From: an uncultured Blautia sp.
GTDB taxonomy: Bacteria; Bacillota; Clostridia; Lachnospirales; Lachnospiraceae
Reading direction: 5' to 3'
Assembly: GCA_948436455.1 (NCBI GenBank)
Contig: CAOJIB010000008.1
Location: forward strand, 1-37,390
Length of the DNA: 37,390 nucleotides
In this document: piece after piece, positions 1 through 37,390 of the stretch
Layout of the letters: each line of letters starts with the position of its first letter
How positions within the stretch are numbered: position 1 is the stretch's first letter
Notes under the pieces: model-generated
The model's database searches: none
The model's input: the letters and a program-made list of their open reading frames with translations, nothing else
Told to the model about the DNA's origin: nothing
Program-made: the position numbers and the translations under genes

Positions 1-40
1 CCAATCAATTTATTTAAAATTCCAGAAAATGCCAATCCGA

Positions 41-66
41 GGCCGCCCAAACGGACGGCCCTTTTT
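41..66 (+). terminator. Rho-independent terminator-like hairpin
   Basis: GGCCGCCC pairs with GGACGGCC across an AAAC loop with one mismatch, followed by CTTTTT on the plus strand. It would stop a plus-strand transcript entering from outside the window. On the minus strand the hairpin lacks a good T tail, so it is a weaker candidate as the end of the kinase transcript. Confidence 0.45.
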
Positions 67-112
67 CATACCTTAGTATGCAGAAAAGCTGCCGGCAGCA
101 GGTTTTCTGTAT
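67..112 (+). repeat. Dispersed palindromic repeat, copy 1
   Basis: A small hairpin (CATAC-CTTA-GTATG, 67-80) is followed by a longer imperfect palindrome whose arms CAGAAAA and TTTTCTG enclose the self-complementary GCTGCCGGCAGC. The same two-hairpin layout recurs at 3721-3766 (opposite orientation) and 32657-32706, and in weaker form at 28879-28918. Seen directly; function unknown. It lies 3' of the FGGY kinase gene. Confidence 0.6.
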
Positions 113-122
113 TTCTTCTCTA

Positions 123-1649
123 TTACTGGCGAGACGCCATTTTCTTATACACATCCAACAGGGCAAAATAGCAGTCGTCGAACAGCTCCCGCACCGGCGC
201 ATAGGCAGCCACAGAGGCCGGATCCGGCTCATGCACGGAATTCACCTGAATAAACCGGTCTACCGCGGTAAAGTCTTTAAATAAGCCCGCGCCCACGCCG
301 CCGGTCACGGCCGCGCCCATAGAGCCCGCTTCCTCTAAAAGCACCGGAACCGTAATCTTCGCGTCGTATACGTCCGCCATAATCTGTCGCCATACGGCGC
401 CTCTGGCGCCGCCGCCCAGAACCATAATCTCCTTGATATCCAGCTGTGTACGCAATACATCCAGGATAATCCCCAGATTCATCGTCACACCCTCGAGCAC
501 GCTCCGGAAAAGATCTCCTCTTGTATTTTCCGGCTTTAAGCCGATCCAGGCGCCTTTTGCGTCGGCGTTCCAGCGGGGCGCCCGCTCGCCCAGCATATAG
601 GGCAGGAAGATCAGACCATTGGAGCCGATTGGGCTTTGGGCGATCTGCTCGTTCATATAATCATACGGAGACTTTCCATGTACCTTCGCATCGTAGCATT
701 CCATTTTCGCCACGGTAGATTTTAGCCAGCTATACGCGCCGCCGGCATACTGCATCGTTCCATTGGGCGCATATAGGCCGGGAATGATGTGGCACCAGTT
801 TGTCGTACGCATCTGCGGGTCAAAAATCGGCTTTTCCGCCGTCGTGGTGATCCATGCGGAGGTTCCCATACAGCTGTAGGTCTTTCCAGGAGCGATGGAG
901 CCGGAACCGATATTGGCCGTTACGCCGTCGCCGCCGCCGAGAACCACCGGCGTTCCCACGGCCAGCCCGGTGGCCTTCGCCGCTTCTTCCGTTACGCCGC
1001 CGGCCACAAAGGTGGAGGGCTTCAGCTCCGGAAGCTTCTCCGGATCAATCGCCGCATACTGCAAAATCTCCTCCGACCACTGGAATTTATTGATATCCAG
1101 ACAGCCGTTGCTGTTGCCATCCGAATATTCCGTATAGAATTTCCCCGTCAACCGGAAAACGATAAAGTCCTTGGCATTTAAAGTCTTATACGTCTGCTCG
1201 TAAATTTCCGGCTCATTATCCCGCACCCACATCAGCTTCTGAATGCCGTAGGACGCCGTATTTTTAATGCCTACCGTCGTATAGTAATCCCAGGCGGACA
1301 TCTGCGCCTCGATCTGCTGCGACTGCTTCTGCGCCCGCTGGTCGGCCCAGATCATTGACGGACGTAAGGGCTTTCCCTCCCTATCTACGCAAAGGCATCC
1401 CATCATCTGCCCGGAAAAGCTCACCGCCGCAATATCCTTCGCGTCAATACCGGTGGAGACGATCAGGTTTTTACTGGTATTGCAGACTGCCCGCCACCAG
1501 TCCTCCGCGTCCTGCTCCACCCAGGTATCGTTGAAATAATGGGTATCATAGGCGTATACCTGGCTGCCTACCAGCGCGCCGTCCTCGGAAAACAGTGTGG
1601 CTTTATTTCCGGATGTTCCTAAATCGTGTGCTAAAATATACTTACTCAT
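123..1649 (-). CDS. xylB: FGGY-family carbohydrate kinase, probably xylulokinase
   Basis: A 508-residue sugar kinase of the FGGY family, which transfers phosphate from ATP to a sugar in the cytoplasm; xylulokinases feed D-xylulose 5-phosphate to the pentose phosphate pathway. The N-terminal phosphate-binding loop DLGTSGNK, the catalytic-Asp segment GGGDGVTANIG and the C-terminal nucleotide-binding GGGARG segment are all present, and the length is normal for the family. The segment usually written QMHG in xylulokinases reads QMMG here, so the true substrate may differ. The start is ATG with GGGAGG upstream. A GntR regulator lies 85 nt upstream on the same strand and is the likely controller. 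No isomerase or sugar transporter is nearby, so pathway assignment rests on family resemblance. Confidence 0.75.
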   Translation of the reverse strand: MSKYILAHDLGTSGNKATLFSEDGALVGSQVYAYDTHYFNDTWVEQDAEDWWRAVCNTSKNLIVSTGIDAKDIAAVSFSGQMMGCLCVDREGKPLRPSMIWADQRAQKQSQQIEAQMSAWDYYTTVGIKNTASYGIQKLMWVRDNEPEIYEQTYKTLNAKDFIVFRLTGKFYTEYSDGNSNGCLDINKFQWSEEILQYAAIDPEKLPELKPSTFVAGGVTEEAAKATGLAVGTPVVLGGGDGVTANIGSGSIAPGKTYSCMGTSAWITTTAEKPIFDPQMRTTNWCHIIPGLYAPNGTMQYAGGAYSWLKSTVAKMECYDAKVHGKSPYDYMNEQIAQSPIGSNGLIFLPYMLGERAPRWNADAKGAWIGLKPENTRGDLFRSVLEGVTMNLGIILDVLRTQLDIKEIMVLGGGARGAVWRQIMADVYDAKITVPVLLEEAGSMGAAVTGGVGAGLFKDFTAVDRFIQVNSVHEPDPASVAAYAPVRELFDDCYFALLDVYKKMASRQ

Positions 1650-1734
1650 GCAATCCTCCCGCTTGTTTGCAATTATATCGCTCCTGGCAGGCGCTCTTAA
1701 AACGCCGCGCAGGAAACAGCATCGACCGGTACGC

Positions 1735-2484
1735 CTATTCCGGCACTACCGTAATCTCGAAGGAACTGCTGTCCCCCCGGTATCTGGCTCTGGAAAACTC
1801 AATGGGCTGGTCATACTGGTTATAGCCGATCGACGTAAAAAACTGGATGGGCTTTCCCCGCCGGATATTCAAATGCAAAATATCCTCGCCGTTGGCCTCC
1901 ACCGCTTCGATCCGGCGCTCAATCCGGGTAATTCTCGTCTCGTCGCTTCTGCCCAGCAGCTCGTAGAGAGAAGCCTTCGTAAAGTCCTGATCCAGAATAA
2001 AACTGCATCTGTGTTGCGGCAAAAAGGTCTTGACCGTCACGATTGGCTCGCCGTCGGCAAAACGTTTTCTATGCAGGAAAATCACCTTTTCCTTCTCATG
2101 AAGCCACAGATGCTTGGACACGTAGTCCGGCGCTTTCATCAGCTTGAAATCCAGAACCTCCGTGCTGGCGGCGATTCCCAGACGAGCCATCTGATTGTTA
2201 TAGGATTCCAAACGGTTGACAAAGTCCTGCTTGATCTTCGGCTGCGATACATACGTACCCTTGCTCTTTACCCGGTAAAGCCACCCTTCCTGCACCAGCT
2301 CCGTAATCGCCTGGCGTACCGTAGTGCGGCTAATCTGAAAAGCTTCGCTTAGCTCGTTCTCTGTAGGAATCAAGCTTCCGCTGGGGTAAGCCCCACTCTT
2401 GATTTCTGAAAGGATCCTTTCCTTAAGCTGGAAATACAAGGGAATGGGTACAGATTTGTTCAGTTGACTATTCTCAAGTAACAT
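1735..2484 (-). CDS. GntR/HutC-family transcriptional regulator
   Basis: A 249-residue repressor-type protein. Residues about 12-80 form a winged helix-turn-helix (PLYFQLKERILSEI, then LSEAFQISRTTVRQAITELV), and the remainder matches the UTRA ligand-binding fold of the HutC subfamily, which senses small sugars or related metabolites. ATG start with GGGAGG upstream. It precedes the FGGY kinase on the same strand and probably regulates it and itself: a GATAC-ATT-GTATC palindrome overlaps the -10 of its candidate promoter. The ligand is not deducible, though the sugar-kinase neighbour suggests a sugar or sugar phosphate. Confidence 0.85.
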   Translation of the reverse strand: MLLENSQLNKSVPIPLYFQLKERILSEIKSGAYPSGSLIPTENELSEAFQISRTTVRQAITELVQEGWLYRVKSKGTYVSQPKIKQDFVNRLESYNNQMARLGIAASTEVLDFKLMKAPDYVSKHLWLHEKEKVIFLHRKRFADGEPIVTVKTFLPQHRCSFILDQDFTKASLYELLGRSDETRITRIERRIEAVEANGEDILHLNIRRGKPIQFFTSIGYNQYDQPIEFSRARYRGDSSSFEITVVPE

Positions 2485-2542
2485 AAGAACCTCCCAAAAT
2501 CCCGCGCAGAAAAGCCGGGATTAGTCGCTGTAATGTTTAATG

Positions 2543-2571
2543 TAGATACATTGTATCAAAAAAAACTACAA
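2543..2571 (-). promoter_or_regulatory. Candidate promoter and operator of the GntR gene
   Basis: On the minus strand TTGTAG and TATCTA are separated by 17 nt. A perfect palindrome, GATAC-ATT-GTATC (2545-2557), covers the -10, as expected of an autorepressor site. ACTACAAA is repeated just upstream (about 2565-2582). The boxes are imperfect, so this is an inference. Confidence 0.4.
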
Positions 2572-2614
2572 AAAGCAACTACAAAGTAAAAATACCGCGG
2601 CATTTTTGTAATAG

Positions 2615-2818
2615 TCCAGCCCAAAGCTTTGCACTAACTGCAAAGTCCGTAAGAATGTATATCGGCCACGAAAATCTGGCTCCTTTGCCGAAGGCAAACT
2701 TCAAATGGGCCAGATTTCGTAACAGTTTGGCCGAAAGCTGAACTATTATGCATTTTTATAACGATCCTCGTTACTGAATCCGGCTTATGGAAAGTTTGCC
2801 TCATACAAAGAGGCTGGA
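2615..2818. other. Structured intergenic segment (possible ncRNA or MITE)
   Basis: The 495-nt gap between the GntR and VOC genes has no convincing gene. About 204 nt of it are bracketed by complementary TCCAGCC (2615-2621) and GGCTGGA (2812-2818). Inside are CTTTGCA-CTAAC-TGCAAAG (2627-2645); a three-tier hairpin with outer TCGGCC/GGCCGA (2662-2667, 2729-2734), middle CGAAAATCTGGC/GCCAGATTTCG (2669-2680, 2709-2719) and inner TTTGCC-GAA-GGCAAA (2684-2698); AACGA-TCC-TCGTT (2760-2772); and GCCTC/GAGGC (2798-2814). It could be a structured RNA or a small non-autonomous insertion. I recognise no known riboswitch or RNA family. Confidence 0.45.
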
Positions 2819-2901
2819 TAATAAAATTTAACAAAAACTACACGAGATTTTTATGCAATTCTACGGTTCCATGAAATCCAAAGAAAAAAGAACAAAATTA
2901 A

Positions 2902-2931
2902 TTGACAAATAGTAAAAGAAAACGTTACTAT
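2902..2931 (+). promoter_or_regulatory. Sigma-A-type promoter of the VOC gene
   Basis: TTGACA (2902-2907) and TACTAT (2926-2931) are separated by 18 nt, about 50 nt upstream of the VOC start codon. Confidence 0.6.
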
Positions 2932-2979
2932 AAGACAATAGAAATTCTTTCTACATTTCAAAATACGGAGGGTAAAGCT

Positions 2980-3363
2980 ATGATTAAAAACAGAAAACAT
3001 GGACATATCGGATTGGCAACTACAGATATCGAAGCAGATGCGAAATGGTATGTGGAGGAGCTGGGCTTTGAGCTGATCGGCGACTTTGTACATCCCAATG
3101 GAAATCCGATCAAGTTTTTAAAGAACTGCGACGTTGTATACGAAATGTTCCCGGCAGATGCGGGCAGCGCCCCTGGAAAAATTGACCATTATGCCTTTGA
3201 ATCCAACGATATCGAAGCGGATTATAAGTACTGCGTGGAAAAGGGCTACAAGATCACTACCGACGGCATCGAAGGCATTCCCACCCTCTGGGAAAACGGC
3301 GTGAAATATTTCAAGATCGCCAGCGCTACAGGCGAAGAGCTGGAATTCTGCCAGGTATTATAA
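2980..3363 (+). CDS. VOC-family (glyoxalase/dioxygenase fold) protein
   Basis: A 127-residue cytoplasmic protein with the paired beta-alpha-beta-beta-beta modules of the vicinal oxygen chelate superfamily. Candidate metal ligands sit at the usual places: His in GHIGL near the N-terminus, Glu in VVYEMF, His in KIDHYAF and Glu in ELEFCQVL near the C-terminus. The family includes glyoxalase I, lyases, epimerases and antibiotic-resistance proteins; the substrate cannot be told from sequence. The ATG at 2980 is chosen because GGAGG lies just upstream, whereas an in-frame ATG at 2902 overlaps the promoter -35 and has no ribosome binding site. It is probably co-transcribed with the small Cys-rich gene 19 nt downstream. 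Confidence 0.8.
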   Translation: MIKNRKHGHIGLATTDIEADAKWYVEELGFELIGDFVHPNGNPIKFLKNCDVVYEMFPADAGSAPGKIDHYAFESNDIEADYKYCVEKGYKITTDGIEGIPTLWENGVKYFKIASATGEELEFCQVL

Positions 3364-3382
3364 GCTCAGGGAGAATATACCC

Positions 3383-3715
3383 ATGATCATCGAGGGAAAT
3401 CCCAAAGAAATCGCGGCCATGGAGCAATTTCGGCAGGGAAACCGCCAGGAAGGCTTCCGGCTGCAGGAGGAATTCGCCTCCGAATTCCGGCAGGAATACG
3501 CCAACAAGGATCATTGTCCCTGCCAGAAAGCCTGTCGCTACCATGGAAACTGCAAAGAATGTGTAGCGATCCACCGAGCGCACCAGGAGCATGTGCCCAA
3601 CTGCCTGCGGCCGATGCTCAACGAAAAGATCAGGCTTCTCTCTTCTCTGACGGAACACACCGTCGCCGGGGAGATCGAGGCGCCAAAAGAATCACGCCGG
3701 AGGGAATGTCAATAA
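3383..3715 (+). CDS. Small Cys-rich conserved hypothetical protein
   Basis: A 110-residue protein of unknown function. The N-terminal half is charged and Gln/Glu-rich. Residues about 44-72 carry a compact motif CPC-x3-C-x2-HG-x-C-x2-C-x3-HR, then a further Pro-x-Cys, which looks like a zinc- or cluster-binding knuckle. I recall similar CxC/HGxCxxC knuckles in short uncharacterised clostridial proteins but cannot place it in a named family. It follows the VOC gene by 19 nt with AGGGAG upstream of its ATG, and a strong terminator follows, so the two form a small operon. No signal peptide or membrane segment. Confidence 0.7.
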   Translation: MIIEGNPKEIAAMEQFRQGNRQEGFRLQEEFASEFRQEYANKDHCPCQKACRYHGNCKECVAIHRAHQEHVPNCLRPMLNEKIRLLSSLTEHTVAGEIEAPKESRRRECQ

Positions 3716-3720
3716 CTTCA

Positions 3721-3766
3721 TATACAGAAAGCTTGCCACCGGCAACCTTTCTCCATACGAAGGTAC
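3721..3766 (-). repeat. Dispersed palindromic repeat, copy 2 (inverted)
   Basis: Read on the minus strand this has the same order as copy 1: a small hairpin around ACCTTCGTATG, then GAGAAAGGTTGCC, GGT, GGCAAGCTTTCTG. It lies between the stop of the Cys-rich gene and its terminator, so it is probably transcribed in the 3' UTR. Confidence 0.6.
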
Positions 3767-3769
3767 ACC

Positions 3770-3820
3770 AAAGGCCGCTTCCGCCGATTTCCAAAAGAAC
3801 GGCGGAAGCGGCCTTTTTCT
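3770..3820 (+). terminator. Strong Rho-independent terminator
   Basis: A 17-bp stem (AAAGGCCGCTTCCGCCG, 3770-3786, with CGGCGGAAGCGGCCTTT, 3800-3816) is followed by T-rich sequence on the plus strand. It ends the VOC operon and lies immediately 3' of convergent dapF, so it may also serve that side weakly. Confidence 0.85.
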
Positions 3821-3822
3821 TT

Positions 3823-4668
3823 TTAAGGCAATGAAATTTCCCCGTCGAAAACGACCGTCGCCGGCCCAGTCATGTAGACGGTATTCGCCTCCCGATCCCA
3901 GAAAATCTGCAGATCTCCGCCCAAAAGCCGGACCGTCGTCGTATCTTCTGTATAGCCGTTCAGCGCCGAGGCCACGGCCGCCGCACAGGCGCCGGTGCCG
4001 CAGGCCAGCGTCTCCCCCGAGCCTCGCTCCCAAACCCGCATTTCAAGCGTATGCCGGTCCCGCACCTTTATAAATTCCGTATTGATCCGGTCCGGGAAAA
4101 GAGGATGCCCTTCAAAAGCCGGGCCGATCGTTTCTATAGCCAGATCCGCCAGCTCCTCTCCCGCCTCCAGATACGTGACCACATGGGGATTTCCCATGGA
4201 AACGCCGGTAATCTGCCAGCGCCGGCCGCAGACCTCCAAGGGCTCGCCGATCACCTGTGCCTTCTCCAGCAAAATAGGGATTTCTTTCGCCGTCAGAATG
4301 GGCGCGCCCATATTCACCCGCACCTGGGAAACCTTTCCGTTTTCCACCGTCAGATCCAAAGCCTTCACCCCGCTTTGGGTAGCGACCGTCATATGCTCCC
4401 GGCGCACCAATCCATAATCATAGACATATTTCGCCACACAGCGGATACCGTTGCCGCACATAGCCCCCCGGGAACCGTCCGCATTGTACATCTCCATCTC
4501 ACAGTCGGCGACATCCGACGGCTTTATGAGAATCAGGCCGTCCGATCCAATGCCAAAATGACGGCTGCTGACAAATTTTGCAACCTCCGAAGGATTTTCC
4601 ACCCTTTCCCAAAAGCAGTTCACATAGACGTAATCGTTGCCGATTCCATGCATTTTCGTAAATTTCAT
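3823..4668 (-). CDS. dapF: Diaminopimelate epimerase
   Basis: DapF interconverts LL- and meso-diaminopimelate, the last step before meso-DAP enters peptidoglycan or is decarboxylated to lysine. The 281-residue product has the family's N-terminal KMHGIGNDYVYV and the two catalytic cysteines in MCGNGIRC and LACGTGACAA. The cofactor-independent two-thiol mechanism is known for the family. The ATG at 4668 has AAGGAGAG upstream and gives the usual protein start MKFTKMHG; the reading frame continues 48 codons further upstream but overlaps hydF there. It starts 26 nt after the hydF stop, so the two are probably co-transcribed, an unusual functional pairing. Confidence 0.95.
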   Translation of the reverse strand: MKFTKMHGIGNDYVYVNCFWERVENPSEVAKFVSSRHFGIGSDGLILIKPSDVADCEMEMYNADGSRGAMCGNGIRCVAKYVYDYGLVRREHMTVATQSGVKALDLTVENGKVSQVRVNMGAPILTAKEIPILLEKAQVIGEPLEVCGRRWQITGVSMGNPHVVTYLEAGEELADLAIETIGPAFEGHPLFPDRINTEFIKVRDRHTLEMRVWERGSGETLACGTGACAAAVASALNGYTEDTTTVRLLGGDLQIFWDREANTVYMTGPATVVFDGEISLP

Positions 4669-4694
4669 AAGTCTCTCCTTAAATTGAATATCCG

Positions 4695-5897
4695 TCACGC
4701 CAAAAGCGCGTGGATCTTGGGAAACAGCCGGACGCTTCTTTTTAAAATCCCTTGGGTATGGGCGATCAAAATACCATAATTCGTCATGGGTACCCCTTGG
4801 TCCCGAGCGCACTGCATCCGATATTTCATCTCCCGCTCGTTAAGCATACAACCGCCGCAGTGCACAATCAACTGATACGAAGACAAATCGTCCGGAAATT
4901 CCGTGCCGGAGGTGAAAGAAAATTCCAATTCTTTTCCGGTAAACGCCGAAATCCAGCCAGGCATCTTCACGGTACCGATGTCGTTGCACTGCCGATGGTG
5001 GGTGCAGCCTTCACAGATCAGCACATGGTCGTGATCCTGTAAGAAGGAAAGAGCCGCCGCTCCCGCCACCGCATCGCCCAGATTCCCCTTGTATCGGGCA
5101 AACAAAATAGAAAACGAGGTCAAAAGCACTTCGTCGGGCACGATCCCCGCCACTTGAGCAAAGACCTGGCTGTCGGTGATTACAAGCGCAGGAGGCGCCG
5201 ACAGCTTTTCCAGGGTTTCCTTTAATTCCGTATCCCTGGCAACTAGGCAATTCGCGCCGGCCTCCAGAATATCCCGGATCGTCTGCTGCTGGGGCAGGAT
5301 CAGACGGCCCTTTGGCGCCGCTTTATCGATGGGAATCACTAAAACGACCGTATCCAAGGGCCGCAGGAATTCTCCCACGATTTTCTTTGACGCATCCCCA
5401 GGACGGTGCAATCCGGCAATTTTTTCCTTTAATGCATAAATATTCGTACGATCCCTGGCGCTGACCCAGATTTCCTTTTCCTCTTCCGTGGGAATTTCCG
5501 GCAGCAGATCCGCCTTATTATAGATTAACAGGTAGGGGATCCCCTTTTTTTGGAACCTTTCAATCAGCGCTTCCTCCTCGGCGGTCTTTCCCACCGCCGC
5601 GTCCACCACCAAAAGGGCGATATCCGTCTTATTGAGCACCTGATAACTCTTCTTCACCCGGAGCGCTCCCAGCTCTCCTTCGTCGTCGATGCCCGGTGTG
5701 TCGATCAGCATCACCGGCCCCAACGGAAGAAGCTCCATCGTCTTATAGACGGGGTCGGTGGTCGTTCCCTTCACCTCGGAGACAATCGCCAAATTCTGAT
5801 CGGTAACCGCGTTAATGACGCTAGATTTCCCCACGTTCCGTCTGCCGAAAAAACTGATATGTACCCGCTCCGCCGCGGGCGTCTGATTCATTCCCAT
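4695..5897 (-). CDS. hydF: [FeFe] hydrogenase H-cluster maturation GTPase HydF
   Basis: HydF is the scaffold and GTPase on which HydE and HydG assemble the 2Fe subcluster for transfer to [FeFe] hydrogenase. The 400-residue protein has G1 GRRNVGKS (18-25), G2 around GTTTDP (44-49), G3 DTPG (66-69) and a G4-like NKAD. The C-terminal third carries the cluster-binding set: CEGCTHHRQC, and about 45 residues later HCGGC. ATG start with AAAGGAGG upstream. No hydE, hydG or hydrogenase genes are in the window, so the rest of the pathway must lie elsewhere. It indicates an anaerobic, hydrogen-metabolising organism. Confidence 0.95.
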   Translation of the reverse strand: MGMNQTPAAERVHISFFGRRNVGKSSVINAVTDQNLAIVSEVKGTTTDPVYKTMELLPLGPVMLIDTPGIDDEGELGALRVKKSYQVLNKTDIALLVVDAAVGKTAEEEALIERFQKKGIPYLLIYNKADLLPEIPTEEEKEIWVSARDRTNIYALKEKIAGLHRPGDASKKIVGEFLRPLDTVVLVIPIDKAAPKGRLILPQQQTIRDILEAGANCLVARDTELKETLEKLSAPPALVITDSQVFAQVAGIVPDEVLLTSFSILFARYKGNLGDAVAGAAALSFLQDHDHVLICEGCTHHRQCNDIGTVKMPGWISAFTGKELEFSFTSGTEFPDDLSSYQLIVHCGGCMLNEREMKYRMQCARDQGVPMTNYGILIAHTQGILKRSVRLFPKIHALLA

Positions 5898-6029
5898 AGG
5901 CGCCTCCTTTTTATGTAAACGCTTCTATAAATATGCCGCCAGAGCGCCGCGAAAGCCGCCACTCCGGTGAAATTCACTTTGTCTTCGATCTGTTTTTCTT
6001 GTATTAATTATAAAAAAGAAATTTATATT

Positions 6030-6072
6030 ATGCAAGAAGAACTCTTGCATTTCCTGAAAAAGATGATACAAT
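6030..6072 (+). promoter_or_regulatory. Promoter of the amino-acid ABC importer, with palindrome and CodY-like box
   Basis: TTGCAT (6045-6050) and TACAAT (6067-6072) are separated by 16 nt. A perfect inverted repeat ATGCAAGA-AGAAC-TCTTGCAT (6030-6050) covers the -35. The spacer holds a sequence (6048-6062) matching the CodY consensus AATTTTCWGAAAATT at 11 of 15 positions. Repression by CodY when amino acids are plentiful is therefore an inference supported by the gene's function and by codY being in the window. Confidence 0.5.
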
Positions 6073-6122
6073 AATTGAAGTAAAAATTGAAGCATTTTGT
6101 AAAACTATAGGAGGATTAGAAA

Positions 6123-6923
6123 ATGAAAAAGAGATTTTTCCATATTATGCTAGCAATGGCCTGCGTAGCGTCCTTAACAGCCTGCGGCGGCTCCAAGGAC
6201 AGCGGCGATACCGCGGCGGTAATCGAAAGCAAGGAAGATCTAAAAGACAAGATCATCGGCGTACAATTGGGAACTACCGGCGACGAAGCGGCTTCCGAGG
6301 ACGAAATCGGCGCCAAGGAAGTAAAGCGCTACAATAAGGGCAGTGAAGCCGTACAGGCTTTAAAGGCCGGGCAGATCGACTGCGTTATCATCGACTCTCA
6401 GCCGGCGCAGAAATTCATTGAAAAGAACGACGACTTAAAGATTCTGGACGAAACCTTCGTAGAGGAAGAATACGCCATCTGCCTGAAGAAGGACAATACG
6501 GAGCTTCTAGACGCTATGAACGGCGCGCTGGCCGAGCTGAAAGAAGAAGGCGTGATCGACGACATCATGAGCAATTACATCGGCGACGAGATCGGACAGA
6601 CTCCTTACGAATCTCCGGCGGATGCCGACCGTTCCAACGGGACGCTGGTCATGGCCACCAACGCGGAATTCGAGCCTTATGAATATCACGAAGGCGGCGA
6701 GATCGTCGGAATCGACGCAGATATCGCCCAGGCGATCTGCGATAAACTAGGATATGAATTGGAAATCAGCGACATGGAATTCGATTCCATCTTAGCTGCC
6801 GTACAGTCTGGAAAAGCCGATTTCGGCGCAGCCGGTATGACTGTTACAGAGGACCGTCTGGAAAACGCGGATTTCACCGATACATACGCCAATGCCAGCC
6901 AAGTGATTATCGTAAAAAAATAA
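6123..6923 (+). CDS. Polar amino-acid ABC transporter binding lipoprotein, apparently circularly permuted
   Basis: A 266-residue exported lipoprotein (signal peptide ending LTAC, lipidated Cys21) that should capture an amino acid for the permease and ATPase downstream. The order of segments is the reverse of normal cluster-F binding proteins. Residues about 34-156 (ESKEDLKDKIIGVQLGTTGD through the final helix DDIMSNYIG) correspond to what is usually the C-terminal portion; residues 173-266 (GTLVMATNAEFEPYEY through VTEDRLENADFTDTYANAS) correspond to what is usually the N-terminal portion. A short polar linker (157-172) joins them. Ligand-contact motifs remain: GTTGD, IIDSQP and the Thr/Arg of TVTEDR. 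The frame is intact and GGAGG precedes the ATG. The substrate is probably a polar amino acid; which one is unknown. Confidence 0.9.
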   Translation: MKKRFFHIMLAMACVASLTACGGSKDSGDTAAVIESKEDLKDKIIGVQLGTTGDEAASEDEIGAKEVKRYNKGSEAVQALKAGQIDCVIIDSQPAQKFIEKNDDLKILDETFVEEEYAICLKKDNTELLDAMNGALAELKEEGVIDDIMSNYIGDEIGQTPYESPADADRSNGTLVMATNAEFEPYEYHEGGEIVGIDADIAQAICDKLGYELEISDMEFDSILAAVQSGKADFGAAGMTVTEDRLENADFTDTYANASQVIIVKK

Positions 6924-6954
6924 CCGGCTGTCTTTAACTTCTTACAATAACTAA

Positions 6955-7003
6955 CGCCCGCTCTAAAAGCCGCCAGGAGTCTTCTGCGGCTTTGATGCGG
7001 GCG
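6955..7003 (+). other. Intercistronic hairpin
   Basis: CGCCCGC (6955-6961) pairs with GCGGGCG (6997-7003), enclosing AAAGCCGC (6966-6973) paired with GCGGCTTT (6986-6993). There is no T tail, so it is unlikely to be a full terminator. Such hairpins between a binding-protein gene and its permease often stabilise or attenuate the transcript so that binding protein exceeds membrane components. Confidence 0.6.
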
Positions 7004-7029
7004 CCCGCACAGAAAGGCGAAAGAGAACC

Positions 7030-7728
7030 GTGGGATTTTTACAAAATTTATACGATGGATTCTATCTGAATTTCATCAAGGACGACCGGTATCTATGGCT
7101 GGTGTCCGGTCTGAAAAACACGCTTTTGATCACGATCTTTGCAGTCATCCTGGGCACGATCATTGGTTTTATCGTAGCTATTATCCGCTCGACCTATGAA
7201 AAGTCCGGCTCCTTCAAGATCCTCAACGGCGTCTGCACCGTCTACCTGACGGTAATCCGGGGTACCCCCACCATGATCCAGCTTCTGATCATGAATTTCG
7301 TGATCCTAGCTTCTTTCAATATGAATCCGATCATTGTCGGCGGCCTCTCCTTCGGTATTAATTCCGGGGCTTACGTGGCGGAGATCGTCCGCTCCGGCAT
7401 TATGTCCATCGATCCCGGACAAACAGAAGCTGGCCGGAGCCTGGGCCTGAATTTTACTCAGACCATGCAGCTGATCATTATTCCCCAGGCATTCAAAAAC
7501 GTATTGCCCGCCCTTGTAAACGAGTTCATCGTATTAATCAAGGAAACCTCTATCATCGGCTATATCGGAATGATGGATCTGACAAAAGGCGCCATGACCA
7601 TCCAAAGCCGGACCTTTGATCCCACCTGGCCGCTTCTGGCCGCCGCGGTGATCTATCTGGTCATCGTCATGATCCTGACCTTTTTCATGAAGAAGCTGGA
7701 AAGGAGGCTGCGCGTCAGTGAGCGATAA
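7030..7728 (+). CDS. Polar amino-acid ABC transporter permease
   Basis: A 232-residue inner-membrane subunit of the HisM/GlnP type, with about five hydrophobic helices. The EAA loop that docks on the ATPase is clear in [20 protein letters not shown], followed by [22 protein letters not shown]. It probably works as a homodimer because only one permease gene is present. The start is GTG at 7030, with a modest AAGG about 12 nt upstream; this weak start, after a hairpin, fits lower expression than the binding protein. Its 3' end overlaps the ATPase gene by 11 nt. Confidence 0.93.
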
Positions 7729-8458
7729 GAAAATTTTATTAGAAGTAAAAGGATTGCAAAAAAGCTTCGGGGACAACCTGGTACTCGCAGGCATCAATAC
7801 AGAAATTTCCCAGGGAGAAGTCGTGGCGGTCATCGGGCCTTCCGGCTCCGGGAAATCTACCTTTTTGCGTTCTCTGAACCTTCTGGAAGTGCCCACCGGC
7901 GGCCAGATCCTTTTCGAGGGCGTGGATATTACCGACCCGAAAGTGGATATTAACCGACACCGTCAGAAGATCGGCATGGTCTTCCAGCAGTTCAACCTGT
8001 TTCCCCATAAGACTGTGAAAGAAAATATCCTGCTGGCTCCGGTCACGCTAAAGCTGCTCTCGGAAGCCGACGCCAATAAACGGGCGCTAGAGCTTTTAGA
8101 ACGCGTCGGTCTGCCGGACAAGGCGGATACCTACCCGGAGATGCTCTCCGGCGGCCAAAAGCAGCGAATCGCTATCGCCCGGGCATTGGCCATGAATCCG
8201 GATGTGATGCTCTTTGACGAGCCCACCTCCGCGCTGGACCCTGAAATGGTCGGGGAGGTTTTAGAAATCATGCGGGAGCTGGCCAAAGACGGCATGACCA
8301 TGGTCGTAGTCACCCATGAGATGGGATTTGCCAGGGAAGTCGCCACCCGGGTGGTTTTCATAGATGAAGGCGTCATCAAAGAGGAAAACCCGCCGGAAGA
8401 ATTCTTTGGAAATCCCCAGGATATTCGTCTAAAAGAATTTTTATCCAAGGTGCTGTAA
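7718..8458 (+). CDS. Polar amino-acid ABC transporter ATPase
   Basis: A 246-residue ATP-binding subunit of the GlnQ/HisP type that powers the importer. Walker A is GPSGSGKST, the Q-loop lies in [13 protein letters not shown], the signature is LSGGQKQR, Walker B is [12 protein letters not shown], and the switch His is in VVTHEMGFA. All catalytic residues are intact. The GTG start at 7718 has a strong AAGGAGG at 7701-7707, and the gene overlaps the permease, which implies translational coupling. A terminator follows. Confidence 0.95.
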
Positions 8459-8466
8459 ACATTGCT

Positions 8467-8492
8467 GCCGCTCCGTCCGGGGCGGCTTTTTT
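8467..8492 (+). terminator. Rho-independent terminator of the ABC importer operon
   Basis: GCCGCTCC pairs with GGGGCGGC across GTCC (one G-T pair), followed by six T residues. The next gene begins 18 nt later, so some readthrough or a separate promoter is needed for it. Confidence 0.75.
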
Positions 8493-8509
8493 CAAACAGG
8501 AGGAAAACT

Positions 8510-9871
8510 ATGTATTGCCCGAATTGCAAAAAGGCGCTGGAGGAAGGCGCCGTATTCTGTCCGGACTGCGGCACGAAAGCCCTGCCCAACAGGCGCTGTC
8601 CCCTATGCGGCCAGACGTTAGAGGAGGATATGCTGTATTGTCCGGAGTGCGGCTCCTTTGTCGGCGCCCAGGCCGACGGGGCTTCTGCGCCCTCCCCCGC
8701 CCCAAACGCACCGCAGCAGACGCCGTCCCCATCACCCGGGGGCTGGACGCCCTATGAACCGCCAAGTCCCCCTGCCGCCCAAAAGAGCGCCTCTCCCGTT
8801 CCCTGGCTGGCAGCAGCCGGCATCTGTCTCGGCGTGATCGCTCTGGTCATCTGCTTCTTCGTTATTCGAAAAAAGGACGACTCCTCCCCCGCGCCCTACG
8901 ATACGAAAGAGCAGCAGCTCGCCGACGCCACAGAAGATACGGACCAGGAAACGCTTCCTACGGAAACTCCGACAGAACTCCCGACCGAAATGCCGACCGA
9001 AACCCCGACGCCCACGCCCGAGGTAACGGAAGCGCCGAAAACCCTGGAGGGAATGCGTACCAAGGAGGAGCAGCAAAGCGTTCTAAATCCCGGCGCGCAG
9101 CTTGATCTGCAGCATATGAACAATCTGCTCGCCAATACAAACGCCACGTATAGCTGCTATCTGCTGGATATAACCAATATGCAGGAATATGACGTAGCCA
9201 GCGCCGACTATCCCATGCCTGCTTCGGCGCTGATCGGCGTCCCGATTCTCTTTACCGTCGCCGACGGTGTAGACAACGGGTCCCTGGATCTTGGCACGCC
9301 GGTTCTGTTTACGTATACGTTCGATAACGGACGGGGAAGCTTAAAAAGCGGCGATAATGGAAAAACCTTCCCTCTATCGGAGCTTTTAACCGAGGCTCTT
9401 TTGTACAGCGACAACAACGCCTTAAATTCTCTGATGGATCATTTGTCTCTGGATCGTATCAATACCACCTGCCATAGCTATGGCTTTACCAGCGTGGATC
9501 TGCAGCGGAAGCTTACCACCGCCAGCACTTCTCTGGAAAACTATATCAGCGCCAGAGACGCCGCAATGATGCTACAGGCCATTTACCAAAATAATTTCCA
9601 GGGGATCGGCCGAGAATTTTTGCAGGCCAATTTCAAAATCTCCGTCCTGGATACCGCCAATACGGGCATGTATCCGGCCAGCGGCCGATGCCAGACCTTT
9701 CTGAATTTAAACGGCATCACCGATACCCGCTATAATGAGATCGGCCTGTTCCAGAACGGCGACGAAACCTTTATCTTATCCATTTTCACCTGCAACGGCG
9801 TAGGCATTTCCTCCGCCGGCCAGCTGACTACGATTACCACGTACGTACTGGATACTCTCCAGGCGCATTAA
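8510..9871 (+). CDS. Zinc-ribbon, membrane-anchored protein with inactive beta-lactamase-like domain
   Basis: A 453-residue protein. Two zinc ribbons at the N-terminus (CPNC...CPDC, 3-20; CPLC...CPEC, 30-47) should be cytoplasmic. A Pro-rich linker, one transmembrane helix (about 99-119), and a Thr/Pro/Glu-rich stalk with repeated TETPTE units (about 147-172) lead to an extracellular domain (about 190-453) resembling class A beta-lactamases/PBP-fold serine hydrolases. SDN is present (300-302), but the SxxK position reads A-L-I-G (240-243) and no KTG triad is seen, so the domain is probably catalytically dead and may bind a peptidoglycan or beta-lactam-like ligand. ATG at 8510 with AGGAGG upstream; an earlier in-frame start at 8462 would overlap the terminator. 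A sensor or scaffold role is inference only. Confidence 0.8.
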   Translation: MYCPNCKKALEEGAVFCPDCGTKALPNRRCPLCGQTLEEDMLYCPECGSFVGAQADGASAPSPAPNAPQQTPSPSPGGWTPYEPPSPPAAQKSASPVPWLAAAGICLGVIALVICFFVIRKKDDSSPAPYDTKEQQLADATEDTDQETLPTETPTELPTEMPTETPTPTPEVTEAPKTLEGMRTKEEQQSVLNPGAQLDLQHMNNLLANTNATYSCYLLDITNMQEYDVASADYPMPASALIGVPILFTVADGVDNGSLDLGTPVLFTYTFDNGRGSLKSGDNGKTFPLSELLTEALLYSDNNALNSLMDHLSLDRINTTCHSYGFTSVDLQRKLTTASTSLENYISARDAAMMLQAIYQNNFQGIGREFLQANFKISVLDTANTGMYPASGRCQTFLNLNGITDTRYNEIGLFQNGDETFILSIFTCNGVGISSAGQLTTITTYVLDTLQAH

Positions 9872-9960
9872 ATGTCTGGTTTCCTCCATTTCTGACGCTT
9901 TTTTCCAAAAGCGCATATGATAAAGAGAAACAAATTTTTACCCAGAAAGGGAACTTTATT

Positions 9961-11076
9961 ATGGAATGGAGAGGAATTGATGTCAGCGCATATAACCGGG
10001 TGACCAGCTATGCCCAGGTGGCCGGCTCCGGCATCCGGGTAGCCATTATGCGCGTCACGGAACGGAACAACCAGCCCGATCCCACCTTTGCGGGCAATTA
10101 CAACGGCTTTGGCGAGGTGGGCGTCCAGCGAGGCGTTTATAAATTCAGCTACGCGTTAACCGTTGATCAGGCCAGGACCGAAGCTAGGCAGGTGCTAAAT
10201 ACCCTGGGAAGGCGGCCTCTGGAATTCCCTGTCTTTTACGATATGGAATGGTCCGAACAACGGAAACTTCAAAAGTCCCGGATTACAGAAATCATCAAAG
10301 CGTTCCGGGAGATCATCATCGACGCCGGTTACCATTTCGGCATCTACTGCAACAAAGACTGGTATCAGAACGTCCTAGAGGTAAACCGCCTTCCCTATGA
10401 TTACTGGATCGCCGCCTATCCCTATAATGACAATGGGATCATTGTGGAAAGCCTGCGGCCCTCCTACGGAATCGGCTGGCAATACAGCTCCAAGGGACGG
10501 GTGCCCGGTATCAGCGGAAATGTGGACCTAGACGTCTTCTACAAAGACTATTCCACATCGGAACCTCAGCCGGAATTCCACGCCACCGGCACAGCGATCT
10601 GCACCGGCAATAATGTAAACGTCCGCGCTACTCCCGACGGCAGAATCCTGCGCCAGGTAAATAAAGGAAACCGCTTCCAGATCGACGGCACACAGGTAAA
10701 CGGCTGGTACCATGTCAATGTGGCCGGAACGATCGGCTACATCTACGGCGCTTACGTGCAGCCGGATACCGGCTCCTCTGCGGGCGACGACTGGATACGT
10801 CGGTTACAGCGAGCCGTCGGCGCCCGCGTGGATGGAATCCCCGGACCAGAAACGCTTTCCAAATGCCCGCTGCTTCAAGAAGGCAGCCGAGGAGAGGTTG
10901 TCAAGCTGCTCCAGGAACGACTGGGCCAGACCTTCCACATCGGCGTGACCGGCGGCTACGACGGGATTTTTGGAAACGGAACGAAACGGGCCGTCATTGA
11001 ATTCCAGAAACAGAAAAAACTGGCTATGGACGGCATTGTCGGCCAGAATACCTGGCGAGCGCTGCTGGGATTATAA
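9961..11076 (+). CDS. GH25 lysozyme with SH3 and peptidoglycan-binding domains
   Basis: A 371-residue muramidase-type enzyme that should cleave the glycan chain of peptidoglycan. The GH25 domain (about 1-195) begins WRGIDVSAYN with Asp7, and has the catalytic pair in FYDMEW (Asp94, Glu96). A bacterial SH3 domain follows (about 201-262, NVNVRATPDG to GTIGYIYGAYV), then a peptidoglycan-binding type-1 domain (about 275-371, ending VGQNTWRALLGL). There is no signal peptide, which resembles phage endolysins or proteins exported by another route, yet no other phage gene is nearby. ATG start preceded by AAAGGGA. Confidence 0.9.
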   Translation: MEWRGIDVSAYNRVTSYAQVAGSGIRVAIMRVTERNNQPDPTFAGNYNGFGEVGVQRGVYKFSYALTVDQARTEARQVLNTLGRRPLEFPVFYDMEWSEQRKLQKSRITEIIKAFREIIIDAGYHFGIYCNKDWYQNVLEVNRLPYDYWIAAYPYNDNGIIVESLRPSYGIGWQYSSKGRVPGISGNVDLDVFYKDYSTSEPQPEFHATGTAICTGNNVNVRATPDGRILRQVNKGNRFQIDGTQVNGWYHVNVAGTIGYIYGAYVQPDTGSSAGDDWIRRLQRAVGARVDGIPGPETLSKCPLLQEGSRGEVVKLLQERLGQTFHIGVTGGYDGIFGNGTKRAVIEFQKQKKLAMDGIVGQNTWRALLGL

Positions 11077-11112
11077 AAAAATGACGCAAAAGAAAAAAGA
11101 ACGGAGGCATAT

Positions 11113-11907
11113 ATGAAGATCGGTTTTATTGGATGCGGCAATATGGGCACTGCTATGGTTCAGGGAATGCTGCAAAAAGGAATCTTTTCAAGGGAAGAGA
11201 TCATCGTATCCCACCTTACGGAAGAAGGCTGTGAAAAAAGCCGCCGAACCTTAGGCGTAACAGCTACCCGGGATAATCGGGAGGTCGTACAAAAGGCCCG
11301 GATCCTGGTGCTGGCCGTCAAGCCGCAATATTATCAGGAAACGATTCAGGAGATTCAAAAGGATATCTGCTGGGAACATCTGGTAATCACTATCGCCCCA
11401 GGCAAAACTCTGGCTTGGCTGGCCGAACAATTCGGAAACGACGTAAAACTCGTCCGCACGATGCCAAACACGCCCGCACTGATTGGCGAAGGAATGACAG
11501 GCATGTGCGCCAACGCACTGGTAACCCCCGAGGAAATCGCACAGGTTGTGCAAATCCTGGAAAGCTTCGGAAAGGTAGAACAGGTACCGGAAAAGCTTCT
11601 AGATGTGGTCGTCTCTGTCAGCGGCAGCGCCCCCGCGTATGTATTCCTTCTGCTGGAAGCCATGGCGGACGGCGCAGTCGCGGACGGAATGCCCCGGCGG
11701 CAAGCTTATCAGTTCGCCGCGCAGGCCGTCCTAGGCAGCGCAAAAATGCTGTTGGAAACCGGAAAGCACCCCGGCGAGCTCAAAGACATGGTCTGCTCGC
11801 CAGGCGGTACTACGATAGAAGCCGTCCGGTATCTTGAGAAATACGGCTTTCGAAGCAGTATCATCGAAGCGATGAAATCCTGCGCCGCAAAAAGCCGTTC
11901 CATGTAA
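11113..11907 (+). CDS. proC: Pyrroline-5-carboxylate reductase
   Basis: ProC reduces pyrroline-5-carboxylate to proline with NAD(P)H, the last step of proline synthesis. The 264-residue protein has the N-terminal dinucleotide-binding loop GFIGCGNMGTAM, the VRTMPNTPALIGEG segment, and the C-terminal dimerisation signature SGSAPAYVFLLLEAMADGAV and SPGGTTIEAVRYLE. Length is normal. ATG start with GGAGG at the right distance; it follows the lysozyme gene by 36 nt and may share its transcript. Confidence 0.95.
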   Translation: MKIGFIGCGNMGTAMVQGMLQKGIFSREEIIVSHLTEEGCEKSRRTLGVTATRDNREVVQKARILVLAVKPQYYQETIQEIQKDICWEHLVITIAPGKTLAWLAEQFGNDVKLVRTMPNTPALIGEGMTGMCANALVTPEEIAQVVQILESFGKVEQVPEKLLDVVVSVSGSAPAYVFLLLEAMADGAVADGMPRRQAYQFAAQAVLGSAKMLLETGKHPGELKDMVCSPGGTTIEAVRYLEKYGFRSSIIEAMKSCAAKSRSM

Positions 11908-12018
11908 AATAAAACTTGAAAAAAGCGGGTCGATCCTGCGCCGGCCAGGTCTGTTTGCCGATTGTTTTCGCAGGTGCAAAGCGGCCAAAACTGGCGGCGG
12001 GATCCGCCCGATCTGCCG

Positions 12019-12348
12019 TCAGTCAGCATAAGTTTTAGCCAAAGTATCAATGTAATTCCGAACCTCATTTTGCGCAGCCTCGGGAAGCTTCTGATACTCT
12101 AAAAAAGTGCGTACAGCATCCTCTGTCATGATATTGGAGGAGAGACTGCCGCGTATCAGAGCATCAAGGCTGATATTTAAAATAGAAGCGATTTCAGCCA
12201 TCATGTCCCAGGAAGGGATCCTGCGGCCGTTTTCATAGTTGCAGTAAGTCTGGCGCTGAATATGGAGCAATTCGCTCATTTCAACCTGCGTATAACCGTT
12301 GGCCCGTCGAAAAGCCCGAAGATTATTTGCAAAAACTAAAATATCCAT
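12019..12348 (-). CDS. XRE-family helix-turn-helix regulator
   Basis: A 109-residue DNA-binding protein. The N-terminal Cro/CI-type domain (about 5-65) contains LRAFRRANGYTQVEMSELLHI and the recognition region RQTYCNYENGRRIPSWDMMAEIAS, typical of this family. The short C-terminal helix-rich tail (LEYQKLPEAAQNEVRNYIDTL) may serve dimerisation. The start at 12348 is supported by GGGGAGGTG upstream; the open frame extends further 5' but without a ribosome binding site. It is divergent from the SGNH hydrolase gene and convergent with proC. Targets unknown. Confidence 0.85.
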   Translation of the reverse strand: MDILVFANNLRAFRRANGYTQVEMSELLHIQRQTYCNYENGRRIPSWDMMAEIASILNISLDALIRGSLSSNIMTEDAVRTFLEYQKLPEAAQNEVRNYIDTLAKTYAD

Positions 12349-12787
12349 GTGCCACCTCCCCTTAGAAACTCCGAAAATAACTTTGCAAAATGGCAAAAGA
12401 TTATCCGTATAAGCCAGGCAGAGGAAGGAGGGATACTGGGCATACGCTGACTGACAACAACGCATATACGGACTCTACTAAACCAGATCATGAAGTTATT
12501 TCCTTGCTGTTTCTTCATGCTCTCATTATAACAAGCAGTGCGGGAAATATCTCCTCTCAGCAACAAAACGAATACTTTCCCCCTGTATTTACCAGCGATT
12601 TTCCGGCCGAAGAACACCGCCAAAAAGGACTGTAAAATCCGGAAAATTCTGTTAAAAGGCCTCAATGGGCTGGACAAATATCGCCTTTCTTGTTATTATC
12701 AGAGTATACCATATTTTGCACCTTTCGGAGATTCTTTACTATCATTAAATATTTTCTATGCTTTTAGATAAAAGGAGCTGTTTGTTT
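12349..12787. promoter_or_regulatory. Divergent intergenic region, 439 nt
   Basis: No convincing gene is seen. Minus strand: an extended -10, TGTTATAAT (TATAAT at 12525-12530), could drive the XRE gene with a leader of about 175 nt. Plus strand: TTGCAC (12716-12721) and TATCAT (12740-12745), 18 nt apart, could drive the SGNH hydrolase. A perfect inverted repeat CATGAAG/CTTCATG (12489-12495, 12513-12519) lies just downstream of the minus-strand -10 and could be an XRE operator. Confidence 0.35.
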
Positions 12788-13819
12788 ATGAAACATAGTC
12801 GATGGATCGCAGGTATACTGATGGCCTGCACATTCATAATGGGCATAACAATTCCTGCAGCCGCGGCTGCGCCTATGGAGTTTGAAGCTGTTCCGGGCTT
12901 TGGCGCCGACCATTCCACGGAGCCGGATCTCTATCTTCCCGGCATTGACGGCTTTCAGTGTCCGGAGCTTACATACTACAACCATATCATTTTCGTGGGA
13001 GATTCCCGTACATACCAGCTTTCTCTCCATGTAGACGACCCGCGGATTTCCTTTGTATCCAAGAGCGGCATGGGCCTTACGTGGTTCAAAAGCACCGGCT
13101 ATAAAGAGCTGCAGACCCTCCTAAAGGGAAGCGCCTTCGCTACTCCGCTACGCTCCGCCATCGTACTGAATCTAGGCGTCAACGACCTATATAACCAGGA
13201 TCAGTATCTAGAATATATGAATTCCATCGTCCCAGAACTGATCAATCAGAACTGCGACCTATATTATATGTCCTTAAATCCGGTAGATACAGACGTAGCG
13301 CCGGGCATCCGTCCAGTGAGGGATATTAAAGCCTTTAATACAGCCCTTCGCTCGGAGCTAGATCGCCGGTATACCTATCTAGACTGTTATAATTATCTGG
13401 AAAAAAGCGGATTTGACACAAAGGACGGACTGCATTATACCTCGCCGACTTACAGCAAAATTTTCCGCTTTGCCGTCGACAATCTCAACGCAAAAAGGCC
13501 GGTCACTTCCAACGTCCAATGGAAGAAATCCGGCGCCTACTGGTACGCTGTCGCTCCTTCCTCCGGAAAGAAATATACAAACCGCTGGATCAATTATGAA
13601 AACGCCAAATTCCACGTAAATTCATCCGGAAAAATGGATAAAAACCGCTGGATCACCACCAATAAAAAGAAATACTACGTAGGCGCCAGCGGCCGACTCT
13701 GCGTATCCCAATGGATTAAAACGAACGGCAAATACTATTACGTCCAGGCCGACGGCGCGATGGCGGTAAATACCGTCGTCGACGGCTACACAGTCGACGC
13801 CAACGGCGTACGGCAATAG
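12788..13819 (+). CDS. Secreted SGNH-type hydrolase with cell-wall-binding repeats
   Basis: A 343-residue exported protein. The signal peptide runs to about residue 27 (ending PAAAAA). The SGNH/GDSL domain (about 60-235) shows IIFVGDSRTYQ (Ser73), LNLGVNDLY (Asn132) and KDGLHYTS (Asp213, His216), the complete catalytic set of esterases that act on acyl or acetyl groups. The C-terminal part (about 245-343) has several degenerate Trp/Tyr/Gly-rich choline-binding-type repeats (RWITTNKKKYYV, QWIKTNGKYYYV), which usually hold proteins to wall polymers. ATG at 12788 with AAAGGAG upstream. A role in wall-polymer deacylation is inferred. Confidence 0.85.
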   Translation: MKHSRWIAGILMACTFIMGITIPAAAAAPMEFEAVPGFGADHSTEPDLYLPGIDGFQCPELTYYNHIIFVGDSRTYQLSLHVDDPRISFVSKSGMGLTWFKSTGYKELQTLLKGSAFATPLRSAIVLNLGVNDLYNQDQYLEYMNSIVPELINQNCDLYYMSLNPVDTDVAPGIRPVRDIKAFNTALRSELDRRYTYLDCYNYLEKSGFDTKDGLHYTSPTYSKIFRFAVDNLNAKRPVTSNVQWKKSGAYWYAVAPSSGKKYTNRWINYENAKFHVNSSGKMDKNRWITTNKKKYYVGASGRLCVSQWIKTNGKYYYVQADGAMAVNTVVDGYTVDANGVRQ

Positions 13820-13855
13820 TCCGTACAACGATCCGCCTCTTAAAGGGAGACCCTT

Positions 13856-15046
13856 ATGAAAATCAGAATCTTTCATCTGCTGATGCTGCTGCTTTTTCCC
13901 GCGCTCTTTGGCGCTGCGATTCCTGTAAAGGCCGCGGCAGATACGGCGATTGTTGAAGAAGCTCCCATTGCTTTATCGGACAGCATCGAAGGCTGGCCCC
14001 AGGCTCCCGCCATCAACGCCGAATCCGCTGTTGTCATGGATATCCGCACAGGAAATCTACTCTACGAAAAGAATAAAGACGACCGCCACTATCCCGCCAG
14101 CACCACAAAAATCTTTACCACCTGGCTGGCCCTGCGAAGCTGCCGTCTGGAGGATACCTTTGCCCTTTCTCATCAGGCGGCCACCGTATACGACGCGGAC
14201 AGCTCCACGATCTACGCCGCGGAAACCGAACAGTTCACCATGGAGCAATGCGTTTACGCCATGATGCTGCCCTCCGCCAATGAAATGGCCTTCGCCGCGG
14301 CGGAACAAACCTCCGGCAATCTAAAAAAATTCGTAGAGCTGATGAACCAGACCGCCAAAAATCTAGGCTGTACACATACGCATTTCAATAACGCCAGCGG
14401 ACTGCCCGACGAGCGGCACTATACCACCGCCTACGATCTGGCATTGATCTCCAGAGCCGCTTGGCAAAACGATACCTTCCGAAAAGTCTGCGGTACCTGG
14501 GAATACACCATTCCCGCTACGAATCTATATGAAGAACCCCGCGTCCTGGTCAACCATCACAAGATGCTCCCCGAAGGCCCGAACGCTTACGAAGGCTGCC
14601 TGGGTGGAAAAACTGGATACACTTCCCAAGCTGGAAATACTCTGGTCACCTACGCCCAAAGAGGTGATCTGCAGCTCTTATGCGTTATACTAAAAAGCGC
14701 CTCCACCTACGAAGACACCGCTGCTTTACTAGACTATGGATTTACAAATTTTGAGATGCTGCCTATTGCGGCAGAAGATCTGAAAGTTTCCCTAGGAAGT
14801 TCTTCCCTGCAGCTCTCTTTCCTTAAAGAAGGCCCGCTTCCGATTTTTGTCGGCCGTCAGGACGGCTATTGTCTGGTTCCAAAAGGCGTCGTACTGGAGG
14901 ATCTGACCGAACGGCTTTCTTTTCTTCCCTGCGCTCCTGGAACCGCCCGCCTGCAGAAAGAATATTATTATCATGAACAAAAAGTCGGCGCCGTCGGCCT
15001 TTACGGAACCGGACGGCTCAAAACGCTGTTTTCCAGCTCTGTATAA
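13856..15046 (+). CDS. D-alanyl-D-alanine carboxypeptidase (class C low-molecular-weight PBP)
   Basis: A 396-residue exported peptidase that removes the terminal D-Ala from peptidoglycan stem peptides, limiting cross-linking. The signal peptide is at 1-26 (ending VKAAA). The active site is complete: Ser82-x-x-Lys85 (ASTTK), Ser140-Ala-Asn142 and Lys252-Thr-Gly (GGKTGYTSQAG). A C-terminal beta-rich domain follows, but I see no clear amphipathic membrane anchor at the end, so it may be soluble or loosely attached. It starts 36 nt after the SGNH hydrolase with AAAGGGAG upstream, so the two are probably one envelope operon. Confidence 0.93.
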   Translation: MKIRIFHLLMLLLFPALFGAAIPVKAAADTAIVEEAPIALSDSIEGWPQAPAINAESAVVMDIRTGNLLYEKNKDDRHYPASTTKIFTTWLALRSCRLEDTFALSHQAATVYDADSSTIYAAETEQFTMEQCVYAMMLPSANEMAFAAAEQTSGNLKKFVELMNQTAKNLGCTHTHFNNASGLPDERHYTTAYDLALISRAAWQNDTFRKVCGTWEYTIPATNLYEEPRVLVNHHKMLPEGPNAYEGCLGGKTGYTSQAGNTLVTYAQRGDLQLLCVILKSASTYEDTAALLDYGFTNFEMLPIAAEDLKVSLGSSSLQLSFLKEGPLPIFVGRQDGYCLVPKGVVLEDLTERLSFLPCAPGTARLQKEYYYHEQKVGAVGLYGTGRLKTLFSSSV

Positions 15047-15069
15047 CGACTGCTACGGCTGGCTTTTTT
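15033..15069 (+). terminator. Possible terminator overlapping the convergent exonuclease 3' end
   Basis: CCAGC (15033-15037) can pair with GCTGG (15058-15062), followed by CTTTTTT. The stem is short and the loop 20 nt, so this is weak. The two convergent genes are only 6 nt apart, so any terminator must overlap coding sequence. Confidence 0.35.
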
Positions 15070-15988
15070 CCCATAACCGACTTTGCCTTAGTACTTCTTT
15101 TGCTTCCTCCTCCATCGTCAAACGCAGCGTTTTTATTCCAAAATATTTCCGGTTGGCCGCCCTTTTGATCTGGATCCTCCCATGGATCCAGCCGTGCTCC
15201 AAGCAAGTACCGATGCAATAATAATTCTTGGAATTTCCCGGAAACCAGCGGATTTTCTTCACCGCCGGCCGATGGCAGACCGGACACAAAATCCCGCTGA
15301 TTTCCCAGTCTTTTAAGAGTTTTGCCTTCTCCCAGAATTCCCTGGTCACATATTTCTCCAGGTCGAGCCCCGTAATCCGTACCTCGTCTTTTTTTCCTTG
15401 CGGATGCTGGAACGTATCCACAGAAAAACTTCTGCAAATAGAACGTTCCTCCATTTGCTGGAAAATCAGCGCCGTATAACTGGCGTCTGTCAGCGCCTGA
15501 TGAAATTCCATATCTTTTTCAATGCCAAGAGCTTCCACAGCATATTCCAGAGATCTCCTGGAACGCCCGTCTTCCCTGCAAATACTGAAGATTTTCTGCA
15601 CATTGTAATAAAATACCGGACCTGTGATCCACGACAACACCTGATAATACTGCATATTTCTCTGCAGCTCCATCAGGTCCTGATTGCCCCAAGTGCAAAA
15701 AACATATTCCTGACCGCACCAGTCGAGAAATTCCCGCACCGCTTCTATAAAAGGCCTACCAATCCTTTGCAGAACCTCCGGCCGCATCTTTACCAATTCC
15801 ATCGTCTTGGCATGCATCCAGTGATACACCTGCGGCCGAATATATTCCTGGTAAATATCGATGATCTCTCTTTTTCCATTCAGCTTCACCGCGCCAATTT
15901 CAATGATCTCAAAAGGGAACTCTTCTACCCGATTCTCCTTCCCGACGGGACACTGATTCCATTCCAGATCAAATACGATATAATTCAT
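15053..15988 (-). CDS. DEDDh 3'-5' exonuclease family protein with C-terminal zinc knuckle
   Basis: A 311-residue cytoplasmic nuclease. The exonuclease fold has FDLEW at the N-terminus (Asp and Glu of motif I), TWGNQDLMEL (motif II Asp) and EFHQALTDASYTALIF (His and Asp of motif III), so all metal-binding residues are present. It resembles the KapD/epsilon-like group rather than oligoribonuclease. The C-terminal third has a Cys/His cluster (CPVCHR...CIGTCLEHGW) that may bind zinc and nucleic acid. ATG at 15988 is taken as the start; a GTG three codons upstream is equally close to the AGGG. It follows the nucleoside-hydrolase-like gene by 14 nt. The nucleic-acid substrate is unknown. Confidence 0.85.
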   Translation of the reverse strand: MNYIVFDLEWNQCPVGKENRVEEFPFEIIEIGAVKLNGKREIIDIYQEYIRPQVYHWMHAKTMELVKMRPEVLQRIGRPFIEAVREFLDWCGQEYVFCTWGNQDLMELQRNMQYYQVLSWITGPVFYYNVQKIFSICREDGRSRRSLEYAVEALGIEKDMEFHQALTDASYTALIFQQMEERSICRSFSVDTFQHPQGKKDEVRITGLDLEKYVTREFWEKAKLLKDWEISGILCPVCHRPAVKKIRWFPGNSKNYYCIGTCLEHGWIHGRIQIKRAANRKYFGIKTLRLTMEEEAKEVLRQSRLWEKSQP

Positions 15989-16002
15989 AGCCCGCACTTT
16001 CC

Positions 16003-16938
16003 CTACAAAAGAATTTCATCTAACGCAAAGATCCCCTCGATCAAATGCTCCTGAAAAGCCGTCGCCTGCGCCTTCCAAAGGACTTTTACATGAAGAGTCT
16101 CCTCATCTAACAGATATCTTCTGTCCAAAAGGCTGCGCCCCCGGCAGATTCCCCGGGAGCAGTCCACATACGCCGCCAGCTTCTCCCCGGAAAAAATCTC
16201 CGGATGCACCAGATACATCACAGGCATCGCTCCCAGAACCGGTATTCTGGGCTGTACTTGATATACTGGATATTCCATCATCCGCACCAGCAAATCGCTC
16301 AGCCTTTGGGCCGCAGGGCCGCCCATCTGTCCCAGCTTGCAGATCTGGCTCCGGGTCAGCCCCGCATAAAGCCCCGCATCCAGCGTACACAGCACAGTGG
16401 GAATCTTCGCCTCCAGCACCTTCTTTGCGGCGTCCGGATCCAGATAAAAATTGTATTCCGCCGCCATTGTCACATCGGATTCGCAGCCGGCGCCCCCTAC
16501 CAAAAGGATTTCCTGGATTTTTTCTTTTGATTCTGGATATCGCTCCAAAAGCTGGGCCAGGTTCGTTAGCGGCCCCATAGCCACCAGCGACACGCCTTCC
16601 TCTCTCTCCAAAAGCTCATGCAGCAGCTCCCAGGCAGGCTTCCCCACGTCTTTCGCGCTTCCCTTTGGAAAATCCTCCGGTAAGATGGAAATGCGCTGCA
16701 GAGGGAGCTCCTCCCTCTCTCGCCCGGCTTCTCCTGACGCTATCGGTACAGACAGGCCGAAAAATTCCGCCATATCCAGCGTATATCCAACCGCATCCGC
16801 CAACAGCGCGTTTCCTTCGCTGACCGTGATGCCTATAATCTCCAACTCTTCTCGGCAGGCGGCGGCATACGCCAGCCCTAACGCCTGATCCGCTCCGCCG
16901 CTACAGTCTACAATAACTTTCTTGATCCCCTCGTCCAC
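16003..16938 (-). CDS. Nucleoside-hydrolase-fold protein lacking calcium ligands
   Basis: A 311-residue relative of inosine-uridine nucleoside hydrolases, which normally split ribonucleosides using a Ca2+ held by the N-terminal DxDPGxDD motif and a C-terminal Asp. Here the motif reads D11-C-S-G-G-A-D17-Q, so the second and last Asp are Ser13 and Gln18, and the usual HD of PLHDPLA is Leu235-Gly236. Substrate-side residues are kept: Asn43 (EGN), Thr126 region (GPLTNLA) and AEYNFYLDPDAA (161-171). The fold is complete and the frame intact, so this looks like a pseudoenzyme or a family with a changed reaction rather than a decayed gene. GTG start with GAGGTC upstream; co-transcribed with the exonuclease. 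Confidence 0.85.
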   Translation of the reverse strand: MDEGIKKVIVDCSGGADQALGLAYAAACREELEIIGITVSEGNALLADAVGYTLDMAEFFGLSVPIASGEAGREREELPLQRISILPEDFPKGSAKDVGKPAWELLHELLEREEGVSLVAMGPLTNLAQLLERYPESKEKIQEILLVGGAGCESDVTMAAEYNFYLDPDAAKKVLEAKIPTVLCTLDAGLYAGLTRSQICKLGQMGGPAAQRLSDLLVRMMEYPVYQVQPRIPVLGAMPVMYLVHPEIFSGEKLAAYVDCSRGICRGRSLLDRRYLLDEETLHVKVLWKAQATAFQEHLIEGIFALDEILL

Positions 16939-16958
16939 TTTTTCTGACCTCTTCTTTC

Positions 16959-16989
16959 TCCGGCGCGCCGGATCTTTGCTTATATTTTA
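16959..16989 (-). promoter_or_regulatory. Promoter and 14-bp palindrome upstream of the nucleoside-hydrolase-like gene
   Basis: On the minus strand an extended -10, TGCTAAAAT (TAAAAT at 16984-16989), lies upstream of a perfect palindrome TCCGGCGCGCCGGA (16959-16972) in the short leader. The palindrome could be an operator or form a stem. No clear -35 is seen. Confidence 0.4.
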
Positions 16990-17119
16990 GCATACCTTAT
17001 AGGAATATGCACCTACTATTTGTCCACGACGCATCTTACGCACGCAACGCCAAAACGACCGAAATATACATATGCGTCAAAGAAAGCAGCCTGCCGTTCT
17101 GAAAATTTTCAAGAAAAGC

Positions 17120-17148
17120 TTGCCTAATCGAGAAATACGAGGTATAAT
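17120..17148 (+). promoter_or_regulatory. Sigma-A-type promoter of tRNA-Gly
   Basis: TTGCCT (17120-17125) and TATAAT (17143-17148) separated by exactly 17 nt, about 37 nt upstream of the mature tRNA. Confidence 0.75.
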
Positions 17149-17185
17149 ACAAAAAGTAAGAAGAGGTGTATTTTTTATATTTTCC

Positions 17186-17256
17186 GCAGATATAGTTCAT
17201 CGGTAGAACGCCAGCTTCCCAAGCTGGAGAGGCGGGTTCGATTCCCGTTATCTGCT
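17186..17256 (+). tRNA. tRNA-Gly (anticodon CCC)
   Basis: A complete 71-nt cloverleaf. Acceptor arms are GCAGATA and TATCTGC with discriminator T; D stem GTTC/GAAC; anticodon stem CCAGC/GCTGG around loop TTCCCAA, giving anticodon CCC; T stem GCGGG/CCCGT around TTCGATT. The CCA end is not encoded. It reads the rarer GGG glycine codon. It has its own promoter and a terminator. Confidence 0.95.
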
Positions 17257-17281
17257 TGAAACCTTGACTTATAAGAAAAAT

Positions 17282-17318
17282 GGGCTGTCTTTCTTTTTGG
17301 GAAGGATAGCCCTGATTT
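17282..17318 (+). terminator. Terminator after tRNA-Gly
   Basis: GGGCTGTC (17283-17290) pairs with GATAGCCC (17305-17312) with one G-T pair, followed by TGATTTTAT. The T tail is interrupted, so efficiency may be moderate. Confidence 0.55.
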
Positions 17319-17724
17319 TATATTTAACGCCATTTCTATTTTATTCCAATACGCTTTCCAGCTTTTCCATTTTCTCGGCCCTGATTTCCGAAAAAGACAC
17401 CCCTCTTTTATAATCGCATTACAAGCAACGTGTGCATTGTTCTCGTGCCCCGCAGCTAGATATACCATCTTACAGATCGAAAAAAGAACAGCCATAAAAG
17501 CAAGCCGCCTCTTCGGTAGACTACAGAACAATAGTCTCCAGCTCTATGGCTCCCTCTTTTTGTTATAAATTTCAAAAGAAAAAGAGACGGGAAACAGCTG
17601 GCGAAAATGCCGCCATGTCTCCCACCTCTAAAAATTACACGTAAAGCCTGCTGCTCGGGGCTTCCCCGCCCACTATAGCATGCAAAGCTTTTGATTTTTC
17701 AGCAAGTCTTACCTGTTAAAAAGC
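17313..17724. other. Gene-poor interval between tRNA-Gly and the sodium symporter
   Basis: No supportable gene. A minus-strand open frame running through the tRNA is an artefact. The interval holds a small perfect hairpin AGACTA/TAGTCT (about 17517-17536) and, nearer the symporter, the symporter's terminator (17574-17621). Confidence 0.5.
17574..17621 (-). terminator. Terminator of the sodium symporter gene
   Basis: On the minus strand GAGAC (17617-17621) pairs with GTCTC (17584-17588), enclosing a further GGCG/CGCC stem, followed by TTTTTCTTTT. Confidence 0.65.
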
Positions 17725-19080
17725 TTATACTACAATCATTCCCAACGCTTCCATAACGGCGAATACCAGAATCGCAACCAGGAAAACCGGGGCGATAAAT
17801 TTTACCATCACCGTATAAAAATTCTGCAGCTTGAACGGCCGGTTCACTTCTACCTCTTCAATAATCGTACGCGGCTTGATGAAATAGCCTACAAAGATAC
17901 AGGTCAAGAAGGCTACGATCGGCATTAGCACGCTGTTGCTGAGGAAGTCGAAGAAATCCAACAAACTCATGCCCAGCGGCGCGATAAAGCTCCAGATGCC
18001 AAAGCCCAGGGATACGGGAATGCCTACGGCTAAAAGGTAAACAAAAACGACCAACGACGACTTCCGGCGCTCCCAGCCAAATTTATCGCTGACGATAGAA
18101 ACCAGCGTTTCCGTCAGAGAAATGGCCGAAGTCAGCGCGGCGAACAGAACCAGCAGGAAAAAGGCGATCCCTACGATCGTGCCCAGCCCCATGCTGTTAA
18201 AAACCTTCGGAAGCGTGATAAACATCAAAGACGGTCCTTTGCCCAGCGCCTCCTCGCTGCCGCCGGAGAAAGCAAATACCGCCGGAATGATCATTAGACC
18301 GGCCAGAAAAGCAATCGCTGTATCGAAAGCCTCCACCTGACGGACAGACGCCTCCAGATCGTTTTCTTTCTTCATATAAGAACCATAGGTGATCATAATA
18401 CCCATGGCCAGGGACATGGAATAAAAAAGCTGTCCCAAAGCCGCCAGCACCGTCGTCGCGCTAAAATGGCTGAAATCCGGCTTCAGATAATAAATCACAC
18501 CTTCCATAGCGCCCGGCTGCATAATCGAAAAGATCGCCAGGAACAGCGTTAAAACGATCAGAAACGGCATCATAATCCGGCTGGCTTTCTCAATACCACC
18601 CTGTACGCCCAGAACGACGACGCCCACCGTCATCACAACAAAAATAATAAAGAAAATAACTGGCGCCAATGGCTGGGTAATAAAACCTGTAAAGAAATCA
18701 TCATTCGTAGCCGCCTGCATCTGCCCGGTTACAAATACGGTCAGATATTTAATCACCCAACCGCCAATTACACTGTAATACGGCGTAATCACAAAGGGCA
18801 CCAGACAGGCCAGTATTCCCAAAAAACCGAAACGCTTATCCAGCTTCTGATACGCGCCGATTACGCTCAGCCTCGTTTTTCTTCCCAGGGAAATTTCTGT
18901 GATCATCAGTACAAAACCAAAGGTAACCGCCAAGATCAGGTATACCAAAAGAAAAATACCGCCGCCGTACTTGGCAGCCAGATAAGGGAACCTCCACAGA
19001 TTTCCCAAGCCTACCGCAGAGCCTGCCGCTGCGAGCACAAACCCCAACTTATCCGAAAATTTACTACGTTTCTTTTCCAT
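17725..19080 (-). CDS. Sodium-dependent transporter, NSS (SNF) family
   Basis: A 451-residue integral membrane symporter with about eleven hydrophobic helices, the usual size for bacterial members. The N-terminus has the hallmark FVLAAAGSAVGLGNLWRFPYLAAKYGGGIFLLVY, which holds the unwound first helix that binds Na+ and substrate. Bacterial relatives import amino acids such as leucine, tryptophan or tyrosine; the substrate here cannot be chosen. ATG start with AGGAAGGAG upstream. The upstream region contains a CodY-like box (19215-19229), consistent with control by amino-acid supply. Single-gene unit with its own terminator. Confidence 0.92.
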   Translation of the reverse strand: MEKKRSKFSDKLGFVLAAAGSAVGLGNLWRFPYLAAKYGGGIFLLVYLILAVTFGFVLMITEISLGRKTRLSVIGAYQKLDKRFGFLGILACLVPFVITPYYSVIGGWVIKYLTVFVTGQMQAATNDDFFTGFITQPLAPVIFFIIFVVMTVGVVVLGVQGGIEKASRIMMPFLIVLTLFLAIFSIMQPGAMEGVIYYLKPDFSHFSATTVLAALGQLFYSMSLAMGIMITYGSYMKKENDLEASVRQVEAFDTAIAFLAGLMIIPAVFAFSGGSEEALGKGPSLMFITLPKVFNSMGLGTIVGIAFFLLVLFAALTSAISLTETLVSIVSDKFGWERRKSSLVVFVYLLAVGIPVSLGFGIWSFIAPLGMSLLDFFDFLSNSVLMPIVAFLTCIFVGYFIKPRTIIEEVEVNRPFKLQNFYTVMVKFIAPVFLVAILVFAVMEALGMIVV

Positions 19081-19214
19081 AGCATCTCCTTCCTATGCTT
19101 TTGTTTTTTGCCGCCGTCCAACGCAGGGACGACGCAGTTTTGTATTTTATTTGTATCAGCGCCGGACGCAGTTCCCATGACGATCCGGCATATACTTTCT
19201 CTATTATGCCATTA

Positions 19215-19310
19215 TTTTTTCAGAAAAACAATACATATTTCTCGAACTTTTACGCATACTATAAACAGTTCGTTAGCATTCGTCGTAATTACATGTAATT
19301 TTCATATAAT
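19215..19310. promoter_or_regulatory. Regulatory region between the symporter and DUF1540 genes
   Basis: A sequence at 19215-19229 contains TTTTCAGAAAA and matches the CodY consensus at 11 of 15 positions. A perfect 14-bp palindrome AATTACATGTAATT (19287-19300) lies four bases upstream of a TATAAT (19305-19310) that would serve the plus-strand DUF1540 gene, so it covers the -35 position and is a likely operator for an unidentified regulator. No good -35 is visible there. Confidence 0.45.
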
Positions 19311-19367
19311 ATTGCGGCAATCACGCAAAACGAATGGAAAAATTTCAGGAAAAAGGAGGACATGACT

Positions 19368-19682
19368 ATGCCAATGTTACGATGTTCCGCAACGACCTGC
19401 GTATATAACGAGGAACAGCTCTGCTCCAAAGGCGACATCAAGGTAAATGGAAGCGACGCCAAGTACGCCGATGAAACAAGCTGCGCCAGCTTCCGGGAAA
19501 GAAGCGGAGATTCGGCCAAGAATAGCTGCGGCTGCGGCTGCAAGACCATTGACGTAGACTGCAAGGCCTGCGAGTGCGTACACAATGCCAATGAAAAATG
19601 CGCCGCCGACTCCATCGATATTGCCGGCGTAAACGCCTGTGAATGTCAGGATACAAAATGCGGCACCTTTAGCTGCAAATAA
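19368..19682 (+). CDS. Tandem DUF1540 Cys-rich protein
   Basis: A 104-residue protein with two copies of the DUF1540 motif, each with a C-x4-C-x6/7-C layout and trailing cysteines: first MLRCSATTCVYNEEQLCSKGDIKVNG...CASF, second IDVDCKACECVHNANEKCAADSIDI...CGTFSC. Between them is a Cys/Gly stretch, NSCGCGCK. DUF1540 proteins are small, widespread in clostridia, of unknown function, and probably bind metal. The ATG at 19368 is preferred over that at 19362 because it sits 8 nt after GGAGG. Own promoter with an upstream palindrome, and a terminator, so it is monocistronic. Confidence 0.85.
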   Translation: MPMLRCSATTCVYNEEQLCSKGDIKVNGSDAKYADETSCASFRERSGDSAKNSCGCGCKTIDVDCKACECVHNANEKCAADSIDIAGVNACECQDTKCGTFSCK

Positions 19683-19699
19683 AAGTGTCCCAATGCGCT

Positions 19700-19750
19700 G
19701 CCATTTTATTGGGCGGAACTTTCCAAAAGCTTCCTACCCGATAAAATGGC
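19700..19750. repeat. Inverted repeat with 14-bp stem downstream of DUF1540
   Basis: GCCATTTTATTGGG (19700-19713) pairs with CCCGATAAAATGGC (19737-19750), with one G-T pair and a 23-nt loop. There is no T tail, so it is not a standard terminator. It could protect the mRNA 3' end or be a small palindromic insertion. Confidence 0.55.
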
Positions 19751-19790
19751 GTATGAAAAACCTACTTTTGCATACTGCGGCAAGACAGAA

Positions 19791-19822
19791 AAAAGTGCCC
19801 GCAGATATGAGGCACTTTTTTT
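19791..19822. terminator. Bidirectional terminator between DUF1540 and codY
   Basis: AAAAGTGCC (19791-19799) pairs with GGCACTTTT (from 19811), with seven T residues on the plus strand and a run of T residues on the minus strand, so it can end both convergent genes. Confidence 0.85.
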
Positions 19823-19858
19823 GATGATTAAAAATCTTTTTTGAAAATGGAAATATCA

Positions 19859-20650
19859 TTATTGCTGTTTTTTACTCCTTTGGGCTTTAATTGCTTCCAT
19901 CTCATCAAAAAGCACTTCATTCAGTACCTTGATGTAGGTTCCCTTCATACCGGAAGAACGGGACTCGATAACTCCTGCGCTCTCGAATTTCCGAAGCGCG
20001 TTGACAATGACAGAGCGGGTAATTCCCACCCGGTCCGCAATCTTGCTGGCTACCAGAATGCCTTCCTCGCCGTCCATTTCATCGAAAATATGGATAATAG
20101 CCTCCAGCTCGGAAAACGATAAAGTATTAAAGGCGGATTTTACCACCTGCTGCTTTCTGTCCTCTTCTGCATTTTCCTCATGGACAGAGCGCATCATCTC
20201 CAGTCCTACCACCGTTGTGGCGTATTCGCTGACAATAATATCCTCGATCGCGTAAGCGTTATGATCCCGATACATAAATACCGTTCCCAACCGTTCACCG
20301 GCAATATTGATCGGTGTGACGATACCCTGATAATGGGAAATATTTTCGCCTTCAAAACCGAGGGTTTCCAGGTTTACATTTTCCTTCGTGGACAAAATGC
20401 CCAGAAAGCGTTCGTTCAAAAGGGGATCGATGTGGCCGCCCACCTCGTCTTCCACTAATTCGGTAATTTCTTCCACACCAAGACATAAGCTGACCCCCAG
20501 GACCTTTCCCTTTTTACTCAGCACGAGAATGTTTGACTCCAAAGTTTCCATCATTACCTGACAAATGTCGTTAAAGACTACTTTACTGGAATTACTATTA
20601 TGCAGAAGATTATTGATCTTTCTTGTCTTATCCAGTAATTGAACGCTCAT
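19859..20650 (-). CDS. codY: GTP- and branched-chain-amino-acid-sensing global regulator CodY
   Basis: CodY represses or activates many nutrient-uptake and biosynthesis genes when GTP and isoleucine/valine are high. The 263-residue protein has the N-terminal GAF ligand domain (MSVQLLDKTRKINNLLHNS onward), a long linker helix and the C-terminal winged helix with ASKIADRVGITRSVIVNALRKFESAGVIESRSSGMKGTYIKVLN. Length and motifs are full. ATG start with AAAGGAGG upstream. It stands alone, with a CodY-box-like sequence and a palindrome in its own upstream region, suggesting autoregulation. Confidence 0.97.
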   Translation of the reverse strand: MSVQLLDKTRKINNLLHNSNSSKVVFNDICQVMMETLESNILVLSKKGKVLGVSLCLGVEEITELVEDEVGGHIDPLLNERFLGILSTKENVNLETLGFEGENISHYQGIVTPINIAGERLGTVFMYRDHNAYAIEDIIVSEYATTVVGLEMMRSVHEENAEEDRKQQVVKSAFNTLSFSELEAIIHIFDEMDGEEGILVASKIADRVGITRSVIVNALRKFESAGVIESRSSGMKGTYIKVLNEVLFDEMEAIKAQRSKKQQ

Positions 20651-20686
20651 GATTTCCTCCTTTCATCTTCTTTTGAAATAATGCAT

Positions 20687-20784
20687 AATAATGTAACATT
20701 ATTTTATATGATACCACAGTATGAATTGCAAAAGCAACACATTTTTAAATTTTTATTCGTAATTCACATTTTTTTCAGAAAATA
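20687..20784 (-). promoter_or_regulatory. codY promoter, palindrome and CodY-like box
   Basis: On the minus strand TTGCAA (20726-20731) and TATAAA (20703-20708) are 17 nt apart. A perfect palindrome AATAATG-TAA-CATTATT (20687-20703) lies at the start of the transcript. Upstream, 20770-20784 matches the CodY consensus AATTTTCWGAAAATT at 12 of 15 positions, around TTTTCAGAAAAT. Confidence 0.55.
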
Positions 20785-20942
20785 TTTCTGCCTCTACGCA
20801 ATTGACTCGAAATGTTTTTCTGTATACAGATAATAACACTGCCTATGTATCTTTTTATACCTTTTGCGGGAAGCTTTCTTTCCGTCTAAAGTTTTCTATT
20901 TCTATATCGCAACGCCCTGTGGCGAAATCGCTGTATTTTCTA

Positions 20943-20971
20943 TCGACATTTTTTCGAAAATATATTATAAT
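20943..20971 (+). promoter_or_regulatory. Sigma-A-type promoter of the DAHP synthase gene
   Basis: TCGACA (20943-20948) and TATAAT (20966-20971) separated by 17 nt. The leader of about 95 nt shows no recognisable attenuator or T-box. Confidence 0.65.
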
Positions 20972-21074
20972 TAAAAATCGGTAACTGTTCCGTACCTTTC
21001 ACAATTATAAAGGTATAAAGACCGGCGGCGTATACCGCGCGGATCGTACACTACAGCAAAAGGAGATGGACATC

Positions 21075-22106
21075 ATGGGATTTGAATTTTTTACAAAGCT
21101 TCCTACCCCTGCCGAGATTAAAAGCCGTTATCCCCTCTCCCAGAAAGTACAGGAGATTAAAAATACCCGGGACGCCGAAATCCGCCAGGTATTTACCGGA
21201 GAATCGGATAAGTTTCTGGCGATCATCGGCCCCTGCTCCGCAGATAATGAAGACGCTGTCTGCGATTACCTGCTGCGTCTGAAGAAAATCCAGGAAAAAA
21301 TCCAGGAAAAAGTGCTTGTTATTCCCCGCGTATACACCAATAAACCCCGCACCACCGGCGAGGGCTACAAGGGTATGCTGCACCAGCCGGATCCGGAAAA
21401 GCAGCCGGATATGCTGGCAGGGATCATCGCCATTCGGAAAATGCATCTGAAAGCCATCGAGGTCAGCGAAATGACCTGCGCCGACGAAATGCTCTACCCG
21501 GAGAATTATCGTTATTTATCCGACCTGCTCTCCTACGTGGCCGTGGGCGCGCGCTCCGTCGAAGACCAGCAGCACCGCCTGACCGTCAGCGGAATGGACG
21601 TACCGGCCGGCATGAAGAATCCCACCAGCGGCGATTTTGGCGTCATGCTCAATTCCATATACGCCGCGCAGGAAGGCCATCGCTTTATCTACCGGGGCTG
21701 GGAAGTACAGACGACTGGTAATCCCCTGGCGCACGCCATCTTACGGGGCGCGGTCAATAAGCATGGCGAAGCCATTCCCAATTACCACTACGAGGATCTG
21801 CAGCTCCTTTTGGAAAAGTACGCCCAGCGAGATCTGAAAAACCCCCTGTGCATCGTAGATACGAACCATTCCAATTCCAATAAACAGTATCTGCAGCAGA
21901 TCCGTATTGCCAAAGAAGTGCTGCACAGCCGAAATTTAAATCCGGACATCCGCCAGTTAGTCCGGGGACTGATGATCGAAAGCTATCTGGTAAGCGGCAG
22001 CCAGAGCATTGGCAAAGAGCATATTTATGGAAAATCCATCACGGACCCCTGTCTTGGCTGGGAAGAAACGGAAGAACTATTGTATACAATCGCCGAAATG
22101 TGCTAA
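21075..22106 (+). CDS. aroF: 3-deoxy-7-phosphoheptulonate synthase (DAHP synthase, class I)
   Basis: Catalyses condensation of phosphoenolpyruvate and erythrose 4-phosphate, the first step of the shikimate pathway to aromatic amino acids. The 343-residue protein is AroFGH-like: AIIGPCSADNED (metal/PEP site region), RVYTNKPRTT, KNPTSGDFGVMLNS and the C-terminal DTNHSNSNKQ and GLMIESYL segments are all present. ATG at 21075 has AAAAGGAG at a 9-nt spacing; an in-frame ATG at 21066 is too close to it. Single gene with its own promoter and terminator. Which aromatic amino acid inhibits it cannot be told. Confidence 0.93.
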   Translation: MGFEFFTKLPTPAEIKSRYPLSQKVQEIKNTRDAEIRQVFTGESDKFLAIIGPCSADNEDAVCDYLLRLKKIQEKIQEKVLVIPRVYTNKPRTTGEGYKGMLHQPDPEKQPDMLAGIIAIRKMHLKAIEVSEMTCADEMLYPENYRYLSDLLSYVAVGARSVEDQQHRLTVSGMDVPAGMKNPTSGDFGVMLNSIYAAQEGHRFIYRGWEVQTTGNPLAHAILRGAVNKHGEAIPNYHYEDLQLLLEKYAQRDLKNPLCIVDTNHSNSNKQYLQQIRIAKEVLHSRNLNPDIRQLVRGLMIESYLVSGSQSIGKEHIYGKSITDPCLGWEETEELLYTIAEMC

Positions 22107-22114
22107 AGATGTGC

Positions 22115-22163
22115 GCGGTATCGTTTCCTTATTATATAAGTAGAAAACGATACCGCCTTTTTT
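22115..22163 (+). terminator. Terminator of the DAHP synthase gene
   Basis: GCGGTATCGTTT (22115-22126) pairs perfectly with AAACGATACCGC (22145-22156), followed by CTTTTTT. Confidence 0.9.
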
Positions 22164-22164
22164 A

Positions 22165-23919
22165 TCAATGGGCAAATTGGCTCTGGTATAGATCCGCGTA
22201 AAAGCCCTTCCTTTGCAAAAGCTCTTCGTGATTTCCCTGTTCGATAATATGTCCGTCCCGCATAACCAAAATGATATCTGCTTCTCGGATCGTAGACAGA
22301 CGATGAGCGACAATAAAGCTGGTACGTCCCTTCATTAGTTGAGCGAAGGCATTTTGAATCTTCAGCTCTGTACGCGTGTCAATGGAAGACGTGGCTTCGT
22401 CCAGGATCAGCATTGGCGGATGGCAAAGCATCACCCGAGTAATGCACAAAAGCTGCTTCTGTCCCTGAGAGAGACTACCTCCGTCCTCCGTAATTACCGT
22501 ATCATAACCTTCCGGCAGCCGCCGGATAAAACTATGAGCGTGACAGGCACGGGCCGCCGCCTCCACCTCCGCGTCGGTGGCATCCGGTTTTCCCATAACA
22601 ATATTCTCCCGGATCGTCCCGCTCTTTAACCAAGTTTCCTGCAGAACCATGCCAAAGCTCTCCCGCAGGCTTCTCCTGGTAACCTGTCGGATATCTTTTC
22701 CATCGATGGAAATACTTCCGCCGGCCACGTCATAAAAGCGCATCAGCAGATTGATCACCGTCGTCTTTCCACATCCGGTTGGCCCAACGATCGCCACGCG
22801 CCAGCCCGGCCGCACAGATAGATCCACATCCTCCAGAAGCTTCTGTCCTGGATCGTAGGAGAAATTTACATGCGAAATTTCCACCTGCCCTTCGACGTCC
22901 TTTAAAACCGCCGCATCTTCCGGCTCCGGCGTTTGAGGTTCCTCCTCAATCAATTCAAACAGCCGTCCGGCGCAGGCAATGGCGTTTTGCAATTCTGTCA
23001 CAACACCGGAAATCTCGTTGAAAGGCTTCGTATACTGATTGGCGTAGCTTAAAAACGCCGAAAGCTGCCCGACGCTTAAGCGGCCGCCAATCGCCGCCAA
23101 CGCCCCGGTAACACCCACGCCCGTATACACCAGACTGTTGACAAAACGAGTGGAAGGATTCGTAAGCGACGAGAAAAATACGGCCTTTAAGGAGCAGTCC
23201 TTCAATCGCTCATTGATTTCGTCAAATTTCTCCTGAGCCTGCCGCTCGTGGCAAAAGGCCTGTACCACCTTCTGACCGCCGACCATTTCCTCGATCAACG
23301 CCGTCTGCTCTCCCCGCGTCTCCGACTGGAGCTTGAACATATGGAAGGTCTTTCGGGCAATAAAGGCCGCCACAATCAAAGATACCGGCGTCACCAGAAG
23401 CACCACCAGCGTGATTCCTGCATTGACCGAGAGCATAAAGCCCAAAGTCCCTAGAATCGTAATCACCCCAATGAAAAACTGGGTAAACCCCATCAAAAGC
23501 CCGTCCGCAAACTGATCCGCGTCGGCAATGACGCGGCTGACGATCTCGCCGCTGGGATGGCTATCCATATATTTCAAGGGAAGCTTCTGGATATGGGCAA
23601 AGGCCTCGTCCCGTATATCCCGGACGATCTGAAAGGTCATCTTATTGTTGCAGGTATTCATCACCCACTGGGCCAGCGCCGTAAGGGCGATCACCACCGC
23701 CATTTTCTTTAGAATCCCAAAGACGCCGACAAAATTCACCGCATCCTTTCCTATGATAAAGTCTATGGCCTGTCCGGTCAGCAGCGGAATGTATAAGGTC
23801 GCCGCCACAGTTACCGCCGCCAGAACAATGGAAAGACTAAGATACAGCCAATATCGTCGGATATAACGAAGCACTTTTCGTAACGTCGCCTTTTGCCTGC
23901 TATCTGCTTTTTTCACCAC
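22165..23919 (-). CDS. ABC exporter half-transporter, consensus ATP site subunit
   Basis: A 584-residue type I exporter half: six transmembrane helices (about 30-310) then an ATPase domain. Walker A GPTGCGKTT, signature LSQGQKQL, Walker B LILDEATSSID with the catalytic Glu, and the switch His in VAHRLSTI are intact. It should pair with the product of the adjacent upstream gene, whose own site is degenerate, giving a heterodimer like TM287/288 or BmrCD, which exports hydrophobic compounds. The start is GTG at 23919, one base after the partner's stop, using the partner's terminal AAAGGAGGAGG as ribosome binding site; the frame also runs back into the partner but without a start signal. Substrate unknown. 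Confidence 0.92.
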   Translation of the reverse strand: MVKKADSRQKATLRKVLRYIRRYWLYLSLSIVLAAVTVAATLYIPLLTGQAIDFIIGKDAVNFVGVFGILKKMAVVIALTALAQWVMNTCNNKMTFQIVRDIRDEAFAHIQKLPLKYMDSHPSGEIVSRVIADADQFADGLLMGFTQFFIGVITILGTLGFMLSVNAGITLVVLLVTPVSLIVAAFIARKTFHMFKLQSETRGEQTALIEEMVGGQKVVQAFCHERQAQEKFDEINERLKDCSLKAVFFSSLTNPSTRFVNSLVYTGVGVTGALAAIGGRLSVGQLSAFLSYANQYTKPFNEISGVVTELQNAIACAGRLFELIEEEPQTPEPEDAAVLKDVEGQVEISHVNFSYDPGQKLLEDVDLSVRPGWRVAIVGPTGCGKTTVINLLMRFYDVAGGSISIDGKDIRQVTRRSLRESFGMVLQETWLKSGTIRENIVMGKPDATDAEVEAAARACHAHSFIRRLPEGYDTVITEDGGSLSQGQKQLLCITRVMLCHPPMLILDEATSSIDTRTELKIQNAFAQLMKGRTSFIVAHRLSTIREADIILVMRDGHIIEQGNHEELLQRKGFYADLYQSQFAH

Positions 23920-23920
23920 C

Positions 23921-25639
23921 TTACGCCTCCTCCTTTCGGAACTGGGATTGATAGATTTCCTGATATACCTGACAATTTTCCAATAATTCTTCATGAGAAC
24001 CCATCCCCGCCGTCTGGCCGTCTTCCAGCACAAGGATCGTATCCGCATGCATAATGGAGGACGTTCGCTGGGATACAATGAAAACGATCGGCTTATCCGG
24101 AAGCTTTCGCAGGGCCTGCCGCAGCCTGGCGTCCGTTGCAAAATCCAGCGCGGAAGCGCTGTCGTCCAAAATAAGGATTTCCGGATTCCCCACCAGGGCC
24201 CGGGCGATTGTCAGACGCTGCCGCTGCCCGCCGGAAAAATTCCTGCCTCCCTGGGCCACCGAACTGTCCAGCCCCTTTTCCTTTTGCCGGACGAAATCCT
24301 CCGCCTGGGCGACGGCGAGCGCCTGCCACAGCTCTTCTTCCCTGGCGTCCTCTTTTCCCCAGCGGAGATTGTCCGCAATCGTTCCTGCAAATAAGACGGC
24401 CTTCTGGGGTACGATCCCGATTTTTTTACGCAGCGTTTGCAGGGAATATTCCTTTACATCCACGCCGTCCACAAGGATTTTTCCCCGTGTCGCCTCGTAA
24501 AACCGGGGAATCAGATTGACCAGCGTCGTCTTTCCCGAACCAGTGCCGCCGATGATCCCAATCGTATCGCCCGGCTTCGCCGTAAAGGTAATATCCGACA
24601 GGGCTTCGGATGCCCCGTCTTCATAGGTCATGCCTACCTGAGAAAATTCCACGCCCGCGCTGGAACCTTTTCTAATATCAGGACCGTTCGCCAGGGTAGT
24701 CTGTATTTCGAAAATGCTCTGTACCCGATTCCCGCAGGCAACGGCCTTCGTCACGGTAATAATCAAATTCGCCAGTTTTACCAATTCTACCAAAATCTGC
24801 GACATATAATTCACCAGCGCCACTACCTCGCCCTGGGTCAGAATGCCGGCGCTCACCTGCAGCGCGCCGGTATAAATCAGTGCGGTGACCGCTCCGTTGA
24901 CAATGACGTACGTCACGGGATTCATCAGGCCGGAAATCCGCCCAACAAATTTCTGCAGGATCGTCAACGCTTCGTTGCTTTCCCGAAAGGCGGCCTCCTC
25001 CTCTTCTTCCTTATGGAAAGCCCGCAGCACCCGCACACCGTTCAAATTCTCTCGGGTAATGCTAAGGATCTTATCCAGCGCGCCCTGCACCCGCCGATAT
25101 AAGGGCATCGTATACAGCATCAGGCCAAAGACAACTATGGAAAGCAGCGGAATTGTCACCACAAAGATCAGCGCCGCCTTTACATCTACGGTAAAAGCCA
25201 TCACCATCGCGCCAAAAACGATAAACGGCGAACGCAAAAAGAGCCGCAACACCAGATTAACGCCGGACTGAATCTGATTCACGTCGCTAGTCATCCGCGT
25301 AATCAACGTCGAAGCGCCGACGGCGTCCATTTCCCGATAAGACAGGCTCTGAATATGAGCGAACAGCTCCCGACGCAGCTTCGCCGAAAATCCAGTGGCC
25401 GCCTTCGCCGCATAAAACTGGGCGGTAATTGAACAGACCAGCCCGATCACGCCCAAAGCCACCAACACCAGACACATCCGAACAACATAGCTTCTGTCGC
25501 CCCGCCCGATGCCCGTATCGATCACCGCCGCCATCACCAACGGTACAAACAACTCAAAAATCGCTTCTAGCATCTTAAAAAGCGGCGCCAGCACAGTTTC
25601 CTTTTCATAGCCTTTCAAATAGATCAACAGCTTTTTCAT
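23921..25639 (-). CDS. ABC exporter half-transporter, degenerate ATP site subunit
   Basis: A 572-residue type I exporter half, translated before and coupled to its partner. The transmembrane domain covers about 1-320. The ATPase domain has Walker A GGTGSGKTT and signature FSGGQRQR, but Walker B ends LILDDSASALD (Asp in place of the catalytic Glu) and the switch His is Gln in VSQRTSSIMHADTI. This pattern marks the subunit that contributes the non-hydrolytic site in heterodimeric exporters of the TM287/288 kind. ATG start with GGAGGGCG upstream; a TATACT -10-like element lies about 35 nt upstream. Confidence 0.92.
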   Translation of the reverse strand: MKKLLIYLKGYEKETVLAPLFKMLEAIFELFVPLVMAAVIDTGIGRGDRSYVVRMCLVLVALGVIGLVCSITAQFYAAKAATGFSAKLRRELFAHIQSLSYREMDAVGASTLITRMTSDVNQIQSGVNLVLRLFLRSPFIVFGAMVMAFTVDVKAALIFVVTIPLLSIVVFGLMLYTMPLYRRVQGALDKILSITRENLNGVRVLRAFHKEEEEEAAFRESNEALTILQKFVGRISGLMNPVTYVIVNGAVTALIYTGALQVSAGILTQGEVVALVNYMSQILVELVKLANLIITVTKAVACGNRVQSIFEIQTTLANGPDIRKGSSAGVEFSQVGMTYEDGASEALSDITFTAKPGDTIGIIGGTGSGKTTLVNLIPRFYEATRGKILVDGVDVKEYSLQTLRKKIGIVPQKAVLFAGTIADNLRWGKEDAREEELWQALAVAQAEDFVRQKEKGLDSSVAQGGRNFSGGQRQRLTIARALVGNPEILILDDSASALDFATDARLRQALRKLPDKPIVFIVSQRTSSIMHADTILVLEDGQTAGMGSHEELLENCQVYQEIYQSQFRKEEA

Positions 25640-26143
25640 AAACGCCCTCCTCGTTGCATTACAACTTCCAGATAGTATAGCATATTTGGAAAAATCCTCC
25701 TAGCCCCTTGGGGGGATGTTTTTTTGAGGAGTGCAAAACAGATTTGTAATTATTCCCATCTACACTTATTACAGATCATTTTAGTTCGTTACACAAAAGC
25801 GCCTTGCCAGACCAATTACTCCCTTATTATAAAAAATAAGTGCAAAGGGTAAGGCCTAACGATATAATTTATCTCTTACACTTATATGGTACTAAAAACG
25901 GCGTTCCTGTTCTCCTTATTATGAGATAGAGAAACGCCCCGTCCGCGTTGTATTCAGTTTTCATTTATTCTCTCTCAACCACTTTCCACATGAATACTGC
26001 AAAATCTGTCAACATACTTGCCAACAATTCTTATTCCCATTAATTAAATATTTCACTTCTAAGAAAATCCCCGAAGCTTATATCTTATCGGCTTTAGGTT
26101 CCTCTTTCTTTAGTGGTCAGATAAACTTTTTACGAAGGTTACA
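25640..26143. other. Long intergenic region left of the recombinase
   Basis: No convincing gene in about 500 nt. It holds a hairpin ATCCTCC/GGGGGAT (25694-25717) followed by seven T residues on the plus strand, with T residues on the other side too, so it could act as a bidirectional terminator. Another imperfect hairpin GGCGTT/AACGCC (25900-25938) follows. CACTTAT occurs three times (25763-25769, 25879-25885, and inverted at 25836-25842), two of these within TACACTTAT. Function unknown. Confidence 0.45.
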
Positions 26144-26167
26144 TATTTACCGTCAAAATTATGGTCA
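26144..26167 (+). repeat. Left direct repeat flanking the recombinase (att-like)
   Basis: The 24-bp unit is TATTTACCGTCAAA, four bases ATTA, then TGGTCA. It matches the right copy at 27284-27307 in 20 of 24 positions, all differences being the four central bases. It ends 17 nt before the recombinase start codon. Confidence 0.7.
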
Positions 26168-26184
26168 CAAAGGAGGAAGTGTCA

Positions 26185-27300
26185 ATGCCCAGAAGGGGAG
26201 AAAACATTTATAAACGGAAGGACGGACGTTGGGAAGGTCGCTATATTAAAGAATATGTGGAGGGAAAAGCGCATTACCGGGCGGTCTATGCGAAAAGCTA
26301 CCGGGAAGCAAAAAACAAACTGGATGCCGTGAAAAAAAGCCAGAAGCTGGCACAGGCAAAAGCAGGGAGTGTAATGACTATAGGAAATCGCTGGTTAGCC
26401 GATTCGGCCGGCACATTAAAAATATCTTCTATAAATAAATATGAGGATATTCTTCGCTGTTATATTCTTCCAAAATTCGGCAACAGAGAATTCTCAGAGA
26501 TTACCAATCGGGATTTGATGAGTTTTGTCCATGAATTACGCACCAGTGGCGGAACAAAGAAACAGGGATTGGCGCCGGCGACAGTAGCGGAAATCTTGTC
26601 TGCGATGAACGGTCTGCGTGTTTACGCCCTAAAGCATGACTACAATGTGGCATTTTCTCCAGAATGCGTGAATGTGAAGCGTGAGCAGAAAAATATCCGG
26701 GTTTTTAGTCTGGAGGAAGAAAAGAAGCTTTTTACCTATCTTCAAGAAAACATGAATCTGACGTCTCTGGGAATTTTGCTGTGCTTTTTCACTGGAATCC
26801 GCCTGGGCGAATTATGCGCGCTGCAATGGGAGGATTTTAATATGCAGGAAAGGCAATTGTGCGTACACAGGACAATGCAAAGAGTCCGGGTAGACAACGA
26901 CCAGAAACACAAAACGGAGGTACGTATTTTTGAACCGAAAAGTAGTTGCTCTATTCGAATCATTCCATTGCCGGATATCATTGTCGACTCTCTGGAGGAT
27001 TTTTATACGCCGGATGCATTTTTGCTGACAGGCCAGCGGGAACGCTTTATAGAGCCTCGGACGATGCAGAATCGTTTTAAATCTATACTTGCCGCTTGCG
27101 GCATCGCGAACGCAAATTTTCATGCAACCCGCCATACTTTTGCGACAAGATGCATAGAGCTTGGCTTCGATGTAAAAAGCCTTAGCGAGATTCTCGGCCA
27201 TGCCAGCGTAGCCATTACTATGAATCGCTACGTGCATCCAACCATGGCCCTCAAGAGCGAAAATATGAATCGTCTTTCTGAGTTATTTACCGTCAAATAA
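26185..27300 (+). CDS. Tyrosine recombinase/integrase
   Basis: A 371-residue site-specific recombinase. A basic N-terminal arm (MPRRGENIYKRKDGRWEGRY) resembles the arm-binding domain of Tn916-like integrases, followed by a core-binding domain (about 62-160) and the catalytic domain. All active-site residues are visible: Arg206 (GIRLGEL), Lys252, His313 and Arg316 (HATRHTF), His339 (LGHAS) and Tyr349 (NRYVHP). The ATG at 26185 has AAAGGAGG upstream; an in-frame ATG at 26161 lies before that site and is rejected. The gene stands alone: no excisionase, relaxase or phage gene is near. Its last codons overlap the right direct repeat. A terminator follows. It is probably active or recently active, given its intact frame. 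Confidence 0.93.
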   Translation: MPRRGENIYKRKDGRWEGRYIKEYVEGKAHYRAVYAKSYREAKNKLDAVKKSQKLAQAKAGSVMTIGNRWLADSAGTLKISSINKYEDILRCYILPKFGNREFSEITNRDLMSFVHELRTSGGTKKQGLAPATVAEILSAMNGLRVYALKHDYNVAFSPECVNVKREQKNIRVFSLEEEKKLFTYLQENMNLTSLGILLCFFTGIRLGELCALQWEDFNMQERQLCVHRTMQRVRVDNDQKHKTEVRIFEPKSSCSIRIIPLPDIIVDSLEDFYTPDAFLLTGQRERFIEPRTMQNRFKSILAACGIANANFHATRHTFATRCIELGFDVKSLSEILGHASVAITMNRYVHPTMALKSENMNRLSELFTVK

Positions 27301-27307
27301 TTGGTCA
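27284..27307 (+). repeat. Right direct repeat flanking the recombinase (att-like)
   Basis: TATTTACCGTCAAA, four bases TAAT, then TGGTCA. It includes the last five codons and the stop codon of the recombinase. Spacing from the left copy is 1140 bp, an exact multiple of three. Confidence 0.7.
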
Positions 27308-27418
27308 AGTCACAGAAACCTGTGATAAACACCGTCGAACAGAAGAATTTTCTCAGAATTTGTTATTCTGCGAAAATAATTTACTAGAATAGGATTTTCT
27401 ATATGCTTTAATTCTTTA

Positions 27419-27472
27419 AAGCGCTGTATTCCAACTGATTACTGTCAGTTCAAATACAGCGCTTGTTCTTTT
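27419..27472 (+). terminator. Strong terminator downstream of the recombinase
   Basis: AAGCGCTGTATT (27419-27430) pairs perfectly with AATACAGCGCTT (27453-27464), with an inner AACTGA/TCAGTT stem, then GTTCTTTT. It lies outside the direct-repeat pair. Confidence 0.85.
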
Positions 27473-27515
27473 ATGAAAAAGTTTTCACTGGCGGCTCTCC
27501 CATATTTATAGCGTA

Positions 27516-27541
27516 CAAAACAACCGCCCGTTGCCGGGCGG
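27516..27541 (-). terminator. Terminator of the 3D-domain protein gene
   Basis: On the minus strand CCGCCCG (27535-27541) pairs perfectly with CGGGCGG (27524-27530) across GCAA, followed by TTGTTTTGT. Confidence 0.8.
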
Positions 27542-27572
27542 CTGCCAAAATACTCCCCTTTATTTAAATTGT

Positions 27573-28856
27573 CTAATTCAAGCGATATACGTCTGCGTAT
27601 TGCAAACCAAAGCTCAAAGCTTCCGCATGACTATTAAAATAGATATCTACATGGCCGTAGGGGGTTCCCAAGTCCTCTACCGTGTATACGTTTCCGTTAA
27701 TCAAAAGCTGTGTGCCGAAAGGTACTCCAGCCATCGCCACCGTACGACCGGCCGCCGGCCAAGTGCCGCTGGCCGTCTGATTCCCCGCGCTGCCGCAGCA
27801 TTGGGCGCAATTACAGTACGCAGTGAGCTTGAAATTGCCCAAGTATGTACCGCTTCCTTCATTCGCACCAGCAGTATCTCCGGAATCAACGTCCGTATCG
27901 GTATCTTCGGATGCGCTATCCGGCCAGTCCTCGGATTCTTCCTCCGAGAGATCATCTACTTCCCCGGATGTATCGTCGTTTTCCTCTCCGGATTGAGCCT
28001 CCTGTCCAGCCATGTCATTTTCCCCATCGCCGGCCGGTACGGCCTGATCCTGAGACTGCTGTGCTTCCTGCGCCTGCGCTTCTTCCCTGGCCCTTCTGGC
28101 CGCCTCGTTTTCTGCAGCCTGGGCCTGTAACAATTCATTCAGGTGTTGTTCCTGACTTGTAAGCTCTTCTACCAGTGCAGCCGCTTCCTGCTGGCTGCTG
28201 CTGATCTCGTTCGCATAGGCGGTAATATTCTCACTGGTCGTGTCCACCAGCTCCTGTACCTCCTGCTGCTTCCCCTGATTTTCCTTTTGCAGGGCTTCTA
28301 ACTCCTTCTCTTCATTCTGGAGCTTTTCCTCCTGCTTCTCTATTTTCTGTCTGGCCGCCTCGTAGGCGTCCAGCATCTCCTGATCATATGCAGATAACTG
28401 ACGGATATTTTCCGCCCGGCTCAGCATTTCTCCAAAACTGACGGAAGAAAGCAATGCATCCAGATACGAGGAGTTACCATTCTCATACATATAAGAGATT
28501 CGCAGCTTCATATCCTTATACTGCTTCTGCGCCTTTTTTTCCGCCGCCTGCAGCTCGTCTTTCGTCTGCTTTAGTTCAGCGTTCTTCTGCGCTTCCTGTA
28601 CATCCAGCTCCTCAATCTGACGAGTCAGATCCACATATTTAGCATTCAGCTCATTTAAGTATGCCTCCATAGACCGTTTCTGCTCCTGGAGGGTATTGAT
28701 CTTTTCTTCCGTCTGCGACAGGCTCGACTGTGTCTCCTGCCTCTGGGACTGTACATCGGTGATCTTCTCCTCTGTTGTGTCGGCCGCTACCGGAATGGAA
28801 AGGCTTATGGCCAACGCGCCGGTCAGAAAATAAGACAACCATTTTCTTTTATTCAT
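27573..28856 (-). CDS. Exported coiled-coil protein with C-terminal 3D domain
   Basis: A 427-residue secreted protein. Signal peptide 1-25 (ending PVAAD). Residues about 30-260 form long coiled coils rich in Glu, Gln and Lys, similar to the PcsB/CwlO-type N-terminal domain that is controlled by FtsEX-like partners. A low-complexity acidic linker (about 265-335) follows, then a 3D domain (about 338-427: FKLTAYCNCAQCCG, TASGTWPAAGRTVAM, PFGTQLLINGNVYTVEDLG, GHVDIYFNSHAEAL), a double-psi beta-barrel related to lytic transglycosylases. It probably cleaves or binds peptidoglycan during growth. ATG start; promoter at 28924-28951 and a hairpin in its 5' UTR. Confidence 0.88.
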   Translation of the reverse strand: MNKRKWLSYFLTGALAISLSIPVAADTTEEKITDVQSQRQETQSSLSQTEEKINTLQEQKRSMEAYLNELNAKYVDLTRQIEELDVQEAQKNAELKQTKDELQAAEKKAQKQYKDMKLRISYMYENGNSSYLDALLSSVSFGEMLSRAENIRQLSAYDQEMLDAYEAARQKIEKQEEKLQNEEKELEALQKENQGKQQEVQELVDTTSENITAYANEISSSQQEAAALVEELTSQEQHLNELLQAQAAENEAARRAREEAQAQEAQQSQDQAVPAGDGENDMAGQEAQSGEENDDTSGEVDDLSEEESEDWPDSASEDTDTDVDSGDTAGANEGSGTYLGNFKLTAYCNCAQCCGSAGNQTASGTWPAAGRTVAMAGVPFGTQLLINGNVYTVEDLGTPYGHVDIYFNSHAEALSFGLQYADVYRLN

Positions 28857-28878
28857 CTCTCACACCTCACTTGCCGTC

Positions 28879-28918
28879 AAAACTGCCACCGGCAGTTTTC
28901 GGCATTTCGTAATGTATG
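28879..28918 (-). repeat. Probable dispersed palindromic repeat, copy 4
   Basis: AAAACTGCC-ACC-GGCAGTTTT (28879-28899) is a perfect 9-bp hairpin with the TGCC-rCC-GGCA core shared with the other copies; on the minus strand CATAC precedes it as in copies 1 and 3. It lies in the 5' UTR of the 3D-domain protein gene. Confidence 0.45.
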
Positions 28919-28923
28919 ATCCT

Positions 28924-28951
28924 ATTATAACACTCACGCGGAAAAAATCAA
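28924..28951 (-). promoter_or_regulatory. Sigma-A-type promoter of the 3D-domain protein gene
   Basis: On the minus strand TTGATT (28946-28951) and TATAAT (28924-28929) are 16 nt apart, giving a leader of about 60 nt. Confidence 0.65.
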
Positions 28952-29097
28952 TAGGATTTCATTATTTTTGTAATAATTACGTAATATTTGTAGCTATTCC
29001 ATCATATTTTGTGCGGAATTACGTATGTTTTTTGTAATATCTGGAGAATTACTAAACGCTGCCAAAAAATATGGAAACTGCTTTCCAATAGAAAAGC

Positions 29098-29128
29098 AGA
29101 AAAAAGGAAGGCCTTCCTATGGCCTTCC
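29098..29128 (-). terminator. Terminator of the flagellar and chemotaxis cluster
   Basis: On the minus strand GGAAGGCC (29121-29128) pairs perfectly with GGCCTTCC (29106-29113), followed by TTTTTT. It comes directly after the EAL/HDOD gene and probably ends the whole cluster. Confidence 0.85.
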
Positions 29129-29147
29129 CAGCAATTCTTATTTCGAT

Positions 29148-30464
29148 TTATCCCTCTGTCTGCGATGCTCCCTCTGGAATCTCCTGAGTCGCGGCAGCTT
29201 CGGCTTCCGGCGTTTCTGCCTCTTCCTGCACGCCAATCACATTTTCCCAGATCTCGTTGACCTCTTCTACGCATTCCATATAGATCTGCGCCATCACATT
29301 CGTCTGGATTCCCAATTCACCGGCATATTTCTTGATTTCCGCCCAGTCCGCCTTCTCATAACTTAAGATCATCTCATAGAGCTTACCGGCGTCCCCTTCC
29401 TGAGAAATCAAGGCGTTTTTGATTTTATCGGAAATCGGCAATTCCTCTAAAATCTCTTCCAGCGTGGCGTCGATCATATATTCTAACGTGGAAAACATTC
29501 CCAGCAAATACGCCTCCGCAGGCGTAATCTCGAATTTTTTCAGTTTCTTTACGATTGCAGAAGCAAAGTTCGCCCGCATGAAAGATATTTTCAGCGTTTC
29601 TTCCGAAGCAGAAGCATTTTCCCCTTCTTTAAAACTCAACAAGTAGATCCACTGCTTTAACTGATTAATACCTACCCGCACAATCGCCTGATGAATCGAA
29701 GCCGTTTCGTTATAGGCGGCAAAGAATGCGGAATTCGCCATTTTTAGAAGCGCATATGTTAAAGAAGCATCCCGGCTGACGATCTCCTCCAAGACCTCTA
29801 CATCCGGCTCGTCTTTCGTGATCTCCATAATCAGCTGATACAAGTTTCCCTGCAGATATTCCATCTTGCTGGTCTTCGTAATCATGTCGTCGGCGATATA
29901 GCTGCCTTCCACATAATCTGCGCCGGCAATCTTGGCAACCTCATAAGTATTACCGGAATTCACGCCCGTGGCGATCACTTTCTTTTGGAAGCCGTGCGCC
30001 ATTTCCACCAGATTCATCAGGGAAGCAAGAGCCGTTCGCTCCATTTTTTCCTGAATGGTCACTCGTATGTAATCCACATATTCCATCACACTGAAATGCT
30101 TCGGCGTAAACTGAAAATCATTGATCGCAAAGCGATATCCCTCGTCGCGATATTTCCCAATGATAATCGCCGCCAACGGATGGACGATGATACTGTCTTC
30201 TATCTGAATGACCACCTTATCTTTATCAAAGATCTTCGGCGTATTCCGAAAAAGCAAAGAAGGTGTAAATGTCATAAAGGTCTGCTTGTCATTAAAAATG
30301 CGGTTGGAATTCTCTGTCAAAAAAGCAACCATGGCGTTAGCGGCGGCGCTGTCCGTACTGGAATTATATAAACTTTCTACGTCTCCTTGGATCATCAGCT
30401 CATAGCCGATAATCGCGTTCGTATGCAGATCTTTAATCGCCTGTCTTACTACGAATTTATCCAT
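29148..30464 (-). CDS. Degenerate EAL plus HDOD domain signalling protein
   Basis: A 438-residue cytoplasmic protein of the YuxH/CdgJ type. The N-terminal EAL-like domain (about 1-200) has GYELMIQG where active phosphodiesterases have an E-[AV]-L motif and INDFQF in place of the DDFG loop, so it probably does not hydrolyse cyclic di-GMP. An HDOD domain (about 205-395; VSRDASLTYALLKMANSAFF, SIHQAIVRVGINQLKQWIYLL) follows, then an acidic Ala/Glu-rich tail. Related proteins influence motility. It is the last gene of the flagellar cluster and overlaps cheV by 8 nt, which supports a role in flagellar or chemotaxis control; mechanism unknown. Confidence 0.85.
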   Translation of the reverse strand: MDKFVVRQAIKDLHTNAIIGYELMIQGDVESLYNSSTDSAAANAMVAFLTENSNRIFNDKQTFMTFTPSLLFRNTPKIFDKDKVVIQIEDSIIVHPLAAIIIGKYRDEGYRFAINDFQFTPKHFSVMEYVDYIRVTIQEKMERTALASLMNLVEMAHGFQKKVIATGVNSGNTYEVAKIAGADYVEGSYIADDMITKTSKMEYLQGNLYQLIMEITKDEPDVEVLEEIVSRDASLTYALLKMANSAFFAAYNETASIHQAIVRVGINQLKQWIYLLSFKEGENASASEETLKISFMRANFASAIVKKLKKFEITPAEAYLLGMFSTLEYMIDATLEEILEELPISDKIKNALISQEGDAGKLYEMILSYEKADWAEIKKYAGELGIQTNVMAQIYMECVEEVNEIWENVIGVQEEAETPEAEAAATQEIPEGASQTEG

Positions 30465-31377
30465 TTATACGCCTCCGTTCAATCAAATGATCCATAACTT
30501 CTACCAGATGGCCAATTTCCGGCTTGGAAAGCTGCTCATCGGCTCCCAACTGTTTTCCCTTGATCCGCATTTCCGGCCCGATCAGAGAGGAAAAGATAAT
30601 CAGCGGCGTATCCTTCATTTTTTCATCGGATTTGACCAACTTTGTCAGACGGTGCCCGTCCATTTCCGGCATTTCAATATCTGTAATAATCAGGCCCACC
30701 TTCTGATGAAAATCTGGGTCGTCTCGTAAACCGCGCAGGTATTCCCACGCCTCTTTACCATTATTGAAGTTTGTAATATTCGTATAGCCGGCTTTTGTCA
30801 AAGAAGCGCGGATCATATTTGTAAGGAGGATGGAATCCTCCGCAAGGACAATCGGCTCCGTCCTCTCGGAGCGCTCGCCCAGCTTGTCGATCTCATCCAT
30901 CTGGATACCTGTTTCCGGTGCAATTTCCGTTACGATCTTCTCAAAATCCAGAATCGTGATCAAATTCTTCCCACACTGGGCAATGCCAGTTGCCACGCCC
31001 TCTTCTCCACGGCTGATGGTATTGTCCGGTTTTTGAATGTCTGCCCAAGAGATCCGGCTGATACCTACCACGCTATGTACGCGGAAAGCAATATACATTT
31101 GATTGAAATTCGTAATGATAAACAGATCTCTGGGGCCCTTTTCACCGACCTGCCCCGTCAAATACTTCGGCAGATCCACAACGGTCAGCAAAATATCTCT
31201 GGGCTTAAAAATGCCTTCAACCGCCTCATGGGAATGGGGAACGGACTTGACCTTATCTGCCATAATAATTTCCCGTACCTTCGCTACATTTATGCCGTAC
31301 ATCTCGCCGAAGATTGTAAACTGCATAATCTCAATCTCATTTGTTCCAGATTCCAATAAAATTTCTGTATCAGCCAT
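30457..31377 (-). CDS. cheV: Chemotaxis adaptor-response regulator CheV
   Basis: CheV couples chemoreceptors to CheA through a CheW-like domain and helps adaptation through a receiver domain. The 306-residue protein has the CheW domain at about 14-160 (EIMQFTIFGEMYGINVAKVREII) and the receiver at about 175-300 with acidic EPIVLAEDS, the phosphoacceptor Asp in LIITDIEMPEMDG, and the late Lys in QLSKPE. ATG start with AAAGGAGAAGG upstream. It lies between cheD and the EAL/HDOD gene on the same strand. Confidence 0.95.
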   Translation of the reverse strand: MADTEILLESGTNEIEIMQFTIFGEMYGINVAKVREIIMADKVKSVPHSHEAVEGIFKPRDILLTVVDLPKYLTGQVGEKGPRDLFIITNFNQMYIAFRVHSVVGISRISWADIQKPDNTISRGEEGVATGIAQCGKNLITILDFEKIVTEIAPETGIQMDEIDKLGERSERTEPIVLAEDSILLTNMIRASLTKAGYTNITNFNNGKEAWEYLRGLRDDPDFHQKVGLIITDIEMPEMDGHRLTKLVKSDEKMKDTPLIIFSSLIGPEMRIKGKQLGADEQLSKPEIGHLVEVMDHLIERRRING

Positions 31378-31482
31378 GTGTCCTTCTCCTTTTCCTTTCT
31401 GCCGTTCACATCTGCTATATTTTATATCGGCCTACTTGCCAATCTCTATAACTCCCTTACGACAACCGGTTTTCCATATGTA

Positions 31483-31971
31483 TCAAAGGATCTTCTCCGG
31501 CTTACCCACCGAACGAATCCGCACCTGTCCCGTCTGCACGTCCAACAGCATGGTCCTGGCATAATTTGCGCCCGTATCCGCGGAAGATACCCGCAGGCCG
31601 TTAGCCATCAGCACCTTCTTCACCGTCATCGCATTTCTGTCCCCGATATTCCCCAGGCCGCCTCCGCCTTTCATTTCGAACATCTTTGCGCCGCCGGCAA
31701 TCTTGCATACTAAGCGCCCTTTCATTGCGCCAAAGGCATAGAGCTTGCGAAGAGTTTCCGCGATGCCCGAGTCAGCAAATTTAAACACATTGGTATCTCC
31801 TCCTGCTGGCTTTTCCGGAAGCATAATGTGAAGCAGGGCCCCCAGCTTAATCATCGGATCATAAAAAGAAATTCCAATGCAGGATCCCAGCGCATAAGTA
31901 ATTAATACGCCCTCCTGCCTTGTGATTTTCATATCTGCTATCCCAACCGATATAGGTTTTGCCTTTGTCAT
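31483..31971 (-). CDS. cheD: Chemoreceptor glutamine deamidase CheD
   Basis: CheD deamidates Gln residues on chemoreceptors and binds and stimulates CheC. The 162-residue protein has the catalytic triad at the family spacing: Thr25 (LITYALGS), Cys31 (SCIGIS) and His48 (LLHIMLP). Length is typical. It begins 3 nt after the cheC stop, with GGGAG near the end of cheC as ribosome binding site, so the pair is translationally coupled, as the CheC-CheD interaction suggests. Confidence 0.95.
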   Translation of the reverse strand: MTKAKPISVGIADMKITRQEGVLITYALGSCIGISFYDPMIKLGALLHIMLPEKPAGGDTNVFKFADSGIAETLRKLYAFGAMKGRLVCKIAGGAKMFEMKGGGGLGNIGDRNAMTVKKVLMANGLRVSSADTGANYARTMLLDVQTGQVRIRSVGKPEKIL

Positions 31972-31974
31972 TGA

Positions 31975-32592
31975 TCAACTCACTCCCAATTTTTTCATTA
32001 GAACATTTAAAGAATTTACATCCGGCATTAAGAGCATATCGCTGTTCATCTCTTTTCCGTCGATTCGAAATTCTCCGGTAATCAGCATAATCCTGTCCGA
32101 ATGATATCCCATCATCGCCATAGGCATACTCATAATGCCGCCTAACATATTTACGGCGATCTGCGGCACGGAAAGCTGAATCTCCACATTTGCCAGCGCC
32201 GTCATGGCGTTGACGAAAGAAGAAATCATAATATTGCCGCATTCAATCAGTGCAGAGGTCTGCATTTCATCCAACTGCATGATATCCACATTGCTCTGAT
32301 TCAGCAGATGCTGGGCCACCTCATCCATGAACTCCTGCTTTAAAAGCAGCAGCATAATTCCTTCAATCTCTCCTACCAGTTCTACCAATACGGCCGCCAC
32401 CAATTCCTCCGGGTCTCCCAAGCTAGCCTGCGCCGCGTTAAAATCCATCACCCGGACATTGGGAAGACTCATACGTACCTTCGCATTTAGCATACTGGAC
32501 AAAGCTGTCGCCGCAGTGCCGTTTCCGATACTACCGATCTCCCGGATCAGATCCAGACCGTTTACGCTTATATCTTCATATCGTTTAATCAT
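31975..32592 (-). CDS. cheC: CheY-P phosphatase CheC
   Basis: CheC removes phosphate from CheY-P and aids adaptation with CheD. The 205-residue protein has two halves each carrying a candidate phosphatase site [D/S]x3Ex2N-x22-P. The second (SALIECGN, Glu117, Asn120, Pro after 22 residues) is intact. The first reads DLIREIGS with Glu18 but Ser21 in place of Asn, so only one site is likely active. ATG at 32592 is chosen because AGGAGG lies 5 nt upstream; a GTG five codons earlier overlaps that site. Confidence 0.93.
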   Translation of the reverse strand: MIKRYEDISVNGLDLIREIGSIGNGTAATALSSMLNAKVRMSLPNVRVMDFNAAQASLGDPEELVAAVLVELVGEIEGIMLLLLKQEFMDEVAQHLLNQSNVDIMQLDEMQTSALIECGNIMISSFVNAMTALANVEIQLSVPQIAVNMLGGIMSMPMAMMGYHSDRIMLITGEFRIDGKEMNSDMLLMPDVNSLNVLMKKLGVS

Positions 32593-32630
32593 ACATTCCT
32601 CCTGCACCGCACCTCGGCGGCTGATACAAA

Positions 32631-32706
32631 GGACCTGCCGCCGGCAGTTCCTTTTGCATACTTTGGTATTCAGAAAGCTTGCCGCTTAGCAGTCTTTTCT
32701 GCATAC
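32631..32706 (+). repeat. Dispersed palindromic repeat, copy 3, with adjacent hairpin
   Basis: The repeat core (32657-32706) has CATAC-TTTG-GTAT then CAGAAAGCTTGCC, CTTA, GCAG, TCTTTTCTGCATAC, matching copy 1 in order. Just before it is the hairpin GGACCTGCC-GCC-GGCAGTTCC (32631-32651). It fills most of the 163-nt gap between the rod gene and cheC. Confidence 0.6.
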
Positions 32707-32755
32707 TATAACATTCAAAAAGCAGTACGCCTGTCACCCTGTCTTTTATTTTCTA

Positions 32756-33469
32756 TTATTGTCTGAGGCTATTGATAGTGCTTACCACCTCGTCGGAAGT
32801 CTGCAGCATTTTCAGGGAAAAGGAATAGGCCCTCTGCGTAATAATCATTCTGGAAATCTCATCGGCTGTGCTTACATTGGACATTTCCAGCATTTTGTTG
32901 CGTACGTCGGCGCCGGGAATCAAATAGGGATTTCCATTTTTCGCCGTCGGCTGGAATTCATTGTCGCCTACACTTTGCATTCCATCCAGGATATTGAAAT
33001 TATAAACGCCAATGGTACCGCTCAATGTATTCTCCGCGCCTACCGTAATGGGATTCTGATTCTGATCCAGCACCAAATGCCCGTTATCGTTGACCAAAAA
33101 CATCACGTTCCCAAACTGAGAAAGACTAAAGCGTCCATTCCTGGTATAGGTAATTTCCCCATTCTCCGGATTCCGCAGCATGAAAAAGCCATCTCCCACA
33201 ATCGCATAGTCGTTCGCTAGATCTGTAGTCACGTAGCCCGACGCAGAAAAATCCGTATCCGTCTTCTCCACTACAACACCCGTGCCAGCCTTTAATTCCG
33301 TATCCTCACCGGTGTAATTATTCAAATTATAATACATCAGATCCAAGAAGCCGGCCGTCTTCGCTTTATAGCCGTAGTTGTTTACGTTCGCCAGGTTATT
33401 TCCCACAACGTTCAACTTTTCCTGCTGTTCAATGACGCCCCTGGCCGCCGTATAAAATGATGTGTACAC
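32756..33469 (-). CDS. Flagellar basal-body rod protein, FlgF/FlgG family (second copy)
   Basis: A 237-residue axial protein of the flagellar rod/hook family, exported by the flagellar type III apparatus. The N-terminal FlgE/F/G signature is VVGNNLANVNNYGYKAKTAGF, a GDGFFMLRN segment lies in the middle, and the C-terminal helix EISRMIITQRAYSFSLKMLQTSDEVVSTINSLRQ is typical of FlgG. GTG start with AAAGGAGG at a 10-nt spacing. Bacillus FlhO/FlhP form a comparable adjacent pair. By its C-terminus this is the more FlgG-like of the two. Confidence 0.88.
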   Translation of the reverse strand: MYTSFYTAARGVIEQQEKLNVVGNNLANVNNYGYKAKTAGFLDLMYYNLNNYTGEDTELKAGTGVVVEKTDTDFSASGYVTTDLANDYAIVGDGFFMLRNPENGEITYTRNGRFSLSQFGNVMFLVNDNGHLVLDQNQNPITVGAENTLSGTIGVYNFNILDGMQSVGDNEFQPTAKNGNPYLIPGADVRNKMLEMSNVSTADEISRMIITQRAYSFSLKMLQTSDEVVSTINSLRQ

Positions 33470-33540
33470 TTTTTCTATGCCTCCTTTACATCCTTTTGCT
33501 GTTCTCCCGCCGTCTCTATCGCTTATTCCCAGGCAGATGA

Positions 33541-34284
33541 TCAGCTCATAGAGCCAAGCTGTACTGCTCGGCCGATCAGCTGGTCGTACAGCCGAAGCAA
33601 CTGCGCAGAACCCTGCAGCGAACGCTGGCTGCTCATCATACTAGTCATTTCCTCTACCATCGACACATTGGAATCCTCCAGCATCTGATTCTGAACAACG
33701 GCGTTGGCAGGAATCTGCGCTCCGCCTCCTGTAAAGACGCCTCCGTCAATCTTCTGAAGCTGCGAATAATCCGCAAAATCCACGATACCTAACTGGCCGA
33801 AATAGGTCTGGCCATCCGAGCTGAAAATAAACCCATCCCGGCTTACATAAACGTCGTCGGTTGTCAGGCGGATGGGATTGCCATCGTAGCCCAGCACACG
33901 GCCCACGCCCTGCAGGGTCAAACATCCTTGATTATCCAAATTGAAGGAACCGTTGCGGCTGTATACCACGCCGTTTTCCCCCTGAATAGTGAAAAAACCG
34001 TCGCCGGTTAACGCGCAGTCCAGCTTCCTGGTTGTTTCCAGAACGCCTCCTTCTTCGTAATTTGTCACCCGCTCATCTGCCGTATTCACCCGGGAAACCA
34101 CGCCCACCGGCGTTTTTCCATCCCGGTCGTAGCGGTAAATCAATTCATCCCGGAAGGTTCCCTGTATCAGCTTATCACTTTTGAAACCCGGCGTCGAAAC
34201 ATTCGTCATATTATTACTAATGATATTCAGATTCCGGTTCTGTGTGATCATATTTGACGTCAAATCATAAAATCCCTGAAACAT
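33541..34284 (-). CDS. Flagellar basal-body rod protein, FlgF/FlgG family (first copy)
   Basis: A 247-residue rod protein. N-terminal signature NIISNNMTNVSTPGFKSDKLI, central GDGFFTIQGENGVVYSRNGSF, and a C-terminal helix VEEMTSMMSSQRSLQGSAQLLRLYDQLIGRAVQLG that assembles in the rod. ATG start with GGGAGG upstream, overlapping the fliA 3' end by 20 nt, so the two are coupled. It pairs with the next gene as proximal and distal rod components; which is which is inferred only by family resemblance. Confidence 0.88.
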   Translation of the reverse strand: MFQGFYDLTSNMITQNRNLNIISNNMTNVSTPGFKSDKLIQGTFRDELIYRYDRDGKTPVGVVSRVNTADERVTNYEEGGVLETTRKLDCALTGDGFFTIQGENGVVYSRNGSFNLDNQGCLTLQGVGRVLGYDGNPIRLTTDDVYVSRDGFIFSSDGQTYFGQLGIVDFADYSQLQKIDGGVFTGGGAQIPANAVVQNQMLEDSNVSMVEEMTSMMSSQRSLQGSAQLLRLYDQLIGRAVQLGSMS

Positions 34285-35077
34285 TTTTTTTCCTCCCGTT
34301 CACTTCATTAAATTCCTGCATATGCTGCTTTAATTTGCGGATTGCATTGGTGTGTATCTGCGAGATTCTCGGTTCGCTGACATCCAGCACTTTCGCAATC
34401 TGCCGCATATTCAGCTCTTCCATATAATAAAGAGAGATCACAAGCTGTTCATTCTCTTTGAGATTTTTGATTCCTTCCGCCAGAAATTCCGTCATTTCCT
34501 TTTTTAAGTAACGGTTTTCAGGCTGCTCCTGCTCCTCGCCGGAGGGAATCTGGGCGTTCATCTTATTTTCCTGAGATTCTGCCAGAACCATATCCAGAGA
34601 CAATACGTGGAAAAGCGCCGCCTTCCGTAAGGTATCCTGGTATTTCTCATGAGTAATATTCAGGTGACTGACCACCTCGTCGGTGGAAGGATACCGCCCA
34701 TTCTTATTATATAACGTTGTGACCGCTTCATCAATATCTCTTGCATTCTTTCTTGTACTTCTTGGCACCCAGTCCTGCTTTCTGGCCAGGTCGATGATCA
34801 TTCCCTTAATTCTCTTGGAAATATACGTTTCAAACTTTACATTTTTATCCGGCTCAAACTTATCGATCGCATTCATAATCACGATCACGCCTTCGTTAAT
34901 AATATCGTCCACCTGGGAAAAGCTCATATAAATATCCCGCATCTGCAGAGCGATACTCCGCACCAGATATACATAGCGCATCACCAGTTCCTGCTTCACC
35001 GCGAGGTCGTTCGTTTCTTTGTAAAGCTTCAGAAGCGTTTCATTACTCTGTCCCTTATAGCCCTCCTGGCTGCTCAT
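34265..35077 (-). CDS. fliA: Flagellar sigma factor FliA (sigma-28/sigma-D)
   Basis: Directs RNA polymerase to late flagellar, motility and chemotaxis promoters. The 270-residue protein has sigma region 2 (YLVRSIALQMRDIYMSFSQVDDIINEGVIVIMNAIDKFEPDKNVKFETYISKRI; core binding and -10 recognition), region 3 (SLNITHEKYQD neighbourhood) and region 4 (MRQIAKVLDVSEPRISQIHTNAIRKLKQ; -35 recognition). ATG start with GGAAAGGAAGTG upstream; 25 nt after flhA. An anti-sigma factor is not in the window. Confidence 0.94.
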   Translation of the reverse strand: MSSQEGYKGQSNETLLKLYKETNDLAVKQELVMRYVYLVRSIALQMRDIYMSFSQVDDIINEGVIVIMNAIDKFEPDKNVKFETYISKRIKGMIIDLARKQDWVPRSTRKNARDIDEAVTTLYNKNGRYPSTDEVVSHLNITHEKYQDTLRKAALFHVLSLDMVLAESQENKMNAQIPSGEEQEQPENRYLKKEMTEFLAEGIKNLKENEQLVISLYYMEELNMRQIAKVLDVSEPRISQIHTNAIRKLKQHMQEFNEVNGRKKNVSGIL

Positions 35078-35102
35078 ATCTGCTACTCACTTCCTTTCCC
35101 TA

Positions 35103-37175
35103 TTAAGCGGCGGTAATATTTCCTACGGCCTGGATCTGTATATTATTGCTAATCTCATTAAAAGACAGCACATATACATTCGGATAAAATTGCTCGATCA
35201 AATGATAAAAATGCACCCGGACTACCTGGCTGGTCAAGATTACCGGACTTTGTGCAAAATTGTTGAATTTCTTGATTTCCTCGCCCACTTGGGTAATGAC
35301 ATTTTGCATAACGTCGGGATTCAACGCCAGATACGGTCCTCGGTCCCCAGCGGTTAAGCTGGTAATGATGCTTTTTTCCAGATTTGCATCCAGCGTCACC
35401 ACCCGCATACTTCCACCCTCGCAGAATCTCCGGGTGATCGTCCGCTTTAAGGCTACGCGGATATTTTCCGTAATCGTATCCAAATCCTTGATACTCATCG
35501 AGGAATCGATGATCACCTCCATGATCGTCTCCATATCCTTGATGGGAATCCCCTCTTTGAGGAGATTCGTCAAAATCCTCTGGAAATTGCCGTAGCTTAA
35601 CGTCCCCGGAATCAATTCCTCCACCAGCTCCGGAGACTGCTTCTTCATATTTTCCACCAGCCGCACGACCTCCTGTCGGTTTAAAAGCTCGTGGGCATGG
35701 GTTTTTACAGTCTCTGACAAATGCGTCAGCATAACGGACAGCGGATCGATTACCGTATAGCCATAGATCTCCGCCATCTCTTTTTTATCTACGGTAATCC
35801 ATTTACTGGGAATTCCATAAGCAGGCTCGATCGTATCGATGCCATCGATTTCTTTTTCCGGATTGGGCGGCTCCAGCGCCAGATAATAATCCACCAGGAT
35901 CTCGCCCTTGGCAACCTCTTCGCCCTTAATTTTGATGACGTATTGGTTCGTATTCAGGCCCGAGCTGTCGCGCAGACGGATCGAAGGAATGACAAGGCCC
36001 ATCTCCTGAGCATACTGCCGTCGAAAAATGACGATTCGATCAATCATCTTGCCGCCGCTGCTTTCATCCACTAGCGGAATCAGGCTATAGCCAAATTCCA
36101 TCTCGATAGGTTCTACGGTAATCAGAGAATATACGTTATTGATATCCTTGAAATTCGCTTCCTCCGCCTGGGCCTGCTCCTGTAGGAGGGCGTCTTCCTG
36201 CACAGCCGCCGCATGGGAATCCAGCACGGCCATCGCTTCCATCCGGCGAAGCATCTGATAGCCTCCCAGCACCAATACCGCACCGATCACCGCGAACTGC
36301 GGCTTTGGCATTCCCGGCACCAGCATCAGCACCAGCAATACGCAACCGGTAATCAAGATCGCCCGGGGCTGACCGGCAAACTGCTTGGAAGCGTCCTCAT
36401 TTAAGCTTCCCTCCGCCGCCGCCCGGGTGACGATCATACCTGTCGCCGTAGAGATCATCAGGGACGGAATCTGGGAAACAAGGCCGTCGCCTACGGTAGC
36501 AATCGAATACACACTTAACACCTGGGAAAGCTCCATGCCGCCCTGCACCATACCGATCACCACACCGCCAAGAAAATTGACTGCTGTGATGATCAGGGAC
36601 ATGATCGCGTCTCCCTTGACGATCTTTGTCGCACCGTCCATAGAACCGTAGAAATCCGCTTCTTTTTGGATTTTTTCACGCCGTTCCCTGGCGGCCGTTT
36701 CATCGATTAGGCCAGAGCTCAAGTCCGCGTCGATGGCCATCTGCTTACCGGGCATCGCATCCAGAGTAAATCTGGCCGCTACCTCGGATACACGTTCGGC
36801 GCCTTTTGTAATAACGATAAATTGTACTAAAACGATGATCAGGAAGATGATCGCACCTACTACGACATTGCCGCGAAGCACGAAATCACCCATTGCCTGG
36901 ATCACCGCGCCGGATACGCCCTGATTTCCCAAAATATTTCTGGTAGAGGAAACGTTGATGGCGATACGGAACAGAGTCGTTACCAAAAGCATGGAGGGGA
37001 AAATCGAGAACTCCAACGGACTCTTGATATTCATACTGATCATCAAGATGATCAGGGATATCGATATATTTAAAATGATCATCACATCCACAAGGAATGG
37101 ACTTAATGGAATGATCAGAAGCAGGACAATCAGTACCACAACGACTGTCGCCGCATTATCTAGTATTCGTCTCAT
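35103..37175 (-). CDS. flhA: Flagellar export apparatus protein FlhA
   Basis: FlhA is the largest membrane subunit of the flagellar type III export gate. The 690-residue protein has about eight transmembrane helices in its first 310 residues, with GDGLVSQIPSLMISTATGMIVTR in the conserved FHIPEP region, and a large cytoplasmic domain that forms the nonameric docking ring for chaperone-substrate complexes. Length is normal. ATG start at 37175 uses GGAG in the final codons of flhB, only 3 nt from its stop, so the two are translationally coupled. Confidence 0.97.
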   Translation of the reverse strand: MRRILDNAATVVVVLIVLLLIIPLSPFLVDVMIILNISISLIILMISMNIKSPLEFSIFPSMLLVTTLFRIAINVSSTRNILGNQGVSGAVIQAMGDFVLRGNVVVGAIIFLIIVLVQFIVITKGAERVSEVAARFTLDAMPGKQMAIDADLSSGLIDETAARERREKIQKEADFYGSMDGATKIVKGDAIMSLIITAVNFLGGVVIGMVQGGMELSQVLSVYSIATVGDGLVSQIPSLMISTATGMIVTRAAAEGSLNEDASKQFAGQPRAILITGCVLLVLMLVPGMPKPQFAVIGAVLVLGGYQMLRRMEAMAVLDSHAAAVQEDALLQEQAQAEEANFKDINNVYSLITVEPIEMEFGYSLIPLVDESSGGKMIDRIVIFRRQYAQEMGLVIPSIRLRDSSGLNTNQYVIKIKGEEVAKGEILVDYYLALEPPNPEKEIDGIDTIEPAYGIPSKWITVDKKEMAEIYGYTVIDPLSVMLTHLSETVKTHAHELLNRQEVVRLVENMKKQSPELVEELIPGTLSYGNFQRILTNLLKEGIPIKDMETIMEVIIDSSMSIKDLDTITENIRVALKRTITRRFCEGGSMRVVTLDANLEKSIITSLTAGDRGPYLALNPDVMQNVITQVGEEIKKFNNFAQSPVILTSQVVRVHFYHLIEQFYPNVYVLSFNEISNNIQIQAVGNITAA

Positions 37176-37178
37176 ACT

Positions 37179-37390
37179 TTACTCCAATTTCACGTTGTTC
37201 ATTCGGAATACCTGCACAAGGATCTCCGCCACAATTCCATAATACTCCGCCGGAATCTCACAGTCCAACGGCGTGGATGCATAAATTCCTCTGGCCAGAA
37301 CCTTGTTTTCAATGACGGCGACATGATTCTGCTCACCGATCTCTACAATCTTTAATGCAATAAAATCCTGGCCCTTTGCGATCAGAATGG
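37179..37390 (-). CDS. flhB: Flagellar export protein FlhB, C-terminal part only
   Basis: The window ends inside this gene; only about the last 70 codons are present. Reading on the minus strand gives ILIAKGQDFIALKIVEIGEQ, then ENKVLARGIYAS and CEIPAEYYGIVAEILVQVFR, the typical cytoplasmic FlhB C-terminal domain after the NPTH autocleavage site, which lies outside the window. FlhB controls switching of export specificity from hook to filament. It stops 3 nt before flhA. Confidence 0.9.
   Translation of the reverse strand, partial: ILIAKGQDFIALKIVEIGEQNHVAVIENKVLARGIYASTPLDCEIPAEYYGIVAEILVQVFRMNNVKLE

Follow-up and report, generated by a model that had tools for sequence, protein, structure and literature searches.

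A circularly permuted amino-acid binding protein beside ABC importer genes in Blautia, with related proteins cut at other points

The window analysed here is a stretch of 37,390 nucleotides from an uncultured Blautia sp. On its forward strand lie a gene for an amino-acid binding protein and the genes for the permease and ATPase of an importer (Table 1). The beta-lactamase-like gene lies directly after the importer genes, and the HydF-type gene is divergent from them. PADLOC returned no match.

Table 1. Parts of the binding protein gene and other features of the window
Feature	Position	Strand	Basis
Ribosome-binding site AGGAGG	6109..6114	+	Read from sequence
Permuted amino-acid binding protein, 266 aa plus stop	6123..6923	+	Profile and homology matches; start ATG
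Signal peptide, ending in lipobox LTAC, Cys22	6123..6188	+	From sequence; lipidation inferred
Most of lobe 2, residues 33-112, GlnH about 100-180	6219..6458	+	GlnH mapping; lobe limits from PMC13229503
Second hinge crossing, residues 113-117, GlnH 181-185	6459..6473	+	GlnH mapping
Lobe 1 C-terminal part, residues 118-154	6474..6584	+	AncQR, profile and GlnH alignments
Linker, old C-terminus to old N-terminus, residues 155-171	6585..6635	+	AncQR alignment
Lobe 1 N-terminal part, residues 172-254	6636..6884	+	AncQR, profile and GlnH alignments
First hinge crossing, residues 255-259, GlnH 85-89	6885..6899	+	GlnH mapping
Lobe 2 first strand, present C-terminus, residues 260-266, GlnH 90-96	6900..6920	+	GlnH mapping
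Importer permease, 232 aa	7030..7728	+	PF00528 1.6e-20; best NCBIfam GlnP, under that model's cut-off
Importer ATPase, 246 aa	7718..8458	+	PF00005 1.3e-39; best NCBIfam GlnQ, under that model's cut-off
Zinc-ribbon domain and beta-lactamase-like enzyme domain	8462-9871	+	PF13354
HydF-type hydrogenase maturation GTPase	4695-5897	-	
GH25 lysozyme with SH3 and peptidoglycan-binding domains	9961-11076	+	
Phage-type integrase	26161-27300	+	

The binding protein is a member of the SBP_bac_3 family of type II binding proteins, as its match to PF00497 in a Pfam search (1.1e-35, 122.8 bits) is above the curated cut-off of 26.4. A first-pass annotation of the window had proposed that the two halves of the protein are circularly permuted, and the comparisons below place them in swapped, non-overlapping positions. 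The best stretch of PF00497 aligns profile positions 1-92 of 132 with residues 175-266, and TIGR01096 aligns positions 121-250 of 250 with residues 32-153 (whole-protein score 134.1, under that model's own cut-off of 256.35). In an alignment with the solved protein AncQR (PDB 4zv1; E 1.1e-46), residues 172-266 correspond to chain positions 9-104, and residues 34-154 to 109-232. Against a 219-position profile built from 20 normal-order SBP_bac_3 relatives, residues 33-155 match positions 98-218 and residues 173-266 match positions 2-95. Both lobes are present exactly once and nothing is doubled; at the cut, just positions 96-97 are absent, and the halves sum to one profile that is not in the normal order. 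Chance cannot be the source of the swapped match: once its halves are brought into register, the protein shares 64.6% identity over 212 columns with L125, the nearest relative of normal order among those fetched. The protein is therefore a circularly permuted type II SBP_bac_3 binding protein; because its linear order is swapped, we class it as a derivative, and not as a normal member of the family. The old C-terminus is joined to the old N-terminus, as the annotation had it, by a linker of about 17 residues and not the 16 that it counted. Three linker residues, G158, Y162 and P165, do not vary across an alignment of 24 proteins (the window protein and 23 of the 28 relatives described next).

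A scan of genome contigs yielded 28 loci that encode a relative, all from other records and some from named isolates. At 28 of 28 loci, including one that begins inside the gene at a contig end (L019), a single blastp alignment to the window protein spans both halves, so the belief that other Lachnospiraceae might carry the same order was well founded. These collinear relatives include proteins of Blautia schinkii DSM 10518, Blautia wexlerae MSK.20.46, Sellimonas caecigallum and Drancourtella massiliensis. In the window's own genus, 46 of 60 genomes (the window's among them) have a match below 1e-50: 39 of these were fetched and read as swapped, six were judged by match range alone, and in one (G025) the contig ends after the old C-terminal half. 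Purifying selection on the permuted gene is strong, with dN of 0.010-0.054 against dS of 0.385-0.887 in five close pairs. The source assembly is a draft broken into 187 contigs and 87% complete, but an assembly error as the cause of the swapped order, or a decayed gene of two incomplete domains, is to all intents ruled out by the 28 collinear loci, and is further opposed by the strong purifying selection, the conserved linker and the fact that the two halves sum to one profile with about two positions missing.

For mapping the cut, E. coli K-12 GlnH was aligned to the profile of the 20 normal-order relatives. In PMC13229503, the large domain of GlnBP consists of residues 5-84 and 186-224 and the small domain of residues 90-180, with the hinge printed as 85-89, 181 and 189. 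The window protein ends at the position of GlnH 96 and restarts at that of GlnH 100, within the small domain. On this mapping, the cut falls one strand into lobe 2, in the loop that follows this strand, and not at the lobe boundary, where it had been annotated. Both inter-lobe hinge crossings would therefore be retained, and lobe 1 would be turned into one continuous stretch. The lipid anchor is predicted to lie on the lobe 2 side, in agreement with the annotation.

The ligand pocket was considered by looking up 13 positions, made up of ligand contacts of GlnH together with Thr118 and Tyr185. The window protein equals GlnH at 9 of the 13. At the other four (Asp10 to Asn, Lys115 to Gln, Gly119 to Thr and His156 to Ile), its side chains differ from those of GlnH and are the ones found in the normal-order consensus. 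Among 52 rows of the window's cut class (class A, below), the Arg75 position is Arg in 51, and the Asp157 and Tyr185 positions are Asp and Tyr in all 52. On these alignments, the ligand-contact positions survive in both lobes.

A survey of the clostridia, which had been suggested in the first-pass annotation, found the permuted order in genus, order-wide and phylum-wide searches. The order-wide collinear search covered 392 genomes and the phylum-wide search 398, and collinear hits were fetched. Four classes of cut were recognized by the ranges matched on the 219-position profile. Class A, that of the window, matches about 97-218 and then 2-95. Class B matches about 107-217 and then 4-106 (cut at GlnH about 108/109; L059, L060, L136, L137, L139 and L140), class C about 127-217 and then 4-126 (GlnH about 129/130; L135, L146 and L147), and class D about 164-217 and then 2-166 (GlnH about 170/171; L114-L118, L132 and L133). 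Alignment starts vary by some residues within these classes, and those of L140 and L146 run spuriously into the signal peptide. All four single-unit cut points fall within GlnH 90-180, that is, in lobe 2. The distinct proteins fetched number 77 in class A (14 of them permease-fused), 6 in B, 3 in C and 7 in D, which reflects the fetching sample and not abundance.

By hand count, an A-type match at 1.2e-53 or better occurs in 39 of the 392 order-wide genomes, with G401 left out as a normal-order tandem; 29 of the 39 were fetched and read as swapped, and 10 were judged by range. In 19 of the 39, the match lies in an ORF of 500 aa or more, and all 11 of these that were fetched are fusions of binding protein and permease. 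A D-type match occurs in 23 of the 392 genomes (22 at 9.3e-107 or better, and G178 at 2.1e-45), and the order was read in 7. Since a collinear search favours permuted hits, 31 order-wide genomes were also searched with PF00497 itself, giving 73 rows that represent 66 distinct ORFs (hand count). Eight of the 66 ORFs, in 7 of the 31 genomes, are permuted: class A in G000, G062, G066 and G067, class B in G079, class D in G099, and two permease-sized fusions, one in G069 (L083, type A) and the other a 516-aa ORF in G099 (L198, type A or B). The other 58 are in normal order by profile range or inspection, several long proteins being too partial to tell, and with the same proviso no cut in lobe 1 was seen among the 66 ORFs. 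Very long ORFs of 1149 to 1896 aa in G077 and G085 have weak partial SBP_bac_3 matches (L202-L204, L207 and L209).

Some related proteins contain more than one unit. L109:1413-4331 (-) encodes a 973-aa protein of three normal-order units, about 93% identical, followed by a permease like that of the window; L142 and L143 (731 aa) are normal-order tandems of two units each. Other arrays begin with the old C-terminal half, and are thus in permuted order: L079, L131 and L144 have two units each, L080 has three, and L130:74-4654 (-), which encodes 1527 aa, has five units in permuted phase and a permease match at residues 1320-1518. The inner units of an array fit either phase, as solved normal proteins match L130 in collinear stretches that run from one unit into the next; arrays are read as permuted on the grounds that their first unit starts with the old C-terminal half and that single-unit fusions exist. 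These fusions of one permuted unit with a permease are L081, L083, L099-L108, L145 and L152. In L083:2153-4882 (+), the permuted unit, permease and ATPase form one chain of 910 aa, and in L082:1858-5268 (+), two permuted-phase units, permease and ATPase form one chain of 1137 aa. A permease match was found inside 9 of 12 array or partial ORFs. The window protein itself consists of one unit, and its permease is encoded by a separate gene, an arrangement distinct from the tandem and fusion of GlnPQ.

These arrays suggest how the permuted order may have arisen. The inner sequence of an array is identical in either phase, and therefore the trimming of its ends decides whether a normal or a permuted protein results. 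We infer that out-of-phase trimming of an array is the simplest route from normal to permuted order: tandem copies of a normal unit would have fused, with normal-order tandems as plausible intermediates, and the array would then have been trimmed out of phase. The tandem duplication and trimming proposed in the annotation is made plausible by L109 and the permuted arrays; the step itself is seen in no genome examined.

Out-of-phase trimming probably happened more than once in the family, because the single-unit relatives are cut at four different places, and each further cut point requires either an event of its own or a later displacement of the cut. An AU test that held every permuted row in one clade rejected a common origin (62 rows versus 33, p = 2.04e-5, from a short tree search with long branches, so that the exact value should not be leaned on). 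The six class D rows as one clade were not rejected (p = 0.31). Holding the 42 single-unit class A rows in one clade gave p = 0.034, with distant rows that group with arrays in the set. A narrower set of 28 class A rows, those near the window, is separated from 26 normal rows by a single branch (support 91, not starred), and these rows together with six stray class A rows gave p = 0.035. In a 118-row tree, in which the fused class A proteins L101 and L107 are wrongly labelled B through a chance alignment of the linker, the order labels need 13 changes. These results favour several permutation events, without giving their exact number.

Downstream genes were counted wherever more than 1.2 kb of sequence follows the binding protein gene, and near-copies were counted too. 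For class A, a permease gene is downstream at 82 of 94 loci and an ATPase gene at 92 of 94, and 14 of 97 proteins carry the permease themselves. Both genes are downstream at 6/6 class B, 3/3 class C, 7/7 class D and 28/31 normal-order loci. Among class A loci, L111 has neither a permease nor an ATPase match within 2.6 kb downstream, and L134 has no downstream ATPase match. A second permease gene was never seen downstream at the loci examined.

In many Blautia-type orthologues, 12 of the 24 aligned (L002, L004-L007, L010, L012-L016 and L026), a signal peptide is present but a lipobox absent. Because 5 of 7 normal-order proteins fetched from the window's genus also lack the pattern (L078, L094, L095, L097 and L098; it is present in L077 and L096), we reject permutation as the cause of lipobox loss, although such pattern counts are rough: two class A hits are implausibly far from the domain, and some visible lipoboxes, as in L059, are missed. 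A shorter tether in permuted forms was also considered and set aside, as domain starts are not comparable. The orthologues without a lipobox could point to an amino-acid binder that acts as a released scavenger or sensor instead of a transport subunit. We consider this very improbable, given that the window protein does have a lipobox and is followed directly by permease and ATPase genes, that related permuted units are fused to a permease, and that normal-order proteins of the genus also lack the lipobox.

The best explanation of the whole, to which we assign a probability of about 80%, is that the protein is the permuted binding subunit of an amino-acid ABC importer and derives from tandem copies trimmed out of phase. 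The importer would consist of this extracellular binding protein, one permease and the ATPase. The presence of a single permease gene suggests a homodimeric permease, as in GlnPQ, and by this analogy the permease is probably a homodimer. As judged from sequence, the permuted protein would adopt the fold of normal-order relatives, including the two-stranded hinge, close on an amino acid and hand it to the permease. Its lipid anchor would be on lobe 2 in place of lobe 1. Both the pair of lobes and a homodimeric permease have approximate two-fold symmetry, so that either lobe is probably able to carry the tether; this would account for the tolerance of the move.

Domain swapping can be promoted by long linkers and re-cut lobes. 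The protein might accordingly form a dimer completed by an exchange of lobes between two chains, instead of a closed monomer; apart from this general tendency, no point speaks directly for such a dimer. Both hinge crossings lie within one chain, the linker has the length that lobe 1 needs to close on itself, and relatives have single units fused to one permease. We therefore regard a domain-swapped dimer as unlikely, and a closed, monomeric binding subunit as the preferred form.

For such a subunit, the question of why permuted forms persist has two competing answers. The first is that binding proteins in Clostridia have been permuted repeatedly, in at least four loops of lobe 2, by phase shifts of arrays, as a recurrent adaptation that shifts the tether or permease fusion from lobe 1 to the symmetry-related side of lobe 2 and thereby reverses how the protein sits on its permease. 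Judging from the topology of type II binding proteins, the cut loops would lie on the face of lobe 2 opposite the cleft, which corresponds to the lobe 1 face that bears the normal ends. We hold the adaptive explanation only tentatively, as somewhat doubtful.

The second answer is neutrality: the permutation would be a side effect of array trimming at break-tolerant loops, and moving the tether would bring no advantage. In 34 normal-order proteins, indel events average 0.32 per position and are most frequent at h124 (16 events), h96 (9), and h105 and h128 (5 each). Seven positions have at least four events, of which five lie in the cut windows of classes A, B and C, and h24 and h188 lie elsewhere. 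Three of the four cuts, A, B and C, thus coincide with the most indel-rich sites of normal relatives, while the class D cut window has at most 2 events (rank 9) and is not indel-rich. The unchanged ligand pocket is also in keeping with neutrality. On the other side, all four cuts are in lobe 2 and none in lobe 1 among the sampled ORFs, a bias that pure neutrality does not require, though lobe 2 holds most of the indel-rich loops. Neutral persistence rivals the adaptive explanation and is compatible with the best explanation given above; we judge it slightly better than an even bet.

Permutation in this family has several implications. The precedent that we found among binding proteins is one protein with one cut, and here one family has four cut points; relatives in other gut-type bacteria are cut elsewhere, so reshuffling has apparently taken place more than once. 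The family also provides a series of normal units, normal tandems, permuted tandems, permease-fused permuted units and permuted single genes, which opens to experiment both the origin of permutations and the importance, if any, of the choice of lobe for the anchor. The same series supplies naturally tolerated cut sites for sensor design. A practical warning is that models with a fixed order score permuted binding proteins as two partial hits.

Among known systems, GlnH and AncQR (type II, cluster F) resemble the window protein in sequence family, ligand-contact positions and type of operon. Their halves are in the normal order, whereas those of the window protein are swapped, with new ends in lobe 2 and the lobe 1 ends linked. 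In PDB comparisons with one query for each of classes A, D, B and C, the best 60 of 100, 100, 225 and 404 matches were listed, each by its best stretch; among these matches listed, only two-domain stretches of GlnPQ (6h30) run through the old C-to-N junction. GlnPQ of Lactococcus lactis, according to PMC8025302, has tandem SBP_bac_3 units fused to a homodimeric permease, with linkers of 14 and 19 residues. As described there, its units are in normal order and permease-fused, in contrast to the one permuted unit and separate permease of the window. An engineered precedent is a red sensor in which circularly permuted GltI gives high-affinity glutamate sensing (PMC6335823). Like the window protein, this GltI is a permuted type II amino-acid binding protein, and it still binds its ligand; the type II fold can therefore take such a change. 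It is, however, man-made and inserted in a fluorescent protein, whereas the window protein is natural.

In a literature search whose coverage excluded most subscription journals and all preprints, we recognized no report of a natural SBP_bac_3 permutation. OpuAC/ProX is reportedly a possible type II precedent. We do not retain it as such, since "permut" does not occur in the text of PMC2861598; nor does it occur in that of a BvgS paper (PMC4352136). The closest natural parallel found is TpMglB-2 (Tp0684), a type I binding protein whose authors (PMC4990184) propose the term 'Type Ic / Cluster Bc' and suggest tethering as one possible reason for its permutation. TpMglB-2 and the window protein are alike as natural permuted lipoprotein binding proteins of ABC importers. 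They differ in that TpMglB-2 has the type I sugar-binding fold and a single cut, and no sequence relation between the two is expected; the matches listed for the window protein are to SBP_bac_3 and other type II amino-acid binding proteins, and not to type I sugar-binding proteins. The permutation of TpMglB-2 adds a fourth hinge crossing, whereas that of the window protein adds none. Permutation of a binding protein is known already from TpMglB-2, and the family described here adds cases among type II proteins of SBP_bac_3.
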